From contig PNKZ01000001.1 of assembly GCA_013822735.1 (NCBI GenBank), positions 496,001 to 560,000 of the forward strand: a stretch of DNA of 64,000 nucleotides, in the 5' to 3' direction. The notes under the pieces are model-generated. The model worked only from the letters and a program-made list of their open reading frames with translations. It ran no database searches and was not told the origin of the DNA. Shown in pieces: positions 1 to 64,000 of the stretch (position 1 is the stretch's first letter; each line of letters opens with the position of its first letter). The position numbers and the translations under genes were made by a program. The stretch comes from Pirellula sp. Lineage in GTDB: Bacteria; Planctomycetota; Planctomycetia; Pirellulales; PNKZ01.

Positions 1-1
1 A

Positions 2-661
2 GCGGAAGCCGCCGACCTCACGGTGATCGGCCTGCATTGGTTGCTCGCCAAGACGAAGGGTTATTACCTTACGACGCCCGACGCCGACGTGCGCCGCTCG
101 ACCGGGGCGTACATGGAAGAGCTGGCCCGGCTTTGTCGCGACCTCGGCGGCTCGGTGATGGTGCTCGGTTCGCCGCTGCAGCGCAACCTGCTGCCGAACG
201 TCACGATGGATCAAGCGATGGGCTACGCCGCCGAAGTGCTGGCCTCGACCATGCCGACGCTGGAGAAGCTCGACGTGACGCTGGCCGTCGAACCGCTCGG
301 CCCCGCCGACGGTAACTTCCTCAACACCGCGGCCGACGGCGTGAATCTCTGCGAGATGGTCGGTTCGTCGCATTGCCGGCTGCATCTCGATTGCAAGGCG
401 ATGTCGAGCGAGCCGACGCCGATTCCGGACCTGCTCAAGCAGTTCCGCCGTGAGATGGTGCACTTTCACGCCAACGATCCGAACCTGCGTGGGCCCGGCA
501 TGGGAGAACTCGACTTCGTGCCGATCTTCCAAGCTCTCGGCGAGATCGACTACCGCGGTTGGGTCTCGGTCGAAGTGTTCGACTACACGCCCGGCGTCGA
601 ACGGCTCGCGAAAGACAGCATCGACTACATGCTCGACGTCTGCGAGAAGATCGCGACCTAG
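2..661 (+). CDS. Sugar phosphate isomerase/epimerase family protein (5' truncated)
   Basis: The reading frame is open to the left edge, so the true start lies outside the window; an internal GTG at 23 is not the likely start. The protein resembles the xylose-isomerase-like TIM-barrel family that isomerises or epimerises sugars. It has a VEPLG strand with a candidate metal-binding Glu, an HLDCK segment, an HFHANDPN segment and a C-terminal VEVF strand, all in the expected order. The substrate cannot be read from sequence. Two further members of this superfamily lie at 21342-23381, but they are not adjacent. Confidence 0.85.
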   Translation, partial: AEAADLTVIGLHWLLAKTKGYYLTTPDADVRRSTGAYMEELARLCRDLGGSVMVLGSPLQRNLLPNVTMDQAMGYAAEVLASTMPTLEKLDVTLAVEPLGPADGNFLNTAADGVNLCEMVGSSHCRLHLDCKAMSSEPTPIPDLLKQFRREMVHFHANDPNLRGPGMGELDFVPIFQALGEIDYRGWVSVEVFDYTPGVERLAKDSIDYMLDVCEKIAT

Positions 662-692
662 CTGCCGCGATCCTACTGCGCTGGGGCGGAAA

Positions 693-1094
693 CTACTTCG
701 CCCCTTCGTTCGCCTTCATCTCGGCCAAGTGCTGAGCCACGCCGACCAACCGGTCCCAGTTGGCTTCCACATATTCCGGCGGGCCGCCGCTCATCGCCAC
801 GGCCAGCGCCACCTTTTCCGTCGGCACCATTTCAATGGCGTCCCACGGGCAGACCGTCAGCTCGTACGGGTTCGTCTTCTTCTGCGGGATGTGAACGCAA
901 ACCTCGCAGCCGACGCAACGTTCCAGATCGATCTGGCACCAGCTCTGCAAGTTGTGGAACTGGTCGTATTGCTGCAGCTTCACGATGCAGTCGACCGGGC
1001 AGACCTCGAGACACGACTCGCAGCCGGTGCAGTTGTCGGCATTGATGACGGCGAGTTCTTTCGGCAGCTTCTTACGAGGGCCTGCTTTGGCCAT
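693..1094 (-). CDS. 4Fe-4S dicluster ferredoxin
   Basis: Small electron carrier of 133 residues. The N-terminal cluster motif is CTGCESCLEVCP, a classic CxxCxxCxxxCP. A second set (CVGCEVC, then VCP about 20 residues later) has a longer insertion before the last Cys, like ferredoxins with a modified second cluster. A TTG start at 1118 is possible. The ATG at 1094 is preferred because GAGGAA sits about 8 nt upstream and the protein then starts MAKAGP. The C-terminal 40 residues carry no cysteines and are probably helical. The gene is monocistronic and divergent from the ceramidase-like gene. The redox partner is unknown. Confidence 0.85.
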   Translation of the reverse strand: MAKAGPRKKLPKELAVINADNCTGCESCLEVCPVDCIVKLQQYDQFHNLQSWCQIDLERCVGCEVCVHIPQKKTNPYELTVCPWDAIEMVPTEKVALAVAMSGGPPEYVEANWDRLVGVAQHLAEMKANEGAK

Positions 1095-1304
1095 CCGACG
1101 ATTCCTCTTCTGCAACAAGCGGCGGCGGTTCGTTGAGATACAAAATCATAGGAAGAAATCGGCCGAAGTCCAACTGCGGCCCACAGCGAATTTCTGCATT
1201 TTCAGATGAAAAATCGCTCAACATCGGGCAAAATGCGAATCCCGCCGCTCGCCACAGCCCATTCCCTTCGGCCCAATCCTCCGTTCATCGCCAAGGCATC
1301 CCTT

Positions 1305-2864
1305 ATGCGCAGTATCACGATTTGCGTTGTGCGTTCACTTTTGCTCGTTGCCGCCCTCAACGTGGCAGCAGTCTCTCTGACCGCCGAACCTGCGGCATCT
1401 CCCGCCGCGCCGGCGGCCCCCGCCTTGCTCAAGGTCGGCTTTGCCGAACGCGACATCACGCCGGAAGTCGGCATGGAACAGCCCGGCGGCTACGGTAAGT
1501 CGTACCACACCAAACTCCACGACCCCTGTAAGGTCCGCGCCTCGGTCTGGGACGACGGTACCACGCGGGCCGCCGTCGTCGGGATCGACGCCTTGCTCAT
1601 CCGTCGCGAAACCGTCGACGCCGTACGGCGCGGCATCCATCAGCGGTGCGGCATCCCCGCAACGCACATCCTCATCGGCGCGTCGCACTCGCATTCCTCC
1701 GGACCGGTCGGCATGGTCTTGCCCGGCGAATTCGACCACGCCTCCGCGCAGGTGCAAGACCTGGCCTACAAGCAGTCGTCATGTGCCGATCCCAAGTATC
1801 TCGCCCAGGTTGAAAAGCAACTCATCGAGGCCGTCGTCGCGGCCGACGCGGCGCGGCAGCCGGCGGCCGTCGGCGTAGGAAAGGGCATGGAAAACCAAGT
1901 CGCCTTCAACCGCCGCTTCCGCATGAAAAACGGCCTCACCGCCACCCACCCCCGGCAAGGCAACCCCGACATCGTCGAAGTCGCCGGCCCGACCGATCCC
2001 GAGGTCGGCGTCATCGGGGCTTGGTCGGCCGACGGCAAGCTCCTCGGCTGCGTCGTCAACTTCGCTTGCCACGCCACCACCAGCCCAGGTGGCATCTCGG
2101 CCAACTACATCTGCTACCTCGAGCAGGCCGTGCGCGGCTTCTTCGGTCCGGAAGTGGTCGTCGTTTTCACGGCCGGCTGCTGCGGCGACATCACGCAAGT
2201 CGACAACCTCAGCCCCGTGGTCGGCCCCAAGCCGGAGCAGTGGGCCAAGCTTGTCGGCGGCCGCGTCGGCGCCGAAGCCGTGAAGGTGTTGCTCACCGTC
2301 GAGCCGGGGCCGGTCGGGCCGGTCGCCGTCGCTTTGAAAACCATCAACGTCGGCCGCCGCATTCCCCGCCCCGAGCGCGTGAAGGCGTGCATCGACATCT
2401 GCTCGAAGCCGCTCGCGCAGAGCGACGCCACCGAATGGCTCTTCGCCAAGGAGATCGTGCTGCTCGACGCCGTCATCCAGAAGCAGCCGCGCGTCGACGT
2501 CGAAGTGCAGGCCATCCAGATCGGTCCCGCCGTCTTCGTCTCCAATCCGGCCGAGTACTTCGTCGAGTATGGGCTCGGCATCAAGAAGGGGAGCCCGTTC
2601 CCCTTCACGTTTCCGGTCGAGCTTGCCAACGGCATCGTCGGGTACGTCCCGACCGAAGAAGCCCTCGGGCCTCACGGCGGCGGCTACGAGACGCGGCTCA
2701 CCTACTACAGCAATCTCGAACCGACGGCCGGCACGCAGATCATGAACGCCGGCATCGAGCTCGCCAAGACGCTGAAGCCGGGCACGGTGCCGACGCGCGC
2801 GAAAGCCCCGCCCTATCGCGGCGGCGCCTGGACCTACGGAGCCGTCCCGCCCGAGCTGAACTAA
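1305..2864 (+). CDS. Secreted neutral/alkaline ceramidase-like protein
   Basis: 519 residues from the ATG at 1305. This start gives a good signal peptide (MRSITICVVRSLLLVAALNV followed by an Ala-rich cleavage region); the longer frame from 1206 adds an implausible N-terminus. After the signal come the family landmarks: GFAERDITPE near the start, a GIDALLIR segment, and GASHSHSSGP, whose histidines are probable Zn ligands. Planctomycetes carry many such neutral ceramidase N-domain proteins, and their real substrates are mostly unknown. It is probably an exported hydrolase of an amide or lipid-like substrate. No partner gene is adjacent. Confidence 0.8.
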   Translation: MRSITICVVRSLLLVAALNVAAVSLTAEPAASPAAPAAPALLKVGFAERDITPEVGMEQPGGYGKSYHTKLHDPCKVRASVWDDGTTRAAVVGIDALLIRRETVDAVRRGIHQRCGIPATHILIGASHSHSSGPVGMVLPGEFDHASAQVQDLAYKQSSCADPKYLAQVEKQLIEAVVAADAARQPAAVGVGKGMENQVAFNRRFRMKNGLTATHPRQGNPDIVEVAGPTDPEVGVIGAWSADGKLLGCVVNFACHATTSPGGISANYICYLEQAVRGFFGPEVVVVFTAGCCGDITQVDNLSPVVGPKPEQWAKLVGGRVGAEAVKVLLTVEPGPVGPVAVALKTINVGRRIPRPERVKACIDICSKPLAQSDATEWLFAKEIVLLDAVIQKQPRVDVEVQAIQIGPAVFVSNPAEYFVEYGLGIKKGSPFPFTFPVELANGIVGYVPTEEALGPHGGGYETRLTYYSNLEPTAGTQIMNAGIELAKTLKPGTVPTRAKAPPYRGGAWTYGAVPPELN

Positions 2865-2869
2865 TCGCA

Positions 2870-3166
2870 GTAGCTAGTAGTCGGTAGCTAGTGGCGTAAG
2901 TTCACCGGAAACGCAGCATTTCTAGCGATTCCGCGCATTCTGATATGCGTCAGCCACGCAGCGCATATAATAGGAAATGCCTATCGTAGTTGCAACATCC
3001 ATTGCGCATAGCGATGCGCCAGCGCACAGCGCCGCGCCGGCGCGCGGTGACAAGCACCGCGGCGAAATGGGTCTCCCCGTCTCCCCGTCTCATTATCTCC
3101 CTGTCTCTCGTCTCCCATCTCCCGTCTTCTCCGAAAGCCGGCAACTAGCTACCAGCTACTAGCAAC
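2870..3166. repeat. Heptamer-arm element, TAGCTAG family, with CTCCCGT array inside
   Basis: The left arm (2870-2894) follows the ceramidase stop and reads as TAGCTAG-type 7-mers. The right arm (3141-3166) is its imperfect reverse complement (CTACCAG, CTACTAG) and ends 10 nt before the oxyR start. Between the arms, 3070-3132 is a second degenerate array with 7-8 bp period built from GTCTCCC or GTCTCCCC units. This accounts for most of the 312-bp gap; no coding signal was seen. Confidence 0.75.
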
Positions 3167-3176
3167 TTCCCCGCCC

Positions 3177-4058
3177 ATGGAACTCGACCAGCTCCGTTAC
3201 TTCACCGCCGTCGCCGAGCTTCTCAGCTTCACTCGGGCCGCCGAGCGGTGCCTCGTCGCGCAGCCGTCGCTCAGTCAGCAGATCATCAAGCTCGAGCACG
3301 AACTCGGCGCGCCCCTCTTCGAACGGCTCGGCCGCACGGTGCGGCTCACGCCGGCCGGACGCACGTTCTACGAGCATGCCGTGCGCGTGCTCAGCGCCGC
3401 CGGCGCGGCCCGCGATGCGCTCCGGTCCGCCGACGATTGGAAGCAGGGGCCCGCGAGCATCGGCGCCATTCTCACGGTCGCGCCGTATCTGCTGCCGCCG
3501 GTCTTGCGCACGTTCACGCGCAAGTTTCCGCAGGCCCGGCTCACGGTGCGCGAAGACTTCACGGCCGGCATCGTGCAAGCGGTCCTGGCCGGCGAACTCG
3601 ATCTGGGCATCGCCGCGCTGCCGATCGACGAGCCGCGCCTGACGGCGACGCCGCTCTTTACGGAAGAACTCCTGGTAGCGCTCCCGGCCCGTCATCCGCT
3701 GGCCGTGCGACGGAAGAAACTCACGCCGGCCGATCTGGCCGACCAATCGTTCGTACTGCTCGACGAAACGCACTGCCTCGGCGAACAAGTGGTCAGCTTC
3801 TGCCGCGACCGCAAGTTCCAACCGACCGTCACCTGCCGCACGGCCCAACTGCTCACGGTGCAAACCATGGTCGCCCTCGGCCAAGGTTTGTCATTGGTCC
3901 CGAAGATGGCCACCGAAGGCCCCCACCAACGCCGCGACATCGTCTACAAGAGCCTCGGCGACGAAGCCCCCAAACGCACGCTCTGCCTACTACGCCACCG
4001 CGACAGAAGCCCGGGGAGAATGGTGGAGGAACTGGCGGGGATGGTGACGTCGCTCTAG
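3177..4058 (+). CDS. oxyR: LysR-type regulator, OxyR-like peroxide sensor
   Basis: 293 residues, standard LysR length. Residues 1-60 form the winged HTH (LRYFTAVAELLSFTRAAE, then QPSLSQQIIKLE). The rest is a periplasmic-binding-like effector domain. It contains THCLGEQVVSFC, with Cys200 and Cys209 in the same context and 9-residue spacing as redox Cys199 and Cys208 of E. coli OxyR. This supports a thiol-disulfide switch responding to hydrogen peroxide. The ATG at 3177 matches the family start. No catalase or peroxiredoxin gene lies beside it, so its targets are elsewhere. CynR-like regulators are less likely because of the Cys pair. Confidence 0.85.
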   Translation: MELDQLRYFTAVAELLSFTRAAERCLVAQPSLSQQIIKLEHELGAPLFERLGRTVRLTPAGRTFYEHAVRVLSAAGAARDALRSADDWKQGPASIGAILTVAPYLLPPVLRTFTRKFPQARLTVREDFTAGIVQAVLAGELDLGIAALPIDEPRLTATPLFTEELLVALPARHPLAVRRKKLTPADLADQSFVLLDETHCLGEQVVSFCRDRKFQPTVTCRTAQLLTVQTMVALGQGLSLVPKMATEGPHQRRDIVYKSLGDEAPKRTLCLLRHRDRSPGRMVEELAGMVTSL

Positions 4059-4127
4059 AGAGTGTTTTCGTCGGCTAGTATCCGCGTTTCGATCAAAGGT
4101 GAACTCGACCATTGAAATAGGTGAGAA

Positions 4128-5651
4128 CTACTCCGACATCCCTTGCGTGAGTTCCAAGCCCGTTCGATATAGGTGGGGAATCTTGTAAGTCTTGCCAACG
4201 TTTTGCCGGCGATACTCCTGCAACAAGCCAATGCTTGTCAAGTTTCGAATGATCGAACTTGCTCCTTCGCCAAAAACCGCAGAGAGTGAAACGTCCGAGT
4301 ATTCCGTTCGGCCTTGGCAGAGCTTTAGTATGTGTGGCCAAAAGTGCGGAAATTCCGCTTTTAGATATGTGTCCTTTTTGCGTTTCGAGAGTTCTTCAAG
4401 CCCGTAGACGATTGCGCCTTTACAAATGATCCAAGGCGTGTCGCCTACTGAGTCAGCTTCGTACTCATCAAGCTGTTTTTGCTTAGCTCGCGTAAGTAGA
4501 TCAATGACGTCCCGGGGCGTCACGACGTTTCGACCATCCATCGTGTGCGTGTAAAGCCATTTCAACGTCGGGCTTTGTCGCTTTCCTCCATGCACGCTCG
4601 GAGGAAATATCTTATAAAAGGCAGCTTCTCGATAAGCACTATTTGTGTTGAGCTGCTCTTGCTCAACGCCCAATAAGAGACGGACTTCTTCACGTGCGTA
4701 CAGTCGATTGACTATCAGTTTTAGAATTTGATCCTGCGACCAAGCCAAACGATCTGACTGTCGGCCGGTGATGTGCGACAGGGCGGTCATTCCTTCGGGC
4801 GAGTCGGTGACTTGATCCAAGATGTCGTCGCGAAGAAATATCTTGAGCCGAATCCGTGTGGCATTGAAGACTCTTGATGTTCGAAGAAGCGCCCTAAGTG
4901 CTCGCGTTTCGGTTTCTGTTCGACGAAGGAATATTTCGTCAAGGCGATCGACCATGAGCCAAAGCGTCAGATCAGACTTCTGGAGAATCTTTCCCAATGA
5001 ATCCAAGATTTCATTAAGGAAAGTGCCTAAAGTTTGAGAGCTAATGGGTTCTTTCGTCTCTTCGTCAAACTCCAATTCGAGTTGGTAATACTCACCGGTT
5101 GGCGTTCCATACTTGGCTCTAGGCTTGAAACGACCAATAAGTTGCAATACCCAACCGAGGACTTCGTTTAATCGGTTGCGATTCGGGGTTTCTGGTATGC
5201 GGCAACTCCGGCAAAGATCTAGAAACCTCGTAACGTCTCTCTCAGAGCTCCGCAGAAGTTCAGAGAACTCGCCATTTTTTACGAAGCGATCTCTCGCTAG
5301 TGAGACAAGATAAACGCACCAGAAGTTTATGAACTGATCTTCCGACAGACGATCGAATTGTTCTTTGTAAGCGTGAAAAACGGAGTCCCCTTCAGACTGA
5401 ACGCCGTACGCGACTACGACCTTTCGTTGCGACAGTAATCGCCGAGGTAGGAAGTCGGTGATTATTCGGTTTAGTGCGCTTTTGCCGGACCCTTTGGTAC
5501 CCGGAATCAAATCAACCCGGTCTTCGAGCAAATCATGAAACACCGACGTTTCAACTCTTGCCGTTTCGAGCAGTTGGTCTGTCTCCGCGATGGACGAACC
5601 AAAGTCTATTTGACGCAACACGTCGATTGCGCGCGCTTTTTGATACGGCAT
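4128..5651 (-). CDS. P-loop ATPase (Sll1717-like)
   Basis: 507 residues. A Walker A motif (GTKGSGKS, residues 51-58) follows an FGSSIAETD segment, and a Walker B-like strand (LWLMVDRLDE) lies at about 230-239. The C-terminal part (SIIRNLTSIGLLQE) looks like a winged helix. The architecture fits STAND or AAA-like ATPases annotated as the Sll1717 family, whose function is not established; some relatives occur in accessory or defence regions. Base composition is clearly lower in GC than the flanking genes (about 40-57% on two lines counted by hand), which suggests horizontal acquisition. No start-proximal Shine-Dalgarno is obvious. It appears to stand alone, with no effector partner recognised. 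Confidence 0.7.
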   Translation of the reverse strand: MPYQKARAIDVLRQIDFGSSIAETDQLLETARVETSVFHDLLEDRVDLIPGTKGSGKSALNRIITDFLPRRLLSQRKVVVAYGVQSEGDSVFHAYKEQFDRLSEDQFINFWCVYLVSLARDRFVKNGEFSELLRSSERDVTRFLDLCRSCRIPETPNRNRLNEVLGWVLQLIGRFKPRAKYGTPTGEYYQLELEFDEETKEPISSQTLGTFLNEILDSLGKILQKSDLTLWLMVDRLDEIFLRRTETETRALRALLRTSRVFNATRIRLKIFLRDDILDQVTDSPEGMTALSHITGRQSDRLAWSQDQILKLIVNRLYAREEVRLLLGVEQEQLNTNSAYREAAFYKIFPPSVHGGKRQSPTLKWLYTHTMDGRNVVTPRDVIDLLTRAKQKQLDEYEADSVGDTPWIICKGAIVYGLEELSKRKKDTYLKAEFPHFWPHILKLCQGRTEYSDVSLSAVFGEGASSIIRNLTSIGLLQEYRRQNVGKTYKIPHLYRTGLELTQGMSE

Positions 5652-5738
5652 ATTAGGCAGTTCATGAGCTGAAAAAAATGTGACGACGGATTATAGCGTG
5701 TCGGACTAGCCGCGTGACTATTCGGGAAGCGTTGGAAC

Positions 5739-6627
5739 TATTTCGCCCCCGGTCGGTGACCGGGGGCGCCCGCCGTCGCCGACGGCGGGCTAAATAGTCG
5801 TTGCGCATGGTGCGCGTGTGCTCTCGGGAGAGTGGTGATTCGAATGCGTCCGTGGTGCAAGCGTACTCGATGGAAGTCACTCGGTAGTTGTGCGGTGGAT
5901 CGACGTTGTCTCAACGGTCCCTTGTGTCGCTTGCGGCGCGGGGGACTTTTTTTGCGCTCTGTTGATTTCGGTTGTCGGCGATGTTGAATTATTTCGACTC
6001 TATTTCGCCCCCGGTCGGCGACCGGGGGCGCCCGCCGTCGCCGACGGCGGGCTAAATAACTTACGGCGGGCTAAATAGTTGTTGCGCGTGGTGTGCGTGA
6101 GCGAGCGGTTCGAATGGTGATTCGATTGCGTCCTTCGTGAACGCGTGCTCGATTGACGTGACTCGCTGGTTGTGCGGTAGATCGGTTCAGTTTTCACGCT
6201 CCCTCGCGTCGCTGGCGGCGCGGGGGATTGTTTTGCGCTCTGTTGATTGCGGTTGTCGGCGATGTTGACTTATCTCGACTCTATTTCGCCCCCGGTCGGC
6301 GACCGGGGGCGCCCGCCGTCGCCGACGGCGGGCTAAATAGTCGTTGCGCATGGTGCGCGTGAGCGAGCGGTTCGAATGGTGATTCGAATCGTCCTTCGTG
6401 AACGCGTGCTCGATTGACGTGACTCGGTAGTTGTGCGGTCGTTCGACGTTGTCTTTACGGTCTCTCGCGTCTCTCGCGTCGCTTGTGTTGCGGGGAGTTG
6501 TGTTTGCGCTCTGTTGATTGCGCTTGTTGGCGATGTTGTCTTATTTCGACTCTATTTCGCCCCCGGTCGGTGACCGGGGGTGCCCGCCGTCGCCGACGGC
6601 GGGCTAAATACTTACGCGGGATAAATG
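5739..6627. repeat. Tandem array of four twin-hairpin REP elements
   Basis: Four nearly identical 58-59 bp elements lie at 5739-5797, 6001-6058, 6282-6340 and 6553-6610. Each has TATTTC, then a hairpin GCCCCCGGTCGGCGACCGGG, then a second hairpin GCCCGCCGTCGCCGACGGCG, then CTAAATA. Extra half-elements trail copies 2 and 4 (6060-6077 and 6611-6627). The roughly 210 bp between REPs is itself repeated (ggttcgaatggtgattcga, ctctgttgattgcggttgtc), so the whole is a degenerate tandem repeat of about 270 bp. It fills the gap between the ATPase and the RAYT gene. Short ORFs in it are not credible. Confidence 0.9.
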
Positions 6628-6729
6628 CGCTTGGCGGTGCAAAAATGGTTGACGTTCGGTTGAGCGCGTTTTAGTTTTGCGTCGTCTTAGACAACTGCAA
6701 TTTCTTTCCTTCACACGGAGTCGCGCATC

Positions 6730-7233
6730 GTGGGGCGGACGCTTGGGACGATGGTCACGATGACCACGTACGGCACTTGGTTGCGTGGTGATCGGCGCGG
6801 GTGGATTGACGACGGCAAGCTCATGCCGGCCGATCCCGAACTCGAAGCGGCCGATCGGCGGCGGATGAAGTTCGCTCCCTACTACTTGCCGCGCGAGCGA
6901 CTCCTGGAACTCGGCGACGCGCTCGGGCGCGGGCTCCTGCAAGAACTTCGCTTACCGATCTATGCGCTCACCATGCGCTCGTGTCATGTGCACGTGGTCG
7001 TCGCGGCGGTCCGGGTGCCGATCGCGGAGGTTGCGAAATGTGCAAAAGACAAAGTGCGCTACGCGCTCGGGGCGGAGCGGCCGATTTGGGGCGGCGACTA
7101 TGACAAACGGTTTTGCTTCGACTTGCCGTCGCTACGAAACCGGATTCGATACGTCGAGCGGCACAATGAGGAAGACGGATTGCCGGCGCGCCCCTGGGAG
7201 TTTGTGACGGTTCCGCGCGGGTTGGGGGAGTGA
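6730..7233 (+). CDS. REP-associated tyrosine transposase (RAYT, IS200-like)
   Basis: 167 residues from a GTG start at 6730, with CGGAG about 8 nt upstream; ATGs at 6751 and 6760 are alternatives. The HuH metal-binding motif is HVH at residues 86-88 in SCHVHVVV. The likely catalytic Tyr is Y141 in RYVERHN. The N-terminal TYGTWLRGDRRGW block is typical of the family. RAYTs are single-copy Y1 transposases that cut and mobilise REP hairpins. That matches the setting here: REPs sit on both sides, four upstream and one immediately downstream. The absence of insertion-sequence ends supports RAYT over a true IS200. Confidence 0.88.
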   Translation: MGRTLGTMVTMTTYGTWLRGDRRGWIDDGKLMPADPELEAADRRRMKFAPYYLPRERLLELGDALGRGLLQELRLPIYALTMRSCHVHVVVAAVRVPIAEVAKCAKDKVRYALGAERPIWGGDYDKRFCFDLPSLRNRIRYVERHNEEDGLPARPWEFVTVPRGLGE

Positions 7234-7285
7234 GTGGCGACGCGGAGCGTGCGGAGATGAAACGGATTCAAGCAGCGCTTGTACA

Positions 7286-7379
7286 TATTTCGCCCCCGGT
7301 CGGCGACCGGGGGCGCCCGCCGTCGCCGACGGCGGGCTAAATAAGCGGCGGGCTAAATAGCGGACGGCGGGTTAAATAG
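7286..7379. repeat. REP element plus two decayed half-repeats
   Basis: A full twin-hairpin element (7286-7343) is identical in plan to the upstream array. It is followed by two short half copies ending CTAAATAG and TTAAATAG (7344-7379). It sits between the RAYT stop and the stop codon of the convergent propeller gene, so it may also act as a bidirectional terminator. Confidence 0.88.
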
Positions 7380-7382
7380 CTC

Positions 7383-8966
7383 TCATTCACGCACGTACAC
7401 GGCGTACAGTTTCGCGTCGTTGTTGTCCGGGAGCGTTACGCGGATGGCGAAGTTTTGGTTTTTCGGCGCGGTGCCGGCATTCCACATGACCGGTTGGCCG
7501 GTGCCGTCGGTCGTGACAAGCGCGGCGGCTTCGCCGGAGTAGCCGGGGATCGGTTGATCGCGGTCGTCGAGGAGTTCGACTTTGAGCGGCGCTTCGTTGC
7601 TGAGGCCGGCGGCGTTGACCACGATCTGCCGGCCGTGTGGGGCGGCTGCGACGACCTTCGTCGTGCAGTGGCCGGGGTCCCCTTCGTCGTGGCGGGAGAG
7701 GTAGCCGAAGCCGTCGCGGCGCAGAGTCGCCAGCCCGATCTCTTGGTTGCGGAATTGGCCTTCGCAGTCCCAATGCGAATACCAGATATACGTCTGCTCG
7801 CCGACGTTGACGAAAGCATGGCCCTGGAGCAGGGCGAACGCGTCCCATTGGTCGGACGAGCCATGCTCGAGGAACTTGAAGTTGGGGATCGGCTCGCGAA
7901 ACTTCACGCCGTCGTTGCTTAGGGAGAGGCCGAGATCGATCCGCAGGCCGTCGAGACGCTTGGCGTCTTTCGGGCGGTCGCGCGGAATAGCATTCCAAAG
8001 GCCATGCACGCCGACGAGCACGTTGCCTCGGTTCCAAACGGCTGCGCCCATGTGCATTTGGTAGCTGAAGCCTTGCAGCATTTCCGAGGCGGAGGGTTGC
8101 GGATCGGTGTACTGCTGCGGCAAGGTCATCGAGAGGGCCTTGGCTTGCGACCACGAGCGGAAGTCGGGGGAACGATAGGTCATCATCACGCGGCCGCAGG
8201 GGCGACCGTCGGCCAGCCAGCACCACGGCGAAGCGAGCTGCCCGGAACAGTAATAGAAATTGCCGAAGCGATAGAGGCTGCTCACTTCGAAGCGTTCGCC
8301 GCCGGCGTTGGCGGGCCGGTCGCCGACGATCTGCCAGCGGAGGCCGTCGGCGCTCGTGGCCGTGATGATCGCGCCGACGCGCCGTTCCTTGAGGCCGACT
8401 TGGCTCATGCCGCCGGGGATGTCGTCGTACGGCGGGTGCGCGATGTAGGCCGCCTTGAAGCGGCGCGCGGGGTCGGGATCGTGCGGTTCGTAGAGCACCG
8501 AGAGAAAATCGTTGATGAGCGTGTGCGAGGCGATCTTCCCTTCGATGAGGCAGATGTTGTTTTGCTTGTTGCCGCCGAGATCGACCAGGCCGAGCGCGGG
8601 CTTGGTCCAGGTGATGCCGTCGGCGCTTTCGGCGTAGCACATGGGGCGGAACCAGCCGGGGGCCTGCGTGCCGGAGAGTTCGCGCTGGATCATGCCGAGA
8701 TACCACATGCGAAACTTTTGGCCGTCGTGGATCACGGTGCCGTAGAGAATGGCGTGGCCATGGTCGGGCGATCCGGCAGGGCCGCAGCGGAGCACCGGAT
8801 TGCCGGGATGCTTTTCCGGCGAGACGAGCGTGAGCTTGAGGTTGTGCTGCCAGCCGAGGCTTTCGTCGTCGAAGGCGAAGAACACGGTTTCAGCGGCGGA
8901 GGCGGGGAGCGCAAGTACGCCGGTGCAGAGAACGAGCGCGGCGAGCAGGGCAGGGGAGCGCAGCAT
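7383..8966 (-). CDS. Secreted five-bladed beta-propeller protein, GH32/43-like
   Basis: 527 residues with a Sec signal peptide (MLRSPALLAALVLCTGVLAL, cleavage near ASAAE). The body has repeated propeller-blade strings such as FRMWYLGM, YAESADGITWTKP, ATSADGLRWQIV and FGNFYYCSGQ. These resemble GH32, GH43 or GH62 folds, whose catalytic acids lie in a central funnel. No diagnostic catalytic triad can be assigned by eye, so glycosidase activity is inferred. Planctomycetes encode many such exported proteins, probably for polysaccharide use. It lies downstream of the HAD-ATPase gene on the same strand with a 60-nt gap. Confidence 0.65.
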   Translation of the reverse strand: MLRSPALLAALVLCTGVLALPASAAETVFFAFDDESLGWQHNLKLTLVSPEKHPGNPVLRCGPAGSPDHGHAILYGTVIHDGQKFRMWYLGMIQRELSGTQAPGWFRPMCYAESADGITWTKPALGLVDLGGNKQNNICLIEGKIASHTLINDFLSVLYEPHDPDPARRFKAAYIAHPPYDDIPGGMSQVGLKERRVGAIITATSADGLRWQIVGDRPANAGGERFEVSSLYRFGNFYYCSGQLASPWCWLADGRPCGRVMMTYRSPDFRSWSQAKALSMTLPQQYTDPQPSASEMLQGFSYQMHMGAAVWNRGNVLVGVHGLWNAIPRDRPKDAKRLDGLRIDLGLSLSNDGVKFREPIPNFKFLEHGSSDQWDAFALLQGHAFVNVGEQTYIWYSHWDCEGQFRNQEIGLATLRRDGFGYLSRHDEGDPGHCTTKVVAAAPHGRQIVVNAAGLSNEAPLKVELLDDRDQPIPGYSGEAAALVTTDGTGQPVMWNAGTAPKNQNFAIRVTLPDNNDAKLYAVYVRE

Positions 8967-9026
8967 GGCGGGACTCCGAGGAAGGAAGCGCGGAGCGAGC
9001 GGCGGGAGGGATCGACAAGCGATACC

Positions 9027-10904
9027 TTAGTGCGCCGCTGCGGCCGGAGCAACTTTCGTCGGGGCGCGATAGCGCTTTTCGATGAGCGCTTGCACTTGCT
9101 GCAGGCTTTCTTCGGGGGAGCTGCCCGACGATTCGATCGATTCGACGGCCGCGGCGAGGTCGTCGTCTTGCAGCGATTCGGCGAACCAGCGGGAAATGTC
9201 GTGCTGCTGCAGGTGATACTGCCACGTTTCCGGGTCGACCCCTTCGGCCATGAGCAGGAAGATGTCGAGATTCGGCGCACGGAGCTTGAGCTTGCCGGCC
9301 GGGCCGCGGAAGACGAACGTGTCGTCGGGCGGGAGGCGCCCTTCGAGCGAACGGCGGAGGTGACGGGCCCGATCGCTGCGCGTGGGAGTGGGGCGGACGG
9401 CTTGCGCGGCCTTCGCGCCGCGCTGGTAGACGAGCACCTCGCCGTGCCGCAGATGGAACGGAGCGCCGTCGGACGGTGCTCCGTTGGACGGTGCACCGTG
9501 CGGGACCGGCTCGGGCGCGGCGTCGCCGGTGAGCTCGGTGAATTCACGCAGGACGGCGCGCGGGTCGGGCCCGACGGTGACGACGGTTTGCATTTTCGCG
9601 AGCACGGCGGGAGCGACTTCCGCCGGCCGGTCGGCGGCCAGGAGTAGGCGATCGAGCAATGCGGGGTCGAACGGTTGCGCGAGTTTGAGCGCGTCGGGAG
9701 TCCAGTCGCGCGGGAAGAGGGTTTGCGCTTCGTCGACGAGTATCCAATGCGGCCGGCCGGTGGCGATGCGCATTTCCAACAGCCGCGCGAGCAGCGCATG
9801 GAACAACTTCGGGCGCTCGGCCGGCGGCAGGCCGGAGAGATTGACGACGAGATTGCTCTTCGGGTTCTTGAGCACTTGCAGCGCTTCGTCGAGCGACGGC
9901 GGGGCGTCGCTCTTGCCGAGGACGGTGCCGCCGAAGAGGCTCGCGCCGGCCGAGAGGGCGAAGTCTCCTTCGGGATCGATCGTGCAATGTTGGTAGCCGT
10001 GATCGCCGAGGCGTTCGGCGAGGCCGGCGGCGATGTTCGACTTGCCCGAGCCTTTAGGGCCGGCGATAAGCACGCCGTTGTCGAAGGGAGAGAGGCGAAG
10101 TTCGTGCGGAGCGGCGACCGATTTCGCGACGGCGACTTGCGCGGCGGCGGCCGGTTTGCCGTTGCGCAGCGTATCTGCGCCGCTGCGCGTGGTGCCGAGG
10201 AGGAACTGGTGCCGCAGCGCGCGGCCGGCGAAGTCGGAGAGGTCGTCGGCCAGGATATGGTCGATGAGCTCGGCGACGCCGGCGCCGTGGTCGTTGGCGA
10301 GCACGAGATCGGCGCGATCTTTGAGCGACGGCAGCGCGTTGGCGACGGCCGCGGAGAATTCGCAGGTATTGAGAAACGCGTGGTCGTTTTCGGCGTCGCC
10401 CACGCCGACGACTTCGTGCGGGGAGAGGCCCAAGCGTTCGAGGGCCGCGGCGAGGCCGGTCGCTTTGTTGACCGCGGCCGGCAAGATCATGACGGCCCCC
10501 TTGTTGAAGATGACGTGCAACTCCAGGCCGAGATCGCGGATAACGGCGAGCACCGTGCCTTCGTGCGGCTCCCACGTGGCGACGATGCAGCCGCCGACGC
10601 TGATGCGATCGACGCCGCGGCGGCGAAGCTCGTCGACGAACTCCGGCGGCGGGGCTTCGCCGAGCAGCGTGCTCTGGCCGTCGGACGGACGAAAAAGCTC
10701 GGCGCCGTTTTCGGCGACGATAAGTTCGAACAAGTCGAGCCGGGGACAAGTGAGCTTCAGATCGGCCATCTCACGGCCGGTGACCATGATGAGGGTTCGG
10801 CCTGCGCTGCGCCAGCGTTCGAGCGCGGCAACGGTCGCGGGATCGACGACGCCGTGCGTGGCGATGGTGCCGTCGTAATCGGTGGCGAGAGCGCGGTAAC
10901 GCAT
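9027..10904 (-). CDS. HAD-IIB phosphatase fused to HerA-like P-loop ATPase
   Basis: 625 residues. Residues 1 to about 220 are a complete HAD-IIB hydrolase: DYDGT (nucleophile D9 and acid D11), VTGR near 41-44, K147 in NKATG, and GDAEND at 169-174. A linker follows, then a P-loop NTPase with Walker A GPKGSGKS (282-289) and Walker B HWILVDEA (386-393), resembling the HerA or VirB4-like DUF87 class. Such fusions exist in databases, but I know of no assigned role. The C-terminus (from about 520) includes GEVLVYQRG, as in ATPases of this type. A GAATGCT heptamer element lies just upstream of the start. Confidence 0.8.
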   Translation of the reverse strand: MRYRALATDYDGTIATHGVVDPATVAALERWRSAGRTLIMVTGREMADLKLTCPRLDLFELIVAENGAELFRPSDGQSTLLGEAPPPEFVDELRRRGVDRISVGGCIVATWEPHEGTVLAVIRDLGLELHVIFNKGAVMILPAAVNKATGLAAALERLGLSPHEVVGVGDAENDHAFLNTCEFSAAVANALPSLKDRADLVLANDHGAGVAELIDHILADDLSDFAGRALRHQFLLGTTRSGADTLRNGKPAAAAQVAVAKSVAAPHELRLSPFDNGVLIAGPKGSGKSNIAAGLAERLGDHGYQHCTIDPEGDFALSAGASLFGGTVLGKSDAPPSLDEALQVLKNPKSNLVVNLSGLPPAERPKLFHALLARLLEMRIATGRPHWILVDEAQTLFPRDWTPDALKLAQPFDPALLDRLLLAADRPAEVAPAVLAKMQTVVTVGPDPRAVLREFTELTGDAAPEPVPHGAPSNGAPSDGAPFHLRHGEVLVYQRGAKAAQAVRPTPTRSDRARHLRRSLEGRLPPDDTFVFRGPAGKLKLRAPNLDIFLLMAEGVDPETWQYHLQQHDISRWFAESLQDDDLAAAVESIESSGSSPEESLQQVQALIEKRYRAPTKVAPAAAAH

Positions 10905-10918
10905 GGGGTTGCTCTAGT

Positions 10919-11016
10919 GGTGAATGCTGAATGTCTGAATACGGAATGCCGAACAAATGAAATGCTTCGCTAGGCCGCCTACTGTTCAGCATTCAGTCAT
11001 TCAGCACTCGGCATTC
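10919..11016. repeat. Heptamer-arm hairpin element, GAATGCT family
   Basis: The left arm 10919-10953 reads GAATGCT, GAATGTC(T), GAATACG, GAATGCC. The right arm 10983-11016 is the complement (CAGCATT, CAGTCATT, CAGCACT, CGGCATT). The two are separated by about 30 nt and can fold into a long imperfect hairpin. It fills nearly the whole gap between two minus-strand genes; the left arm lies 15 nt upstream of the HAD-ATPase start. Confidence 0.8.
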
Positions 11017-11020
11017 GTCT

Positions 11021-11758
11021 CTACGCTTCCACGGCGCGCGGCAATTCTTCGGCCGGGAAGACGCTGAGTTCGGGGTTTTCCGGCGGGGCGGCGGGCGTGT
11101 GTACTTGGGCGTCGTCCCACATCCGCACGCCGCCGATGTAAGCGTTGAAATTGCTGCCGAGGCGGCAACCCTCGGGGAGCTCGGTGAGCCTCTTGGCGTT
11201 GCCGCCGCCGAGCACGACGTAGTCGGCCATGAACGCCTCGCGCCAGACGGCAGCGGCGTCGAACACGGCGCGGCGCCAACGTTTCTCCCCGTGCAGCTCG
11301 AGCCCCTTGCGGCAGAGATAATGATTGAAGGTTTCACCGCGGTGGAACTTGATGTGCCCGAGCGCGAGCGGGATGATCGCGCGATCGTGAATAAAGGCGG
11401 TGCCCATGCCGGTGCCGAGGCCGATGTAGAGCATCTTGCCCCCTTCATAACTGCCGAGGGCTTGCATGCAGGCGTCGTTGGCCACGCGCACCGGCTTGCC
11501 GAAGGCCATGCCGAAATCGAAGCCGACCCAGCCCGGGCCGAGATTGAACGGCTCGCTCTTGGGGGCGTTGTGGAGGATCTCGCCGGGAAAGCCGATCGAG
11601 ACGCGGTCGTAGTTCCAATCGCCCGCCGCTTCCTGCATCCCTTCCACGAGCAACTTCGGCGTAAGATCTTTGCCCGAGGGAAACTTGGTTTTCTCTTGGG
11701 CTTCGGTTTTCCAAAGCTTCACGTTGGTGCCGCCGATGTCGACCACGAGAACATTCAT
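11021..11758 (-). CDS. ROK-family sugar kinase, polyphosphate-glucokinase-like
   Basis: 245 residues. The N-terminal phosphate loop is VDIGGTNVK. The second phosphate-binding region is GLGTGMGTAFI, and a third Gly-rich loop is VVLGGGNAKRL. The length and DIGGTNVK signature match the PPGK-like branch of ROK glucokinases, which phosphorylate glucose with polyphosphate or ATP. The Zn-binding Cys cluster of many ROK regulators is absent. Cytoplasmic. The phosphodonor cannot be decided from sequence. Confidence 0.8.
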   Translation of the reverse strand: MNVLVVDIGGTNVKLWKTEAQEKTKFPSGKDLTPKLLVEGMQEAAGDWNYDRVSIGFPGEILHNAPKSEPFNLGPGWVGFDFGMAFGKPVRVANDACMQALGSYEGGKMLYIGLGTGMGTAFIHDRAIIPLALGHIKFHRGETFNHYLCRKGLELHGEKRWRRAVFDAAAVWREAFMADYVVLGGGNAKRLTELPEGCRLGSNFNAYIGGVRMWDDAQVHTPAAPPENPELSVFPAEELPRAVEA

Positions 11759-12318
11759 AGAAGTGGAGGGGCAAAGGGTGAGGGGACAGGGGTGAGTGAA
11801 CGCAGGGCGATGCGGCGATTTAGAGTTTGCTGCGCGTTGCGTTGTTCATTGTTCATTTACCCGCGGAGCTTGCTCCGCGCGTAGCGTGTTCCGTGATCAA
11901 CGTTGGCTTGCACATGGCATGCCGAGTTGTCGACGCGTGCGGTTTGGGATCGCGCACGAATGTTGAACAACCGTGCTGCGCGACGATTGTTCGCCCTGAG
12001 AGCGTTTGGCGCAGCGGCACTGCCGGCGCAGGAAAAGGCGGCTTGGTTGCCCATTGTCCAACATCGCGCCAAGCCGCTGGTTTTCCGCACGTTCGCTCGC
12101 CGCGCACGCGCTTGTCCTAGGCTGATTACGCCTCCATGGGCGCGGCGGCATATGAGTTGCTTCCCTTCGGCGATACGCGGAGCGGGTATCGTCGCGTCGT
12201 CTTGCGAAAGTCGACGACGGCGTCCCCTCCGTGCCATTTCTACGATCGGCGCTGCCGATCGGAATCACGTCTATCGACGATTCCGTTGCCTTACTCGTTT
12301 GTTTGAGGAGACCTGTTT
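11759..12318. other. 560-bp intergenic region, no gene recognised
   Basis: This gap lies between the divergent ROK kinase and PRC-barrel genes. It contains a small REP-like hairpin at 11862-11882 (CCGCGGAGCTTGCTCCGCG), related to the larger element at 54598. Short ORFs on both strands overlap one another and lack family features or start signals, so they are treated as noise. The promoter region for the PRC-barrel gene must be here, but no clear -35/-10 pair was found. Confidence 0.5.
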
Positions 12319-13161
12319 ATGAGCCTGACACGATTCTTGATGAGCTTCGCCGCCGCCTGTGCGCTGGCCGCTCCCACGTTTGCCGCCGACGCACCCGCCG
12401 CGGCACCCAGTGCTTCGCCGGCGCAAACGCCCGGCATGATCCATCGCTATAGCGATCTGACGAGCATGACCGTTGAAAACACCAGCGGCGAAAAACTCGG
12501 CAAGATCGTCGATGTCGTCTACGACCAAAAGAGCGGCAAAGTCCGCTATGCCGCCGTTTCGTTCGGCGGCTTCCTCGGCGTGGGCGATAAGCTCTTCGCC
12601 GTACCGTGGAGCGCCCTCAAGCATCAGAACGACACGGTGAACAACACGCACCGCGTCGTGATGAATGCCGACAAGCAATCGCTGGAGAAGGCTCCCGGAT
12701 TTGATGCGGACAACTGGCCGAACGTCGGCGATGCGGCTTGGTCGGCCGGCGTCGATAAGTTCTACGGCGATGCACACGGCATTACCGCCGCTGCCGGCGA
12801 GCCGGGCTATCGCTTGAGCCGTATCGTCGGGATGGACGTTCGCAACGACGCCGGTGAAAACCTCGGCGAGATCAATGACGCCGTGATCGACGTCGACAAC
12901 GCTCAGGTCGGCTACTTCGCCGTGTCGTTCGGCGGCTTCCTGGGTGTCGGCAATAAGTTGTTCGCCGTGCCGTTCGGCCAAGCGCGCGTGGCCCACAATG
13001 CGGAAGACAAGGACTATCACGTGGTGATGAACGTCGACAAGGCGGCCCTGGAAAAGGCGCCGAGCTTCGACAAGGCCCATTGGCCGAACATGGCCGACCC
13101 GAACTGGGACCGTGAAGTTCGCGACTTCTACAGCAACCGGCCGGCCCAAGCGGCGAAATAA
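12319..13161 (+). CDS. Exported protein with two PRC-barrel domains
   Basis: 280 residues with a signal peptide (MSLTRFLMSFAAACALAAPT, cleavage at TFAAD). Two copies of a PRC-barrel-like unit follow. The first has SGEKLGKIVDVVYDQKSGKV then VSFGGFLGVGDKLFAVPW; the second has AGENLGEINDAVIDVDNAQV then VSFGGFLGVGNKLFAVPF. The second half of each repeat ends in a KAPxFDxxxWPN motif. PRC barrels are small beta domains seen in the photosynthetic reaction centre H subunit and RimM; exported tandem forms have no known specific role. GAGGAG about 10 nt upstream supports the start. A strong terminator follows. Confidence 0.85.
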   Translation: MSLTRFLMSFAAACALAAPTFAADAPAAAPSASPAQTPGMIHRYSDLTSMTVENTSGEKLGKIVDVVYDQKSGKVRYAAVSFGGFLGVGDKLFAVPWSALKHQNDTVNNTHRVVMNADKQSLEKAPGFDADNWPNVGDAAWSAGVDKFYGDAHGITAAAGEPGYRLSRIVGMDVRNDAGENLGEINDAVIDVDNAQVGYFAVSFGGFLGVGNKLFAVPFGQARVAHNAEDKDYHVVMNVDKAALEKAPSFDKAHWPNMADPNWDREVRDFYSNRPAQAAK

Positions 13162-13241
13162 CGCGCTGTGAATTTCAGATTCACATCGCGATCACGATAG
13201 CGGTCGGCAGCGAACTTCAACTTCGGCCGACTGCATCAGGA

Positions 13242-13292
13242 CGACGCCTGCGACGATCCCACCCGGGGCAGTCGCAGGCGTCGCTGTTTTTG
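13242..13292 (+). terminator. Rho-independent terminator after PRC-barrel gene
   Basis: A perfect 13-bp inverted repeat, CGACGCCTGCGAC (13242-13254) and GTCGCAGGCGTCG (13271-13283), has a 16-nt loop and is followed by CTGTTTTTGG. It lies 80 nt after the stop of the PRC-barrel gene. Confidence 0.85.
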
Positions 13293-13296
13293 GGGA

Positions 13297-13331
13297 AGAC
13301 TGCAGACTGGAGACCGCAGACAGGAGACGCC
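13297..13331. repeat. Single-arm heptamer array, GACTGCA family
   Basis: Five consecutive 7-bp units: GACTGCA, GACTGGA, GACCGCA, GACAGGA, GACGCCC. No complementary arm was found nearby. It lies directly after the terminator. Confidence 0.75.
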
Positions 13332-13615
13332 CGACGACGCCTCGACACCGTCGGAACCGGACGCCGAGCGCATTAATTCGCCACGTCTGACGGAGCGGCT
13401 CCGCATCGCGGCTAACGATTCCGAATCGCCGCCCGGCATCCCTAGCGCAGTCAAAAAGACTGCACCCATCTCAAAACGGGCCGGTGAACGACCAGCTGGT
13501 CAACGGCCAACACGCCACCAGTCCCTTGATCGCTTCCGTCACGCAAAACTTAATTTCCCGCAAAACAGCCCATTTTTGTGCGAGTGGACACTCTGGTTAT
13601 GCCGGTTGTAACGAT

Positions 13616-13633
13616 TTGGCACGCCGGTTGCTT
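13616..13633 (+). promoter_or_regulatory. Sigma-54 promoter
   Basis: TTGGCACGCCGGTTGCTT matches the RpoN consensus TGGCACG-N4-TTGCW at all defined positions. GG (13618-13619) and GC (13630-13631) are separated by exactly 10 bp. Transcription would start near 13643, giving a leader of about 75 nt to the small gene at 13718. An enhancer site for the activator was not identified. Confidence 0.8.
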
Positions 13634-13717
13634 CTAATGGGCATCAACCTGAAACGGAAACTCGCCAGTTCGGCCTGTCTCCTTTCGCGATAAGAAATCG
13701 AACAAGGAACTGCCACC

Positions 13718-13903
13718 ATGATCGCCCACGTTGAACGCCCTGTTGCCCGCCGCACGACGCAAGACCCCACCCCTTCGGAAATCGCTCGCCGTGCCGCCGC
13801 GATTCGCCGCAACTGGAGTTCGGCCGAACGGAACCTGCGAGCCCACTTGGCTTCGCTTTATCAACTCCGTCTGTTGGATTGCAACCTGGCGGAGGCGGCC
13901 TAA
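13718..13903 (+). CDS. Small hypothetical protein behind a sigma-54 promoter
   Basis: 61 residues, no signal peptide or membrane segment. The central part (IARRAAAIRRNWSSAERNLR) is strongly basic and helical. I recall similar RxxWSxxER strings in small planctomycete proteins, but no function is known to me. AAGGAA about 8 nt upstream supports the ATG. The gene is isolated: terminator and heptamers are upstream, and about 200 bp of empty sequence follows. The sigma-54 control suggests response to a specific signal. Confidence 0.65.
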   Translation: MIAHVERPVARRTTQDPTPSEIARRAAAIRRNWSSAERNLRAHLASLYQLRLLDCNLAEAA

Positions 13904-14111
13904 CTCAGCAGGGCCCGGCTTCCGGCCGAGCGGAATGCGACGCAGCGCTCTCCCGCTGCGTGCATCGGCTTGGGGATGCCGGGCAGAAGTCGGTCGGCTC
14001 GGGCCCGTCTGCCCTGTGAGGCCCGCGCGGTTGTTATCATGCAGCGTAGCCGGATGCGTCCGGCGTACTTGATACGATCGACACCGCGACTCCGCCGCCG
14101 AAGGTTTCCGT

Positions 14112-15350
14112 TTGTTCACGCTTTGGCAATCGCTCACTCCCGACGGCCGTCTGCTGTTTGCGGCTCGCTCGTTGCGCCTCTTCGCCTACGGCTTTCTCTC
14201 GGTCGTTTTGGCGCTCTATTTAAAGTCGATCGGCCTGAGCGATGCCGACGTCGGCCTGCTCCTTTCGCTGACGCTGCTCGGCGACACCGTGATCTCGCTC
14301 TGGATCACGACCACGGCCGACCATTGGGGCCGGCGCCGCATGTTGTTGCTCGGCGCGCTGCTGATGCTCTTCGCCGGCGCGCTCTTCGCGGTCACGCGGC
14401 GCTTTGAGTGGTTGCTCGTCGCAGGCATTGTGGGCGTCATTAGCCCCAGCGGCAAAGAAGTGGGGCCGTTTCTCTCGATCGAGCAAGCGGCGCTCGCGCA
14501 GATTGTTCCCGGCGACCTGCGGACCGACGTCTTCGCTTGGTACAACCTCGCCGGTTCGTTCACGACGGCGGTCGGCGCCTTCTGCGGCGGCGCGGCGACG
14601 CAATATATGGAAAACTCCGGCGTGGTCGGGCCCGACGTTTTCCGGCCCGTCATCTGGGGCTATGCCGTGGCCGGCATCTTGTTGGCGGCGCTCTTTCTGT
14701 GGCTGACGCCGGCCGTCGAACATCCGCCGCGCGCGTCGGACAGCCCGGCGCCGCCGGCCGCGCGGTTCGGCTTCGGTCTCCACAAGTCGCGCGGCGTGGT
14801 CGCCAAACTCTCGGCCCTGTTCGCGCTCGACGCCTTCGCCGGCGGGTTCATCATCGATAGCCTCGCGGCGTTGTGGCTCGTGCGCCGGTTCGACGCCGAT
14901 CCGCTTATGATCGGCACGGTCTTCTTTTGGACGAATCTCCTGGGCGGGCTTTCCGGTCTCGCCGCGGCCAAGCTCGCGCGCAAATTCGGCCTCGTCAACA
15001 CGATGGTGTTCACGCATCTGCCGTCGAACGTGCTGCTGATCCTCGTGCCGCTGATGCCGAACCTCTGGTCGGCCGCCGCGATGCTCTTCGCACGCTCCTG
15101 CATTTCGCAAATGGATATTCCCACGCGGCAAGCTTACACGATGGCGGTCGTGGAGCCCGACGAACGCTCCGCGGCGTCCGGCGTCACCACCGTGGCCCGA
15201 TCGCTGGGAGCGAGCCTATCGCCGCTCTTGGTCGGCCCGATGCTGGCCAATCCGGCGCTCTTGGGCCTACCGTTCTTCCTCGCCGGCGGCATCAAAATCA
15301 TCTACGACCTGCTGCTCTACCGGCAATTCGTGAAGGTCCCCGAGCGGTGA
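14112..15350 (+). CDS. MFS transporter
   Basis: 412 residues, 12 predicted membrane segments by eye, with the cytoplasmic loop 2-3 signature DHWGRRRML after the second helix. The second half has a matching loop, AKLARKFGLVN. The start is TTG at 14112, preceded by GAAGG about 8 nt upstream; no ATG lies between it and the first helix. The substrate is unknown; it looks like a drug or sugar efflux-type permease. Inner membrane. No neighbouring gene indicates a substrate. Confidence 0.85.
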   Translation: MFTLWQSLTPDGRLLFAARSLRLFAYGFLSVVLALYLKSIGLSDADVGLLLSLTLLGDTVISLWITTTADHWGRRRMLLLGALLMLFAGALFAVTRRFEWLLVAGIVGVISPSGKEVGPFLSIEQAALAQIVPGDLRTDVFAWYNLAGSFTTAVGAFCGGAATQYMENSGVVGPDVFRPVIWGYAVAGILLAALFLWLTPAVEHPPRASDSPAPPAARFGFGLHKSRGVVAKLSALFALDAFAGGFIIDSLAALWLVRRFDADPLMIGTVFFWTNLLGGLSGLAAAKLARKFGLVNTMVFTHLPSNVLLILVPLMPNLWSAAAMLFARSCISQMDIPTRQAYTMAVVEPDERSAASGVTTVARSLGASLSPLLVGPMLANPALLGLPFFLAGGIKIIYDLLLYRQFVKVPER

Positions 15351-15412
15351 ATGTTGTTCTCGGCGATCGCCCTGTTGCTCGGCGCCGTATGCCTCACAGG
15401 TAGAAGAGGTTT

Positions 15413-16960
15413 TTACTCGGCCTTGCGTGGAAGCGGGAAAGTTTCGCCTTGCAGTTGTCTATTGGGTCCGTCCGGCAAGCGTTGGGCAACTAGCGGCAAC
15501 TTACTTCGCCAAGCCCAAGCGGCGGCGAGTGCGTCGGCGTTGAACGCGATCGGCACCGTGCGCACGTCGTCGCGACGGAAGTCGCCGGGGAGCCGACTAT
15601 ATTTGTAGGCTGCCGTGAATCCGCCGGTGAAGGGTTCGTTGCGATCGTCGGCGAGCATCGAGTTCGGCACGGTCACGTAGAACGTGTCGTGCTTGGCAAA
15701 GCATCCTTCACCGGCCCGCAGCAATTGCTTCCGCAGGAACAGGCCGCGGTACAACTCGCGGGCCGTGTATTCGCCGGGGTCGACGTACGTGATTTTCTCC
15801 GCAATGAGCGAGGCGTACGGTTGTCGGCCCGAGGCATCGCGATAGGTGCGCAGGCGCTGAAAGGCCGCATCGATCGGGGCGACGGCGAGCGGGTAATGCG
15901 TGCAGCCGAGCACGACCGTCGCGATCGGCTTCGTCGCGCCGCTCCGTTGATAGGCATCGACGAGTGTGGCGACGTCGTAGCGAATGTAATTGTCGACCGA
16001 GTTGAGCCGGACGTTCGCCAGGTCGTTCAGATCGCCGACGATCGCTTGCTTGTCGAAGCCGTAGACGTTGAGCAGGGCGCGTTGCAGAGTCGCTTGTTTG
16101 TTCGCGCCCGACGGGCCTTGATACGGCGCAGATTGCTCCGACGGCGTGGTGACGAACGCCGGGTTGCTTTCAATCGCCCCGGCGAGGCCGACGCTGCCTT
16201 GTTGGCAAACGACCGGCACTTGCAAACCTTGCTGCCCGGCGAGCCGCGCGATGGTCTTGGGATAGGCGTTGCTGGAGCAGGTGCCGACCGTGGCGAGCAC
16301 GGCCGCCGCGCCGGCGGTAGTGTCATTGCGCATGGCGTCGATCACGCCGTGGCCGCCGGCTTCGACGACGCCGACCACCAAGAGCGGAATCTTCCACTTC
16401 TCGAGCGCCGCGCGAATGTCGTCGAGCCCGTAGGCCGTGGCGGTGTTGCAGGCGATGACGATCGCCTTCACCGGCGGCTTGTCGCGTTTCGGCGGATCGG
16501 TCGGCAGCGCTCCGTAGTAGCGGTCGCCGAGAAGGAAGAGAGCATCGCGCAAGATCAGCTCGCGCATGAAGTCGACGCGACCGGCGGAGCCGTAGTTGCC
16601 GTACGGCATGTTGGCCTGATCGCCCAGGTAGATGAAGCGTTCATTTTGGAAGTCGGGCTTGCCGTCGGCGCCGGGTGCTCCCGTGCCGTTATGGTGTTGA
16701 TCGAGTTTGAGGATCGCTTCGAGCACGGTGAGCCCGCCGATGCCGGAGTCGAACACGCCGATCGGCAGCGTGCGTAGCTCGGCGGGGTCGGTCGCGGCGG
16801 CGGCGTACGTATCCCAAGGAATAGAAGCGACGGCATCGGGCTCGCGATGGCCCGCGACGTGCGCGACGATCGCGGGGAGGTCGTCAGCGGCGGCGCTGCC
16901 GTTGGGAAGTAAACCGATACCGACGACGAAACACCAAGACGTGATGATCAATCGCACCAT
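15413..16960 (-). CDS. Exported glutamate-racemase-like protein
   Basis: 515 residues, about twice the size of MurI. The ATG at 16960 is chosen because GAGGAG lies 8 nt upstream and the product begins with a signal peptide (MVRLIITSWCFVVGIGLLPN, cleavage near SAAAD); a start at 16993 is less likely. The racemase core is complete: GVFDSGIGGLTVL, IACNTATA with the first catalytic Cys, and LGCTHYPL with the second. Long insertions separate these blocks. MurI interconverts L- and D-glutamate in the cytoplasm for peptidoglycan; this one should act outside the inner membrane, on Glu, Asp or another amino acid. Confidence 0.8.
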   Translation of the reverse strand: MVRLIITSWCFVVGIGLLPNGSAAADDLPAIVAHVAGHREPDAVASIPWDTYAAAATDPAELRTLPIGVFDSGIGGLTVLEAILKLDQHHNGTGAPGADGKPDFQNERFIYLGDQANMPYGNYGSAGRVDFMRELILRDALFLLGDRYYGALPTDPPKRDKPPVKAIVIACNTATAYGLDDIRAALEKWKIPLLVVGVVEAGGHGVIDAMRNDTTAGAAAVLATVGTCSSNAYPKTIARLAGQQGLQVPVVCQQGSVGLAGAIESNPAFVTTPSEQSAPYQGPSGANKQATLQRALLNVYGFDKQAIVGDLNDLANVRLNSVDNYIRYDVATLVDAYQRSGATKPIATVVLGCTHYPLAVAPIDAAFQRLRTYRDASGRQPYASLIAEKITYVDPGEYTARELYRGLFLRKQLLRAGEGCFAKHDTFYVTVPNSMLADDRNEPFTGGFTAAYKYSRLPGDFRRDDVRTVPIAFNADALAAAWAWRSKLPLVAQRLPDGPNRQLQGETFPLPRKAE

Positions 16961-17031
16961 GCCGCGTCTCCTCAGGAGGGAAGCTGCGAACATTGTAGCC
17001 GGAATTCGGGCGTGGAAACGTGTGACGAAAA

Positions 17032-17076
17032 CTCCTCTCCCACTGGGAGAGGATGCCCGTAGGGCAGGTGAGGGTC
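17032..17076. repeat. Small hairpin repeat (CTCTCCC/GGGAGAG type)
   Basis: CTCTCCCACTGGGAGAG forms one hairpin, and GCCCGTAGGGC forms a second beside it, followed by AGGTGAGGG. It is a REP-like unit of a type seen widely in bacterial intergenic DNA. A related C-rich/G-rich unit is at 62560. Confidence 0.6.
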
Positions 17077-17156
17077 GCGCGGCATGACGCTTGGTAACGG
17101 GCCGGAGTCGACGGCAAATCGGGCGAAGTCTCGGAGGATCGCATCGTCCGGCTGCA

Positions 17157-17232
17157 TTATTTAGCTCGCCGTTATTTAGCCCGCTGTCGGCGACGGCGGG
17201 CGGCCCCCGGTCGCCGACCGGGGGCTAAATAG
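17157..17232. repeat. Dispersed REP element of the RAYT-associated family
   Basis: A half-repeat (ATTATTTAGCTCGCCG) is followed by a full element in inverted orientation (17173-17232): TATTTAGCCCGC, two hairpins, then GGGGGCTAAATAG. Both ends here carry the TTTAGC foot. It lies 10 kb from the RAYT gene, which shows that copies occur away from it. Confidence 0.85.
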
Positions 17233-17294
17233 GGGGAAACGCGAGGATTCGTTTGTCGCCTTAGCAAGCGACTTGCGGCGATTAGAATGGGGCG

Positions 17295-18191
17295 ATGCCG
17301 GCGATGTATTTCGAATTCTCGATTTTACCAGCACTTGCCGTTCTCGGACTGTTGGGCACCGGCGCGCTCGTTTGGGGAACGTGGAGCTGGCGCGATTCGA
17401 CGTTGCGCGCTCCCTTGATTTGGACCTGGATCGCCTGGGGATTTCTGAACTACGCGGGCTATGGTTCGGCGAGTGCCGATTCCTATGCGAACTACGTCGC
17501 CGCGGTGCTCGCCATTGCGCCGGTTTTGGCGGTGCTCGGCGCGAAGCAGCCGCAAAACGTTGCGTGGCAATTCATCGTGGTAACGATGGTCGGCGTGCTG
17601 CTCTTGCCCGTGCTGCAAGGTTGGGCTTACGGCGACGCCGTGCCGCACGTGCATCCGCTGTTTCGCTGGCTCATCGCGGCGCACATCGTGCTCGCGGTCG
17701 CCAACTATTTTGCGACACGCTATCGCGGCTCGGCGATCGTATACGGAATCGGGGCCGCGCTGCTGGCAGGCAACTACTTGCCGTTCCGAACAGCGTCCGA
17801 CGATGTCGGCGCATTCTGGGGGCTCATCTGTTTTCCACTCGCGATCGTCGGCGTCGCCGCGCTTGCTTGGCGGGCGCGAAACGGTAGCCGCGGCCTGCAA
17901 CGTCTCTGGGGCGACTTTCGCGATGCCTACGGCGCGGTGTGGGCCTTGCGCGTGGCCGAGCGTTTGAACGCCGCGGCGAATCAGCACTCTTGGCCGGTTG
18001 AGTTCACTTGGGGCGATATTCTGGTGATCGATCGCGCGCAACCGACGGCGACCGCACCGGCTCGGCCAAGCGAGGCGGCGTTAGATGCGTTGGAGCCCGA
18101 AGTTCGCCATCGCGTGGAGCGCGAACTCCGCTCGATGCTCCGGCGATTCGTGTCGCATGCATGGATTGTCAAGAGGTTGCCGAACTGCTGA
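17295..18191 (+). CDS. Multi-pass membrane protein of unknown function
   Basis: 298 residues. About six or seven hydrophobic helices span residues 8-195 (for example ILPALAVLGLLGTGALVWG and FIVVTMVGVLLLPVLQGWAY). A cytoplasmic C-terminal domain of about 100 residues follows, with GLQRLWGDFRDAYGAVWALR and a final RVERELRSMLRRFVSHAWI helix. I do not recognise the family. It lies upstream of the SpoIIE phosphatase gene on the same strand, separated by a GAATGCT heptamer element, so co-transcription is possible. A TM plus helical tail fits a membrane scaffold, but that is a guess. Confidence 0.7.
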   Translation: MPAMYFEFSILPALAVLGLLGTGALVWGTWSWRDSTLRAPLIWTWIAWGFLNYAGYGSASADSYANYVAAVLAIAPVLAVLGAKQPQNVAWQFIVVTMVGVLLLPVLQGWAYGDAVPHVHPLFRWLIAAHIVLAVANYFATRYRGSAIVYGIGAALLAGNYLPFRTASDDVGAFWGLICFPLAIVGVAALAWRARNGSRGLQRLWGDFRDAYGAVWALRVAERLNAAANQHSWPVEFTWGDILVIDRAQPTATAPARPSEAALDALEPEVRHRVERELRSMLRRFVSHAWIVKRLPNC

Positions 18192-18221
18192 CCGGCGCAA
18201 GACTATCTGAGCTTGCGGGCA

Positions 18222-18312
18222 AATGCCGAATGCGGAATGCTGAGTGCTGAACGGCAGACCTGTCGCCGCCCCGTCCGTTGTTCGGCATTCCGCACTCAGC
18301 ATTCAGCATTGT
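18222..18312. repeat. Heptamer-arm hairpin element, GAATGCT family
   Basis: The left arm 18222-18254 (GAATGCG, GAATGCT, GAGTGCT) and right arm 18280-18312 (GGCATTC, CGCACT, CAGCATT, CAGCATT) are complementary around a loop of about 25 nt. The right arm ends 11 nt before the phosphatase start. Confidence 0.8.
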
Positions 18313-18323
18313 CAGCTCGCCTC

Positions 18324-19595
18324 ATGCTCCTCGACGAAGCTCTCTTACACCGCCGCTTTCAGTCGCTCTTGCGGCTCTTGGAAATCACGCGCCTGTTGGC
18401 CGATGAGATCGATGCCGACAAGATCATGGAAGTGGCGCTGCGGGAAGCCTGTCGGGCGCTCGATAGCGAACGGGCCAGCTTGTATGCGTTTGACGAAACG
18501 ACGAAGGAGCTTTACACGCAGGCGATGCTCGGCTTCGATATCGAACCGTTTCGCACGGTGCTCGGGCGCGGCATGATCGGCACCGTCGGGCAGACGCGCG
18601 TGGCCGAAATTGTGAACGACCCGCCGAGCGACCCGCGGTGGTCGTCGCGCATCGATAAGGCGACCGGCTTCAAGACGCGCAATTTGTTGGCGGCGCCGAT
18701 CGTCGGCGGGGCCGATGACGCGCTGCTCGGCGTGCTGCTCTTATTGAACAAGCGCGAAGGGGAGTTCGACGACTTCGATTTGCAACTTGCCACGGCCTTC
18801 TGCGAGCACACGGCCGCGGCGTTGCACCGGGCCGAGCTGGTCGAAACGCAGCGCCGTCGGCAAGTCGTCGAGGCCGCACTCATGGCGGCGCGCGACATTC
18901 AGCGCGGGTTCATGCCGACGCAACTGCCCGAGATCGCCGGCTACGAGGCGGCCTCGTGGTGGTTGCCCAATCAAGAAATCGGCGGCGACTATTGCGACCT
19001 GATCGTCCTGCGCGACGGGCGGATCGGCATGGTCGTGGCCGATGTGAGCGGGCACGGGCTGGGCCCGAGCTTGCTTATGGCGAGCGTCCGCGCGGCGATG
19101 CGGGCTTTGCTGCTCGTGCAGTCGTCGCCCGAGACCGTATTGAGCATGCTCGGCAAAACATTGCACGGCGACCTGCACAGCGGGTTCATTACGATGTTTT
19201 TCGGCAGCGTCGACGTGCACAACCACATGCTGCACTTTGCGAATGCCGGCCATGCCCCGGCCTTGCACCTTGCGGCGAAGCGCAACCGCTTCCGCGTCCT
19301 CGACGCCACGGGCATGCCGCTGGGGGTGCAAGACCCGCCCGATTACACCACGGGTCCGACGATCAAACTCGACGTGGGTGATATTGTTGTGCTCTGCACC
19401 GACGGCATCGTCGAGGCGATGGATACCGGCGGCAAACAATTCGGACTCACTAGATTGAAAGACCTCGTCCGCAAAAACGCCGCGCTGCCGATGCAAGAAC
19501 TCGCGAAGAAGATCGGCGCGGAAGTGCAGGGGCACTACAAGACGGACGCCCCGGCGGACGACCTGACGGTACTGCTGCTGCGGCGGAATGCGTAG
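18324..19595 (+). CDS. GAF-domain SpoIIE-type serine phosphatase
   Basis: 423 residues from the ATG at 18324; the longer frame from 18213 would translate the heptamer repeat and is rejected. Residues about 20-180 form a GAF sensor domain (LGRGMIGTVGQT and NLLAAPIVGG). After a short helical linker (ALMAARDIQRGFMPTQLPE) comes the PP2C-like SpoIIE catalytic domain with IGGDYCDL, MVVADVSGHGLGPSLLMA, FANAGHAP and VLCTDGIVEAMD, which supply the metal-binding acids. Such enzymes usually dephosphorylate anti-sigma antagonists or similar partners; the partner here is not encoded nearby. No clear Shine-Dalgarno precedes the start. Confidence 0.9.
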   Translation: MLLDEALLHRRFQSLLRLLEITRLLADEIDADKIMEVALREACRALDSERASLYAFDETTKELYTQAMLGFDIEPFRTVLGRGMIGTVGQTRVAEIVNDPPSDPRWSSRIDKATGFKTRNLLAAPIVGGADDALLGVLLLLNKREGEFDDFDLQLATAFCEHTAAALHRAELVETQRRRQVVEAALMAARDIQRGFMPTQLPEIAGYEAASWWLPNQEIGGDYCDLIVLRDGRIGMVVADVSGHGLGPSLLMASVRAAMRALLLVQSSPETVLSMLGKTLHGDLHSGFITMFFGSVDVHNHMLHFANAGHAPALHLAAKRNRFRVLDATGMPLGVQDPPDYTTGPTIKLDVGDIVVLCTDGIVEAMDTGGKQFGLTRLKDLVRKNAALPMQELAKKIGAEVQGHYKTDAPADDLTVLLLRRNA

Positions 19596-19609
19596 GTCGC
19601 TTGGCGTCT

Positions 19610-19980
19610 GTAGGGAACGCCCTCCGTGGCGTTCCGTCTGCGTCTGCGAGGCGAGCGTCGAGCCGTCAGGCCGACGTGTCTTGGTGGGTGAAATTCCAAG
19701 GACCAAGCACCAAATTCCAAACAATGACCAAACTCGAATGACCCAATGTGCGCTGCATTGGATGCCGATTTCTGATTGCCGGCCGCATGCCGTTTCTCCC
19801 GGGGACGGCTGTCCCCGGGCTTTCGATGAGGGCGGCTCCGCACAATTGGTCAGGCCGCTTGCCCGGGGGCTTTTCCGCCGGTAAAACCAACGGTTCGACT
19901 CTCTGTAGGGAACGCGCTGTGTGGCGTTCCGTCCGCGTCGATTCCGTTTTCCGGAACGTCACAGAGGGCGTTCCCTACAG
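19610..19980. repeat. Composite repeat: GGAACGCC hairpins, GTCGGCC unit and ACCAAGC heptamers
   Basis: This explains most of the 417-bp gap. CTGTAGGGAACGCC with GGCGTTCC form a hairpin at 19610-19641. A CGAGCGTCGAGCCGTCAGGC unit lies near 19660-19675. A single-arm ACCAAGC/ACCAAAT/TCCAAAC heptamer array is at 19691-19748. A GGGGAC/GTCCCC palindrome lies near 19800-19817. Then comes a paired GGAACGC element with inverted ends (19902-19980). The same GGAACGCC pair recurs at 41995. Confidence 0.75.
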
Positions 19981-20012
19981 TTGCCTAGATACATCCGCTT
20001 AGGTTCATCGCT

Positions 20013-21269
<1,257 letters not shown>

Positions 21270-21341
21270 TCGCGCACGCCGCAGCCATTCTTTCGCTTAG
21301 CAATTCGCAACCATTCATTACGCCCGACTGAGGAACTTCGC

Positions 21342-22397
21342 ATGGCCGCCCACGAAAACAACTACCCGAAACTTCACAACGCCGCCTGGCCGGGCGTGGT
21401 CGGTAAGGGTTCGCCCGACGGCGAGCCGTTTATCGAGCTCGATAAGATGCTCGACCTGACGGCGGCCGCCGAAGTCGACGGGGTGAAGTTCGACGGCGTC
21501 GACTTGTTCCTCTTCGCGCCGCATGTGGATATCGACAGCTCCGATGACGACCTGAAGCGCCTGGCCGATAAGGTAGCGAGCCGCGGCTTGAAGATCGGTT
21601 CGGTCGTGGCGCCCGTTTGGGGACCGACCGGCGGCGGCTCGGCGTTTGGAGGCGAGGCCGACCAGATGCAATTCGTCGAACAGGTACGCAAGGGATGCCG
21701 CATCGCCGCGAAGCTGCGCGACCTCGGCATCCGCAACTACGGCGTGGTGCGCATCGACACGGCCGGCGGCCCCGGCGACTGGCTCGCCGATCCCGAAGGC
21801 AATCAACGCAAGGCCGCGGCGACGTTTCGCGCGGCCGCCGACGTGGCCGCCGACTTCGGCGAACGCCTCGCCGCGGAAGGGGAAATCTGTTGGGGCGGCA
21901 TGCACTCCTGGCGTCGCATGGTGCAATTGCTCGAAATGACCGATCGGCCCGGCCTCGTCGGCTTTCAGGCCGACATGGCCCACACGTTGCTCTACACGCT
22001 CGGCTACAACGCTCCGGAAGATCGCATTCTGCCGGAAAATTGGAACTGGAGCGATCCGCGCAAGCTCGACGACGCGCTGGCCACGCTCACGGCGGCCCTG
22101 CGTCCTTGGACGCTCGACTTCCACGTGGCCCAAAACGACGCGACGGTGAAGGGCTCCGGCTCGCACGACAAGACCGGCAAGCACTGCATGGCGACCGACC
22201 CGAACGGCAAGCTCGACATTGCCCGCCACGCCGGCTACTGGATGCGCGACAGCTACGGCAACGTGCTGAAGAAGTATCGCCACATCTGCTGGGACGGCTG
22301 CATGTTCCCCAACGAAGTGATGATGAAGCAACAAACGTGGAACGACATCCTGCGGACGATGATCGCCGTGCGTGACCAGCACGGATGGAAGGAATAA
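21342..22397 (+). CDS. Sugar phosphate isomerase/epimerase family protein
   Basis: 351 residues; GAGGAA about 8 nt upstream fits the ATG. The TIM-barrel AP endonuclease 2-like fold is indicated by FDGVDLFLFAPHVDI, EICWGGMHSWRRM (metal-binding Glu and His candidates), GFQADMAHTLLY, and LDFHVAQND. It is longer than typical members (about 280) because of loops around residues 215-300. The protein probably isomerises or epimerises a free or phosphorylated sugar together with the flanking cupin and Hyi-like enzymes. Exact substrate unknown. Confidence 0.8.
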   Translation: MAAHENNYPKLHNAAWPGVVGKGSPDGEPFIELDKMLDLTAAAEVDGVKFDGVDLFLFAPHVDIDSSDDDLKRLADKVASRGLKIGSVVAPVWGPTGGGSAFGGEADQMQFVEQVRKGCRIAAKLRDLGIRNYGVVRIDTAGGPGDWLADPEGNQRKAAATFRAAADVAADFGERLAAEGEICWGGMHSWRRMVQLLEMTDRPGLVGFQADMAHTLLYTLGYNAPEDRILPENWNWSDPRKLDDALATLTAALRPWTLDFHVAQNDATVKGSGSHDKTGKHCMATDPNGKLDIARHAGYWMRDSYGNVLKKYRHICWDGCMFPNEVMMKQQTWNDILRTMIAVRDQHGWKE

Positions 22398-22399
22398 GT

Positions 22400-22529
22400 T
22401 CGGTTTATAGGTTCAGGGTTCATGGTTCAGGGTTGGAATAATCCAAACCGTAACGTTGCCGCGACGCCCTGAACAATCGATGTCGTTCCTGCCTCAAACC
22501 CTGAACCCTGACCCCCGAACCCCGAACCA
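22400..22529. repeat. Heptamer-arm hairpin element, CCCTGAA family
   Basis: The left arm 22400-22436 (TTCAGGG, TTCATGG, TTCAGGG) begins right after the stop. The right arm 22494-22529 (CCCTGAA, CCCTGAC, CCCCGAA, CCCCGAA) ends 3 nt before the next ATG. The loop is about 57 nt. The right arm occupies the Shine-Dalgarno position. Confidence 0.85.
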
Positions 22530-22532
22530 AAC

Positions 22533-23381
22533 ATGAAATACGGCTTCAATCTGCTCCTCTGGACCGCCGGCGTTACCGAAGAGCATCGTCCGCTCTTGGA
22601 GATGATCAAGAAGCAAGGGTACGACGGCGTCGAGCTGCCGATCTTCGAGCTCGATCCGAAGCACATGGCCAAGGTCGGCAAGTGGCTCGACGAACTCGGC
22701 CTGGAGCGCACGGCGGTCACTTGCCGCGGCGTCGACGATAACCCCGCCTCGCCCGACGCGAAGGTCCGCGCCGCCGGCGTGGCCAACAACAAGCTCGTGC
22801 TCGATTGCTGCCAAGCGGCCGGCGCCACGATCATCGCCGGGCCGTACCATTCGGCGCTCGGCTACTTCACCGGCTCCGGCCCCACGGCCGACGAGCGCAA
22901 GTGGGCCGTCGAGAGCATGCGGCAAGTTGCCGAGCACGCCGCCAAGGTCAACGTCCGGCTGGCCGTCGAGTATCTCAACCGCTTCGAGTGCTACTTGCTG
23001 AACAGCGCGGTCGACACGGCCGCCTTCTGCAAGGAAGTGAATCACCCGAGCTGCCGGATGATGTACGACACCTTCCACGCCAACATTGAAGAGAAGAGCG
23101 CGGCCGCAGCGATCAAGGCCTGCAAAGACTACACGATCCACGTCCACATTTCCGAGAACGATCGGAGCACGCCGGGCCAAGGCAACATCGCCTGGGACGA
23201 AACGTTCGACGCCCTCAAGGCCACGGGCTACGACGGCTGGTTCACCGTCGAAGCGTTCGGCGGCGCGCTGCCGGCATTGGCCGCGGCCACGAAGATCTGG
23301 CGGCAGATGTTCGAAAGCGAAGAACAACTCTCCCGCGACGCGCTGGCCTTCATGAAGCGCGAGTGGGCTAAGCGAAGCTAA
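22533..23381 (+). CDS. Hydroxypyruvate isomerase-like TIM-barrel protein
   Basis: 282 residues, usual size for the Hyi/IolE-like group. Landmarks are GYDGVELPIFEL, RLAVEYLNRFECYLLN with a metal Glu, MMYDTFHANIEE (Asp and His ligands), HVHISENDRSTPGQG and WFTVEAFGG with the last Glu. The END.R..PG motif is characteristic of the hydroxypyruvate isomerase and tagatose epimerase-like branch. Third gene of the isomerase cluster. No Shine-Dalgarno; the start codon directly follows a heptamer arm. Confidence 0.85.
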   Translation: MKYGFNLLLWTAGVTEEHRPLLEMIKKQGYDGVELPIFELDPKHMAKVGKWLDELGLERTAVTCRGVDDNPASPDAKVRAAGVANNKLVLDCCQAAGATIIAGPYHSALGYFTGSGPTADERKWAVESMRQVAEHAAKVNVRLAVEYLNRFECYLLNSAVDTAAFCKEVNHPSCRMMYDTFHANIEEKSAAAAIKACKDYTIHVHISENDRSTPGQGNIAWDETFDALKATGYDGWFTVEAFGGALPALAAATKIWRQMFESEEQLSRDALAFMKREWAKRS

Positions 23382-23392
23382 CGCTTCGCTTA
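23369..23392. repeat. Perfect hairpin straddling the stop codon
   Basis: TAAGCGAAGC (23369-23378) and GCTTCGCTTA (23383-23392) form a 10-bp stem with a 4-nt loop that contains the stop of the Hyi-like gene. No U-tract follows, so it is REP-like or an mRNA 3'-end stabiliser rather than a classic terminator. Confidence 0.65.
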
Positions 23393-23393
23393 A

Positions 23394-23534
23394 GGTTCGG
23401 GGTTCAGAGTTCTAGGTTCAGGGTTGCCCATCCGTTGCAATAGTGCACTTCGGCGCACTGGTGCTTTTCGGGTAAGCTCTTTCCGTAGGCGTTCAGCGAA
23501 CAACCCTGAACCCCGAACCCTGAACCCCGAACCG
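23394..23534. repeat. Heptamer-arm hairpin element, CCCTGAA family
   Basis: The left arm 23394-23425 (GTTCGGG, GTTCAGA, GTTCTAG, GTTCAGG) pairs with right arm 23500-23534 (CCCTGAA, CCCCGAA, CCCTGAA, CCCCGAA). The loop is 74 nt, and the right arm ends 3 nt before the scpB ATG. Confidence 0.85.
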
Positions 23535-23537
23535 AAA

Positions 23538-24368
23538 ATGGCCAAACGCAAACCGAAGTCGAAGCCTGCCGACGGAGTGCCGTCGGACTCAGTGCTGCCG
23601 CCGGCAGCGCCGCCCGATTCCGGGCTCGACGCCGTGGCCGCGCCCGCCGATCAGCCTGATCCCGGCCTGTCACTCGATTCGCTCAGCGCCGCCTTCGCTG
23701 AGATGCTGGGGCAGGGGGCCGACCCGTACGAGGAAGCTCCGGCCGACGCTTCGCCGTCGACTGCCGGCGACGATCCTGTCGCCGCATTGGCCGAGTCGCT
23801 CCCGCGCGAAGCGTCGCCCGAAGAGCAAGACGCGGCGTGCGATATCTCGCCGCTGACGATCGTCGAAGCGATGCTCTTCGTCGGCGATCCGCAACAATCG
23901 GCCATCTCCGCGCAATGGTTGGCCGGCTTGATGCGCGGCGTGCGCGTCGAAGAGATCGATGCCGCGGTGCGCACGCTCAACGAGCGTTACACGGCCCAGA
24001 ACGCGCCCTATGAGATCGTCTCGGAAGCGGCCGGCTATCGGCTCACGCTTCGGCCGGAGTTCGGCGGCGTGCGCGATAAAGTCTTCGGCCGCAATCGGGC
24101 CGTGCGGCTGTCGCAAGCCGCCGTCGAGGTTTTGGCGGTCGTGGCCTACCGCGGCGGACTCACGGCCGACCAGGTGAGCACGCTCCGCGGCCACCCGAGC
24201 GGCGCGGTGCTGAAACAGCTGCTCCGCCGGCAGTTGCTCCGCCTCGAACGGCCGGAGGGAACTTCGCGCAAAGAAGCGAAGTTCGTCGCCACGCGGCGGT
24301 TCTTGGAGCTCTTCGGCCTGGAAAGCTTGGAAGACCTGCCGCGCGGTCAGGACGTGCGCCCGGCGTGA
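23538..24368 (+). CDS. scpB: SMC-Scp complex subunit ScpB
   Basis: 276 residues from the ATG at 23538; a start at 23424 would read through the heptamer repeat. ScpB is the kleisin-associated winged-helix subunit of the bacterial condensin Smc-ScpAB and acts in chromosome segregation. The conserved part begins near residue 105 (IVEAMLFVGDPQQ) and includes the second winged helix (LSQAAVEVLAVVAYRGGLTADQ and RGHPSGAVLKQLLRR). The first 100 residues are a low-complexity, acidic and Pro/Ala-rich extension not found in standard ScpB (about 190-200 residues). scpA is not adjacent. Confidence 0.9.
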   Translation: MAKRKPKSKPADGVPSDSVLPPAAPPDSGLDAVAAPADQPDPGLSLDSLSAAFAEMLGQGADPYEEAPADASPSTAGDDPVAALAESLPREASPEEQDAACDISPLTIVEAMLFVGDPQQSAISAQWLAGLMRGVRVEEIDAAVRTLNERYTAQNAPYEIVSEAAGYRLTLRPEFGGVRDKVFGRNRAVRLSQAAVEVLAVVAYRGGLTADQVSTLRGHPSGAVLKQLLRRQLLRLERPEGTSRKEAKFVATRRFLELFGLESLEDLPRGQDVRPA

Positions 24369-24387
24369 AGACGAGTCATCGGGGTGG

Positions 24388-24414
24388 CTGGGGCAGAACG
24401 AAGTGTTGCCCCAG
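24388..24414 (+). terminator. Hairpin after scpB
   Basis: CTGGGGCA (24388-24395) and TGCCCCAG (24407-24414) form an 8-bp stem with an 11-nt loop, 20 nt after the scpB stop. No T-run follows, so termination activity is uncertain; it may be a REP-type hairpin. Confidence 0.4.
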
Positions 24415-24627
24415 GTAGCGAAACTCCTTGCGTAATGCCCGGGAAAAACGCCGCTTGCCCCGGCCGGCGGGCGTCTGCTACACTTGGGCCTCGCGATTTT
24501 TAGCGCAATCGTCGACGGCGGGCCGCTTTACGTTCGGCAGGCTGTTCAGGATTTGGCTCGCGACTTGTTCGTTTCGTCGCGGGCCGCCGCATCGTAATTT
24601 GTCCCTCATTTGTCGGAGTTATCCACC

Positions 24628-24717
24628 GTGGGTGTTAAGAAGACTGGAAAAGGGCGTCGCAAAGTAGGCCGCAAGAAGCGCCGCATGCGTGCTCGTATCC
24701 GCCATCGCAAGGGCTAA
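24628..24717 (+). CDS. 29-residue highly basic peptide
   Basis: GTG start with GGAG 9 nt upstream; the product begins MGVKKTGKGRRKVGRKKRRM and ends RARIRHRKG. 16 of 29 residues are Lys or Arg. It resembles in character tiny RNA-binding or ribosome-associated proteins (COX24/AURKAIP1-like or bTHX-like), but I cannot assign it to a family. A leader of about 250 nt precedes it and a REP hairpin follows 14 nt after the stop. The start codon context, the composition and the intact short frame between two hairpins make it likely to be real. Confidence 0.65.
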   Translation: MGVKKTGKGRRKVGRKKRRMRARIRHRKG

Positions 24718-24730
24718 GAGCTCTTCTTTC

Positions 24731-24786
24731 GCTTAGCCCGGTCGGCCACGACCGGCCCGGCGCCGCGTGGCCGCGACGGCTAAGCC
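24731..24786. repeat. REP-like element, GCTTAGC family
   Basis: GCTTAGC, then CCGGTCGGCCACGACCGG (hairpin), then GCCGCGTGGCCGCGACGGC (second hairpin), then TAAGC. Related copies are at 31455, 32489 and 40724. It follows the basic peptide gene and may end its transcript. Confidence 0.75.
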
Positions 24787-24959
24787 AAGTTTCTTCGAAC
24801 GCTTTCTGCGTTCGCTGCTGCGCCGGCGGAAATTCTCGCCGCTCGGCACTCCGTATCGGGCATCCTGCCGGCATTCTCCCTAGAATCGCTGAAACGAAAC
24901 CTCCCAGGCCTGCGTCAACATACACGGACGCACCCCCATGGTTTGGAGGAGACTCGGCG

Positions 24960-25544
24960 ATGGACGACGGCAACCACCCCAGGCGCAGTGTTGACCCGCG
25001 AAAGGTCGACGAGCCGGCTCCGGCCTGCGGCGATCGCTCCTGGGTTCTCACCGCGCTCGACGAACATGAAGGCCGGCTGACGCGTTACGCGCTCCGGCTC
25101 ACCGGCGACGCCCACGCGGCGCGCGACGTCGTGCAGCATGTGTTCTTGCAACTCTGCGATCGCCCGCCGGCCTCGCGCAACGGTCAACTGACGAGTTGGC
25201 TGTTTACCGTGTGCCACAATCGCGCCATGGACGTGCGCCGTCGCGGCGGCCGTGCGACTTCGCTGGAACACGTGCCGCCCGAAAGTCTCGGCACCGATGT
25301 CGGCGATCCGGCCCTGGCGGCCGAAGTCGGCGACTCGGTCGAACTTCTCCGCGAAGTGATCGATACGCTCCCCGACGCTCAGCGCCTGGTCGTCAACTTT
25401 TGGTCGGCGGGCTTTCGCTACGCCGAAATCGCAGAGCTGCTCTGCAAGAGCGAAAGCTACGTCCGCGTCGCTTCGCATCGCGCTTGGCAGACGATACGGA
25501 AACATCCGCGCGTGCGCAAGCTGCTGGAGCAGCAGGCGGCGTGA
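24960..25544 (+). CDS. ECF-type RNA polymerase sigma-70 factor
   Basis: 194 residues; GGAGGAG about 8 nt upstream supports the start. Region 2 includes GDAHAARDVVQHVFLQLC and LTSWLFTVCHNRAMDVRRR. Region 4 is an HTH (LPDAQRLVVNFWSAGFRYAEIAELLCKSESYVRVASHRAWQ in part). It is followed by a VWA protein whose N-terminus resembles anti-sigma domains, so it is probably the cognate sigma of that membrane protein. Signal and regulon are unknown. Confidence 0.9.
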   Translation: MDDGNHPRRSVDPRKVDEPAPACGDRSWVLTALDEHEGRLTRYALRLTGDAHAARDVVQHVFLQLCDRPPASRNGQLTSWLFTVCHNRAMDVRRRGGRATSLEHVPPESLGTDVGDPALAAEVGDSVELLREVIDTLPDAQRLVVNFWSAGFRYAEIAELLCKSESYVRVASHRAWQTIRKHPRVRKLLEQQAA

Positions 25545-25550
25545 GAACGG

Positions 25551-25654
25551 GAATGCTGAATGCAGAGTGCGGAATGCTGAACGAGCGCGTCGACAAGCGA
25601 CGCGGCTAAATGTCGAACCCTGAACCTTGAACCCTTAACCGGGAACCCATAACC
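25551..25654. repeat. Composite element: GAATGCT array, TTTAGC-foot hairpin, CCCTGAA array
   Basis: GAATGCT-type 7-mers (25551-25582) start just after the sigma stop. A hairpin CGCGTCGACAAGCGACGCGG followed by CTAAATG spans 25584-25612. CCCTGAA-type units (25614-25654: CCCTGAA, CCTTGAA, CCCTTAA) then run up to the next ATG at 25655. This one gap joins three repeat families and leaves no Shine-Dalgarno for the VWA gene. Confidence 0.8.
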
Positions 25655-28651
25655 ATGAACGAACATACCGATACACGCGTGACCGACTACGCTCTCGGCG
25701 AACTGCCGGAAGCGGATCGCTTGCAATTGGAAATGCAACTGAGAGACGACGCCGAACTGCGCGGCGCGGTCGAAGAAACACGCCGCCTAGCCGGAATGCT
25801 GCAGGCTGCGATTCCTGCCGGTGCCGAAAGTGCGCCTGCTTTCGTTGAACCGTCGACCGACCTGCGCGACTTGGTCCAAGCGCGATTGGTCGCTGCGCCG
25901 GCAGTTTTGCCGACGTCGCCGACTCCGGCTTCTAGCGAGCGTCGCAAATGGAATGTCGTCGTCGCCGGCCTGAGCGCGGCGTTCGCTGCGAGCTTGGCCT
26001 TGATCTTTACCGAATTCGAAGTTTGGAAATCCGCGTCGCGGCAAACCGGCGAGATCGCTCACGCACCCTGGATGACAGGCCCTTCCGCGTCCGGCACGGC
26101 CGGCATGCAATCACTTCGTCAGTATCAATTGAAGGATCGCGAGATTAATCCCGGCGCCGGAGCGGCGAACGCCGGCAATTCCCCCGCATTCAAAGGAGCG
26201 AACACCTACGCCGGCGTCACGAACGGCGACGGTACGATCCGTCAGAAGTTTGATTCCAAGGTTGCTCCCGCGCCGGTTGCCGTAACCGCCCCGTCCCCCG
26301 TGGCAGGGCCCATGATTCATTCTCCCGTCCCGGCGCAGCCGGGCGAACAGTCGGTCACGCGCGGGACCGCGTCGTCGTTCGCAATCAACGGTCTCAGCGG
26401 CGGCGCCGGGGGTGGTGGATTGGGAGGGGGCGCCCTCGGCACGACGGCGCAGCCGCTGAATTCGCCGATTCCGCAAACCAACGCGTTCAACTACGCCAAG
26501 GGGACGTCGGATCCACGCAGCTTTGGTATCCAGGGCGACGGTCGTGTCGGTCTGCAGGCTCAGTCTCCGAGCACGCCGCCGGAGCCGGGCGAACCGGCGT
26601 CCGACGAGCTGCCTCGTCTGCTTCTGTCCCGTGAAGAACAACTCGCGAAGTACGGTCCGACGCACCCCAAGGTCTTGGAAACCGAACTGAGGATCAAAGC
26701 GGTACAGGATCACGTGGAATCGCTCCGAGCGTCGGGCTTGGAAGGGCTCGCGACAGACGGCGAGCGAGCGAAGGAAATCTTTCCGCTCCAACTGGCGCAC
26801 CAGGAAGCTCTGGCGAAGTACGGCCCGAAGCACCCCAAGGTGTTGGAGCTTGAGCTCAAGTTGAAAGCGGTCAACGAGCACCTGGCGACCGAAGCGGCGC
26901 CGTCGCGGCTCATCGTCCGCAACCAATCCGACGTCGCCGCGGCCGATCAAACGAACCGCCGCTGGGACGTCGACAACGACGGCGACGGCAAGGCCGATAC
27001 GCTCTGGATCGATTTGGGCCGCGCTGCCAAGCCGGCGGAATTGGCCGATCTGCAAAAGCTCACCGACGAACTTGCGTCAAACGTCCGCCCGGAAACCTGG
27101 CGCGAAGCAAAGTCGGAGCCCGAGTTGAAGCAGCGTCTGGCGGAGAGCGAGCATTATCTCGACTTCCAAGCCCGCGTCGATTCGATTCGCCATAGCGATC
27201 GAGCGATGAACACCGAAGCGTACGACTCGGTGCCCGAGAATCCGTTTTACCGCACCACGGACGCACCCCTCTCGACGTTCTCCATCGACGTCGACACGGC
27301 CAGCTATTCGAACGTCCGCCGCATGCTCACCTCCGGCCAACTGCCGACGCCGAGCGCCGTGCGGCTCGAAGAGTTTGTCAATTACTTCACTTACGACTAC
27401 CCGCAACCGACCGACAATGATCCGTTTAGCGTCACCACGGAAGCGGCCCGTTGCCCGTGGAACGGCGACCACGTGCTGGTGCGCGTCGGCTTGAAGGGGC
27501 GTGAAGTGCATCGCAAGGAACGCCCGGCGAGCAATCTGGTTTTTCTGGTCGACGTCTCCGGCTCGATGCAACAAGAGAATAAGCTCCCGCTGGTCCGCGA
27601 GTCGCTCAAGTTACTCACGCGAGAACTCGGCGACAGCGATCGCGTGTCGATCGTCGTCTATGCCGGCAGCACCGGACTGGTGCTTCCTCCGACGGGCGGC
27701 GACCGCAAACAGACGATTCTCGAAGCGATCGACCGTCTCGAAGCCGGCGGGTCCACCAACGGCGGCGCAGGGATTGAGCTCGCCTATCAACTGGCGACCG
27801 ACAACTTTATCCCCAAGGGAATCAACCGCGTGATTCTCGCCACCGACGGCGATTTCAACGTCGGCATCACCGACCAAGGAAGTCTCGTTCGCCTGATCGA
27901 AGAGAAGGCCAAGAGCAAGGTGTTCTTCAGTGCGCTCGGCTACGGGATGGGCAACTACAAGGACTCAACCCTCGAGAAGCTCTCCGACAAGGGGAACGGC
28001 AACTACGCCTACATCGACACGATCAAGGAAGCTCAGAAGGTGCTCGTCGAGCAAATGTCGGGCACTCTGATGACCATCGCCAAGGACGTGAAGATTCAAA
28101 TCGAATTCAATCCGACGACCGTGGCCGGCTATCGCCTGCTCGGCTACGAAAACCGGGTGCTCGCCGCGCAGGATTTCAACGACGATAAGAAGGACGCCGG
28201 AGAAATCGGCGCCGGCCATACGGTGACCGCGCTCTACGAACTCATCCCCGCAAGCAAGGCCGGCAAGAAGGAAACGAAGAAGCTTCCCGAGGTCGACGCA
28301 CTGCGTTACGCCACGCCGGCCGTCGCCGCTCCGCAAGCGAAAGAACTCTCCGGCGAACTGCTGACGCTCAAGCTCCGCTACAAGCAGCCGGAGGGAGACG
28401 TGAGCAAGCTTTTAGAACAGCCGCTGAAGAACGACGTCGGTAGCTACGCCAAGGCGAGCCCCGACTTCAAGTTCGCCTCCTCGGTCGCCGGCTTCGGCAT
28501 GTTGCTCCGTCACTCGAAGTATCACGGCAGCGCCACGTTCGACGCCGTCCTGGAACTGGCCCAAGAAGGCCTCGGCCATGACGAAGGGGGCTACCGCAAG
28601 GAGTTTGTGGAACTCGTGCGGAAAGCGAAGTCGCTGTCGCAGAAGAAGTGA
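25655..28651 (+). CDS. Anti-sigma-like membrane protein with VWA (YfbK-type) domain
   Basis: 998 residues. The first 50 (VTDYALGELPEADRLQLEMQ) resemble anti-sigma domains encoded beside ECF factors, without a zinc motif. One membrane helix lies at about 100-118. A Gly/Pro-rich linker follows, then two copies of a KYGPxHPKVLExEL motif near residues 332 and 388. A YfbK-type region starts about 535, with a von Willebrand A domain whose MIDAS is DVSGS at 633-637; the rest matches the DUF3520-like C-terminus. It probably senses or binds an external partner and holds the ECF factor at 24960. DVDNDGDGKADTLW near 440 looks like a Ca-binding insertion. Confidence 0.85.
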   Translation: MNEHTDTRVTDYALGELPEADRLQLEMQLRDDAELRGAVEETRRLAGMLQAAIPAGAESAPAFVEPSTDLRDLVQARLVAAPAVLPTSPTPASSERRKWNVVVAGLSAAFAASLALIFTEFEVWKSASRQTGEIAHAPWMTGPSASGTAGMQSLRQYQLKDREINPGAGAANAGNSPAFKGANTYAGVTNGDGTIRQKFDSKVAPAPVAVTAPSPVAGPMIHSPVPAQPGEQSVTRGTASSFAINGLSGGAGGGGLGGGALGTTAQPLNSPIPQTNAFNYAKGTSDPRSFGIQGDGRVGLQAQSPSTPPEPGEPASDELPRLLLSREEQLAKYGPTHPKVLETELRIKAVQDHVESLRASGLEGLATDGERAKEIFPLQLAHQEALAKYGPKHPKVLELELKLKAVNEHLATEAAPSRLIVRNQSDVAAADQTNRRWDVDNDGDGKADTLWIDLGRAAKPAELADLQKLTDELASNVRPETWREAKSEPELKQRLAESEHYLDFQARVDSIRHSDRAMNTEAYDSVPENPFYRTTDAPLSTFSIDVDTASYSNVRRMLTSGQLPTPSAVRLEEFVNYFTYDYPQPTDNDPFSVTTEAARCPWNGDHVLVRVGLKGREVHRKERPASNLVFLVDVSGSMQQENKLPLVRESLKLLTRELGDSDRVSIVVYAGSTGLVLPPTGGDRKQTILEAIDRLEAGGSTNGGAGIELAYQLATDNFIPKGINRVILATDGDFNVGITDQGSLVRLIEEKAKSKVFFSALGYGMGNYKDSTLEKLSDKGNGNYAYIDTIKEAQKVLVEQMSGTLMTIAKDVKIQIEFNPTTVAGYRLLGYENRVLAAQDFNDDKKDAGEIGAGHTVTALYELIPASKAGKKETKKLPEVDALRYATPAVAAPQAKELSGELLTLKLRYKQPEGDVSKLLEQPLKNDVGSYAKASPDFKFASSVAGFGMLLRHSKYHGSATFDAVLELAQEGLGHDEGGYRKEFVELVRKAKSLSQKK

Positions 28652-28747
28652 TTGCAAACTGGTAATTGCAAATCGCAAATTGCAAATTGAAGTAGAGCAT
28701 TCCTCCTCAATTTGCAATTTGCATTTTTCGATTTGCAATTTGCAATC
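28650..28747. repeat. Heptamer-arm hairpin element, TTGCAAA family
   Basis: The left arm 28650-28691 (TTGCAAA, TCGCAAA, TTGCAAA) starts at the stop codon. The right arm 28708-28747 is the complement (ATTTGCA, ATTTGCA, with a short interruption), around a loop of about 16 nt. It is AT-rich in a GC-rich genome. Confidence 0.85.
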
Positions 28748-28784
28748 TTCCCGACTTCGACGACTCGTCGTTAAACTATCCGGC

Positions 28785-29246
28785 ATGACTCCCGATCTGG
28801 TCTTCGTCTACGGCACCTTGAAACGCGGCGAGCGGAATCATTATTTCCTCGCCGCGGCCGAGTATCTGGGGCCGGCCTTCACGGAACCGCTCTATCGAAT
28901 GATCGATTGCGGTCCGTATCCGGCGCTGCTCGACCCCGAGCAAACCGCCGCGCTCGGGGCCGAACCGCTCGCAATCTCCGGCGAAGTTTATCGCATCGAT
29001 GCGGCGACGCTCGCGGAACTCGACCTCTTGGAAGATGAAGGCCGACTTTACCGCCGTGCGGTGATCGAAGTCATCTCGATCGACGGCGGCGCCTGCTCGC
29101 AGACGCCGCAAACACTTCGAGTCTGCACCTACTTCTGGCTCGGCTTGCCGACGGCTTTCCCGCTGGTCGCGGGCTCCACGTGGCGCGCAACGTCGCCTAC
29201 CGCGCCGACGCCGAAAGGTCGGCCGGCAGACCGCGGTGACGCGTAA
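28785..29246 (+). CDS. Gamma-glutamylcyclotransferase-like (AIG2) protein
   Basis: 153 residues from the ATG at 28785. The signature FVYGTLKRGERNH begins the fold; YPALLDP and GEVYRIDAATLAELDLLEDEG with the probable catalytic Glu follow, then YRRAVIEV. The family cleaves gamma-glutamyl amines or peptides to pyroglutamate. The last 30 residues are low-complexity and overlap the convergent SRPBCC gene by 50 bp, which suggests a drifted C-terminus. Confidence 0.8.
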   Translation: MTPDLVFVYGTLKRGERNHYFLAAAEYLGPAFTEPLYRMIDCGPYPALLDPEQTAALGAEPLAISGEVYRIDAATLAELDLLEDEGRLYRRAVIEVISIDGGACSQTPQTLRVCTYFWLGLPTAFPLVAGSTWRATSPTAPTPKGRPADRGDA

Positions 29247-29712
29247 GCAAGTCGTCGATCGTGCGGGCGCGATAGTCGAAAATGTGCGCCAGCGTGCGAC
29301 GGACGAAGAGCGCGTGCGCCACGGTTCCCAGCACGCCGAGCGGCAAGCGATACCGCACGACGTCGGTCATTCGTGTGCCCGTCACGTTGCCGGATTCGTC
29401 GGCGATCGGTACGAACGTATGCGTGTGATGCCACAGCGTGTAGGGTCCGCGTAATTGCCGGTCGACGAACATGCGCGGCGCGTCGTAGCTTTCGATGATC
29501 GTTCGCCAGCCGAAGGGAACCCCGAAGAGTTGCAAGCGGTAGTCGATCAGGGCGCCGGACTGCATCGCGATCGGCCCTTCGGTGAGCACGCGGAACTTGA
29601 GGAAAGGCGGAGTAATCGCCTCCAGGTTCCGGGCCTCGGCGAAGAAGTCGAACACTTCGTCCGGCGGCAGCGGCAGCTCCTGCACGCGGCGCAGTTCATA
29701 TTCGCGGGTCAT
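29197..29712 (-). CDS. SRPBCC family ligand-binding protein
   Basis: 171 residues. START-like helix-grip fold with LPPDEVFDFFAEARNLEAITPP at the start and a GALIDYRL...PFGWRTIIESYD core. Its start overlaps the stop of the epimerase gene by 4 nt, a translational coupling arrangement. Homologues of this SRPBCC type are often next to or fused with TIGR01777 epimerases, as here, so the two probably handle one hydrophobic ligand. Function not established. Confidence 0.85.
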   Translation of the reverse strand: MTREYELRRVQELPLPPDEVFDFFAEARNLEAITPPFLKFRVLTEGPIAMQSGALIDYRLQLFGVPFGWRTIIESYDAPRMFVDRQLRGPYTLWHHTHTFVPIADESGNVTGTRMTDVVRYRLPLGVLGTVAHALFVRRTLAHIFDYRARTIDDLLTRHRGLPADLSASAR

Positions 29713-30656
29713 GCGTGCGCCGCCTCCTTCGAGGAACTGCCTGTCGCCGCGGGCATCGCGATAACGGCATCTGCCAGAGCCTTATCGACTGTGTCGAAGC
29801 GGAATCGGTAGCCGGCATTCTGCATCACCTTCGGTAGGCAGCGCTGCGACCCGAGCAGCACTTCCGCGAACTCACCGAGCGCGAGCCGCAGGGCAAACGG
29901 CGGTGCCGGGAATAGCGTCGGCCGATGCAGTGCGCTGCCGAGCGCCTTCGTGAAGTCGGCGTTTGTCACCGGCTTCGGGCCGACGGCGTTGTACGGTCCG
30001 CGCACGTCGGCATGGGTTGCCGCATGGAGAAACATGCCGACGATGTCGTCGACGTGAACCCAACTCATCCATTGTTTTCCGGCGCCGAGACGTCCGCCGA
30101 GCCCGAGCTTAAACGGTAGCAGCATTTTTTGCAGCGCGCCGCCGCGTCCGAGCACGATGCCGATCCGCGCCATGGCGACGCGCATCCCGAACCGCTCGGC
30201 CGCCGCCGCTTCCCGTTCCCAACCGATGCAGATTTGCGCCAGAAAGTCGTCGGCGGGCGGGGCGCTTTCAGTGAGCGTCTCATCGCCGCGTGAGCCGTAA
30301 TAGCCGATGGCCGAGGCGCTCACCAAGACCGGCGGTCGGTCGTTGCCGGCGGCTTCCAAACCGCGCACCAAGTTCGCGGTGCCCGTCGTGCGACTCTCCA
30401 GGAGCAGTTTCTTCTTCGCCGGAGTCCAGCGCCCTTCGGCCACCGGTTCGCCGGCGAGATGAAACACCGCGTCGGCTCCGGCGAACGCCTCGGCCGGCGC
30501 AGGTCCACTGAGCGGATCCCACTCGAAGACGCGCACGCCGGAACCGAGCGATTGCTTCGCCTTCACGGCGTTGCGCGACAGCACGATCGGGTGGTCGAGC
30601 TGTTTGAGAAGTTCACGTCCGACGAAGCCCGTGGCTCCGGTAACGACGGCTTTCAT
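29709..30656 (-). CDS. TIGR01777 family NAD-dependent epimerase
   Basis: 315 residues. N-terminal Rossmann motif TGATGFVGRELLKQL, then AVFHLAGEPVAEGRW, SASAIGYYGSRGD with the SDR Ser and Tyr, and a C-terminal DUF1731-like tail (GSQRCLPKVMQNAGYRFRF). The TIGR01777 (YfcH-like) proteins belong to the SDR superfamily; the physiological substrate is unknown. First gene of a two-gene unit with the SRPBCC protein, overlapping in an ATGA context. Confidence 0.88.
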   Translation of the reverse strand: MKAVVTGATGFVGRELLKQLDHPIVLSRNAVKAKQSLGSGVRVFEWDPLSGPAPAEAFAGADAVFHLAGEPVAEGRWTPAKKKLLLESRTTGTANLVRGLEAAGNDRPPVLVSASAIGYYGSRGDETLTESAPPADDFLAQICIGWEREAAAAERFGMRVAMARIGIVLGRGGALQKMLLPFKLGLGGRLGAGKQWMSWVHVDDIVGMFLHAATHADVRGPYNAVGPKPVTNADFTKALGSALHRPTLFPAPPFALRLALGEFAEVLLGSQRCLPKVMQNAGYRFRFDTVDKALADAVIAMPAATGSSSKEAAHA

Positions 30657-30802
30657 GGCATTTCTCCAGCGATTTGAATTGCTTAACCCACTATAGCCGG
30701 GCTCGCGGCTTCGGCCGGCTCGTCTTGAGCCGTTCTCCGCGGCTAACTACAATGCCGCCCGACGTTTACGGAGCAAGGAAGCACCAGCGGACGAGGCCGG
30801 AC

Positions 30803-31450
30803 ATGGCGAGCGGGACGCAAACTTACATTGAGACGCGGGGGTTCCACCTCCGCGGGTTCGTCGGCGGCGCGCTGGTCGGCTGTTGCGGCGCGGCGGCGGC
30901 TGCGTCGGCGCCCGCTTGGCCGCTCGAGGAAACTTGGCGCACGGTCGCGTCGTCGCTCGGTTGGGCCGCGTTCACAATCGGCGGAGCGCTGCGCTTCTGG
31001 TCGACGCTCTATGTCGGCGGTCGCAAAGTCGGCGGCCGCCGCGAATCGGCCCTCACGACCGTCGGGCCGTATTCGCTGTGTCGCAATCCGCTCTATTTCG
31101 GCTCGTTCTTGATCGGCACGGCCTTCGCGCTCTGGCTCACCAGCGTTACGGTGCTCGTCGCCGTGCTTGCCGCCGCGCTGCATTACGCGCTGGTGACGGT
31201 GCCGGAGGAAGAAGCGTTCTTGCGACGCGAAGTCGGTGCGGCGGAGTTCGACGCCTACTGTCGCCGTACGCCTCGCTACCTGCCGAACTTCGCCGACTAC
31301 ACGGCGCCGGCCGAAGCGACGTTTTACAACAAAGCGCTCCGCAACGAAGCCCGCCGCGCGAGCCGGTTACTCGCGGCGGGCATGCTGACGGCAATCGTCG
31401 GCGCGCTGCGCTACACCGACGGCTGGCCGAACTTCTTTCGACTTCCCTAA
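30803..31450 (+). CDS. Isoprenylcysteine carboxyl methyltransferase-like membrane protein
   Basis: 215 residues from the ATG at 30803, with GAGG about 7 nt upstream; an ATG at 30752 and a TTG at 30674 are alternatives. Several membrane helices precede the ICMT/PEMT-type signature LTTVGPYSLCRNPLYFGSFLIGTA, read in two halves as TVGPYSLCRNPLY and a following helix. The end PEEEAFLRREVGAAEFDAYCRRTPRY is the typical C-terminal motif. It likely methylates a small or lipid substrate using SAM at the membrane; in bacteria the substrate is rarely known. Confidence 0.82.
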   Translation: MASGTQTYIETRGFHLRGFVGGALVGCCGAAAAASAPAWPLEETWRTVASSLGWAAFTIGGALRFWSTLYVGGRKVGGRRESALTTVGPYSLCRNPLYFGSFLIGTAFALWLTSVTVLVAVLAAALHYALVTVPEEEAFLRREVGAAEFDAYCRRTPRYLPNFADYTAPAEATFYNKALRNEARRASRLLAAGMLTAIVGALRYTDGWPNFFRLP

Positions 31451-31454
31451 TCAT

Positions 31455-31509
31455 GTTAGCCGCCGCGGCCACGCGGCGCGTATTCCGGCCGTGGCCGGCC
31501 GGGCTAAGC
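31455..31509. repeat. REP-like element, GCTTAGC family
   Basis: GTTAGC, hairpin GCCGCGGCCACGCGGC, short spacer, hairpin GGCCGTGGCCGGCC, then GGGCTAAGC. It lies between convergent genes. Confidence 0.75.
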
Positions 31510-31527
31510 AGTGTGTTAAGCGCTTTC

Positions 31528-32463
31528 CTACTTATTCAACCATCCCCCCGCCGACACCCAATCTTTCAAGCGGGCCGGCCAGGTGCCGAGCACGGGATCG
31601 TCGGCGGCAAGGCCCACGCCGTGCTTGCCGCGCTGGTAGATGTGCATCTCGGCGGGCACCTTCGCGGCGCGTAGCGCTTCGAAGAAGAAGATGCTGTTCT
31701 CCGGCGGCACGCCCGTGTCTTCCGCCGTGTGAAAGAGAAACGTCGGCGGCGTCTTGTCGGTTACTTGCAATTCGCTGGACATCAGCTTCACGAGTTCCGG
31801 GTCCGGCTTGTCGCCGAGCAGGTTGCGGCGCGAGCCGGCGTGCATGTACTTCTCTTGGGTAAACGTGATCACCGGATAGCACAGCACGGCGAAGTCCGGT
31901 CGGCAGCTGAAGCCGTCGATCGGGTCTTTCGAATCCGTCTTGCCGGCGTCGAAGTGCGTAGCCAAGCTCGACGCCAAATGTCCGCCGGCCGAGAAGCCCA
32001 TCACGCCGATGCGCTGCGGATCGAGCTTCCATTCCGCGGCGTGCGAGCGCACGAGCCGCACGGCTCGCTGAACGTCGCCGAGCGGCACCGGATGCTTGTA
32101 CGGAGCGACGCGGTACTTGAGCACATACGCGCTCACGCCGTGCGAGTTCCACCACTTGGCGACCTCGTTCCCTTCGTGCGCGATGGCGAGTCCGCCGTAG
32201 CCGCCTCCCGGGCAAACAACGACGGCCGCACCGGTCGCCGTTTCGGCAGGTGCGGGATAGAGCCAAATCCAGGGCGTATCGACCGGTGCCGTACCGAGCG
32301 CGCCGGGTGCTCCTTCCGGCCAGAGCAGAAGCTTCTCTTGCGTTTCCGGCGGCGGCGTCCCGCGGCCGATGACTTTGGGCGGGGCGGGCTTCGCCGGCTC
32401 GGCGGCATCGAGAGCCGAGGCGAACAACATGACGAGTGCGACGAGCGTGAGCATGCGAATCAT
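31528..32463 (-). CDS. Secreted alpha/beta hydrolase, acetyl-esterase-like
   Basis: 311 residues. Signal peptide [20 protein letters not shown] with cleavage before AEP. The hydrolase fold has an oxyanion-region [12 protein letters not shown], nucleophile elbow GFSAGGH, acid candidate in [14 protein letters not shown] and catalytic His in RGKHGVGL. It resembles exported BD-FAE or Axe-type carbohydrate esterases of planctomycetes and probably deacetylates plant or algal glycans. The two PVC cytochrome-like genes lie upstream on the same strand. Confidence 0.85.
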
Positions 32464-32488
32464 GGCGAGTCTCCTAACGTAGAAGAGT

Positions 32489-32544
32489 GCTTAGCCGCCG
32501 CGACCGCGCGGCGTGCATTCCGGTCGTGGCCGAACGGGCTAAGC
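32489..32544. repeat. REP-like element, GCTTAGC family
   Basis: GCTTAGC, hairpin GCCGCGACCGCGCGGC, spacer, hairpin CGGTCGTGGCCGAACGG, then GCTAAGC. It lies between the cytochrome gene stop and the esterase start. Confidence 0.75.
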
Positions 32545-32549
32545 GGGAA

Positions 32550-35500
32550 CTATTTCTTAACGTCCAACTCCACGAAGCCCGGCAGCGTTTTCGCCGTCGG
32601 GTCGGTCGGTGGTTTATCCAGCTTCAAAAACGCAAACAGATCGACGATCTCCTGCGGCTTGTATTGCGTTTCCACACCCTCGGGCATCAACGAAAGCTTG
32701 CTGGTTTCGATTTCGTCGATATTTGAGCGGGCGATCGTTTCCAGCTTGCCTCCCTGCAGCTTGAGCACCACGCGCGTCGGGCTGTCTTCCACGAGCAAGC
32801 CGGTGAGCACGCGCCCGTCGCCGGTCGAAACAATGCGCGGCTGATACGCCCCGCCGATCACGAGGCTCGGGTCAAAGATGTTCGAGAGCAGTTGCTCGAA
32901 GTTCGAGCGGCCGTTGACCGTGATATCCGGCCCGACTTCTTGGCCGACGCCGTGAATCTTATGGCACTGCCCGCAAAGCCGCCCAAACACTGCCTGCCCC
33001 GCCGCGGCGTCGCCATGCCCGTTCTTCACAAGCTCGCGCATCTGGGCAACGACCTGCTCCCGCTGCGGATTGCGATCGGTCCGGAGCTTGCCCCAGATCT
33101 CACCGACGCGCTTCGCCAAGCCTTGGTCGCCGCTCTTTAAGAGCTTGCGCACTTGGTTGACGTTCACGGCATCTTTGGAGACATTGCCCGCGGCAATCGC
33201 GTCGAGCAATTGATTGCTCCACGCGACGCGGCTCGACAACAGTTCTATCGCGGCCGGCTGCAATTCAGCTTCAAGTTTCGGATAAACCGCCAGTACGCGT
33301 GCCGCGACGGCATCGTCGGTCGATCGTGCTAGGGCATCGCAAATCTTGCGGCGCAGTTCGACGGGGGCCGATCTCGACGGTGTAAGCAACTGTTCGATCG
33401 CCGCCGGCAGTTCGGGATCGTTGAGCATGACCCAGGTTTCGAGCGCCGTAAGTGTGGGGGCTTTGTAGAACTGATGCGTCGGCGTGGGCAAGACCATGGC
33501 AAGCGCAGCAGAGCTGACTGTTTTCGCAGCCGGCTCGTAGCCCCAGAGCGCCAGAAGTTGGGCCGAGGTCAGTCCGCGATCGGCGTCGAAATACTTTTGC
33601 AGCTTACTCTCGAGTTTGGAGCGGAGCATGGCTTGCTGCGTCGAAGAAAGTTCTCCGCTACGCCACTTGGCCGCCACAAGCTCGACTGCCGGGACCAACT
33701 GATTGCGGTCGAGATGTTCCGCGATGAACGAGGCCAACGCCGCCGTTCCCTCCTCGCGCGTCAGTTGCCAGTCGACCAACCGCTTGCGAATATCGTCCAT
33801 GCCGATGAACCTGGTGTCGCCGCTGAACATCAGCTTCGGCAAGTCTTTTTCGACTCGTTCCAGTCGGGGCAGGAGGTTTTGCCAAACGATCTTCGGAATC
33901 AGTTTGTCGTCGGTCTTGTCGAAACTCTCCTTGTATAACGTCAACACATGATGAAGCGGTGCGACGAACTGATCGCCGTAGATCTTCGGAACGGCGATCA
34001 CGTTCTGCAACAGCACCGCAGGTTCCATTTCCTGTAGCGCGAAGGACGCTAAATAGCTATACATGTCAGGCGTCATGTGCCGATCGCCGGCAGCACGGAG
34101 AAGCCAAGCTCGCGCCGACCAGTCTTGCGCATGCGCCAGTAGCGATCGGAAATCATCTTCGTCAAGCGTCGTTCCGCTCAACAACGCCCAGAGAGCATGT
34201 TGGCGTTGGTGCCGCGGCGACTTTCTACCTGATCCGGCTGCGGCGGACTTTAACCTCGCCTTCGTAGCCGGATTGCTCCGCTCGGCCAACAATCGCTGCG
34301 CTTGCTCGCGGTAAAAAATGTTCGGGCTCGCCAGCCGTTCGATCAGTTGATCGTCGGTCTCGTTCGCCAGGTCGAACTTCGGCGCCCGTGGGGTTTCTTG
34401 ATAGCGCACGCGGTAGAGCCGGCCCTTCGCGCGGTCGACTCCCTGCGGGTCGGCATTGGCGTCTTGGTAGCAGTGGTAACGGTCGTACCAATCGAGAATG
34501 TAAAGGCAGCCGTCGGGGCCGACCTTCTGCACGACCGGCATGAACCAGACGTCGTTGGCCGTCAGGAAGTCGTCGTGCTTGATCCCTTTGTACGTGGCGC
34601 CATGGCGCTCGAGCCCGTCGACGTTGATGCAGCCGCCGTGGATATTGCCCATGTAAAGTTTCTTGCGAAACTCCTGGGGGTAGGCGTCGCTATCGAACCA
34701 AGTGATGCCGCAGTAGGCGGCCATCTGATGTTTGTAGTCGACGATCGATTCCAGCTTCCACGTGTGCGGCGGATACGGTCCGCCCTGGCGATGGTAATAG
34801 CCGGTCTCTACAAGATGCCACAGGTGATCGATCACGCAGGCGCTAATGAACGCGTCGCCGTTATCGTTGAACGCGATCCCCCAAGGGTTGCTCGTCCCTT
34901 CGCAGAACACTTGGAACTCGCGCGTGCGCGGGTGGATGCGGAACATCGCGCAATTGATCTTCCAGCCGGGATGCTTTTCCTTTTCCGCCGCCGCGAGGAA
35001 CGTGTTGTCCTTGCCGTACCGCACGTGGCAATTGTTGAACACGCCGTTGAGCCCGTAGAGCCAGCCGTCGGGTCCCCAAGTCAAAGAGTTCGGCAGTTCG
35101 TGCGTGTCTTCGCGACCAAAGCCGGTGAGCACTTGCTGCGCCGGGCCGTCGGCGCGGCCGTCTCGGTCTGCATCCGGGTAGAAGAGAATGTCCGGCGCAT
35201 TGGCGACCCAGACGCCGCCCGCCCCGACGGCGATACCGCTGGGGATATTGAGGCCTTCGGCGAAGATTGAAACCTTCTCGGCCGAGCCGTCGCCGTCGGC
35301 ATCTTCGAGAATTTTCACACGATCGCGGCCCGGGCCGGGCTCGCGGCGCGGATACTCGAAGCTTTCGGTGATCCAGATCCGCCCACGCTCGTCGAACGTC
35401 ATCGCCACCGGGTTCATTACATCCGGCTCAGCCGCCACGAGCTCGACGGTGAAGCCGGCGGGTACCGTCATTTTCTTGATCGCGTCGGCGGGAGAGAGCG

Positions 35501-35654
35501 CCGGCGTCGGCGGCTTCGTTTGCTTGCGAGGAATAAAGTCCGCACCTGTCGCGACAGGTGCGGAAATGAACCAATGACCAAGCACCAAATTCCAGACAAG
35601 GAAACAATGACCTAAGGCCAATAAACAGCGTCGCAGCGCCAGGTATTTGATCAT
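32550..35654 (-). CDS. PVC-type heme-binding CxxCH protein (1)
   Basis: 1034 residues from the ATG at 35654. Planctomycete family of giant exported proteins: an N-terminal six-bladed propeller (VPAGFTVELVAAEPDVMNPV, DADGDGSAEKVSIFAEGL), a HEAT-like helical middle, and a C-terminal cytochrome c-like domain with CGQCH and GPDITVNGRSNFEQLLSNIF. Thought to be periplasmic redox enzymes acting on carbohydrates, unproven. The signal sequence (MIKYLALRRCLLALGHCFLV followed by WNLVLGHWFIS) is encoded by a heptamer repeat and a palindrome (35539-35622). Upstream starts at 35693 and 35762 are possible. A paralogue lies 132 bp upstream. Confidence 0.85.
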   Translation of the reverse strand: MIKYLALRRCLLALGHCFLVWNLVLGHWFISAPVATGADFIPRKQTKPPTPALSPADAIKKMTVPAGFTVELVAAEPDVMNPVAMTFDERGRIWITESFEYPRREPGPGRDRVKILEDADGDGSAEKVSIFAEGLNIPSGIAVGAGGVWVANAPDILFYPDADRDGRADGPAQQVLTGFGREDTHELPNSLTWGPDGWLYGLNGVFNNCHVRYGKDNTFLAAAEKEKHPGWKINCAMFRIHPRTREFQVFCEGTSNPWGIAFNDNGDAFISACVIDHLWHLVETGYYHRQGGPYPPHTWKLESIVDYKHQMAAYCGITWFDSDAYPQEFRKKLYMGNIHGGCINVDGLERHGATYKGIKHDDFLTANDVWFMPVVQKVGPDGCLYILDWYDRYHCYQDANADPQGVDRAKGRLYRVRYQETPRAPKFDLANETDDQLIERLASPNIFYREQAQRLLAERSNPATKARLKSAAAGSGRKSPRHQRQHALWALLSGTTLDEDDFRSLLAHAQDWSARAWLLRAAGDRHMTPDMYSYLASFALQEMEPAVLLQNVIAVPKIYGDQFVAPLHHVLTLYKESFDKTDDKLIPKIVWQNLLPRLERVEKDLPKLMFSGDTRFIGMDDIRKRLVDWQLTREEGTAALASFIAEHLDRNQLVPAVELVAAKWRSGELSSTQQAMLRSKLESKLQKYFDADRGLTSAQLLALWGYEPAAKTVSSAALAMVLPTPTHQFYKAPTLTALETWVMLNDPELPAAIEQLLTPSRSAPVELRRKICDALARSTDDAVAARVLAVYPKLEAELQPAAIELLSSRVAWSNQLLDAIAAGNVSKDAVNVNQVRKLLKSGDQGLAKRVGEIWGKLRTDRNPQREQVVAQMRELVKNGHGDAAAGQAVFGRLCGQCHKIHGVGQEVGPDITVNGRSNFEQLLSNIFDPSLVIGGAYQPRIVSTGDGRVLTGLLVEDSPTRVVLKLQGGKLETIARSNIDEIETSKLSLMPEGVETQYKPQEIVDLFAFLKLDKPPTDPTAKTLPGFVELDVKK

Positions 35655-35702
35655 TGCCGTTTGTTTATTGTTTGGAATTTGGTGCTTGGTCATTGGAATT
35701 TG
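35539..35702. repeat. ACCAAGC heptamer element and palindrome, partly coding
   Basis: A perfect 24-bp palindrome (CCGCACCTGTCG and its complement, 35541-35564) is followed by arm 35565-35622 (ACCAAGC, ACCAAAT, TCCAGAC) and complementary arm 35659-35701 (TTTGGAA, TTTGGTG, CTTGGTC). The gene start at 35654 sits in the loop, so the left arm and palindrome encode the signal peptide region of the cytochrome-like protein. Confidence 0.8.
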
Positions 35703-35759
35703 CCGCGTCCAAAGTCCCCTCGCTTGCGCGTCGGGGCTAGTGTGATAGGGGCGCGCTCT

Positions 35760-35791
35760 CACTAGCTACCTACTACTAGTGCCTAGCTACG
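35760..35791. repeat. Single-arm TAGCTAG-family heptamers over a stop codon
   Basis: CTAGCTA, CCTACTA, CTAGTGC, CTAGCTA in 7-bp steps. The stop codon of the second PVC-type gene (minus strand, 35787-35789) lies in the array. Confidence 0.65.
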
Positions 35792-38700
35792 GCTTCAGCG
35801 TCATCAAATACGCCAGCAAGTCGGCGGCGTCTTGGGCCGTGACTTCTTTCAGCACCAGTTCCGGCATCATGCTCTTGGGGCTCGGCGTGATCGATTCGAC
35901 CGATTTCGCGGGAAGCCGAATCGTCTTGTCTTCCGCCGTGCGAATGATCACCACCTTGTCGGTCTTTTCGACGAAGCCGGTGAAGGCGAGGCCGTCGTCC
36001 GTTTCGACGACGCTCGTCACGTACTCGTGCGAAATGGCCTTCGACGGATCCATGATCGTTTCGAGCAGCGCCGCCTTCTCGTACTTCTTGCCGATCGCAG
36101 TGAGGTCGGGCCCCAGCTTTTTCCCGAAGCCGCGGATGGCGTGGCACCCTTTGCAATTGGCGGCCGAGCTTTGATGAAAGATTTGCTCGCCCCGCTTCTC
36201 ATCGCCCGTGAGCTTGAGAATGTCTTCGGCCTTCATCGCCGCGCCGAGCCGTTGCGGCCGTTCGCTTTCCGGAACGAACTTCTCGAAGAGAATCCGCACA
36301 TTGGCGTCGGGATGCCGCACCGCTTTGCTCACGGCGAGTTTCGCCGTCGCGTCGTCGAGCTCTTTCGCATCGATCCACTTGAGCAGCGCCAGCGCTCCGC
36401 CGGTGGTTTGCACCATGTGATCGACGACGCTCGCGGCAGCCTTGGCATCGGCCCCTTTCGTGACGAGCGATTTCACGGCGGCAAATTGCCCCATGTCGAC
36501 CAGCGCCGCCGCGGCTTTTTTGCGGAGCCCGGCATCGTCGGACTTCAGAAGCTTCGCCAGGGCCTCGCCCGCTCCGGCCGGTCGAGTTTGCACGGCCACG
36601 GCCAGCGCTTGATCGCGCACCGCGGCGGCCGTGTCGTTTGCCGTGGCCAGCGCGAGCACCTCGGGGCCGAGTTCGGAAAGGCCGGCGGCCGCCGCCAGCT
36701 TCAGCGCCGCCGTTTGGTAGGCCGGATCACCGGCGAGCACCTTTGCCAAAGCCGCGAGGCCCGCACGGTTGTCCTTGGCATTGTCGACCTTTACTTGCGT
36801 CCAGGCGCTCACCGAAGCATCGGCATCACCGACGTAGCCCGACCAGAGGCCGGCCGGCGCGCAGTTGAACGTAAGCCATTCAATGGCCCGCGCACGTTCG
36901 GCGGCGCTAGGCGAAGCGACGTCCGAGGCGAATGCCAGCATCGCGCGAAACGCCTTAGGATGCAGCGTCACACCCAGTCGATCGATCATTCCCTTGCGCG
37001 CGGGGGCATCCGGCGACGCCAGCGAGAATCCGGCGATGTATCCTTGTACGGCTTCGTCGAGATCGCTTGCAAGATACGGTAGTAGGTCGAACGTTTCGGC
37101 GCGGCGCTCTTTGACTGCGAGCAGGCCCTTTTCAATCGTTGCCTTGCGGTCGCGCGCCGCGATGTTCACCGCTTCCAGCGCGTAGCGATCGTGCTGCGGC
37201 AGACCGGCGGCCAGCGACACTACGGCGGCGTCGGCTTCCGGCCCGGTGCGTTTGGCTTCGAAGAGCAACAGTTCGCGCCAGGTCTCCGGCGCGAGCTTCG
37301 TGTCGCCGGCCAACTTCGTCAGTGCGGCGGCGATGGTCGAGTCGTCTTGGTGGCGACGCAAAATGCGCACGGCTAGCGATTGTGTTGCCGGGTCGCCTGA
37401 AGCGAGTTGTTCGACGACTTCGTCACGAGCTGCACCGCCGATACGATCGAGCACCCAGTAGGCCCTAGCCGCAAAGTTCGGATCGGTCGCGCCTTTCGTG
37501 AGTTCGATCAGGGCCGTGACGGCCGCTTCTCCTTCGGCCAGCAGCTTCTCGCGGGCCAAGAACTGCGTCGCCAAGTTCGGGCTCTTCAAGCCTTCGATCG
37601 CTTCCGCGATCGAAGCATACGGGCCCGCCTTGCCGACCCGCTCGAGCTTCTTATCCTTCGGCGTCAGGCGGAAGATGCGTCCTTGGTCGGGGTTGTTGTA
37701 GGCGTGGCCGCCGACGCCGCCGTCGTACCAGTCGGCGATGTAGAGGCTACCGTCCGGCGCGGTGCAGATATCGTCGGGGCGGAAGTAGTTGTCGTCGGCG
37801 CTAGTGATGAGCGTCTCCTGCTTTCCCGTGAATCCCGCGCCGGCCTTCTCATGCGGATAGGCACGCACTTCGCGCGGACCGGCGTCGCAATGGAGCGGCA
37901 TGTTTTTCAAGCTCGGGATCGCGTCTCCTTCGTAGTAGCACATGCCGCACGGGCTGCCGAAGCCGGTGACGATGGTGCTCGGCACGAAGCCGGGGATCGC
38001 CCCGCGGAAATGCCAGGTGTCGCCGTAAGGCGTGCCCGGCGGAAATTTCGGACCCGGCCGCTTGTACCATCCATAGTTGCCCCCTTCGAGAATCCAGCAG
38101 ATGCGCACGCTGAAGTTGCCGTCGTTGTCGTTGTCGCTACAGAAGGCTTCGCCAAAGCTGCTCACCGCGATTTCGTACGGGTTGCGAAAGTTCGTCGCGA
38201 CGTTTTCGAGCTTCGTGCCGTCGAGCTCGCCGCGGATCATACCGCCTGCCGGAAATGAGATTTTGGAGCCGTCCGTACCGGCGACGTCGTAGCCGGCGTC
38301 GCCGTGCGCCATCCACCATTTGTGATCAGGCCCGAGCACGAGCGAGTGCGCGCCGTGGTCGTGGTTTTGGCCGCCGAAGCCGGTGAGAATCTTCTTGGCG
38401 GGGCCGTCGGCTTTGAGGTCGCCGTTCTTATCTTCGTAGACCCAAAGGTCGGGGCTTGTGGCGACATAGACTTTGTCGCCGGCGACGCAGATGCTCATCG
38501 GCGCAAAGACATCCTCGGCGAACACCGTAACTTTGTCGGCGCGGCCGTCGCCGTCGGTGTCTTCGAGCACTTTGATCTTGTCGGCCGGCGGGTTCTTCGC
38601 GGCGCGGCGGTACCATTGGATTTCGGCGACCCAAACGCGGCCGTGCGTGTCGATGTCGATCGCCGCCGGGTTGGTGATCAGCGGCTCGGAGGCGAAGAGC

Positions 38701-38843
38701 TTGAGCTCCATGCCGTCGGGCACGGTGAGCGATTTGAGTTCTTCCTCGGGCGATTTTTGAGCGGCGGCCGGCATAGCGGCGAACAGCGGAAGAATCAGAC
38801 CGAAAGCAAGCGCGGCGAGCAGGGCGGGGCGAAAGCAAGGCAT
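35787..38843 (-). CDS. PVC-type heme-binding CxxCH protein (2)
   Basis: 1018 residues from the ATG at 38843, which gives a clean signal peptide (MPCFRPALLAALAFGLILPL then PAAAQ). A propeller domain (VPDGMELKLFASEPLITNPA, DTDGDGRADKVTVFAEDV) is followed by a long helical-repeat region (about 440-880). The C-terminal heme domain has ANCKGCHAIRGFGKKLGPDL. Same architecture as the neighbour at 32550 but only distantly similar outside the key motifs, so an old duplication or two substrate versions. The longer frame to 38972 lacks a sensible N-terminus. Confidence 0.87.
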   Translation of the reverse strand: MPCFRPALLAALAFGLILPLFAAMPAAAQKSPEEELKSLTVPDGMELKLFASEPLITNPAAIDIDTHGRVWVAEIQWYRRAAKNPPADKIKVLEDTDGDGRADKVTVFAEDVFAPMSICVAGDKVYVATSPDLWVYEDKNGDLKADGPAKKILTGFGGQNHDHGAHSLVLGPDHKWWMAHGDAGYDVAGTDGSKISFPAGGMIRGELDGTKLENVATNFRNPYEIAVSSFGEAFCSDNDNDGNFSVRICWILEGGNYGWYKRPGPKFPPGTPYGDTWHFRGAIPGFVPSTIVTGFGSPCGMCYYEGDAIPSLKNMPLHCDAGPREVRAYPHEKAGAGFTGKQETLITSADDNYFRPDDICTAPDGSLYIADWYDGGVGGHAYNNPDQGRIFRLTPKDKKLERVGKAGPYASIAEAIEGLKSPNLATQFLAREKLLAEGEAAVTALIELTKGATDPNFAARAYWVLDRIGGAARDEVVEQLASGDPATQSLAVRILRRHQDDSTIAAALTKLAGDTKLAPETWRELLLFEAKRTGPEADAAVVSLAAGLPQHDRYALEAVNIAARDRKATIEKGLLAVKERRAETFDLLPYLASDLDEAVQGYIAGFSLASPDAPARKGMIDRLGVTLHPKAFRAMLAFASDVASPSAAERARAIEWLTFNCAPAGLWSGYVGDADASVSAWTQVKVDNAKDNRAGLAALAKVLAGDPAYQTAALKLAAAAGLSELGPEVLALATANDTAAAVRDQALAVAVQTRPAGAGEALAKLLKSDDAGLRKKAAAALVDMGQFAAVKSLVTKGADAKAAASVVDHMVQTTGGALALLKWIDAKELDDATAKLAVSKAVRHPDANVRILFEKFVPESERPQRLGAAMKAEDILKLTGDEKRGEQIFHQSSAANCKGCHAIRGFGKKLGPDLTAIGKKYEKAALLETIMDPSKAISHEYVTSVVETDDGLAFTGFVEKTDKVVIIRTAEDKTIRLPAKSVESITPSPKSMMPELVLKEVTAQDAADLLAYLMTLKP

Positions 38844-39014
38844 GGCGGACAACTTCCGTAGGTGGGCGAAATAGTCAACGGCCGGCGAGTAACCGCACAT
38901 TCTAACTCCCCGCGCCGGCGGCCCGCAATTGTCGACCGCCCCGCGGCGCATTATGTTCACCGGGTATCGCATCCTGCTCGCCGCCCGCCGGTCCCCGTTT
39001 ATGGGAGAACTGAA

Positions 39015-40367
39015 ATGCTTCGCTGTGCCATGCTTGGGCTATTGGCCGCCGTCGTCGCACTACCGACCGCACGCGGCGAGGAACCGCTGAATCTCGCCGT
39101 CGAAACGGCGAAGATTAACGAGGAGTTGCAAAAGGGGGTCGCCGCGGCGTCCGGCGATCGGGCCGCCGTCGTGAAGGCGCAGGCCGAGCGTAACGCCGCC
39201 CTGGCGAAGTTGGTCGAGCGCGCGGAGAAGGAGAAGTCGACGGAGCATGCCGCGATGGCGGTCGCCTATCAATCGCTGCAGCGTTACGCCGACGCCATAC
39301 GAGCCGCCGAAGCGGCCATCGCGCAAAAGCCGGAGGATTTAAGCCCTCGGTTTGTGCTGATTTCGTCGTTGAGCATGTCGGGCAAACCGGAAGACGCGGC
39401 GGCTGCTCTAGAAGCGGCACGAATGGCATTGCCCGACGAGCGGCCGCTCGACGGCATGATTCATACCGTCGCCTTTGCCTATCAGCGCGCCCGCAAGTTT
39501 GATCCCGGAGCTGATTTCCTCATTAAGAGTTTCGACAGTCTTGGTGCCAAAATCGATGACCGGTCGGCGGCGACTTTGGGCCACCTTGCGTCGTCGCTCG
39601 TCAACTCGGCGCAGTTCGGGTCGCGCAAGTCCGAGGCCTTGGCCGCGGTCGAGCGCTGCTTAAAGCAAATGCGTGAGGCGGCCGAGAAGAAAGTTGATGT
39701 CGGCGAAGCCATCGACCAATTGACGACCGCGCAGCTTCAACTCTTGTCGGCGTTGGGACGCAGAGAAGACGCGAATAAGCTGCTCGACGAACAAACCGCG
39801 GCGCTTGAAAAGCGCGGTGAGCCCGACGGCGCCGCTTGTGCCGCTATGGCCGGTCTCAAGCGACAGCGATTACAGGTCGCGGGATACGGACGTGAGCGAG
39901 CTGCCGCCGTGACCGATTATTACACATACGTCGATTCGCGCTGGGAGAAGGCAAAGAATACGCCGGAATTTGTGACGGTCGCCGGCAACGCGGCGGCGCA
40001 GCAGGCCCAAACGCTAATGCAAGCCGGCGATCTCGACGCCGCCGAGAAGGTTTTGAACACTTGGGAAGAACGATTGAAGAGCGTCAAGCCCGAGGATGAG
40101 GCGTTGACGAGCGTCGCAACCGCCGCAGGGCGAGGGCTCGACTATGTTCGTCAACGCTTGGTCGGCGAAAAGAAGCGGGCCGCACTCATCGCAAGCCGTA
40201 CTTTCCGATACTGGAAGCCACTTGGCTCAACGGCACACCGCTCAAGCCGGAGGAGCTTCGGGGCAAGGTCGTCCTGTTGGACTTTTGGGCCGTATGGTGC
40301 GGCCCGTGCATCGCGACGTTCCCGCATCTGCGCGAGTGGAACGATAAATACGCCGATAAGGGCTTAG
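39015..40367 (+). CDS. TPR-rich exported protein, 5' part of a frameshifted TlpA-like gene
   Basis: The ATG at 39015 has GGAG about 8 nt upstream and gives a signal peptide (MLRCAMLGLLAAVVALPTAR). Residues 30-390 are helical TPR-like repeats (AYQSLQRYADAIRAAEAAIA). Family-like sequence stops at KKRAALI near 40190; the remaining residues to 40367 are out of frame. In another frame the sequence continues as KPYFPILEATWLNGTPLKPE and a thioredoxin domain. Restoring one G at about 40191 would give ALIGKPYF and a protein of about 559 residues. So this is one gene broken by a 1-nt deletion, or a sequencing error. Confidence 0.75.
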   Translation: MLRCAMLGLLAAVVALPTARGEEPLNLAVETAKINEELQKGVAAASGDRAAVVKAQAERNAALAKLVERAEKEKSTEHAAMAVAYQSLQRYADAIRAAEAAIAQKPEDLSPRFVLISSLSMSGKPEDAAAALEAARMALPDERPLDGMIHTVAFAYQRARKFDPGADFLIKSFDSLGAKIDDRSAATLGHLASSLVNSAQFGSRKSEALAAVERCLKQMREAAEKKVDVGEAIDQLTTAQLQLLSALGRREDANKLLDEQTAALEKRGEPDGAACAAMAGLKRQRLQVAGYGRERAAAVTDYYTYVDSRWEKAKNTPEFVTVAGNAAAQQAQTLMQAGDLDAAEKVLNTWEERLKSVKPEDEALTSVATAAGRGLDYVRQRLVGEKKRAALIASRTFRYWKPLGSTAHRSSRRSFGARSSCWTFGPYGAARASRRSRICASGTINTPIRA

Positions 40368-40693
40368 TAATCGTCGGCGTGACGCGCCATTATCAATACG
40401 GCTGGGACGCAGCCACGAATCGTCCGAAGCGCGAAGAAGAACTTGCGGAGTCGGCGGAAGATGCCGCGACGCTCCAATTTCTCAAGCATCACGAACTCAA
40501 GCACCGAATTGCCGTAATGCCGGATGACGACCTCTCGGCGAAGTATCTCGTGAGCGGCATTCCGCAGGCGGTGCTCATTGATCGCGACGGTTCGATCCGC
40601 ATGATCAAAGTCGGCAGCGGCGAAGAGAATGCCGCCGCACTGGAAGCGATGATCAAGCAAACGCTAGGTGTGAACGAGCAAGCGGCGAAGTGA
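40277..40693 (+). CDS. TlpA-like thioredoxin domain, 3' part of the frameshifted gene
   Basis: 138 residues if translation starts at the TTG at 40277; the homologous frame extends back to about 40193. The active-site motif is VWCGPC, typical of TlpA/ResA thiol-disulfide reductases, followed by GLVIVGVTRHYQYGWDAATN and the cis-Pro region SGIPQAVLIDRDG. Normally this domain is fused C-terminal to helical repeats, exactly as the upstream frame suggests. Without the fusion there is no signal peptide, so the separate product would stay in the cytoplasm. Confidence 0.8.
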   Translation: MDFWAVWCGPCIATFPHLREWNDKYADKGLVIVGVTRHYQYGWDAATNRPKREEELAESAEDAATLQFLKHHELKHRIAVMPDDDLSAKYLVSGIPQAVLIDRDGSIRMIKVGSGEENAAALEAMIKQTLGVNEQAAK

Positions 40694-40723
40694 TTCGTCT
40701 TGTCGAAACTGTCTTATTGAAAT

Positions 40724-40781
40724 GCTTAGCGGCCGCGGCCACGCGGCATCTGAAAACCGGTCGTGGCCGACCGGGCTAAGC
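40724..40781. repeat. REP-like element, GCTTAGC family
   Basis: GCTTAGC, hairpin GGCCGCGGCCACGCGG, spacer, hairpin CCGGTCGTGGCCGACCGG, GCTAAGC. Confidence 0.75.
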
Positions 40782-40821
40782 AACACCAAAGAACATTGTT
40801 CTGTAGGAAGTCACTTTCAGC

Positions 40822-41985
40822 ATGACGCGCAAATCTTGGGTTCTCACCGACGTCGACCACGACGTCTATGTTCCTTCCTGCAAGCTCGGACCGGGGGACG
40901 TCGATCCGACGTTGCCGCCGTTCTCCATTCGCAAACGAACCCTTCGCGGCGGCTTGCGCGACGGCGTCGATGTCGTCGAAATCGACAACGGGGCCCTGCG
41001 ACTGACGATCGTGCCGACGCGCGGCATGGGGATCCATCGGGCGGAGTGCGGAGACGTCAAGCTTGGTTGGCAGTCGCCGGTGCGAGGGCCGGTGCATCCG
41101 CGCTTCGTGCCGCAAGACGAAGCTTCAGGCATCGGCTGGCTTTCCGGGTTCGACGAGTTCCTCGTCCGCTGCGGCTTGGAATACTGCGGCGCTCCGGAAT
41201 GGGACGCCGCCGGGAAGCTGGTGCACCCGCTACACGGCCGCGTTGCGAATTTGCCGGCGCATTATGTGGAAGTGTCGTTCGATCCGGCTTCGCGCGAGAT
41301 CGCGGTGACCGGTATCGTTGACGAAGCACGGATGTTCTCGAACAAGCTGCGCTTGAAGTCGACGCTACGGACCGTGCTCGGGTCGTCGTCGTTCTCGATC
41401 ACCGACGAGATCACGAACCTCTCCGCGCAGCCGGGCGAGTTGGAAATGCTCTACCATATCAATCAGGGTGCGCCGCTGGCGGGGCCGGGGGCGCGATTCG
41501 CCGCGCCGGTGCAAACGTTGGTGCCCAAGGATGCCGCGGCCGCCGTCGACATTCCGACTTGGCAAACCTACCCGGAAGCGAAACAGCAGCCGGAGCGGGT
41601 GCTCTTCTTCGAGTTGGTGCCCGGCGATGACGGCTGGACCAAAACAATGCTGAGTTCGGCCGACGGCAAGCTCGGCCTCGGCTTGAGCTTCGACCGTCGC
41701 CAGTTTCCGCTCTTCACACTTTGGAAGAATCCGCTCCCCGCGGCCGACGGCTACGTGACCGGCCTGGAACCGTGCATCAACTTGCCGCACACGAAGAGCT
41801 TCGAGAAATCGCAAGGGCGTGTGGCGCTGCTCGCTCCCGGCGAAACGCGCCGTTTCGATATGCGCCTGGAAGCGCTCGGCTCGACAAAAGATGTGGCCCG
41901 CGTGCAAGGAGAGATCGACGCGCTCCAGAAGCGGGCCACGCCGAAGATTTTCAACGAGCCGCAATCGGGCTGGTCGCCCGTGTAG
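40822..41985 (+). CDS. DUF4432 aldose-1-epimerase-like protein
   Basis: 387 residues. Galactose mutarotase-like beta-sandwich: IDNGALRLTIVPTRGMGIHRAECG at the N-terminus, FDEFLVRCGLEYCG, HPLHGRVANLPA with a conserved His, LEMLYHINQGAPL and the late GLEPCINLPH with the likely catalytic Glu. The DUF4432 family is believed to act on sugars by analogy to aldose-1-epimerase; the substrate is unproven. Cytoplasmic, no signal peptide. Single gene between two repeat elements. Confidence 0.82.
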   Translation: MTRKSWVLTDVDHDVYVPSCKLGPGDVDPTLPPFSIRKRTLRGGLRDGVDVVEIDNGALRLTIVPTRGMGIHRAECGDVKLGWQSPVRGPVHPRFVPQDEASGIGWLSGFDEFLVRCGLEYCGAPEWDAAGKLVHPLHGRVANLPAHYVEVSFDPASREIAVTGIVDEARMFSNKLRLKSTLRTVLGSSSFSITDEITNLSAQPGELEMLYHINQGAPLAGPGARFAAPVQTLVPKDAAAAVDIPTWQTYPEAKQQPERVLFFELVPGDDGWTKTMLSSADGKLGLGLSFDRRQFPLFTLWKNPLPAADGYVTGLEPCINLPHTKSFEKSQGRVALLAPGETRRFDMRLEALGSTKDVARVQGEIDALQKRATPKIFNEPQSGWSPV

Positions 41986-41994
41986 AAAGCTTCT

Positions 41995-42100
41995 GTAGGG
42001 AACGCCCTCCGTGGCGTTCCGCCCACACGAACGATTTCCGAACACGTCGGCCTTACGGCTCGACGCTCGCCGGAACGCCACAGAGGGCGTTCCCTACAGA
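41995..42100. repeat. Paired GGAACGCC hairpin element with GTCGGCC unit inside
   Basis: CTGTAGGGAACGCC...GGCGTTCC at the left and GGAACGCC...GGGCGTTCCCTACAG at the right are inverted copies; each arm is itself a hairpin. Between them lies GTCGGCCTTACGGCTCGACG, which also occurs near 19660 and 44490. Confidence 0.8.
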
Positions 42101-42263
42101 TGTCGCACAACTTGCCGGCAGTAGCAGCATCCCGTGGCGCGACCTCGTCTTGACCCCCCGCCGGCGAAGTTCTAGAGTTCGCCCCGCTTGAGAAGTCGGG
42201 GACTTACGGCAGCCCGCGCGCCGCCGCTTCTCGGGCAGTGTTCTCGCAGTCAGGTCCTTGCCC

Positions 42264-43484
42264 ATGTCCTCCGAATCCGCAGCGCCGTTGCCGGTGCCCT
42301 TGTTCGATATTTCCCGTCAGCACGAGCAACTCGAAACGGAACTGCTCGCCGCGCTCAAGCAAGTGTGCACGTCCGGCAAGTTTGTGCTCGGCCCCGACGT
42401 GGTCGACCTCGAAAAGCGGATGACTGATCTTTGCGGCGCGAAGCATGCCGTGGCGTGCGCCTCGGGGAGCGATGCACTGTTGCTCGCCTTGATGGCCTAC
42501 GATATCGGCCCGGGCGACGAAGTGATCTGCCCCAGCTATACGTTCTTCGCGACGGCCTCGGCCGTCACGCGGCTCGGCGCCACGCCGGTGTTCGTCGACA
42601 TTGAGCCGGATACGTGCAATCTCGACGTCGCTCAAGTCGTCCAGCGCGTCACCTCGCGCACGCGGGCGATTATTCCCGTGCATCTGTATGGCCAATGCGC
42701 AGACATGGAGCCGCTCCTCGGGCTGGCTCGGCTGCACGGCTTGGCCGTGATTGAAGACGCTTGCCAAGCGATCGGCGCAGGCTACCAAGGAAAATCGGCC
42801 GGCAGCATCGGCGACATCGGCTGCTTCAGCTACTACCCGACCAAGAACCTCGGCGCTTACGGCGACGCGGGTATGCTCACGACCAACGACGACGCGCTGG
42901 CCGACAAGCTCCGGTTGCTCCGCGGCCACGGCATGCAGCCGCGCTACTATCATAAGCTCGTGGGAATCAACAGCCGGCTCGATTCGCTGCAAGCCGCCGT
43001 GCTCAACGTGAAGCTGCCGCATCTCGAGCGCTGGACCGAAGCTCGACGAACGCGCGCCGACCGTTACACGAAGGCGTTCACCGAGCGCGGCCTCGGCGAA
43101 GCCGTGCGGTTGCCGGTCGTGCGGGACGATCGCAAGCACGTGTGGAATCAGTACGTGATTCACGTCGGCGGCGAGCGCCGCAATGCGTTGCGCGCCTTCT
43201 TGGCCGACCAGAAGATCGGCACCGAGGTGTACTACCCCGTGCCGTTGCATCGGCAAGAATGCTTCAGCTACTTGGGCTACGGCATTGGTTCGCTGCCGCA
43301 TACCGAGCGGGCGGCCGCCGAGACCGTGGCCTTGCCGATCTTTCCCGAACTGCGCGACGACGAGCAGCAGCGGGTGATCGACGCGATGACCGAGTTCTTC
43401 CAGCCGGCCGGCGCGAAGCACGCGCTGAGCGGCCCGAACTTTATGAAGGCCCGCGACGGCGCGAAGAGCGATCAGCGGATTTAG
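42264..43484 (+). CDS. DegT/DnrJ/EryC1/StrS family aminotransferase
   Basis: 406 residues from the ATG at 42264; a TTG at 42258 is possible. PLP-dependent sugar aminotransferase: PLFDISRQHEQLETEL at the start, ACASGSDALLLALMA (phosphate-binding GSD), EDACQAIGAGY (Asp contacting the pyridine N), and the PLP-lysine segment YYPTKNLGAYGDAG. These enzymes make amino sugars for LPS, S-layer glycans or natural products. No sugar-nucleotide genes lie beside it. Residues 405-408 of the frame are a plain tail. Confidence 0.9.
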   Translation: MSSESAAPLPVPLFDISRQHEQLETELLAALKQVCTSGKFVLGPDVVDLEKRMTDLCGAKHAVACASGSDALLLALMAYDIGPGDEVICPSYTFFATASAVTRLGATPVFVDIEPDTCNLDVAQVVQRVTSRTRAIIPVHLYGQCADMEPLLGLARLHGLAVIEDACQAIGAGYQGKSAGSIGDIGCFSYYPTKNLGAYGDAGMLTTNDDALADKLRLLRGHGMQPRYYHKLVGINSRLDSLQAAVLNVKLPHLERWTEARRTRADRYTKAFTERGLGEAVRLPVVRDDRKHVWNQYVIHVGGERRNALRAFLADQKIGTEVYYPVPLHRQECFSYLGYGIGSLPHTERAAAETVALPIFPELRDDEQQRVIDAMTEFFQPAGAKHALSGPNFMKARDGAKSDQRI

Positions 43485-43534
43485 GCTGACCGTGGTCCGT
43501 GGCTCGTTAGGTGCGGTCGGTGACTTGTCACCGA

Positions 43535-43795
43535 CTATTCATCTTCGTGAAACGGTAGGTCCCAGCGACGCAGGGCCGGCCAGCACAATGGTGCGGCGAT
43601 TAAAAACACCGCCATGCCGGTGATAAAGTATTGCATCGTATAGCCCTTCGAGGGCGGTGCTTCCTGTTCCTTCTTCCCCTTTTGTTGGGCGAAGGATTCG
43701 GCAGGCACGAGCAATACGACCCCGAGCACGAGCGTGACGACGAGCAGGGGAGTGCGGGCGGCACCAAGGGTTAGCAGGCGGCGAAGCATGGTCAT
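43535..43795 (-). CDS. Small two-helix membrane protein
   Basis: 86 residues. A first hydrophobic stretch (TPLLVVTLVLGVVLLVPAES then FAQQ) could be a signal peptide or anchor. A basic/acidic spacer (KGKKEQEAPPSKG) follows, then a second helix (FITGMAVFLIAAPLCWPAL) and an acidic tail. I do not recognise a family. Convergent with the aminotransferase gene; 48 nt downstream of the HYE-motif gene's stop on the same strand. Confidence 0.65.
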   Translation of the reverse strand: MTMLRRLLTLGAARTPLLVVTLVLGVVLLVPAESFAQQKGKKEQEAPPSKGYTMQYFITGMAVFLIAAPLCWPALRRWDLPFHEDE

Positions 43796-43843
43796 CGAAC
43801 CGAATCTCCGATACGTCGCGCGACGTAAGTTAATAGCCGGGGC

Positions 43844-44368
43844 CTACAGCAAGTCGTCCATCGGCTGAGCCCACTGCCGCAGCGAAGCGCTGGGCATGGC
43901 GAGCGTTTGCCACTTCGGCGAGATCAGCTTGGCGTGCTCCGTGAAGTGCGCCAACCGCACGCCGAGGAAGGCGTAGCGGCCGTCGCGAAACGGAAACAAC
44001 TGCTCCGCCGGGAGCGGCGAAACCTCGCCCGATACATTGTAGGCAAACACGAAGAGACTCTGGAAGCGTCCGCCCAGTAGATTTTCCCACCGGGCCATCC
44101 CTGCCAAATCGTCGCGCGTGGCCCAATTCTTCCAGAGGCGATTCTGCCGCCCGGAAGGGAATTGTCGTCCTTTTACGTCGACGAGCCAGGTGAAACCCTG
44201 CGACGACGTGACGAGGAAGTCCAAACTTTTGAGCGACCCGACGACGTCTTCCGGCAGATCGAGCGGCATCAAACTGCGCCGGCTTTCATCGACGGCGATG
44301 TACGGGGCGCGCCGCGCACGAAGATATTCTTCAAACGCCGCCTCGTAATGGTTCGAGCGTTTGGACAT
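43844..44368 (-). CDS. Conserved protein with PD-(D/E)XK nuclease-like motifs
   Basis: 174 residues from the ATG at 44368; the longer frame would translate the TTGCAAA repeat. Motifs: HYEAAFEEYL near residues 7-16, LDFLVTSSQG with Asp50, and WLVDVKGRQFPSG with Asp64 and Lys66. The order acid-helix, D, and D-x-K after a beta-strand fits the PD-(D/E)XK superfamily, which includes nucleases. This is inferred from pattern only; activity and target are unknown. It appears to be a planctomycete-type conserved gene, located downstream of hisS on the same strand. Confidence 0.6.
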   Translation of the reverse strand: MSKRSNHYEAAFEEYLRARRAPYIAVDESRRSLMPLDLPEDVVGSLKSLDFLVTSSQGFTWLVDVKGRQFPSGRQNRLWKNWATRDDLAGMARWENLLGGRFQSLFVFAYNVSGEVSPLPAEQLFPFRDGRYAFLGVRLAHFTEHAKLISPKWQTLAMPSASLRQWAQPMDDLL

Positions 44369-44374
44369 AGAGGA

Positions 44375-44515
44375 GAAATTGAAAATTGCAAAATGAAAAT
44401 TGCAAAATGAAAATTTGGACGATGCGCGGGCTCCGGTCAATTTGCATTTTGCGATTTGCAATTACCAATTTGCAATCAAACCGTCACACGTCGGCCTTAC
44501 GGCTCGACGCTCGCC
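44375..44515. repeat. TTGCAAA-family heptamer hairpin plus GTCGGCC unit
   Basis: The left arm 44375-44416 alternates AATTGCA and AAATGAA units (7-bp period, 14-bp superperiod). The right arm 44436-44477 is complementary. A GTCGGCCTTACGGCTCGACG unit (44488-44515) follows and overlaps the end of hisS. Confidence 0.8.
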
Positions 44516-45843
44516 AGGAGCGTGCGTAGCGTCTGCTCCAGCGCATCGCCTACGAGCGTCACCGGCGTGCTCGCACCGGTCTTGAGGTCTTTCACCTGCA
44601 CCGTGCCTGCGGCGAGCTCGTCGTCGCCGGCGACGAGCGCCGCGCGGAAGCCGCGTTTATCGGCGTACTGCAATTGCTTGCCGATTTTCTTCGCTTCGGG
44701 ATACATCTCGCAGCCGATTCCTGCCGCGCGAAGGCGAGCCGCGAGCTTCAGGTAGTCGTGCAGCCGGCTTTCGACGAAATAGACGACGAACACCGGCGCG
44801 GGCGTGGAGACCTTTTCGATGAGATTCAACTGGGTCATCGCTTCGAGTAAGCGATCTAAGCCGAGCGACGCGCCGACGCCCGGCAGTTCTTGCTTCGTGT
44901 AGAGGCCGGCGAGATTATCGTAACGACCGCCGGAACAGACGCTGCCGATCTTCGGTAGGTCGTTCAGGAACGTTTCGTAGATGACGCCGGTGTAGTAGTC
45001 GAGCCCTCGCGCAATCGAAACATCGAGCTTCAGCCGGCGTTCGGGCACTCCCGCGGCCGCGGCGGCGGCGAGCAGGTCGCGCAGCTTTTGGGCTCCCTCT
45101 TCACCGCGCGGCGAACCGGCGACGAGTTTGGAGACTTCGCTGAGTACGGCGTCGTTCGACCCCTCGAGGCCGGCGAGCTTCAGCACATCGGCGGATTGCG
45201 CAGCGGTAGCATCGGCCGTGGCCGCCATTTCTTCGGCGACCTTTTCCGGCCCGATCTTACCGAGCTTGTCGAGCGCGCGGAGCACCGGCACCGAGCGTTC
45301 GGCGAGCCCGAGCTTCTCCAGAAGGCCGTTGAGCAACAAGCGGTTGTTCAGGCGAATCGTGAAGTTGTCGAAGCCGAGCGCCGCAAAGAGGTCGTTGATC
45401 ACGAGCACGGTCTCGATATCGGCCGCCGGCGAAAGCGTACCGATAGTGTCGAAATCGCACTGCATGAATTCGCGAAACCGGCCCGCTTGCGTGTTTTCGC
45501 CGCGCCAGACGCTGGCGATATGGTAGCGCTTCCAGGGCGTGCCGAGCGTGCCGATGTGTTGCGCGGCGAAGCGCGCGAGCGGCACGGTGAGATCGAACCG
45601 CAGGCCGACCCAGCGATCGCCGTGGTCTTGGAACTTATAGAGCTGCTTGTCAGTTTCGTCGGAGCCCTTGCCGGTGAGGATCTCGAGATATTCCAAGGCC
45701 GGCGTATCGATCGGCGAAAAACCGTAGCTGCGATAGACGCGGCGCGCCGTTTCGATGAGCCGCTCGCGCGGAATCATCGCTTCGGGGAGATAGTCGCGAA
45801 AGCCCTTGAGCGTGCGCGGTTCGATTCGTTTCACATCAGACAT
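44497..45843 (-). CDS. hisS: Histidyl-tRNA synthetase
   Basis: 448 residues. Class II synthetase: motif 1 region (RGFRDYLPEAMIPRERL), motif 2 FRQ-like block (GRFREFMQCDFDTIG with ENTQAGRFREF), the HisRS-specific RGLDYYTGVIYE, motif 3 GVGASLGLDRLLEAM, and a C-terminal anticodon-binding domain (APVFVVYFVE onward). Charges tRNA-His. The last codons lie in a shared repeat unit (GTCGGCC type), so the C-terminus (LLASVEP) may have been altered by the repeat. Confidence 0.95.
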   Translation of the reverse strand: MSDVKRIEPRTLKGFRDYLPEAMIPRERLIETARRVYRSYGFSPIDTPALEYLEILTGKGSDETDKQLYKFQDHGDRWVGLRFDLTVPLARFAAQHIGTLGTPWKRYHIASVWRGENTQAGRFREFMQCDFDTIGTLSPAADIETVLVINDLFAALGFDNFTIRLNNRLLLNGLLEKLGLAERSVPVLRALDKLGKIGPEKVAEEMAATADATAAQSADVLKLAGLEGSNDAVLSEVSKLVAGSPRGEEGAQKLRDLLAAAAAAGVPERRLKLDVSIARGLDYYTGVIYETFLNDLPKIGSVCSGGRYDNLAGLYTKQELPGVGASLGLDRLLEAMTQLNLIEKVSTPAPVFVVYFVESRLHDYLKLAARLRAAGIGCEMYPEAKKIGKQLQYADKRGFRAALVAGDDELAAGTVQVKDLKTGASTPVTLVGDALEQTLRTLLASVEP

Positions 45844-45901
45844 AGCAAACTACTTTCACGCACGGCTGTCGTCCCTTGTTGAGGCAAGAAGGAATTCAGC
45901 A

Positions 45902-46023
45902 AGGGGGATGTGGGGATAGGAGGAGATGAGGAGGATGTAAGTCAAGGAAGAGGACGAAATGGGTTTAAGCTGAGTTGTCTTCCAATTCAATCTCCCATAT
46001 CTCCTCCTATCCCCCTATCTCCT
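45902..46023. repeat. Heptamer-like hairpin element, GGGGATA/GGAGGAGA family
   Basis: The left arm 45902-45937 is purine-rich (GGGGATA, GGAGGAGA, TGAGGAGG). The right arm 45989-46023 is the pyrimidine complement (ATCTCCC, ATATCTCC, TCCTATCC). The period is 7-8 bp and the loop is about 50 nt. Confidence 0.7.
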
Positions 46024-46050
46024 TTGCTGCTCCGAATCAGCGCAGCGCGG

Positions 46051-46605
46051 CTAGTTCAAGAGCGGCAGTAGCGGCGGCTTCGGGCTGCGGATGCTCTTTT
46101 GGCCTTTGGGGGGCGTGACCACTTCCATGTATTCATGCACCTGCTCGGGCGTTTCGAAATACTTTTCGTAGACGTAGTGGTCGTCGAATTCGCAATCGTC
46201 GGTCGAGTAGGTGCGGCAGATTTCCGGCCGCGTTTCGTATATGCCGCAGAGGTTGTCGCTGCGCAGATGCTTGCAGGTCGTGTGGACGAGGACGTACCAA
46301 TCGTCGTCTTCGACGAAGAATGTCGTTTGGCTATGAAGCATGGCCCAACGGATGTAATCGAAATCGCCCCGCTCGCTCGGACGCTCGATCGGCCAGGCGA
46401 AATACTTGCAACACTTCGCCGAGCAATGGTCGCAGAGGCTTTGGCCGGGAAGCAGCACCGGTCGCGGCTTGCGCGACTCATCCATTACGGGCGCCGGAGC
46501 AACCGCCGGGGCGGTCTTCTTTGTATCGCGCTTGCCGCGCGACGGCTTTTCAATAGACGCGCTACCACGCACGGTGACGGACGGCTCTTTGCGACGCGAC
46601 GACAT
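46051..46605 (-). CDS. YkgJ-family cysteine cluster protein
   Basis: 184 residues from the ATG at 46605 with GGAG about 10 nt upstream; the longer frame to 46671 is less likely. A basic, Pro-rich N-terminal 50 residues precede the YkgJ/CxxCxxCC zinc/iron cluster motif: CDHCSAKCCKYF, then CKHLRSDNLCGIYETRPEIC, the typical spaced cysteines. These proteins bind a metal cluster; biological role not established. Not in an obvious operon. Confidence 0.85.
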   Translation of the reverse strand: MSSRRKEPSVTVRGSASIEKPSRGKRDTKKTAPAVAPAPVMDESRKPRPVLLPGQSLCDHCSAKCCKYFAWPIERPSERGDFDYIRWAMLHSQTTFFVEDDDWYVLVHTTCKHLRSDNLCGIYETRPEICRTYSTDDCEFDDHYVYEKYFETPEQVHEYMEVVTPPKGQKSIRSPKPPLLPLLN

Positions 46606-46714
46606 GCGCGCTCTCTCCTGAAGACGACGGCCCTGAAGAACAACGTACGGGGGCCGAAAACGTGCGGGCAAGACTAACAGAGACGACGCGTTTTTTCCAG
46701 TTGCGGGATCGGAG

Positions 46715-46774
46715 GCCCGCCGTCGCCGACCGCGGGCTAAATACGAGAGGGAAGTAGCACGAGAGGGAAGTAGC
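46715..46774. repeat. Half REP element and perfect 16-bp tandem duplication
   Basis: GCCCGCCGTCGCCGACCGCG followed by GGCTAAATA (46715-46743) is one hairpin of the RAYT-associated REP. ACGAGAGGGAAGTAGC then occurs twice in tandem (46743-46758, 46759-46774), right before the stop of the ketosynthase-like gene. Confidence 0.7.
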
Positions 46775-46783
46775 GTGAATTGA

Positions 46784-48046
46784 CTACTTCGCGAGAACCA
46801 CGGCCGTGGCTTGCCCCGCGGCCGTGTAGCTCACGACGACGCACGCGGGTGCAAATGTCGTAAGCGGAGCGCCGTGGACGACGTCGAGGCCGCACTCGGG
46901 GTCGGGCTTATCGCAATGGGCCGTCGGCGGCAGGTAGCCTTGATCGAGCGCCATGGCGGCCAGAGCCGTTTCAACGGCGCCGCAGGCCACGCCCAGGCAG
47001 CCCATGTAGCCTTTGGCGCCGAACACCGGCACGCCGGGGAGTGCCTTGCGCAAGGCGGCGGCTTCCGCGAGGTCTCCTTGTCGCGTCGCCAGGCCATGCG
47101 CGACGACGAAGCCGACGTCGCGCGGCGTGAGTTTCGCATCGGCCAGCGCTCGCTCGACGGCGAAGCGAACGCAATCGCCGATGAAGCCGCGCCCGGCAAT
47201 GCGCGGATCGATGCCGGTGCCCCAGCCGAGTACTGCGGCGAAGATGTGCGCTCCGCGAGCTTCGGCGTGCGCGCGACTCTCGAGCGTGAGTACGGCCGCC
47301 CCTTCACCGCGCGTCTGACCGTCGCGATCTGTATCAAACGGGCGTCCGGCGCGCTCGAGATCGGCGCTGGGGGACATCTCTTCCGACATTTGCCGACGAA
47401 GCAAATCGTAAGCGTTCACGCGCGACGACGCGGCGCCGGCCATCATGTAGTCGGCCTGTCCTCGCTGAATGACGCGCGTCGCTTCGCCGATCGCCGAAAT
47501 GCCGGAAGCTTCGGCCATGCAGATGCTGTTGTTCGGGCCCCGGGCGTCGTGACCGATGGAGATATGGCAGGCCGGCATGTTCGGCAGAATCTTGAGCATG
47601 CTCAACGGGTAACAGGCGGTCATGCCGGTCTCGCCCCACCGGGCAAAGTCGTATTCGCCGTCGATCATACTGGCGCGAAAGGGACCGGCGACTTCTTCGA
47701 GCGGGCTGCGGATCACTTCGCCGCCGAAGATTACGCCGAAGCGCTCGGGGTCGAGGCCCCCGTCGGCGATCGCCGAGTCGTCGCGAGCCAAGCCGGCCGC
47801 GGCGACGGAGAGCTGCGCATCCCGGGCCATTACTTTGAGCGCTTTACGGGGCTTTACGTAGACGACCGGATCGAAGCCTTGCACTTCGCCTGCGACCCTG
47901 GCCGTGAGGCCCGCCGTGTTGAAGTCCGTAATCGCGCGTAAAGCCGACTTGCCGGAGCGGAGCGCTTCCCAAACGGCATCGCGCCCGATGCCTAAGGGAC
48001 AAACGACGCCGAGCCCTGTAATGACGGCGGGTGCTTCGGCGTTCAT
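46784..48046 (-). CDS. Beta-ketoacyl-ACP synthase homologue with altered active site
   Basis: 420 residues, full thiolase-fold KAS II (FabF) length. The ungapped match to FabF around the nucleophile is GPNNSICMAEASG against GPSISIATACTSG, which puts Glu179 where the catalytic Cys should be. The first His is kept (AHGLATRQGDLAE, His317), the Lys is kept (Lys345), but the second His is replaced by Cys350 in KGYMGC. It should not condense acyl chains by the normal route; chain-length-factor-like, decarboxylase-like or partner roles are possible. It is the second gene after the desaturase (48 nt gap). Confidence 0.85.
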   Translation of the reverse strand: MNAEAPAVITGLGVVCPLGIGRDAVWEALRSGKSALRAITDFNTAGLTARVAGEVQGFDPVVYVKPRKALKVMARDAQLSVAAAGLARDDSAIADGGLDPERFGVIFGGEVIRSPLEEVAGPFRASMIDGEYDFARWGETGMTACYPLSMLKILPNMPACHISIGHDARGPNNSICMAEASGISAIGEATRVIQRGQADYMMAGAASSRVNAYDLLRRQMSEEMSPSADLERAGRPFDTDRDGQTRGEGAAVLTLESRAHAEARGAHIFAAVLGWGTGIDPRIAGRGFIGDCVRFAVERALADAKLTPRDVGFVVAHGLATRQGDLAEAAALRKALPGVPVFGAKGYMGCLGVACGAVETALAAMALDQGYLPPTAHCDKPDPECGLDVVHGAPLTTFAPACVVVSYTAAGQATAVVLAK

Positions 48047-48094
48047 TCTCGGCGGCCCGTCTGGGCGACTCGTCTCGACGACAAGTTTCGCGGC

Positions 48095-49144
48095 TTAGGA
48101 ATTGGTCTTCACCGCATCGAGGCGATGGCTCGGCAGGACGACGTCTTTCGCCAGTCCGACGGACTGAAGGAATTTGATCGTCAGCCACGTGAGATCGAAC
48201 TCCCACCACTTATGGCCATGCTTTGCGCTGCGCTGATCGGCGTGATGATTGTTATGCCACCCTTCGCCGTTGCTGACCAGTCCCACAAACCAATTGTTGC
48301 GGCTGTTTTCATCGGTTTCGTAGTTGCGATAACCCCAAACGTGCGAGAGCGAATTCACGCTCCAAGTCACGTGCCAGACGATCACGGTGCGGACGAAGAC
48401 GCCCCAGATAAGCACGCTCCAGCCGAATTGCGCGGCCTCGCTCGCGTTGGGAAAGGCGAACGTGTAGTAGGCGGCGAAGCCGAGCACGAAGAACACGACC
48501 CAACTGGCGACATTCAACCAAACCCAGAGGAGTTTGCGCTCCAGACCGAAATAGAACGGGTCGCGCAGCACATCGCGGGCGTATTTTTCGTAGTGGTTTA
48601 GGCTGTGGATCTGGACGTTATCCACCAACAGCCAGCCCATGTGACCCCAGAAGAAATTCACCAGCGGACTATGCGGATCGGGCTGTTCGTCTGAGTGTTG
48701 ATGGTGCAGCCGATGAATGGCGACCCACTTGGCGGGCGTGTCTTGCACGCAAAGCACGCCGAGCATGGCAAACGTGTGCTCCAGCCACTTCGGTACGATA
48801 AAGCCTTGGTGCGTGAGGAGTCGGTGGTAGCAAAGGTTAATGCCGAGCGTACCGAAGACGTACATTCCCAAGACCGCGAGCGTCACGCCGGTCCAACTGA
48901 AGAAGTACGGAAAGAACGCGAGGCAAGCGACCGCGTGGTATACGACAAACGAAATCGCGTAGTCCCACATGATGGATTTGCTGCGTACGGTCGCCGGACG
49001 GGGCAATCGCCCGTTTTCGTCGAGCCGGGCGTGCCATTTCTCCATCGGCCGATCGGCGATGAAGGTGCCGGCCGGCACGTCGGCCGCGGCATCCTCCGCG
49101 GAGTTGAGTTTCGTGAGAACCAGTTGCTGCGTTTGCTCGGTCAT
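48095..49144 (-). CDS. Acyl-CoA desaturase-type fatty acid desaturase
   Basis: 349 residues, integral membrane. The three His boxes of delta-9 desaturases are present: CYHRLLTHQGF, HRLHHQHSD and HNNHHADQR. Hydrophobic helices separate them. The enzyme uses di-iron and O2 to insert a double bond in an acyl chain. Its immediate downstream neighbour is the odd ketosynthase homologue, so the pair may make or tune a membrane lipid. N-terminal 40 residues are extra and hydrophilic. Confidence 0.9.
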   Translation of the reverse strand: MTEQTQQLVLTKLNSAEDAAADVPAGTFIADRPMEKWHARLDENGRLPRPATVRSKSIMWDYAISFVVYHAVACLAFFPYFFSWTGVTLAVLGMYVFGTLGINLCYHRLLTHQGFIVPKWLEHTFAMLGVLCVQDTPAKWVAIHRLHHQHSDEQPDPHSPLVNFFWGHMGWLLVDNVQIHSLNHYEKYARDVLRDPFYFGLERKLLWVWLNVASWVVFFVLGFAAYYTFAFPNASEAAQFGWSVLIWGVFVRTVIVWHVTWSVNSLSHVWGYRNYETDENSRNNWFVGLVSNGEGWHNNHHADQRSAKHGHKWWEFDLTWLTIKFLQSVGLAKDVVLPSHRLDAVKTNS

Positions 49145-49558
49145 CCGCGGAGGGCTCCTGTCGAGCTGCTTACGGGGCGCGACGCGTCGTCGTGCTCATC
49201 TGTCGGCCGGGCCGATACTTAAGGCCGTGTTCGGGCGGAACTTCCAGGCCTGTTGCCGCCGTCTTTGCTCGAAGTTCCCATCTTGACAAAAGGGGGTTTG
49301 AAGTCAACACCAGTCGGACGTCCGAACGAACGGTGTTGCCTAGATGTCATCCGTACGTAAGTGCCTTCGTCAACATGGGTTGCACACGTCTGCCCGGTTC
49401 CGTGCGGAGCGGCATCACGCGCGTGCGGAGAGGCGCATTCGGGCTGTGCGACACCGCCGACAACCGGACAACATGCGGCGGGCCGCACGAACGGTGGTTC
49501 GCTGAACGGCCGATGCCGGTTATCGTAGTGGTCTCGCACCTTCATGGAGGATTCCGCG
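49145..49558. other. 414-bp intergenic region
   Basis: Divergent region between the desaturase and a 40-residue gene. It contains TTGAC and GTCAA separated by 15 bp (49283-49307), which could be an operator-like inverted repeat, but the evidence is weak. No credible ORF; the short frames are antisense or overlapping. Confidence 0.4.
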
Positions 49559-49681
49559 ATGCCTGCCCGCAAGTCCGAGCGACCCCGGCCAATTGTTGAA
49601 TTGCCGGCGGCGCGCAAACTTTGGCGTTTTGATTTGCCGCACGGAATGAAGCCGCCGCATCTGCCGCCGCCGAAAAAGTAG
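49559..49681 (+). CDS. 40-residue Pro/basic-rich small protein
   Basis: ATG at 49559 with GGAGG (49546-49550) at ideal spacing of 8 nt. The product starts MPARKSERPRPIVELPAARK and ends LWRFDLPHGMKPPHLPPPKK. No signal or membrane segment. I do not recognise the family. The strong Shine-Dalgarno, in a region where many genes lack one, is the main support. Confidence 0.55.
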   Translation: MPARKSERPRPIVELPAARKLWRFDLPHGMKPPHLPPPKK

Positions 49682-49706
49682 AACGTCGCAGTGTGTGAGG
49701 CGCCCG

Positions 49707-49779
49707 AGCGCGTCGACAAGCGACGCGGCTAAATGGACCTTGCCGGCTCGTCGAACCCTGAACCACGAACCCTGAACTG
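49707..49779. repeat. TTTAGC-foot hairpin followed by CCCTGAA heptamers
   Basis: CGCGTCGACAAGCGACGCGG then CTAAATG (49707-49735) is the same hairpin as at 25584. Single-arm CCCTGAA/CCACGAA/CCCTGAA units (49751-49779) end 4 nt before the purU start. Confidence 0.8.
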
Positions 49780-49783
49780 ATTC

Positions 49784-50647
49784 ATGCAGATTGTCGTCAC
49801 CGCTGTCGGACCCGATCACAAGGGGCTCGCCGATCCGATCATTCACTTCCTCACGACACAGGGAGCGAATATCGCCGAAATCCAGATGTACGACCATGAC
49901 GAAGAGCGCGTCTTCGCCATGCTCTGTCGGGCCGAACTGGAGGTCGACGACTTCGCCAAATTACGTAAAGAGCTGACGGCGATCGGCGTCGACAAAGAGC
50001 TTTCGGTACGCGTCTGGTCGCCCGAGCTTCGCGCGAAGCGGCCGCGCCTGGCGATTTGCGCTACCTATCGGCCCGAAGCGCCGCTCGCATTATTGCGGGC
50101 GATCCGCGACGGCGAACTGAAGGCCGAAGCCGCCCTGATGCTCGGCAACCGACCGAATTGCCGCGCCTTGGCCGAGCAGTTCGGCGTGCCGTGGCATTCG
50201 ATCGGCGACAACACGGGTGTTGCGAACGACGACGACATGATCGCGCTGTGCGATCAGTACGACATCGATTACATCATCCTGGCCCGGTATATGCGCATTC
50301 TGCCGGCCGCGAGCTGCTGGAAATATGCCGGCGGCCGGATCATCAATCTGCACCACGGGCTGTTGCCGAGCTTCAAAGGATTGCGGCCGTATCACGATGC
50401 TTATGCTTCGCGCATGCTGACTTACGGGGCAACGTGCCACTTCATCGTGCCGGAACTCGACGCGGGAAATCAAATCATTCAACAAGCGACATTTACCGTG
50501 CCGCCCGGCACTCCGCTCACGGAAATCATTCGCCTCGGGCAGGAAGACAACGAGCCACGTTGCCTCGTCGAGGGTGTACGCCGCGTCGTCAATCGTGAAG
50601 TGCTGCTGCATTTCCATCGCGTGATCGCCAGAGGAAAGAGTAGCTAG
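49784..50647 (+). CDS. purU: Formyltetrahydrofolate deformylase
   Basis: 287 residues. N-terminal ACT domain ([20 protein letters not shown]) and a C-terminal formyltransferase-like domain with [24 protein letters not shown] (Asn and His of the active site) and DAGNQIIQQ with the catalytic Asp. It hydrolyses 10-formyl-THF to formate and THF, balancing one-carbon pools; the ACT domain binds Gly/Met in E. coli. The start codon directly follows a heptamer array, and the stop lies at the left edge of the next one. Confidence 0.92.
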
Positions 50648-50771
50648 TAGCTGGTTGCTAGTAGCTAGTGGAAGAGCGCGTCGACGACTGACGCGGCTGA
50701 GTGCCTCTTTACTCACTACTTATCCCCGACCTCTCCCCCTTTCCGTTCCAGCAACTAGCTGCCAGCTACTC
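50640..50771. repeat. Heptamer-arm hairpin element, TAGCTAG family, with hairpin inside
   Basis: The left arm 50640-50671 (TAGCTAG, TAGCTGG, TTGCTAG, TAGCTAG) includes the purU stop. A diverged CGCGTCGACGACTGACGCGG hairpin lies at 50675-50701. The right arm 50750-50771 (CAACTAG, CTGCCAG, CTACT) touches the mnmG ATG. Confidence 0.85.
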
Positions 50772-52586
50772 ATGACTTCCACGTACCAATACGACGTCGT
50801 TGTGATCGGAGCCGGACATGCCGGGACCGAGGCGGCGATGGCGGCTGCGCGGTTGGGAGCGAAGACGGCGCTACTCACGACGAGCCTCGATACGGTCGGC
50901 CAAATGAGTTGCAACCCGGCAATCGGCGGCGTCGCCAAGGGGCAGATCGTCCGTGAAATCGACGCGCTCGGCGGCATCATGGGACGCGTCATCGACGCAA
51001 CCGGCATCCAATTTCGGATGCTCAATCTTCGCAAAGGCCCGGCCATGCACAGCCCCCGGGCGCAGGCCGATAAGCGGGCGTATCAAAACGAAGTGAAGCG
51101 AATGGTCGAGTCGCAAGCGAATCTCGATCTCCGTCAGGAAGTGGTCGAAGACTTGGTTGTGGAGCAATTGGCCGCCGGTCCGCGCGTCGTCGGCGTGCTG
51201 GTGCGCGGCGGCGCCGAATATCGGGCCGAGCGCATCGTCATTACGACCGGCACGTTCTTGCGAGCGCTCATGCACACGGGCGAGGCGCAAACTCCGGGCG
51301 GGCGAGCAGGCGAAGGGACGACTACCGGCATCAGCGGCGCGCTCGGTCGGCTCGGGATTCGCTTGCAACGCTTCAAGACCGGCACGCCGCCGCGACTCAA
51401 CGGTCGCACGATTGATTACGACCGATGCGAACTGCAGCCGGGCGACGCTGATCCCCGGCCGTTTTCGTTTCTCAACGACCGCATCGAAACGCCGCAGATT
51501 CCTTGCCACATCACGTATACGAACGACGCCGTCCACGAATTGATTCGGGCCAATCTCTCGCGTGCGCCGATGTATAGCGGCCAAATTCAATCGAGCGGGC
51601 CTCGCTACTGCCCGTCGATCGAGGACAAGGTCGTACGCTTCGCCGACAAAGATCGACACCAGCTTTTCTTGGAGCCGGAAGGGCGCGCGACGCACGAAGT
51701 CTACGTCAACGGCGTGTCGACGAGCCTGCCGCGCGACGTGCAGGATCAGATGTTCAAGTTGATCCCCGGACTGGAGAACGCGCAGATCATGCGCTACGGC
51801 TATGCCGTGGAATACGATTTCGCGCCGCCGGAGCAGCTCTGGCCGAGTTTGGAGACCAAGCAAGTTCGCGGGCTCTATTTAGCCGGACAAATCAACGGCA
51901 CGACCGGCTACGAAGAAGCGGGCGCCCAAGGTCTGCTGGCCGGCGCGAATGCCGCGCTCGCTGCGCGCGGCAGCGATCCGCTCGTCCTCCGTCGCAACGA
52001 TGCTTACATGGGTGTACTAATTGACGACCTCGTGACGAAGGGGGTCGACGAACCGTATCGCATGTTTACGAGCCGAGCCGAGTATCGCTTACTGCTCCGG
52101 CACGACAACGCCGATCGCCGTCTGACGCCGATTGCCGAAAAGCTCGGTCTCGTTGATGCCGAGCGCAGCGGCAAGTTCGCGGCAAAGCTTGCCGAGATCG
52201 ATCGCGCGCGGCAGGTGTTGCAAGCGACACGCGTCGGCGGCGAATCACTAGAACGCTTCCTTGTGCACCCCGATTCCACCTGGGAGGGAGTCGTCGAGCG
52301 CTGTCCGGCACTGGCCGACATCTCACGCGACACTGCGGAGCAAATCGTCAACGACGTGAAGTACGCAGGCTACGTCGACCGGCAAGAGTTGGAGATCGCG
52401 CGCGTTGAGCGGTTGGCGGAGAAGCGTATTCCGGCCTCGTTCGACTTCGGTGCCATCAAACAATTGCGGACCGAAGCGCGCGAAAAACTCTGTCGCATTC
52501 GGCCGGCGTCGCTCGCTCAGGCCGCGCGGATTAGCGGTATCACGCCGGCCGACTTGGCGCTTGTGCGCGTTTATCTCGAAGCGTAA
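50772..52586 (+). CDS. mnmG: tRNA uridine-5-carboxymethylaminomethyl modification enzyme MnmG
   Basis: 604 residues from the ATG at 50772; the frame from 50655 would translate repeat DNA. FAD-binding motif [72 protein letters not shown] and the C-terminal [23 protein letters not shown] block are all typical. Works with MnmE at wobble uridines of several tRNAs. No Shine-Dalgarno, because the heptamer arm abuts the start. Confidence 0.93.
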
Positions 52587-52844
52587 CGGCGTTGTCGGGC
52601 CGTCTCGTGAGACCGAAGACCCTTGTCGGAATCCGCCCCTATTTTCCCCGCAGGCCCCTCTCCTTTCGCGGGTCTGCCATCGGTCCGGGGTTCACTAAAG
52701 CACGCGAAACAGTCAGTTTTCCGCTGTGTGATTGGTTTTCGACCGTCTTCAATGCATACGTAAGGTGACCGAGGATGTGGCCTTGGAATTCGCCGTATGT
52801 CGTAAGCGATTGCCGGGATTGATGTTGCGGCTCGCAGATCAGTA

Positions 52845-52872
52845 TTGACTCACTCCTGGCCGGGCCTATAAT
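52845..52872 (+). promoter_or_regulatory. Strong sigma-70 promoter
   Basis: TTGACT (52845-52850), 16-bp spacer, TATAAT (52867-52872). The -10 is perfect and the -35 has one mismatch. Transcription would start near 52879, almost 390 nt before the response regulator gene at 53267. The transcript would begin with the tandem repeats at 52930. Confidence 0.7.
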
Positions 52873-52929
52873 CGCAACAGGTGGCAAGCTCGGCAATTTC
52901 GGTTAAACCGGACATTGTCAGAGGTTGAG

Positions 52930-52965
52930 ACAATGCCAGTGACTGAGACAAGGTCAGTGACTGAG
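52930..52965 (+). repeat. 18-bp direct repeat in a long leader
   Basis: GACAATGCCAGTGACTGA (52930-52947) is followed at once by GACAAGGTCAGTGACTGA (52948-52965). More partial GTCAG and GACTC units flank it to about 53000. It lies inside the long leader after the promoter at 52845. The rest of the 680-bp gap (52587-53266) shows no gene. A GGCTCGA/TTGAGCC hairpin with a T-rich loop sits just before the regulator's ribosome-binding site near 53226-53244. Confidence 0.7.
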
Positions 52966-53266
52966 TGAGTACCACGGTTTGAGAAGTATGTCGGTGACTC
53001 TCCGATGCGAAGCGTCGGGTGAATTGTCGGCAGATAAGTGTTATCGAAGAGTCAGTGGAGAGAGAGTCTGCACGGCGGTTGGTTCGCGGCCCAATGGTCG
53101 CGGTCATTCGCACGGTCGGGGGCAGGCGTGCATCGGGCGAGCGTCCGAATAGCGTAACACGGAGGATTAGGAACTTTGGTGGCGCTGTGGCACGCGGCGT
53201 CGGCTAAGGTCCCGCTTTGGACTGGCTCGACTTTTTTGAGCCGGGGAGAAGGGTGGTAAGGGCTGC

Positions 53267-53848
53267 ATGAAAACCGTATTCACAACGGGCGAAGCCGCGA
53301 AGATCTGCAAGGTCAGTCAGCAAACGATTATTCGCTGTTTTGATTCCGGTCAACTGAAAGGCTTCCGCGTTCCGGGAAGCCGCTTTCGCCGCATTCCGCG
53401 CGACCAGTTGTACTCGTTCATGAAAGACAACGGCATTCCGACCGACGCGCTGGAAAGCGGCAAGCGGAAGGTGCTCCTCGTCGACGACGACGTCGAATTA
53501 GTCGAATTGATCTCCGACGTGTTGGAAAAAGACGGCCGTTTCGATGTTCGCATTGCCAACAACGGCTTCGATGCCGGCATGCTCGTCAAAGAGTATGGCC
53601 CGGATCTGATCGTGCTCGACGTCATGCTTCCGGATATCAACGGCAAAGAAGTTTGCCAGCGCGTCCGCAAAGATCATGCGCCCGAGGAAGTGAAGATCAT
53701 TTGCATCTCCGGCATGGTCGAGGAAGACAAGATCGCCGATTTGAAGGCGGCCGGCGCCAACGAGTTCCTACACAAGCCGTTCGAAGTCGATACGCTGATC
53801 GACCGAATGTGTCGGATGCTCGATATCGAAACGGCCACGACTCGCTAA
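53267..53848 (+). CDS. Response regulator with N-terminal excisionase-type HTH
   Basis: 193 residues. Residues 1-60 are a MerR/excisionase-like HTH (TTGEAAKICKVSQQTIIRCFDS and a wing GFRVPGSRFRRIPR). Residues 68-190 are a receiver domain: LVDDD acidic pocket, D118 phosphorylation site in IVLDVMLPD, conserved Ser (CISG) and Lys (LHKPFE). The DNA-binding part precedes the receiver, opposite to usual response regulators. AAGGG lies about 8 nt upstream of the ATG. The partner kinase follows 42 nt downstream. Confidence 0.88.
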   Translation: MKTVFTTGEAAKICKVSQQTIIRCFDSGQLKGFRVPGSRFRRIPRDQLYSFMKDNGIPTDALESGKRKVLLVDDDVELVELISDVLEKDGRFDVRIANNGFDAGMLVKEYGPDLIVLDVMLPDINGKEVCQRVRKDHAPEEVKIICISGMVEEDKIADLKAAGANEFLHKPFEVDTLIDRMCRMLDIETATTR

Positions 53849-53890
53849 ACCTCTCCGCAATCGGCCTCGGCCGATCGACGACGTACGACT

Positions 53891-54586
53891 ATGACGACGT
53901 ACGACGCTGCGGAGTTGGAACGTGCCAAACTCGAAGCGCTCGCCGAATTTGCGGCGGGCGCCGGGCATGAAATCAATAATCCCCTGGCCGTGATTTCCGG
54001 TCGGGCGCAATTGCTGCTCCGCGACGAAAAAGATCCGGAGCGGCGGCGAGAGCTCGGCATCATACGTGCGCAGGCTTTGCGCATTCATGAGATGATCGCC
54101 GATCTGATGCTTTTTGCCCGACCGCCGTTGCCGGTGCGAAAACGTCGCGACTTGGCGGCGATCGTCGCCGCCGCCGTCGAAGCAATCGGCCCTAAGGCCG
54201 AATTGCTACAAATTAGCGTCGTGCGCAGTTTTGCGGCCGACGCGTGCTCGGCGGAGGTCGACGCCGACCAGATTCAGGTGGCGTTGCGGGCCGTGATCGA
54301 CAACGGCCTGAATGCGCTCACGGCGGGCGGGCGGATCGAAGTCGAGCTGCGCGTGGTCGACGATGCGACGGCGGAGATCATCGTGCGCGACGACGGCCCG
54401 GGAATTCCCGCAGCCGTGCGCGAACATCTGTTCGATCCGTTCTTCAGCGGCCGCGAAGCCGGCCGAGGGCTCGGCATGGGGCTCGCTAAAGCGTGGCGCA
54501 TCGTCACGAACCATGGCGGGAGCATCGAAGTCGGTTCGACTTCCCCGCATGGCGCATCATTTACACTGCGCATCCCGCGCAACTAG
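53891..54586 (+). CDS. Soluble histidine kinase
   Basis: 231 residues. HisKA dimerisation helix with phospho-His26 in AGAGHEINNPLAV, then HATPase_c: VIDNGLNALTAGG (N box), RDDGPGIPAAVRE (G1), GLGMGLAKAWRIVTNHGG (G2). There is no sensor domain and no membrane helix, so input must come from a partner. Almost certainly the kinase for the response regulator at 53267, given the spacing and orientation. Confidence 0.9.
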   Translation: MTTYDAAELERAKLEALAEFAAGAGHEINNPLAVISGRAQLLLRDEKDPERRRELGIIRAQALRIHEMIADLMLFARPPLPVRKRRDLAAIVAAAVEAIGPKAELLQISVVRSFAADACSAEVDADQIQVALRAVIDNGLNALTAGGRIEVELRVVDDATAEIIVRDDGPGIPAAVREHLFDPFFSGREAGRGLGMGLAKAWRIVTNHGGSIEVGSTSPHGASFTLRIPRN

Positions 54587-54597
54587 CGCACTTCGCA

Positions 54598-54665
54598 TTT
54601 AGCCGCGGAGCTTGTCTCCGCGGGAATGCGTAAAGCGCGCGGAGACAAGCTCCGCGGCAAAATAG
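54598..54665. repeat. Paired TTTAGC-foot hairpins
   Basis: TTTAGC, hairpin CGCGGAGCTTGTCTCCGCGG, 15-nt spacer, inverted copy CGCGGAGACAAGCTCCGCGG, then CAAAATAG. The stem is a compensatory variant of the CGCGTCGCTTGTCGACGCG stem at 25584 and 49707. It lies between convergent genes. Confidence 0.8.
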
Positions 54666-54684
54666 ACTTCGGAAGTAGTACGAG

Positions 54685-55287
54685 CTACGCCGGGAGCAGC
54701 GAAGCAAGATCCGGATGCGGGCGAGCGATCACGTCGGCCAGGATCAGCTTGCCGCCGAGCCGTTCGACGGTCGCCTTGCCGGTGGCGATGGCCGATTGCA
54801 CGGCCGCGACGTCCCCCTTGATCATGATCGTTACGTAGGCCGAGCCGATCTTTTCCTTGCCGACCAGCTTCACCGACGCGCTCTTCAGCATGTCGTCGGT
54901 GGCGTGCAGCGCGGCGACCAAACCTTGGGTTTCCAACAGACCGACCGATTCAATAGGGCTCATCGACTTCTCCTTGGGAATCCGCGTATCGTAGTCGCCG
55001 AACGTGGGACTAAACGCGGGCTTGTTACGGACCAATTTCGCGATCTCTTCGAGCGGGTTCGGGATGACCGACCAGGTGGCGGTCGCTCCCATTTGCCGGG
55101 CCAACGCCACGCCGATTTCAGCGGCGGCGGTCACGTCGCTCGGCGAACCGAGCAGTTTGATGCACTGGCCGGCGCCGTCGGAACTTTCGATGCCGACGAT
55201 TTCGACATTCGCTCCCTTCACGCAGCGGTCGACCGCCAGCAGCGCAGGAGTGAGGTTACTGATTTCAAGTAGAGCGAGTGATTTCAT
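54685..55287 (-). CDS. Bacterial microcompartment shell protein, tandem BMC (BMC-T)
   Basis: 200 residues with two BMC domains. The first (1 to about 90) has LALLEISNLTPALLAVDRCV and GVALARQMG. The second (about 110-200) is canonical: ESVGLLETQGLVAALHATDD, KLVGKEKIGSAYVTIMIKGD and VAAVQSAIATGKATV. Tandem-BMC proteins form pseudo-hexameric trimers that tile the shell facets and can form gated pores. Position 37-42 (DGAGQC) would line the first-domain pore. No BMC-H or BMC-P genes lie nearby. The DHDPS-like enzyme with an encapsulation-type tail starts upstream on the same strand. Confidence 0.9.
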   Translation of the reverse strand: MKSLALLEISNLTPALLAVDRCVKGANVEIVGIESSDGAGQCIKLLGSPSDVTAAAEIGVALARQMGATATWSVIPNPLEEIAKLVRNKPAFSPTFGDYDTRIPKEKSMSPIESVGLLETQGLVAALHATDDMLKSASVKLVGKEKIGSAYVTIMIKGDVAAVQSAIATGKATVERLGGKLILADVIARPHPDLASLLPA

Positions 55288-55292
55288 AATTT

Positions 55293-55325
55293 AAGGGGGA
55301 AGGCGGAAGGGGGAGGGGGGAAGGA
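55293..55325. repeat. Single-arm G-rich heptamer-like array
   Basis: GGGGGAA, GGCGGAA, GGGGGA, GGGGGGAAGG in 6-9 bp steps on the plus strand, 5 nt upstream of the BMC-T gene start (minus strand). It replaces a normal ribosome-binding site. Confidence 0.6.
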
Positions 55326-55342
55326 AACTTCCCGGTCCCTTA

Positions 55343-56359
55343 TTAAGCGATTCCTCGTCGTTTCAGTTCGGCGATCACGCCTTCGACGATCTTGCCCACT
55401 TCGGCGGGCGTCGTTCCGGCGGACGATTGCGGGGGGCAGCCGCCGAGCGGTTCGTCGGCGAAACCGCTTTCCGACAAGATGCATTGCAGCGTATTGCGCA
55501 AGGCGGCGAGTTGTTCGTGTTGCTGGGGCGCAAGCGGTTGCCGGCCCACACCGGTGCGAAACCCTCGCAGGCCCACCGCCGCGCGGAAGCCTTCGGGGAA
55601 ATCGGCCGAATAGAGCATCGCATCAAACAGCGTCAGCAGTTTGTATTGCAGTTCGCGGGCCTCGTCGATCTTGCCAGCCATGACTAGGTCGTACAGCTTA
55701 CGGGTGACTTCCGGTACCACGCCGCTCGTGGCGTTCGTGCCGCCGTCGCAACCGATGAGGAGCATCGGCAGCAGGGCCGCTTCCCAGCCGGTGAGAAAGC
55801 TGAAGTCCGGACGAATCGGACGCACGGCCGCGATCATCCGCATCATGTGCGGCAAGTCGCCGGAAGAGTCTTTGATGGCCACGATCTTCGGGCACTCTTC
55901 GGCCAAGCGACGCACGGTCGGCACGTCGATCGGCGAGGCGAACATCGGGATGTTGTAGAGCGTTACGTCGATCGGCGTATTGCGGCCGATCTCGTGGAAG
56001 TAGGCGTACACGGACGCCGGGCTCAGTTTGTAGTAATAAGGAGAAACGATCGCGACGGCCCGAACTCCGAGCGAGTGATAGTACTCGCAGGCGGCGATGG
56101 TTTCCTTGACGTTGGCCTCGGCGGCTCCGGCCAGAATCGGTACCCGGCCGCGCGTTTGGTCAGCCATGATCGCCACGATCCGGCGACGTTCTTCGGGGGT
56201 GAACCGCGTGAACTCGCCGGTCGACCCGTTCGGATAGAGGCCATGCACGCCCTTGCCGATGAGCCATTCCGTATAACGGCGCAGCTCGGCTTCATTGATG
56301 TCGCCGGCGTCGTCGAGCGTGACGATATTCGGCGTGAAGATGCCGGTCAGACGGGGCAT
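55343..56359 (-). CDS. DHDPS/N-acetylneuraminate lyase family aldolase with C-terminal targeting-type tail
   Basis: 338 residues. TIM-barrel class I lyase: GSTGEF (45-50), Tyr135 in TLYNIP, Schiff-base Lys163 in [19 protein letters not shown]. The core ends near 300. A Gly/Pro/Ser-rich linker ([15 protein letters not shown]) is then followed by an amphipathic helix [19 protein letters not shown] (317-335), hydrophobic at 321, 324, 325, 328, 329 and 332. That is the design of BMC encapsulation peptides, and the next gene downstream is a BMC shell protein. The substrate (pyruvate-forming or pyruvate-using aldol reaction) is unknown. Confidence 0.85.
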
Positions 56360-56366
56360 GGGCGGC

Positions 56367-56465
56367 GTTCAGGGTTCGGGGTTCGGAGTTCAGGGTTGAA
56401 ATCGAGAAGCGGTCAACGGCAGGGCATGCGAACCCTGAACATCGAACCGTGAACCCTGAACCGGT
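56367..56465. repeat. Heptamer-arm hairpin element, CCCTGAA family
   Basis: The left arm 56367-56400 (TTCAGGG, TTCGGGG, TTCGGAG, TTCAGGG) and right arm 56429-56465 (CCCTGAA, CATCGAA, CCGTGAA, CCCTGAA), loop about 28 nt. On the minus strand it ends 7 nt before the aldolase start. The rest of the 353-bp gap to 56713 shows no gene. Confidence 0.85.
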
Positions 56466-56712
56466 TTAGCTTAGTTCACCGCCGGCAAAGCGGAAGGGCT
56501 GCGGGCTTTGTAGGGGCTCGTTTTGCCGGATTTTCGGGTCATAACGAGTCGGATGGGGGCCGCTGCCGGACTTGCCGGCAGCAACACGCCTACACGCCAG
56601 TCCCCTTGTGGCTTCCTTGCGATCGTCTTAAGCTACCCGATGCCCGCGATGGAATCGTCGGGTCGGCGCTTCAAGGATGAACGCCGTGACCTACGAATAG
56701 CGAGCTCCTGGC

Positions 56713-58860
56713 ATGGATTACGGCCGGAACATTCGTCTCGTGTCCACGGACGGACAACGAGTGGCTTACTCTCCATTGACGCACACTATGGCCCAGCCCG
56801 AACATGAGCGGCTTGCGGCTCCTCTGCGGCGCGCGATCAGTCGCACGCGGCAATGGCTGCTGGGCGAACAAGCGTCCGACGGTAGTTGGTGCGCCGAACT
56901 CGAAGGCGACACCATCCTCGAGAGCGAGTACATCTTGCTCTTGGCCTTCCTCGGCAAGCACGACTCCGAGATCGCGCTGAAGTGCGCGCATTACATTCTC
57001 GAAAAGCAAAACGCCGACGGCGGCTGGTCGCAATATCCGGGCGGTAAGCTCGATGTGAGCATCAGCGTTAAGGCGTACTTCGCACTAAAGCTCACCGGCC
57101 ACGAGCCGTCGAGCGCCGAAATGCAAAGGGCCCGCAAGGCCATCCTGCAGGCCGGCGGCGCTGATTCCGTGAACAGCTTCACGCGGTTCTACCTCGCGCT
57201 CTTGGGGCAGATCTCCTACGACCAATGTCCGGCCGTGCCGCCGGAGATGATGCTGCTCCCCAAGTGGTTTCCGATCAATATCTACTCGATGAGCGCCTGG
57301 AGCCGAACGATCGTCGTGCCGCTGGCGATCATGTGGGCCCATCGTCCGACGTCGAACATTGCGCCGGAAGAAGGCATTCGCGAACTCTTCCTCAAGCGAC
57401 CGGAAGAATGGCCGCCGCTCCGCTGCCCAGGCCTCCAGGGAAGCACGAGCCTGCTGAGTTGGGATCGTTTCTTCCGCACGGTCGACGGCGGCTTGAAGTT
57501 CTGCGAACGCAACGGCATCAAGCCGCTGCGCAAGCGTGCTTTGAAGCAAGCCGAAGACTGGATGATCGAACGGTTCGCCGGCAGCGACGGCCTCGGCGCG
57601 ATTTTTCCGCCGATGGTTTGGAGCATCATCGCGCTGCACGTGCTCGGCTACTCCGACGACTCCGCAGAGATGCGCTACTGCACCGAACGCCTCGAAGGGC
57701 TCATCATCGAAGAGAAAAAGACGGCTCGGCTGCAACCGTGCAAGTCGCCGGTGTGGGACACGGCCATCACCTTGCGTTCGCTGTTCGACGCCGGTCTGCC
57801 CGCCAACTATCCCGCGATGCGCGAGGCAATCGGTTGGTTGCTCGATAGGCAAATCGTGCGCAAGGGAGACTGGTGCGAAACGGTTGACGCGCCGACCGGC
57901 GGCGGGTGGTGCTTCGAATACGAAAACGATTTCTATCCCGACGTCGACGACACGGCGATGGTCGCGATGGCCTTGGCCGAACAATACGCGCCGACGTCCG
58001 CGGCTCTGCTGCCGCCCGAGCTTTCCCTGCACGACGACGATGCCTCACCGCGGGGATATGAGGAAGAACAAGATGCGGCCCGCCTGAGCCGAACGACCGC
58101 CGCGCTGCAGCGGGCCGAGCGCTGGCTGCTGGCCATGCAGAATCTCGACGGCGGCTGGGGGGCATTTGATCGCGACAACGACATGGAGCTTCTCTGCTAC
58201 GTGCCGTTTGCCGACCATAACGCCATGATCGATCCGAGCACGCCGGACCTTGCGGCCCGCGTGCTCGAAGCACTCGGCACCCTCGGTCGGCGCATCGGCG
58301 ACCCGGCCATCGACAAAGCGGTCGCGTATTTGCGCAAGTCGCAAGAAGCCGACGGCAGTTGGTTCGGGCGCTGGGGGGTCAACTACATCTACGGCACTTG
58401 GCAAGTGATCACCGGCTTGCGGGCCGTCGGCATGTCGCCCGACGATCCGATGATCGTCGCCGGTCGCCAATGGCTGCTCTGTTGCCAGCAGCCGGGCGGC
58501 GCTTGGGGAGAATCGTGCGACACGTACGAAGATCCTCGCCTCCGCGGCACGGGCAATGCCACGCCGTCGCAAACGGCCTGGGCCGTGCTGGGTCTGATCG
58601 CCGCAGGCCTGCACGATCACGAAGCCGTGGCCCGCGGCGTGCGCTACCTAATGGATACGCAAAAAACTGACGGAACGTGGGGCGAAGCGGAGTTCACAGG
58701 CACCGGCTTCCCGCGTGTGTTCTATTTGCGATACCATTACTACCGGATCTACTTCCCGCTAATGGCCCTGTCGCGTTGGGCCGAAGCGGTGGGCGAGCAT
58801 TTGGAAACGGCCGAGAACGCCTCGAACGGCACGTTGCTGGAACACCCGAGCGTGCTGTAG
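56713..58860 (+). CDS. shc: Squalene-hopene cyclase
   Basis: 715 residues (usual about 630-680). Alpha/alpha-barrel triterpene cyclase: QW repeats such as QNADGGWSQYPGG, QNLDGGWGAFDRDND, QEADGSWFGRWG and QKTDGTWGEAEFTGTGFP, and the catalytic DVDDTAMVA motif. It cyclises squalene to hopene in the membrane. First gene of a hopanoid operon with hpnH (33 nt gap) and hpnG. An alternative ATG at 56788 would shorten the N-terminus by 25 residues, closer to homologues. Residues near 450-470 (DDDASPRGYEEEQDAARL) are a hydrophilic insertion. Confidence 0.93.
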   Translation: MDYGRNIRLVSTDGQRVAYSPLTHTMAQPEHERLAAPLRRAISRTRQWLLGEQASDGSWCAELEGDTILESEYILLLAFLGKHDSEIALKCAHYILEKQNADGGWSQYPGGKLDVSISVKAYFALKLTGHEPSSAEMQRARKAILQAGGADSVNSFTRFYLALLGQISYDQCPAVPPEMMLLPKWFPINIYSMSAWSRTIVVPLAIMWAHRPTSNIAPEEGIRELFLKRPEEWPPLRCPGLQGSTSLLSWDRFFRTVDGGLKFCERNGIKPLRKRALKQAEDWMIERFAGSDGLGAIFPPMVWSIIALHVLGYSDDSAEMRYCTERLEGLIIEEKKTARLQPCKSPVWDTAITLRSLFDAGLPANYPAMREAIGWLLDRQIVRKGDWCETVDAPTGGGWCFEYENDFYPDVDDTAMVAMALAEQYAPTSAALLPPELSLHDDDASPRGYEEEQDAARLSRTTAALQRAERWLLAMQNLDGGWGAFDRDNDMELLCYVPFADHNAMIDPSTPDLAARVLEALGTLGRRIGDPAIDKAVAYLRKSQEADGSWFGRWGVNYIYGTWQVITGLRAVGMSPDDPMIVAGRQWLLCCQQPGGAWGESCDTYEDPRLRGTGNATPSQTAWAVLGLIAAGLHDHEAVARGVRYLMDTQKTDGTWGEAEFTGTGFPRVFYLRYHYYRIYFPLMALSRWAEAVGEHLETAENASNGTLLEHPSVL

Positions 58861-58893
58861 GGACGATTCGAACGGATTGCGTAGGAGTTAGTC

Positions 58894-60021
58894 ATGGCCG
58901 TACCGATGTCGCAAATGTTCACCGTTGCTTCGTATGTCATGCGAAAGCGGCTGCGCGGCGTGAAGCGGTATCCGCTCGTGCTCATGCTCGAACCGCTCTT
59001 TCGTTGCAACCTCGCCTGCGCCGGATGCGGCAAGATCCAGTTTCCTGCGGAGATCCTGCGCAAGAACCTCTCGCCGGAAGCATGTTTTAAGGCCGTCGAC
59101 GAGTGCGGGGCCCCGATCGTTTCCATTCCCGGCGGCGAACCGCTGTTGCATCCCCAGATCGACGAGATCGTCGCCGGACTTGTGGCGCGTAAGAAGTATG
59201 TTTACCTCTGCACGAACGCGCTGAAGCTCGAGGAAGCGCTGCCGAGGTTCAAGCCGTCGAAGTATCTTTCGTTCTCCATTCACATGGACGGCCCGCGCGA
59301 AGAGCACGATCACGCGGTGTGCCGAGAAGGAACGTTCGACATCGCGGTCGACGCGATCAAGGCGACCTTGAAGGCGGGCTTCCGTGTCACGACGAACACC
59401 ACGCTCTTCGACACGGCCGATCCCGAGCGCATCCGCGGCTTCTTCGACGAGATGATGCGGCTGGGCGTCGAAGGGATGATGATTTCCCCCGGCTACAGCT
59501 ATGAGAAGGCGCCCGACCAAGAACACTTCCTGCGCCGTGAGAAAACGGTTCGCCTCTTCCGTTCGTTGCTCGAAAAGCCGCGCCAGTGGGTCTTCAACCA
59601 GTCGCCGCTCTTCTTGGAGTTTCTCCAAGGCAAGTATCAGCTCGAATGCACGCCGTGGGGCAACCCGACGTACAACGTGTTCGGCTGGCAGAAGCCGTGC
59701 TACTTGGTCGGCGAAGGATACTGCGAGACGTTCCAAGAATTGCTCGACACCACCCAGTGGAGCAACTACGGATGCGCGAGCGGCAATCCGAAGTGCCAAG
59801 ACTGTATGGTCCACTCCGGCTACGAGCCGAGCGCCGTGACGTCGACCTTCGCCTCTGCTGCGGGGATGTGGCGGACCGTGCGCGTCATGTTGTTCGGCCC
59901 CACGCGCGGCAAGCCGCTGCCGCAAATCGCCCAAACGCGCGTGAGCGGCGGTTCAAGCGTGCCCGCGCCGTTGGTGCGCAAATCGGCCGATGGTTCGTTG
60001 GAACTGGTCGTTAATAAATAG
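58894..60021 (+). CDS. hpnH: Adenosyl-hopene transferase HpnH
   Basis: 375 residues. Radical SAM motif CNLACAGC at about residues 44-51; GGEPLLHPQ (SAM-binding GGE), [28 protein letters not shown], and the C-terminal Cys set ([21 protein letters not shown]). It adds the adenosyl group of SAM to diploptene, the first step of hopanoid side-chain elongation. Position between shc and the nucleosidase gene supports the assignment. Confidence 0.93.
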
Positions 60022-60032
60022 GCGCGGCAAGC

Positions 60033-60818
60033 ATGGCACTCGGGCAACCGTGCGATATCGGCGTCGTCTTCGCACTCGGCGCCGAGCAAGGTTGCACGGA
60101 AGACTTGCTCAACGATTTGCACTTCATTGAAGCGGCCGGCGTGCCGATTCGCCTCGGGCAACTCGAGGGTCGCTCGATCGTGTTGGCGACTTCCGGCCAC
60201 GGAACGGTCGCCGCGGCCAAAGCTTGCCAAATGCTGCTCGATGTTCATCGGCCGCAATGGCTGATCTCGGCCGGATTTTGCGGCGGACTGCAAGCTTCGC
60301 TGCGACGCAACGATATCGTCGGCGCGACCGAGTTCGTCGACCGTCCGGAACTTTCCGAATCGTTGGCAAGAGCTTGTGCGAAAGCCTTGGCCTCCGGAGT
60401 TCCAGTTCCGCAGCATCAAGGGCTCTTCGCGACGGTCCCGCGCATCGTGGCTCGTAGCGCCGATAAGCAGGCACTTGGCGCTTCGACCGGAGCGCTGGTG
60501 TGCGAAATGGAATCGGCGGCAGTCGTCGAATTTTGCGCGGAACGCGCGGCCCCGTGCCTCGTGCTGCGCGTGGTAAGTGATCCGGTCGATGAAGATCTGC
60601 CGCCCGACTTGGAGCCGCTGATGTCGGCCAAGTCGACGGCGCGCACGCTTGGAGCGGTCGTCGGCGCTCTTTGGCGCAGGCCGGCGAGCGCGAAGGATCT
60701 TTGGCAACTTAAGGAGAACGCTCTCATCGCGGCCGACACCTTAGCGAAGCACCTCCGCGAAGTGATGCTCCGTCTCCCGCTCGAGCCTCGCATCGGCAAT
60801 ATCGTGAGCGACGAATAG
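60033..60818 (+). CDS. hpnG: Hopanoid-associated nucleosidase/phosphorylase HpnG
   Basis: 261 residues. PNP/MTAN-like fold: IGVVFALGAEQG at the start, VLATSGHGTVAAAKAC (phosphate region), WLISAGFCGGL and VCEMESAAVVEFCAE with the ribose-binding Glu, plus the late Asp in VVSDPVDEDLP. HpnG removes adenine from adenosylhopane to give ribosylhopane. Spacing to hpnH is 11 nt, and its stop abuts the next ATG. Confidence 0.9.
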   Translation: MALGQPCDIGVVFALGAEQGCTEDLLNDLHFIEAAGVPIRLGQLEGRSIVLATSGHGTVAAAKACQMLLDVHRPQWLISAGFCGGLQASLRRNDIVGATEFVDRPELSESLARACAKALASGVPVPQHQGLFATVPRIVARSADKQALGASTGALVCEMESAAVVEFCAERAAPCLVLRVVSDPVDEDLPPDLEPLMSAKSTARTLGAVVGALWRRPASAKDLWQLKENALIAADTLAKHLREVMLRLPLEPRIGNIVSDE

Positions 60819-61130
60819 ATGCCGCACGTCATCCGACTCCGCGATCCGTGGGAAACGTTGCTGACCGAAGACGGGACGTTGCGGCAACGCCGGGCGTTTC
60901 AAAAGCCCACGGGCCTGGGCGCGGGCGACGTCGTCCGGTTGGTGATCGAGGGGGCCGCAGGCCTCCGCACGATCGCCGTGAACGAACAACCGCAAGCCGC
61001 ACCACCGGCCGAAGGTATCGCGTCCTTCGACATTACCGAACTTCTGCAGCCGCGCAACTTCATCGAGCTCGCACTGGTCGCGGGGGGCCATCGCGGCGAA
61101 GTGCGGTTGGAAATTACGGCTGCCGGCTGA
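60819..61130 (+). CDS. Small protein translated with the hopanoid operon
   Basis: 103 residues. Its ATG directly follows the hpnG stop with no gap, so it is almost certainly co-translated. Mostly beta sequence (VVRLVIEGAAGLRTIAVNEQ, then IASFDITELLQPRNFIELAL and GEVRLEITAAG), like a jelly-roll or sugar-binding beta-sandwich of glycosyl hydrolases. No signal peptide. I do not recognise a named family. The context suggests a hopanoid or envelope role, but this is only inferred. Confidence 0.75.
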   Translation: MPHVIRLRDPWETLLTEDGTLRQRRAFQKPTGLGAGDVVRLVIEGAAGLRTIAVNEQPQAAPPAEGIASFDITELLQPRNFIELALVAGGHRGEVRLEITAAG

Positions 61131-61222
61131 CCGTTCTCAGCCGCCGCTTTCTTCGCGCCGGACGCTCGACTAAGATACGGCCGTTTTCGCCGCCGTACTT
61201 TTCCCTGTCGAGGGTCTTGGAT

Positions 61223-62536
61223 ATGTCGCCTTGGCTACGTGGGCTGCTCTTGATCGCGCTTGTTGGTTTTGTCGGTTGCGAAGCGGGGAAAAAACCTTCC
61301 GGCGGCTCCGGCTCGGGTGGTTCCGGCTCAGGATCTGCCGCGAAGGCCGAGCCGGGTAAGCTTCCGGTCGGCGCCGAAACGGGGCAAGTCGACATTCGCA
61401 CCTTCGACGGCAAGCCCGCCCCGACGAAAACGATCCCGATTCTACCGGCCGACGAAATTGCCGCCGGCTGGCTCCGGTTGTTCGACGGCGACACGCTCTA
61501 CGGTTGGGAACAGTCGGCGCCGGCCGATTGGAAGGTGACGCCGGCGGGAGAGATTACCGTTAGTTCCGGAGAGAAGAGCTTGCTTTGCACGACGAGCGAC
61601 TTCGGCGACTTTGTCTTCAAATGCGACTTCAAAGCGCCGCCGTCGACCAATTCCGGCATCTTCTTGCGCACGCCGCTGAAGCCTACCGATCCGGCCAAGG
61701 ACTGCTACGAACTGAATATCGCCGGCCCGGAAACCAGCCCGTTCTCCAACGGCGGGTTCGTCGGCCGGCAGAAGGCGACCAAGTACGTCGATTGCTCGGA
61801 CTGGCGAACATACGAGGTGACTGCCGAGGGTGGGCACTTCGTCGTGAAGATCGACGGCGAAACGGTGCTCGACTACACCGACCCGAAGCCGCTCGGTCGG
61901 GGACGGATTGCTTTGCAGCACAACTCCGGACCGGTCTCATTCCGCAACGTCAAAGTAAAGCCGCTCGGCTTGAAGCCGATCTTCGACGGCAAGTCGCTCG
62001 CCGGTTGGAAGAATCATCCGGAATCGAAGAGCGTCTACACCGTTACGCCCGAGGGCTGGATCAACGTGAAGAACGGGCGCGGGCAACTGGAAAGCGATGC
62101 CCAATTCGGCGACTTCATCGCGAAGTGGGACTGCTTCTCTAACGGCAAGGCGTTGAACTCCGGCGTGTTCTTCCGCTGCATTCCGGGCGAAGTCACGCTC
62201 GGCTACGAGTGCCAAATTCAGAACGGTTTTAAGGACGGCGATCGCACGAAGCCCGCCGATTTCGGCACCGGCGGCTTCTATCGCCGCTCGCCCGCCCGCA
62301 TCGTCATGGCGGATGATTTCACGTGGTTTACGCAGGTTTTAGTCGTCACCGGTCCGCACATGGCCTGCTGGGTCAACGGCTTTCAGGTCAGCGATTGGAC
62401 GGATACTCGTCCGCCCAACGCGAACCCGCGTGAAGGCCTGCGGGTCGAGAAGGGGACCCTCATGCTGCAAGGTCACGACCCGACAACCGACCTCAACTTC
62501 CGCAATCTCGAAGCTGTGGAACTCCCGGCGCGCTAA
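61223..62536 (+). CDS. Lipoprotein with two DUF1080 (3-keto-disaccharide hydrolase) domains
   Basis: 437 residues from the ATG at 61223 (GAGG about 9 nt upstream). Lipobox LVGFVGC at the end of a 19-residue signal; then a Gly/Ser linker (KPSGGSGSGGSGSGS). Two concanavalin-like DUF1080 domains: first at about 90-265 (LFDGDTLYGWEQ, NSGIFLRTPL, YELNIAGPE) and second at about 270-437 (IFDGKSLAGWKN, NSGVFFRCIPG, YECQIQNGF). DUF1080 enzymes act on 3-keto-glycosides in related bacteria. Outer-leaflet location expected. Planctomycetes have many paralogues. Confidence 0.87.
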   Translation: MSPWLRGLLLIALVGFVGCEAGKKPSGGSGSGGSGSGSAAKAEPGKLPVGAETGQVDIRTFDGKPAPTKTIPILPADEIAAGWLRLFDGDTLYGWEQSAPADWKVTPAGEITVSSGEKSLLCTTSDFGDFVFKCDFKAPPSTNSGIFLRTPLKPTDPAKDCYELNIAGPETSPFSNGGFVGRQKATKYVDCSDWRTYEVTAEGGHFVVKIDGETVLDYTDPKPLGRGRIALQHNSGPVSFRNVKVKPLGLKPIFDGKSLAGWKNHPESKSVYTVTPEGWINVKNGRGQLESDAQFGDFIAKWDCFSNGKALNSGVFFRCIPGEVTLGYECQIQNGFKDGDRTKPADFGTGGFYRRSPARIVMADDFTWFTQVLVVTGPHMACWVNGFQVSDWTDTRPPNANPREGLRVEKGTLMLQGHDPTTDLNFRNLEAVELPAR

Positions 62537-62559
62537 TGAATGCTATGCATTTTCATTCT

Positions 62560-62603
62560 TCTCCCCTCGCCCTTTGCGGGAGAGGGGCTGGGGGTGGAGG
62601 GGT
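62560..62603. repeat. Hairpin repeat (CTCCCCTCGCCC type)
   Basis: TCTCCCCTCGCCCTTTGCGG pairs in part with GGGAGAGGGGCTGGGGG. It follows the DUF1080 gene and may serve as its terminator. The rest of the 387-bp gap to 62923 shows no gene. Confidence 0.6.
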
Positions 62604-62923
62604 TGAATCATTCAAAGTGTTGCTCAATCACCACACGAGCATCGTGATAACTTTCACGAACAGCGCTCGACAACGACGGTACCAACCACGTCGCAATTCT
62701 TTACACGGCGCGTGGCAATTCTTCGCGCAGCTCGAGCGAATATTCTGCACGGAATTTGTTTGACGCTCTGCGCGCAAGCCCGCTAGAGTCGGGGATAGGA
62801 ACAGCGTCGGGCAGTACGCGTTGGGCAACAGAGCAGCGCCTTGCGACGATCAGTCGGTGCGTCGCGCGGCTCTCACTTCTTTATCGGTTCCGATTCATCT
62901 CTCGTCCGCAGGAGGATTCCGCC

Positions 62924-63364
62924 GTGAAACTGATGGACATATTGCGCAACAAGGGTACGACCGTTTATTGCATTACTCCCAGCGCTACGCTGGCCGACGT
63001 CGTACAGAAGCTCGTCGAGCACAAGATCGGCTCGCTTGTGGTGCGCGAAGATCTCGGCCCTCGCCTCGGCCGTGTGTTGGGCATCATTACCGAACGCGAT
63101 ATCCTCAAAGCGTGCGCCGGCAACCAACGGTCGCTCTCGGAGCAATCGGTTGCCGAAGTCATGACCGGCGAAGTGGTCACCGGAACTCCTTTCGATTCAA
63201 TTGATGAGACCATGGGATTGATGACCGAACACCGCATCCGTCACTTGCCGGTGATGGACGGGGAAGAACTCAAGGGAATGATTTCGATCGGCGACGTCGT
63301 CAAGGCGCACCACCACTTGGCCGTCGTCGAGAATCACTATTTGAAGAGCTACATCCAGAGCTAG
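62924..63364 (+). CDS. CBS-pair domain protein
   Basis: 146 residues from the GTG at 62924; AGGAGG (62910-62915) at ideal spacing fixes the start, although a longer frame to 62756 exists. Two CBS motifs: TLADVVQKLVEHKIGSLVV with LGIITERDILKA, then VTGTPFDSIDETMGLMTEHR with IRHLPVMDGEELKGMISIGD. CBS pairs bind adenosyl ligands such as AMP, ATP or SAM and regulate partners; stand-alone forms are common. A strong terminator follows. Confidence 0.92.
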   Translation: MKLMDILRNKGTTVYCITPSATLADVVQKLVEHKIGSLVVREDLGPRLGRVLGIITERDILKACAGNQRSLSEQSVAEVMTGEVVTGTPFDSIDETMGLMTEHRIRHLPVMDGEELKGMISIGDVVKAHHHLAVVENHYLKSYIQS

Positions 63365-63400
63365 GCGGAAAGCGTAAGTCGCCATAACGCGGTTCTCTGT

Positions 63401-63433
63401 GCGGCGGGGGCTCGTCCCCCCGCCGCTTTTTTC
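63401..63433 (+). terminator. Rho-independent terminator after CBS gene
   Basis: GCGGCGGGGG (63401-63410), short loop, CCCCCGCCGC, then TTTTTTCTTG. Classic intrinsic terminator 36 nt after the stop. Confidence 0.92.
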
Positions 63434-63645
63434 TTGCGCATGGATGGGATCGTTAAGTGCTAATTCGCACAGCGCGCCGACTTCGCCACTTCGTGCTTGG
63501 TGAGCATTTCATGTGCTCCCGGGGAAAAGCAGATTATTTCTCCGCGAGGCCGGCTCCGTCGGGGTGCGAAGCGGTACGATGTCGGAGATTGATCCCAAGG
63601 CGTAACCGTCGAACGCACTTCACACCTCCTTAAGAATAATCAACC

Positions 63646-64000
63646 ATGTTTCGTCCACTCACCACTGCCACGCTTGTCCAGTTTCTGACAATTATGTTGT
63701 GCGTCTCGGCGACACTCGTTCATTCTGCGCCGCCGCGCGGTGCGGGGGGCGGATCCGCAGGTCGTGGAGCGTCGGGGGGCGCAGCAGGGGCACGCGGCGG
63801 TTCGGCGCCCGGTGGAAATTGGTCGACGCAAACACATCGCGGCGGCCAAGCTTCCGGCGGGCAAGCTTTCGGTGGATTGGGAGCCGGAAACTCAGGGTCG
63901 TTCGGCGCGGCGGGAATTCATGAAGGCGCCGGCGGCGCCGCAGCCGCGAATCATCGCGGGGCGCAAGGGGCCGGCGCGAACGACGCTGCGGCGGGAGCTG
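63646..64000 (+). CDS. Gly/Ala-rich secreted protein (3' truncated)
   Basis: The frame starts at the ATG at 63646 and is open to the window edge (118 residues seen). It begins MFRPLTTATLVQFLTIMLCV, a signal peptide with cleavage near VHSAPP. Then follows a Gly/Ala/Ser/His-rich low-complexity region (GGSAGRGASGGAAGARGG, HRGGQASGGQAFGG). No domain visible yet. Possibly a structural or envelope protein; the domain content lies beyond the window. Confidence 0.65.
   Translation, partial: MFRPLTTATLVQFLTIMLCVSATLVHSAPPRGAGGGSAGRGASGGAAGARGGSAPGGNWSTQTHRGGQASGGQAFGGLGAGNSGSFGAAGIHEGAGGAAAANHRGAQGAGANDAAAGA

Follow-up and report, generated by a model that had tools for sequence, protein, structure and literature searches.

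A long, putative MurI-like racemase with a predicted export signal in Pirellula sp. and in scattered relatives from several phyla

We have analysed a 64,000-nucleotide stretch of Pirellula sp. DNA (contig PNKZ01000001.1; hereafter the window), in which an initial annotation had described a glutamate racemase core within an exported 515-residue protein. The open reading frame of 515 codons and a stop is present at the coordinates first given, and lies on the minus strand, which had been left unstated. An alternative in-frame ATG at 16993 would produce a protein of 526 residues; the shorter product is favoured because GAGGAG at 16973-16968, the Shine-Dalgarno sequence claimed initially, is indeed found, with a spacing of 7 nt to the start codon at 16960. 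The gene is flanked by a divergent upstream gene, whose product has no Pfam match, and by a convergent MFS transporter gene. An ORF similar to the upstream gene occurs at both congener loci, the MFS gene at that of G001 only. Given this arrangement of the flanks and the congener loci, no operon argument can be made with the window neighbours. No Rfam family reached the gathering threshold between positions 10000 and 24000 of the window.

Comparison of the window gene with a congener copy (L007) revealed 89, 73 and 208 differences at the first, second and third codon positions, respectively, with dN of 0.21 and dS of 0.97. Across the three copies of the genus, dN is 0.21-0.26, dS is 0.97-1.09 and their ratio 0.21-0.25, with the differences concentrated at third positions; all of these comparisons exclude the first 40 aligned codons. 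The codon-position differences and dN/dS values therefore indicate a real gene constrained by purifying selection. Overall, the racemase core, signal-peptide-like N-terminus and motifs observed initially are confirmed; their positions are collected in Table 1.

Table 1. Positions of the gene and its features in the window
Feature	Position	Strand	Basis or remark
Exported long MurI-like racemase gene (predicted), 515 aa + stop	15413..16960	-	ORF, Pfam/TIGR00067 matches, alignment, codon differences
Shine-Dalgarno GAGGAG, 7 nt before ATG	16968..16973	-	sequence
Sec signal peptide (predicted; cleavage site placed by eye), residues 1-25	16886..16960	-	similar N-termini in most relatives
FDSGIGG, residues 70-76 (Asp71, Ser72)	16733..16753	-	alignment
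Family-specific insert 1, residues 87-103	16652..16702	-	mean occupancy 0.92 in long family
GDQANMPYGNY, residues 113-123	16592..16624	-	PYG common to MurI; N117, M118, Y123 invariant in long family
Family-specific insert 2, residues 147-162	16475..16522	-	mean occupancy 0.88 in long family
ACNTAT, residues 170-175, first catalytic Cys171	16436..16453	-	C171, N172, T173 in 51/51 long rows
Glu264, aligned with conserved MurI Glu	16169..16171	-	alignment
Family-specific insert 3, residues 271-328	15977..16150	-	missing in three Verrucomicrobia rows, L040-L042
GCTHYP, residues 352-357, second catalytic Cys353 and His355	15890..15907	-	alignment
Family-specific insert 4, residues 367-385	15806..15862	-	mean occupancy 0.93 in long family
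KYSR, residues 453-456, C-terminal extension	15593..15604	-	alignment

At the protein level, the product matches Pfam PF01177 (Asp_Glu_race) at E 8.8e-9 with 35.9 bits, exceeding the 31-bit cut-off, and no other domain was detected in it by Pfam at E up to 1. In a DNA-level profile search of the genome the best Asp_Glu_race piece scored 28.2 bits, below the same cut-off. The glutamate racemase model TIGR00067 matches at E 6.6e-24 and 84.7 bits, which lies below its equivalog cut-off of 146.65 and does not confer membership; the pieces of the 27 listed long relatives each fall below this value too, and the window protein reaches no NCBIfam equivalog cut-off. All 29 members of the long-family alignment A2 match TIGR00067 at E ≤0.001, the best at E 8.8e-35. 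As judged from these profile scores, homology to MurI/Asp_Glu_race is well above chance. An AlphaFold2 model of the window protein built from a 29-row alignment has a pLDDT of 87.4 and a pTM of 0.88, and its best Foldseek matches are MurI structures. In VIA-align, the model superimposes on 2dwu_B with Z 28.6 and an rmsd of 2.5 A across 258 aligned residues, followed by (putative) aspartate racemases at Z 17.4 at best. The predicted fold is thus that of MurI. The protein also has the MurI residue set (two catalytic Cys, Asp-Ser, PYG, Thr and His) when aligned with 73 canonical rows, but differs from the cytoplasmic MurI of ∼270 residues in having 515 residues and an export signal, its location being predicted.

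The three motifs FDSGIGG, ACNTAT and GCTHYP are intact, as first noted, and the racemase residues on which that reading depended persist across the long relatives. D71, S72, P119, G121, C171, N172, T173 and T227 are found in all 51 long rows and Y120 in 50, while C353, T354 and H355 are found in 50, the remaining row being a contig-end fragment (L063) with a gap at this point; L063 is included in the 51 alignment rows and was used neither in A2 nor in the tree. F70, D71, S72 and G73 occur in 51/51 long and 73/73 canonical rows, full conservation of motif letters in the latter arising partly by construction because canonical rows are the loci, 73 of 83, in which a motif rule found all three motifs. 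The long rows depart from the canonical ones at N117, M118 and Y123. R/H117 and K/R123 of canonical MurI are replaced by an invariant N and Y in the long family, and position 264, E in 73/73 canonical rows, is D in 43 and E in 8 of the 51 long rows. K453 and R456 of the C-terminal extension are present in 50/51 long rows and fall in a gap in 71 and 72 of the 73 canonical rows, respectively. The four inserts have mean occupancies of 0.88-0.94 in the long family, with fewer than 20% of canonical rows having residues there.

The N-terminus, MVRLIITSWCFVVGIGLLPNGSAAA followed after the predicted cleavage site by DD, resembles a Sec signal peptide both on visual inspection and under a simple rule; the signal peptide proposed initially is therefore predicted here as well, and it is kept across the family. 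By a crude rule (hydrophobic stretch, preceding positive charge, lipobox or AXA after), 45 of the 49 long proteins are predicted to carry an export signal, in the form of a signal peptide or a lipobox, compared with 0 of 58 canonical MurI. The 49 include the window protein, two congeners and L063, and leave out L046, whose contig starts inside the gene, L166, which is the same gene as L007, and L167. The control consists of 58 of the 73 canonical rows, the rest having no upstream Met or not having been relocated, and carries the extra condition that the hydrophobic stretch ends before FDSG, a condition that all 45 positives meet by their positions. Starts for 20 loci of a Bacteroidota order and for the control were set at whichever in-frame Met scored best as a signal. 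The median distance from start to FDSG is 61 residues in the long proteins; for canonical MurI, the median distance from FDSG to the closest Met upstream of it is 13 residues. Of the four proteins missed by the rule, L045 has a membrane-anchor-like N-terminus and L158, L160 and L163 are borderline. A lipobox is present in several long relatives, mostly from Bacteroidota, suggesting that these are lipoproteins. Members of the long MurI-like family most likely act outside the cell membrane.

Among 57 neighbouring genomes, own included, three carry the gene, these being the own genome and two of its three congeners. In a phylum sample of 392 genomes, at least two have the long form, the own genome and G411 (a 468-aa ORF identified with the long-family profile), while 14 other matches with E up to 1e-15 score less well and coincide with loci of an over-cut-off MurI. 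Conservation of the insertions across planctomycetes, raised by the initial annotation, thus holds in one respect: the inserts are kept across the long family, but the gene is sparse in the phylum and a planctomycete-wide trait was rejected. A scan of named genomes detected at least 27 long relatives (L039-L065) in seven phyla among the best 80 of 586 loci, at E 2e-57 or better, including the contig-end fragment at 9e-54, followed by a gap to matches of 4e-22 and weaker. Within these best 80 of 586, the hosts belong to Planctomycetota (Phycisphaerae, one named MAG), Verrucomicrobiota, Bacteroidota, Eremiobacterota (Vulcanimicrobiota), Acidobacteriota and Neomarinimicrobiota (Fidelibacterota), together with a proteobacterium and one host labelled just 'bacterium'. 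In the Bacteroidota order of a Pedobacter relative, at least 21 of 300 genomes carry the gene, that relative included (20 new). Counts in the Bacteroidota order and the phylum sample are lower bounds, as at most five and three candidates per genome, respectively, were scored, and single cases among the 27 could be binning errors because most of the listed hosts are MAGs. The scattered occurrence suggests horizontal transfer or repeated loss. Of 17 pattern matches in a scan of viral contigs, tblastn identified none as a relative, and seven plasmid records matched over 23-26% of the query each, five of them annotated murI or racE; virus origin and plasmid carriage were rejected.

In an unrooted tree, a single branch with support of 100/100 separates the 50 long rows from 37 canonical rows (every second one of the 73); L166 is contained as a copy of L007. 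The window protein groups with its congeners, then with three Verrucomicrobia (99/97) and then with the Phycisphaerae MAG (82/100).

MurI-like domains were also observed in a different context. In G208, a genome of the same phylum, a 920-aa protein (L193:1837-4599, minus strand) fuses an ELFV dehydrogenase (E 8.5e-37), of the glutamate/leucine type, to a MurI-like domain (E 1.6e-12), a fusion through which deamination could be linked to racemisation. G144, G249 and G292 also have open frames, 926-940 aa in length, that match MurI. A 718-aa relative in G352 (L194:1218-3374, plus strand) combines the N-terminal domain of ELFV with a MurI-like domain of 30.6 bits, just below the Pfam cut-off; the ELFV catalytic domain was not matched in it at E 0.001.

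Coexistence with canonical MurI bears on the role of the long form. A canonical MurI over cut-off is also present in 23 of the 27 listed host genomes (best 80 of 586), one of the 23 matches having an internal stop and one being partial; the hosts of L039, L042, L047 and L051 lack it. As 23 of the 27 have an ordinary MurI, the long copy has another job. In the window's own genome, which is 99.06% complete, a check for a second murI, proposed initially, detected no other MurI-like locus. MurD gave no match at E 1e-5 in this genome (G000) or in the congeners G001-G003, and its cut-off was passed in 19 of 57 relatives, including the same-family G005; MurD presence is therefore patchy within one order. 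A weak own match to MurD (4.4e-5) was discarded as cyanophycin synthetase. The three Mur_ligase_M loci of the own genome are a MurE-type ligase (TIGR01085, 261.3 bits against a cut-off of 257.3), this cyanophycin synthetase (contig C2, L120:313-3024, minus strand; TIGR02068, 1106.3 bits, cut-off 850) and FolC. DapF is present as a separate gene. According to published work, the PVC superphylum has many members without MurI, and in Chlamydia D-Glu is produced by DapF (PMC5885031). Peptidoglycan is reported in four planctomycetes, including Rhodopirellula baltica (PMC5147048), and our claim is therefore limited to a MurD route not having been found in the own genome. It had been suggested that the racemase could supply or recycle D-amino acids; supply to wall synthesis is not borne out, given the lack of a MurD match and the canonical MurI of 23 of the 27 listed hosts.

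Gene neighbourhoods were counted at 47 of 49 loci, with ORFs called by a longest-ORF rule; L042 and L167 gave no ORF match. Adjacent same-strand ORFs fall in a hydrolase set in 17 of 55 cases, at 13 of the 47 loci, compared with 4 of 46 second ORFs of the same-strand run and 8 of 282 other ORFs. The associated Fisher value of 1.6e-9 is optimistic because the hydrolase set was picked after viewing the neighbours and loci from the same order are not independent, and 34 of the 47 loci have no adjacent gene of the set; adjacency to hydrolases is thus a lead. The 17 comprise eight Amidohydro_3 genes (seven loci), four penicillin-amidase-like genes (one fused to a beta-lactamase-family domain), two further beta-lactamase-family genes and one each of gamma-glutamyltranspeptidase (GGT), C26 and amidase. 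On visual inspection the N-terminus is signal-like in 16 of these 17, the exception being the L050 amidase. The strongest point is that Amidohydro_3 lies beside the gene both in Bacteroidota and in an Acidobacteria MAG (L048). The adjacent amidohydrolase of L161 falls in the BLAST cluster but gave no match to the query set, and is uncounted. Neighbours considered unrelated or housekeeping synteny were likewise left uncounted: glutamine synthetase III, enolase, PHP, SusD, GMC oxidoreductase, TldD, dnaX, SpoU methylase, DEAD helicase, HPP, AMP-binding, and S41 and M14 peptidases. In L156, L162 and L165 of the Bacteroidota order, the gene order is GGT, Amidohydro_3, long racemase, followed in L156 and L165 by a beta-lactamase-family gene; as the three form one clade (100/100), this order represents one observation. 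GGT was found in 7 of 7 PVC genomes tested, so that its presence says little; the own genome has two, one of which (L192) has a signal-like N-terminus from the first in-frame ATG. The second half of the earlier suggestion, recycling or scavenging, would fit the neighbours in part of the family.

The best explanation, to which we assign about an even chance, is that the gene encodes an exported, cofactor-independent two-cysteine racemase of MurI fold, acting outside the inner membrane in amino-acid scavenging. The family probably scavenges D-glutamate or a similar amino acid. Hydrolases of the same compartment (GGT, D-aminoacylase-like amidohydrolases and amidases) would free D-glutamate, or a closely related compound, from debris of the wall, from gamma-glutamyl compounds or from N-acyl derivatives; the exported racemase would equilibrate the freed D form with the L form, and ordinary transporters would take up the latter. 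The catalytic set of the long family, identical to that of MurI in the alignment, counts for this explanation. Counting against it, the Asp that replaces the MurI Glu in most relatives could indicate another substrate, and outside the cytoplasm the pair of catalytic thiols may become oxidised. We infer catalytic activity, glutamate as the substrate and the direction of net flux, as we do the function in the window's own organism, in which the immediate neighbours are not hydrolases.

Amidohydrolases, GGT and amidases handle conjugated amino acids, and these neighbours are also consistent with an exported racemase of the same fold which acts on a different or bulkier substrate, such as aspartate, glutamine or an N-acyl or gamma-glutamyl amino acid. 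The inserts, N117/M118/Y123 and K453/R456 would then reshape the pocket, in agreement with conservation of the inserts, the invariant N and Y in place of canonical R/H117 and K/R123, the Asp at position 264 in 43 of 51 long rows, and a window protein that scores below every NCBIfam equivalog cut-off. This is possible but clearly less probable than scavenging of glutamate itself, as PYG, CNT, CTH, Asp71/Ser72 and Thr227, positions which we take to surround the amino acid in MurI, are kept. It is unlikely, though worth stating, that a widespread extracytoplasmic branch of the MurI fold has gained, by way of its conserved inserts, the ability to epimerise glutamate in conjugated form or inside a peptide or polymer, coupled to gamma-glutamyl and N-acyl hydrolases of the same compartment; gamma-glutamyl, N-acyl and wall stem peptide substrates would be candidates. 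We regard with similar doubt a Bsr-like periplasmic source of D-amino acids for editing of, or signalling through, the cell's own wall. The retained export signal and the precedent of periplasmic BsrF/BsrV and RacK (PMC12502697) agree with such a role, but a canonical wall is doubtful in a genome with three Mur_ligase_M loci and no MurD match, despite the peptidoglycan reported in planctomycetes (PMC5147048), and the recurrent neighbours are degradative hydrolases.

That the protein is the cell's sole glutamate racemase, cytoplasmic and devoted to wall synthesis behind an N-terminus that is no working signal, appears very improbable. It would explain why the genome has a single MurI-like locus; however, the signal is kept across phyla, often as a lipobox, and no MurD match is present to use the D-Glu. 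DapF, the Chlamydia version of which is a published D-Glu source (PMC5885031), is present as well, a counterpoint weakened by the own DapF scoring 111.6 against 350 for the NCBIfam bifunctional model. Just as hard to credit is a protein of MurI fold that has lost catalysis and serves in binding or as a structural element, as the catalytic residues are conserved in 51/51 long rows (the C353 block in 50/51, the exception being the one contig-end fragment).

Compared with known systems, the exported family of the preferred explanation is closest to MurI/RacE (TIGR00067; PDB 2dwu, 1zuw, 2jfo), with which it has in common the predicted fold, two Cys motifs, Asp-Ser, PYG and CTH. It differs in being about twice as long, in its export signal, conserved inserts, C-terminal extension and separate branch, in a window protein below the TIGR00067 cut-off, and in coexisting with canonical MurI in 23 of 27 listed other hosts. 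The Bsr racemases are PLP-dependent enzymes of Alr fold, whereas the window protein shows only Asp_Glu_race in Pfam (E up to 1) and is not of Alr type; the likeness to periplasmic BsrV/BsrF and RacK is a functional analogy, that of a racemase outside the inner membrane. Aspartate, hydantoin and allantoin racemases have the Asp_Glu_race superfamily fold in common with it but match less well in structure (Z ≤17.4). Bifunctional DapF of Chlamydia is similar as an alternative D-Glu source in lineages without MurI (PMC5885031), but belongs to another protein family, and the own DapF is a separate gene.

MurI is viewed as an enzyme of wall synthesis in the cytoplasm and as a target for drugs. No description of an exported, periplasmic or extracellular glutamate racemase was found in the literature searched, which covered few subscription papers; the exported MurI-fold family is real and lacks a description in that literature. 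Annotation pipelines may label the long genes murI, and in genomes without a canonical MurI a D-Glu gap in wall synthesis would then be wrongly filled. A coherent exported branch in several phyla, in most cases alongside an ordinary MurI, would mean that D-glutamate is handled outside the membrane too, and the family offers a direct test of bacterial use of D-glutamate from wall debris and gamma-glutamyl polymers.

Follow-up and report, generated by a model that had tools for sequence, protein, structure and literature searches.

A palindromic heptamer repeat as the putative signal peptide of a PVC-type cytochrome gene in Pirellula sp.

Features of the PVC locus

The window, i.e., the whole 64,000-nt stretch of Pirellula sp. 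DNA analysed here, carries on its minus strand a gene encoding a PVC-type CxxCH protein whose 5' end runs through a palindromic repeat element. The features of this locus are listed below.

32550-35762, minus strand: ORF of the PVC-type CxxCH protein, open through the whole repeat element and the 26-nt palindrome
32550-35540, minus strand: mature part, PVC-type heme-binding CxxCH protein, starting with DFIPRKQTKPP
35539-35564, no strand assigned: perfect palindrome of 26 nt, unique, encoding the c-region SAPVATGA
35541-35654, minus strand: putative signal peptide MIKYLALRRCLLALGHCFLVWNLVLGHWFISAPVATGA, 38 codons from ATG 35654, with the probable cleavage position taken from the orthologue alignment
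35571-35696, minus strand: imperfect-palindrome repeat element, 126 bp
35571-35599, minus strand: 3' arm in the gene's reading direction, TTGGNNN heptamers, encoding LVWNLVLGHW, the second half of the h-region
35668-35696, minus strand: 5' arm in the gene's reading direction, CCAANNN heptamers, polar, with an ATG at 35691-35693 (MTKHQIPN)
35787-38972, minus strand: paralogous PVC CxxCH protein, upstream neighbour

Counted from ATG 35654, the PVC protein is 1034 aa long. It was identified as a PVC-type heme-binding protein by TIGR02604 (4.5e-97, 325.7 bits against a cut-off of 122.2) and TIGR02603 (5.3e-33, 113.9 bits against a cut-off of 68.15), and DUF7133 was also assigned to it. All 1034 codons are intact and codon usage is normal according to a home-made codon score. 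The same score, applied to fetched loci rather than as a full gene annotation, provided the gene models beyond homologous genes. The upstream neighbour gene is the same in the genome of the window (G000) and in two others of the genus, G005 and G006, indicating that the PVC locus is orthologous among them. The arms, the palindrome and the open frame that the original prediction had read as the signal peptide of this protein were all recovered.

Signal peptide and translation start

The peptide MIKYLALRRCLLALGHCFLVWNLVLGHWFISAPVATGA has the general layout of a Sec signal peptide, with a net charge of +3 ahead of a 12-residue hydrophobic segment (mean KD 2.04). By inspection, small residues precede the mature start (ATGA before D, with T at -3 and A at -1), and this site aligns with ASAA before E in G005 and AAAA before E in G004. 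The H and N in the core are unusual residues for an h-region. At the level of sequence, a PVC signal peptide built from repeat DNA is supported; it would presumably start at the ATG chosen here, be recognised by Sec, be cleaved near GA/D and thereby export the PVC protein.

A second in-frame ATG is located at 35693 (MTKHQIP), inside the 5' arm. The start codon had been placed in the hairpin loop; ATG 35654 does sit between the arms, but the predicted fold places it within the base-paired upper stem. As RNA, the element is predicted to form an extended and very stable hairpin (-78.6 kcal/mol, z -8.2), which would be expected to impede initiation at both internal ATGs. A leaderless start, or initiation upstream of the hairpin at GTG 35762, is possible. 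The first in-frame start codon past the element lies 19 codons into the coding region, beyond FIPRKQTKPP. A start downstream of the element, which would have overturned the original prediction, is thus excluded, because the conserved mature sequence would be lost.

Repeat family and adjacent palindrome

The two arms of the element are 29 nt each and 97% complementary. The arm was predicted to belong to a repeat family, and the counts bear this out, with 76 matches in G000 at ≤2 mismatches, whereas the reversed control gave 6. BLAST returned 102 arm matches, both strands and separate pieces counted, and at least 34 two-armed elements with a mode length of 120 bp were identified. Being short, with terminal inverted repeats and many dispersed copies, the element fits the description of a MITE. 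The 26-nt palindrome, which had also been taken for repeat DNA, is found only once in the genome, even with 3 mismatches allowed, and was rejected as a member of the family. Most copies in G000 are intergenic and frequently close to the 3' end of a gene; at many loci, the gene that follows carries an ATG of its own beyond the element. Within the genus, arms are also in excess in G005 (35 against 2 in the control) and G004 (8 against 0) and show no excess in G006 (1 against 2).

No Rfam covariance model matched the element at E≤1. Similar to REP/REPIN sequences, these are short inverted-repeat intergenic elements with tens of copies per genome. They differ in that the arms are heptamer arrays and in that no arm flanks any examined Y1 transposase locus: Y1_Tnp genes are present, but at the 8 loci inspected the flanks of up to 1.5 kb contained no arm, on which ground a REPIN with a RAYT partner was rejected. 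Among the matches listed, the exact 19-mer TTTGGAATTTGGTGCTTGG occurs in genomes labelled Aminicenantes, Saprospiraceae, Balneolaceae, Acidobacteria, Deltaproteobacteria, Omnitrophota, Patescibacteria and others. It also occurs on a contig labelled as a Thermoplasmata archaeon (L184).

Composite intergenic palindromes are elements nested with other hairpin families, and many copies lie in or beside the families GGCGTTCCG...CGGAACGCC and GCCGACGTGTC...GACACGTCGGC (flanks, L009-L041). Elsewhere in the window, a single repeat arm lies between two genes (19696-19721). Two further repeated palindromes, the GCCCCCGGTCGGCGACCGGGGGC and GCCCGCCGTCGCCGACGGCGGGC hairpins (5744-7337 and 17203-17225), are often paired, with five clustered sites and one apart.

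Heptamer periodicity

The TTGG motifs in the arms are mostly spaced by 7, 14 and 21 nt (counts of 180, 118 and 57; the next value is 8). As 7 is not divisible by 3, every frame of such a tandem array encodes the same cyclic, L/V/I/G/W-rich heptapeptide. For example, (TTGGTCA)n gives WSLVIGH and (TTGGTGC)n gives WCLVLGA, while the opposite strands give PMTNDQ followed by a stop, or APSTKHQ. The real arms have mean KD values of +1.9, +1.1 and +0.9, depending on the frame, compared with -0.6 for random genome DNA. The hydrophobicity had been attributed to one lucky frame, an explanation that does not hold for an array hydrophobic in all three. On the reverse strand, the mean KD of the arms is -1.3 to -1.7, and 60% of arms contain an ATG in one frame. 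Because the arms are hydrophobic on one strand and polar on the other, a heptamer inverted repeat reads as polar and then hydrophobic from either side; in 44 of 68 element orientations, reading from an ATG continues without a stop through the distal arm.

PVC orthologues in relatives

In G000, the sequence FIPRKQTKPP comes straight after the element; in G004, it is preceded by a normal signal peptide, MPANIAPPPTFRRALALGYASLLGLGLGLMPSPAAAA followed by EE. Slightly diverged mature starts were found in G006 (VIPHRQTKPP) and G003 (FIPRRQSKPP), and the corresponding sequence in the more distant G002 is FIPRRQEVMP. The PVC orthologues of G004, G006, G003 and G002 all have ordinary N-termini without the repeat, and these homologues have unrelated signal peptides. 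The G005 orthologue MREFSVARSFLVWNLVLGPWLFACHASAAEPFIPRKQ, from the same genus and with 69.5% identity, uses one arm of the repeat as its hydrophobic core. Its signal peptide is MREFSVARSFLVWNLVLGPWLFACHASAA followed by EP, with a good cleavage site; the core DNA TTTGGAATTTGGTGCTTGGTCCTTGG is the arm with one mismatch, and the hairpin is gone (z -0.6). The same peptide is thus accompanied by the same repeat DNA in G005. Although the genomes compared within the genus are fragmented assemblies, the fusions are found in separate ones.

The arm-to-mature-start spacing is equal in G000 and G005, gapless, with 11 codons and in the same frame. Four-fold sites of the two genes are 0.56 identical, i.e., near saturation, so the shared arm DNA points either to DNA-level upkeep of the copies or to two insertions at the same spot. 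The second option, a variant of the preferred reading set out below, appears rather unlikely. It would account for the identity of TGGAATTTGGTGCTTGG in G000 and G005 despite the near-saturated four-fold sites, and for the repeat-free PVC gene of G004 in a G000/G004/G005 clade whose internal branching is not settled; the identical frame and gapless spacing argue against it. G004 and G005 also share an intergenic element at an orthologous position (L083, L209), ahead of the same gene (MPHIVVQVKTEP...), and non-coding copies are therefore inherited as well. This persistence likewise speaks against two insertions and makes inheritance with DNA-level upkeep plausible.

Recurrence in other genes and phyla

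All element copies fetched from the genus were surveyed for genes without a plausible start between the arm and the coding region. Two genes have this arrangement, the PVC gene (G000 and G005) and an alpha/beta-hydrolase gene with Peptidase_S9/Abhydrolase domains (G000, G004 and G005). The hydrolase reads the other good frame of the arm (LFGIWCLVLG) than the PVC gene does, and its repeat-derived h-regions are FLGIWCLVIG in G000, LLGIWCLVLG in G005 and LFGIWCLVLG in G004; the G006 hydrolase has the native signal MIRYLTFVALLLTLTASLAAAD. In G000, the only alternative starts are TTG/GTG codons within a second partial arm; starting further downstream would truncate WNGLERLDF in the hydrolase genes and leave no export signal. 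The mature parts of the hydrolase trio are 90-94% identical in amino acids against 54-71% at four-fold sites, indicating purifying selection. The three hydrolase elements also fold stably as RNA. A sulfatase in G000 is a partial case, in which an element fragment gives the start and the n-region (MPVRGILVGHWSF...); its counterparts in G005, G004 and G003 have native signals. Use of the repeat as a signal peptide is rare in G000: the copies examined yielded two clear cases and one partial one.

The repeat is used likewise in other genes and phyla. Outside the genus, it was found in an SLT lytic transglycosylase of a deltaproteobacterial MAG (L176), a BatD of an Omnitrophota MAG (L179) and a PD40 protein of the planctomycete G134, with a weaker case in G277. 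The L176 and L179 cases emerged when all frames containing an arm were listed for the pattern loci; the queries that retrieved G134 and G277 had an added signal-peptide-like tail and were hence biased towards such cases. The L176, L179 and G134 cases are independent of those in the genus. Six further candidates (L120, L103, L110, L136, L146 and L151) were rejected as fusions because a start of their own follows the arm. Many long open frames crossing an arm (e.g., L009 and L014) were likewise left out of the count, being of antisense type or having a separate ATG beyond the arm. The h-region hydropathy of the fused signals, 1.6-2.7, falls within the range of native orthologues, 1.6-2.9.

Origin of the signal peptide

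The most convincing explanation, and a highly probable one, is that a palindromic element at the start of the gene for an exported PVC protein took over the role of the native Sec signal, i.e., an exaptation. A MITE-like copy would have come to lie in the 5' end of the PVC cytochrome gene, presumably by insertion, and its reading frame would have replaced the native signal peptide. The distal TTGGNNN arm, hydrophobic whatever the frame, would become the h-region. The polar proximal arm, often with an ATG, together with an interior that often codes for Arg or Lys, would supply the start and n-region, and the palindromic structure would give this order in both orientations. Sequence comparison establishes that the signal region derives from the repeat, that the frame is open, that the mature start is conserved, that relatives have native signals and that the phenomenon recurs.

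It is very improbable that the insertion broke the G000 gene, turning it into a recent pseudogene whose signal peptide no longer works. Among the PVC orthologues only G000 carries the full element and hairpin, and its core residues are unusual; against this stand the intact frame with normal codon usage, the arm-derived core and good cleavage site in G005, and the hydrolase, fused likewise in three species and under purifying selection. Slightly less probable still is that the element is an untranslated upstream hairpin with a downstream start and the signal peptide an ORF-calling artefact, since, although strong hairpins and the mostly intergenic copies followed by genes with their own ATG would suit it, the PVC and hydrolase genes have no plausible start on the stretch from the element to the conserved mature sequence, and the next start deletes FIPRKQTKPP or cuts WNGLERLDF, with loss of the export signal.

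Under the exaptation reading, the repeat appears, where compared, to replace signals on proteins that were already exported, and not to bring export to new proteins. The comparison covers three families (PVC, hydrolase and sulfatase), and the unfused orthologues in all three have native signal peptides. The original idea of spreading export signals is thus not borne out. A wider reading, held tentatively and with doubt slightly prevailing, is that TTGG-heptamer palindromes may be a general frame- and orientation-independent reservoir of signal peptides, repeatedly replacing native signals across unrelated phyla.

Comparison with known systems and significance

In Enterobacteria, the MITEs YPAL/RU-2 and ERIC/RU-1 are fused in frame to genes. 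The predicted signal peptide of YPO1552 of Yersinia derives partly from RU-2, with unrelated signal peptides in homologues elsewhere, and one frame of ERIC is hydrophobic (Delihas, 2007; PMC2759123, PMC2229807). As with YPAL/ERIC, small palindromic repeats are fused in frame here and a signal peptide comes from the repeat. However, the YPAL/ERIC fusions mostly concern small or lineage-specific ORFs, with one main signal-peptide example and a different repeat sequence, whereas the present ones concern conserved large exported enzymes of several gene families, with orthologous fusions in up to three species, in several phyla and on a frame-independent heptamer basis. Rickettsia palindromic elements (RPEs), a classic example of palindromes read in frame and about 150 bp long, are reported to be inserted within many metabolic protein genes, each coding for a conserved peptide (PMC10969869). 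The present element is likewise a palindrome read in frame inside protein genes; unlike RPEs, it is N-terminal and acts as a putative targeting signal. Signal peptides from MITEs are already known from Yersinia, while reports of this arm DNA, its peptide strings or the heptamer principle were not found in the open-access literature.

Signal peptides evolve fast, but one can seldom trace where a replacement sequence came from. In the present case, the donor DNA is identifiable, the native signals are visible in relatives and the fusion can be seen alongside them. The 7-nt period accounts, as a tendency, for a start, a polar stretch and a hydrophobic core in any frame and either orientation.
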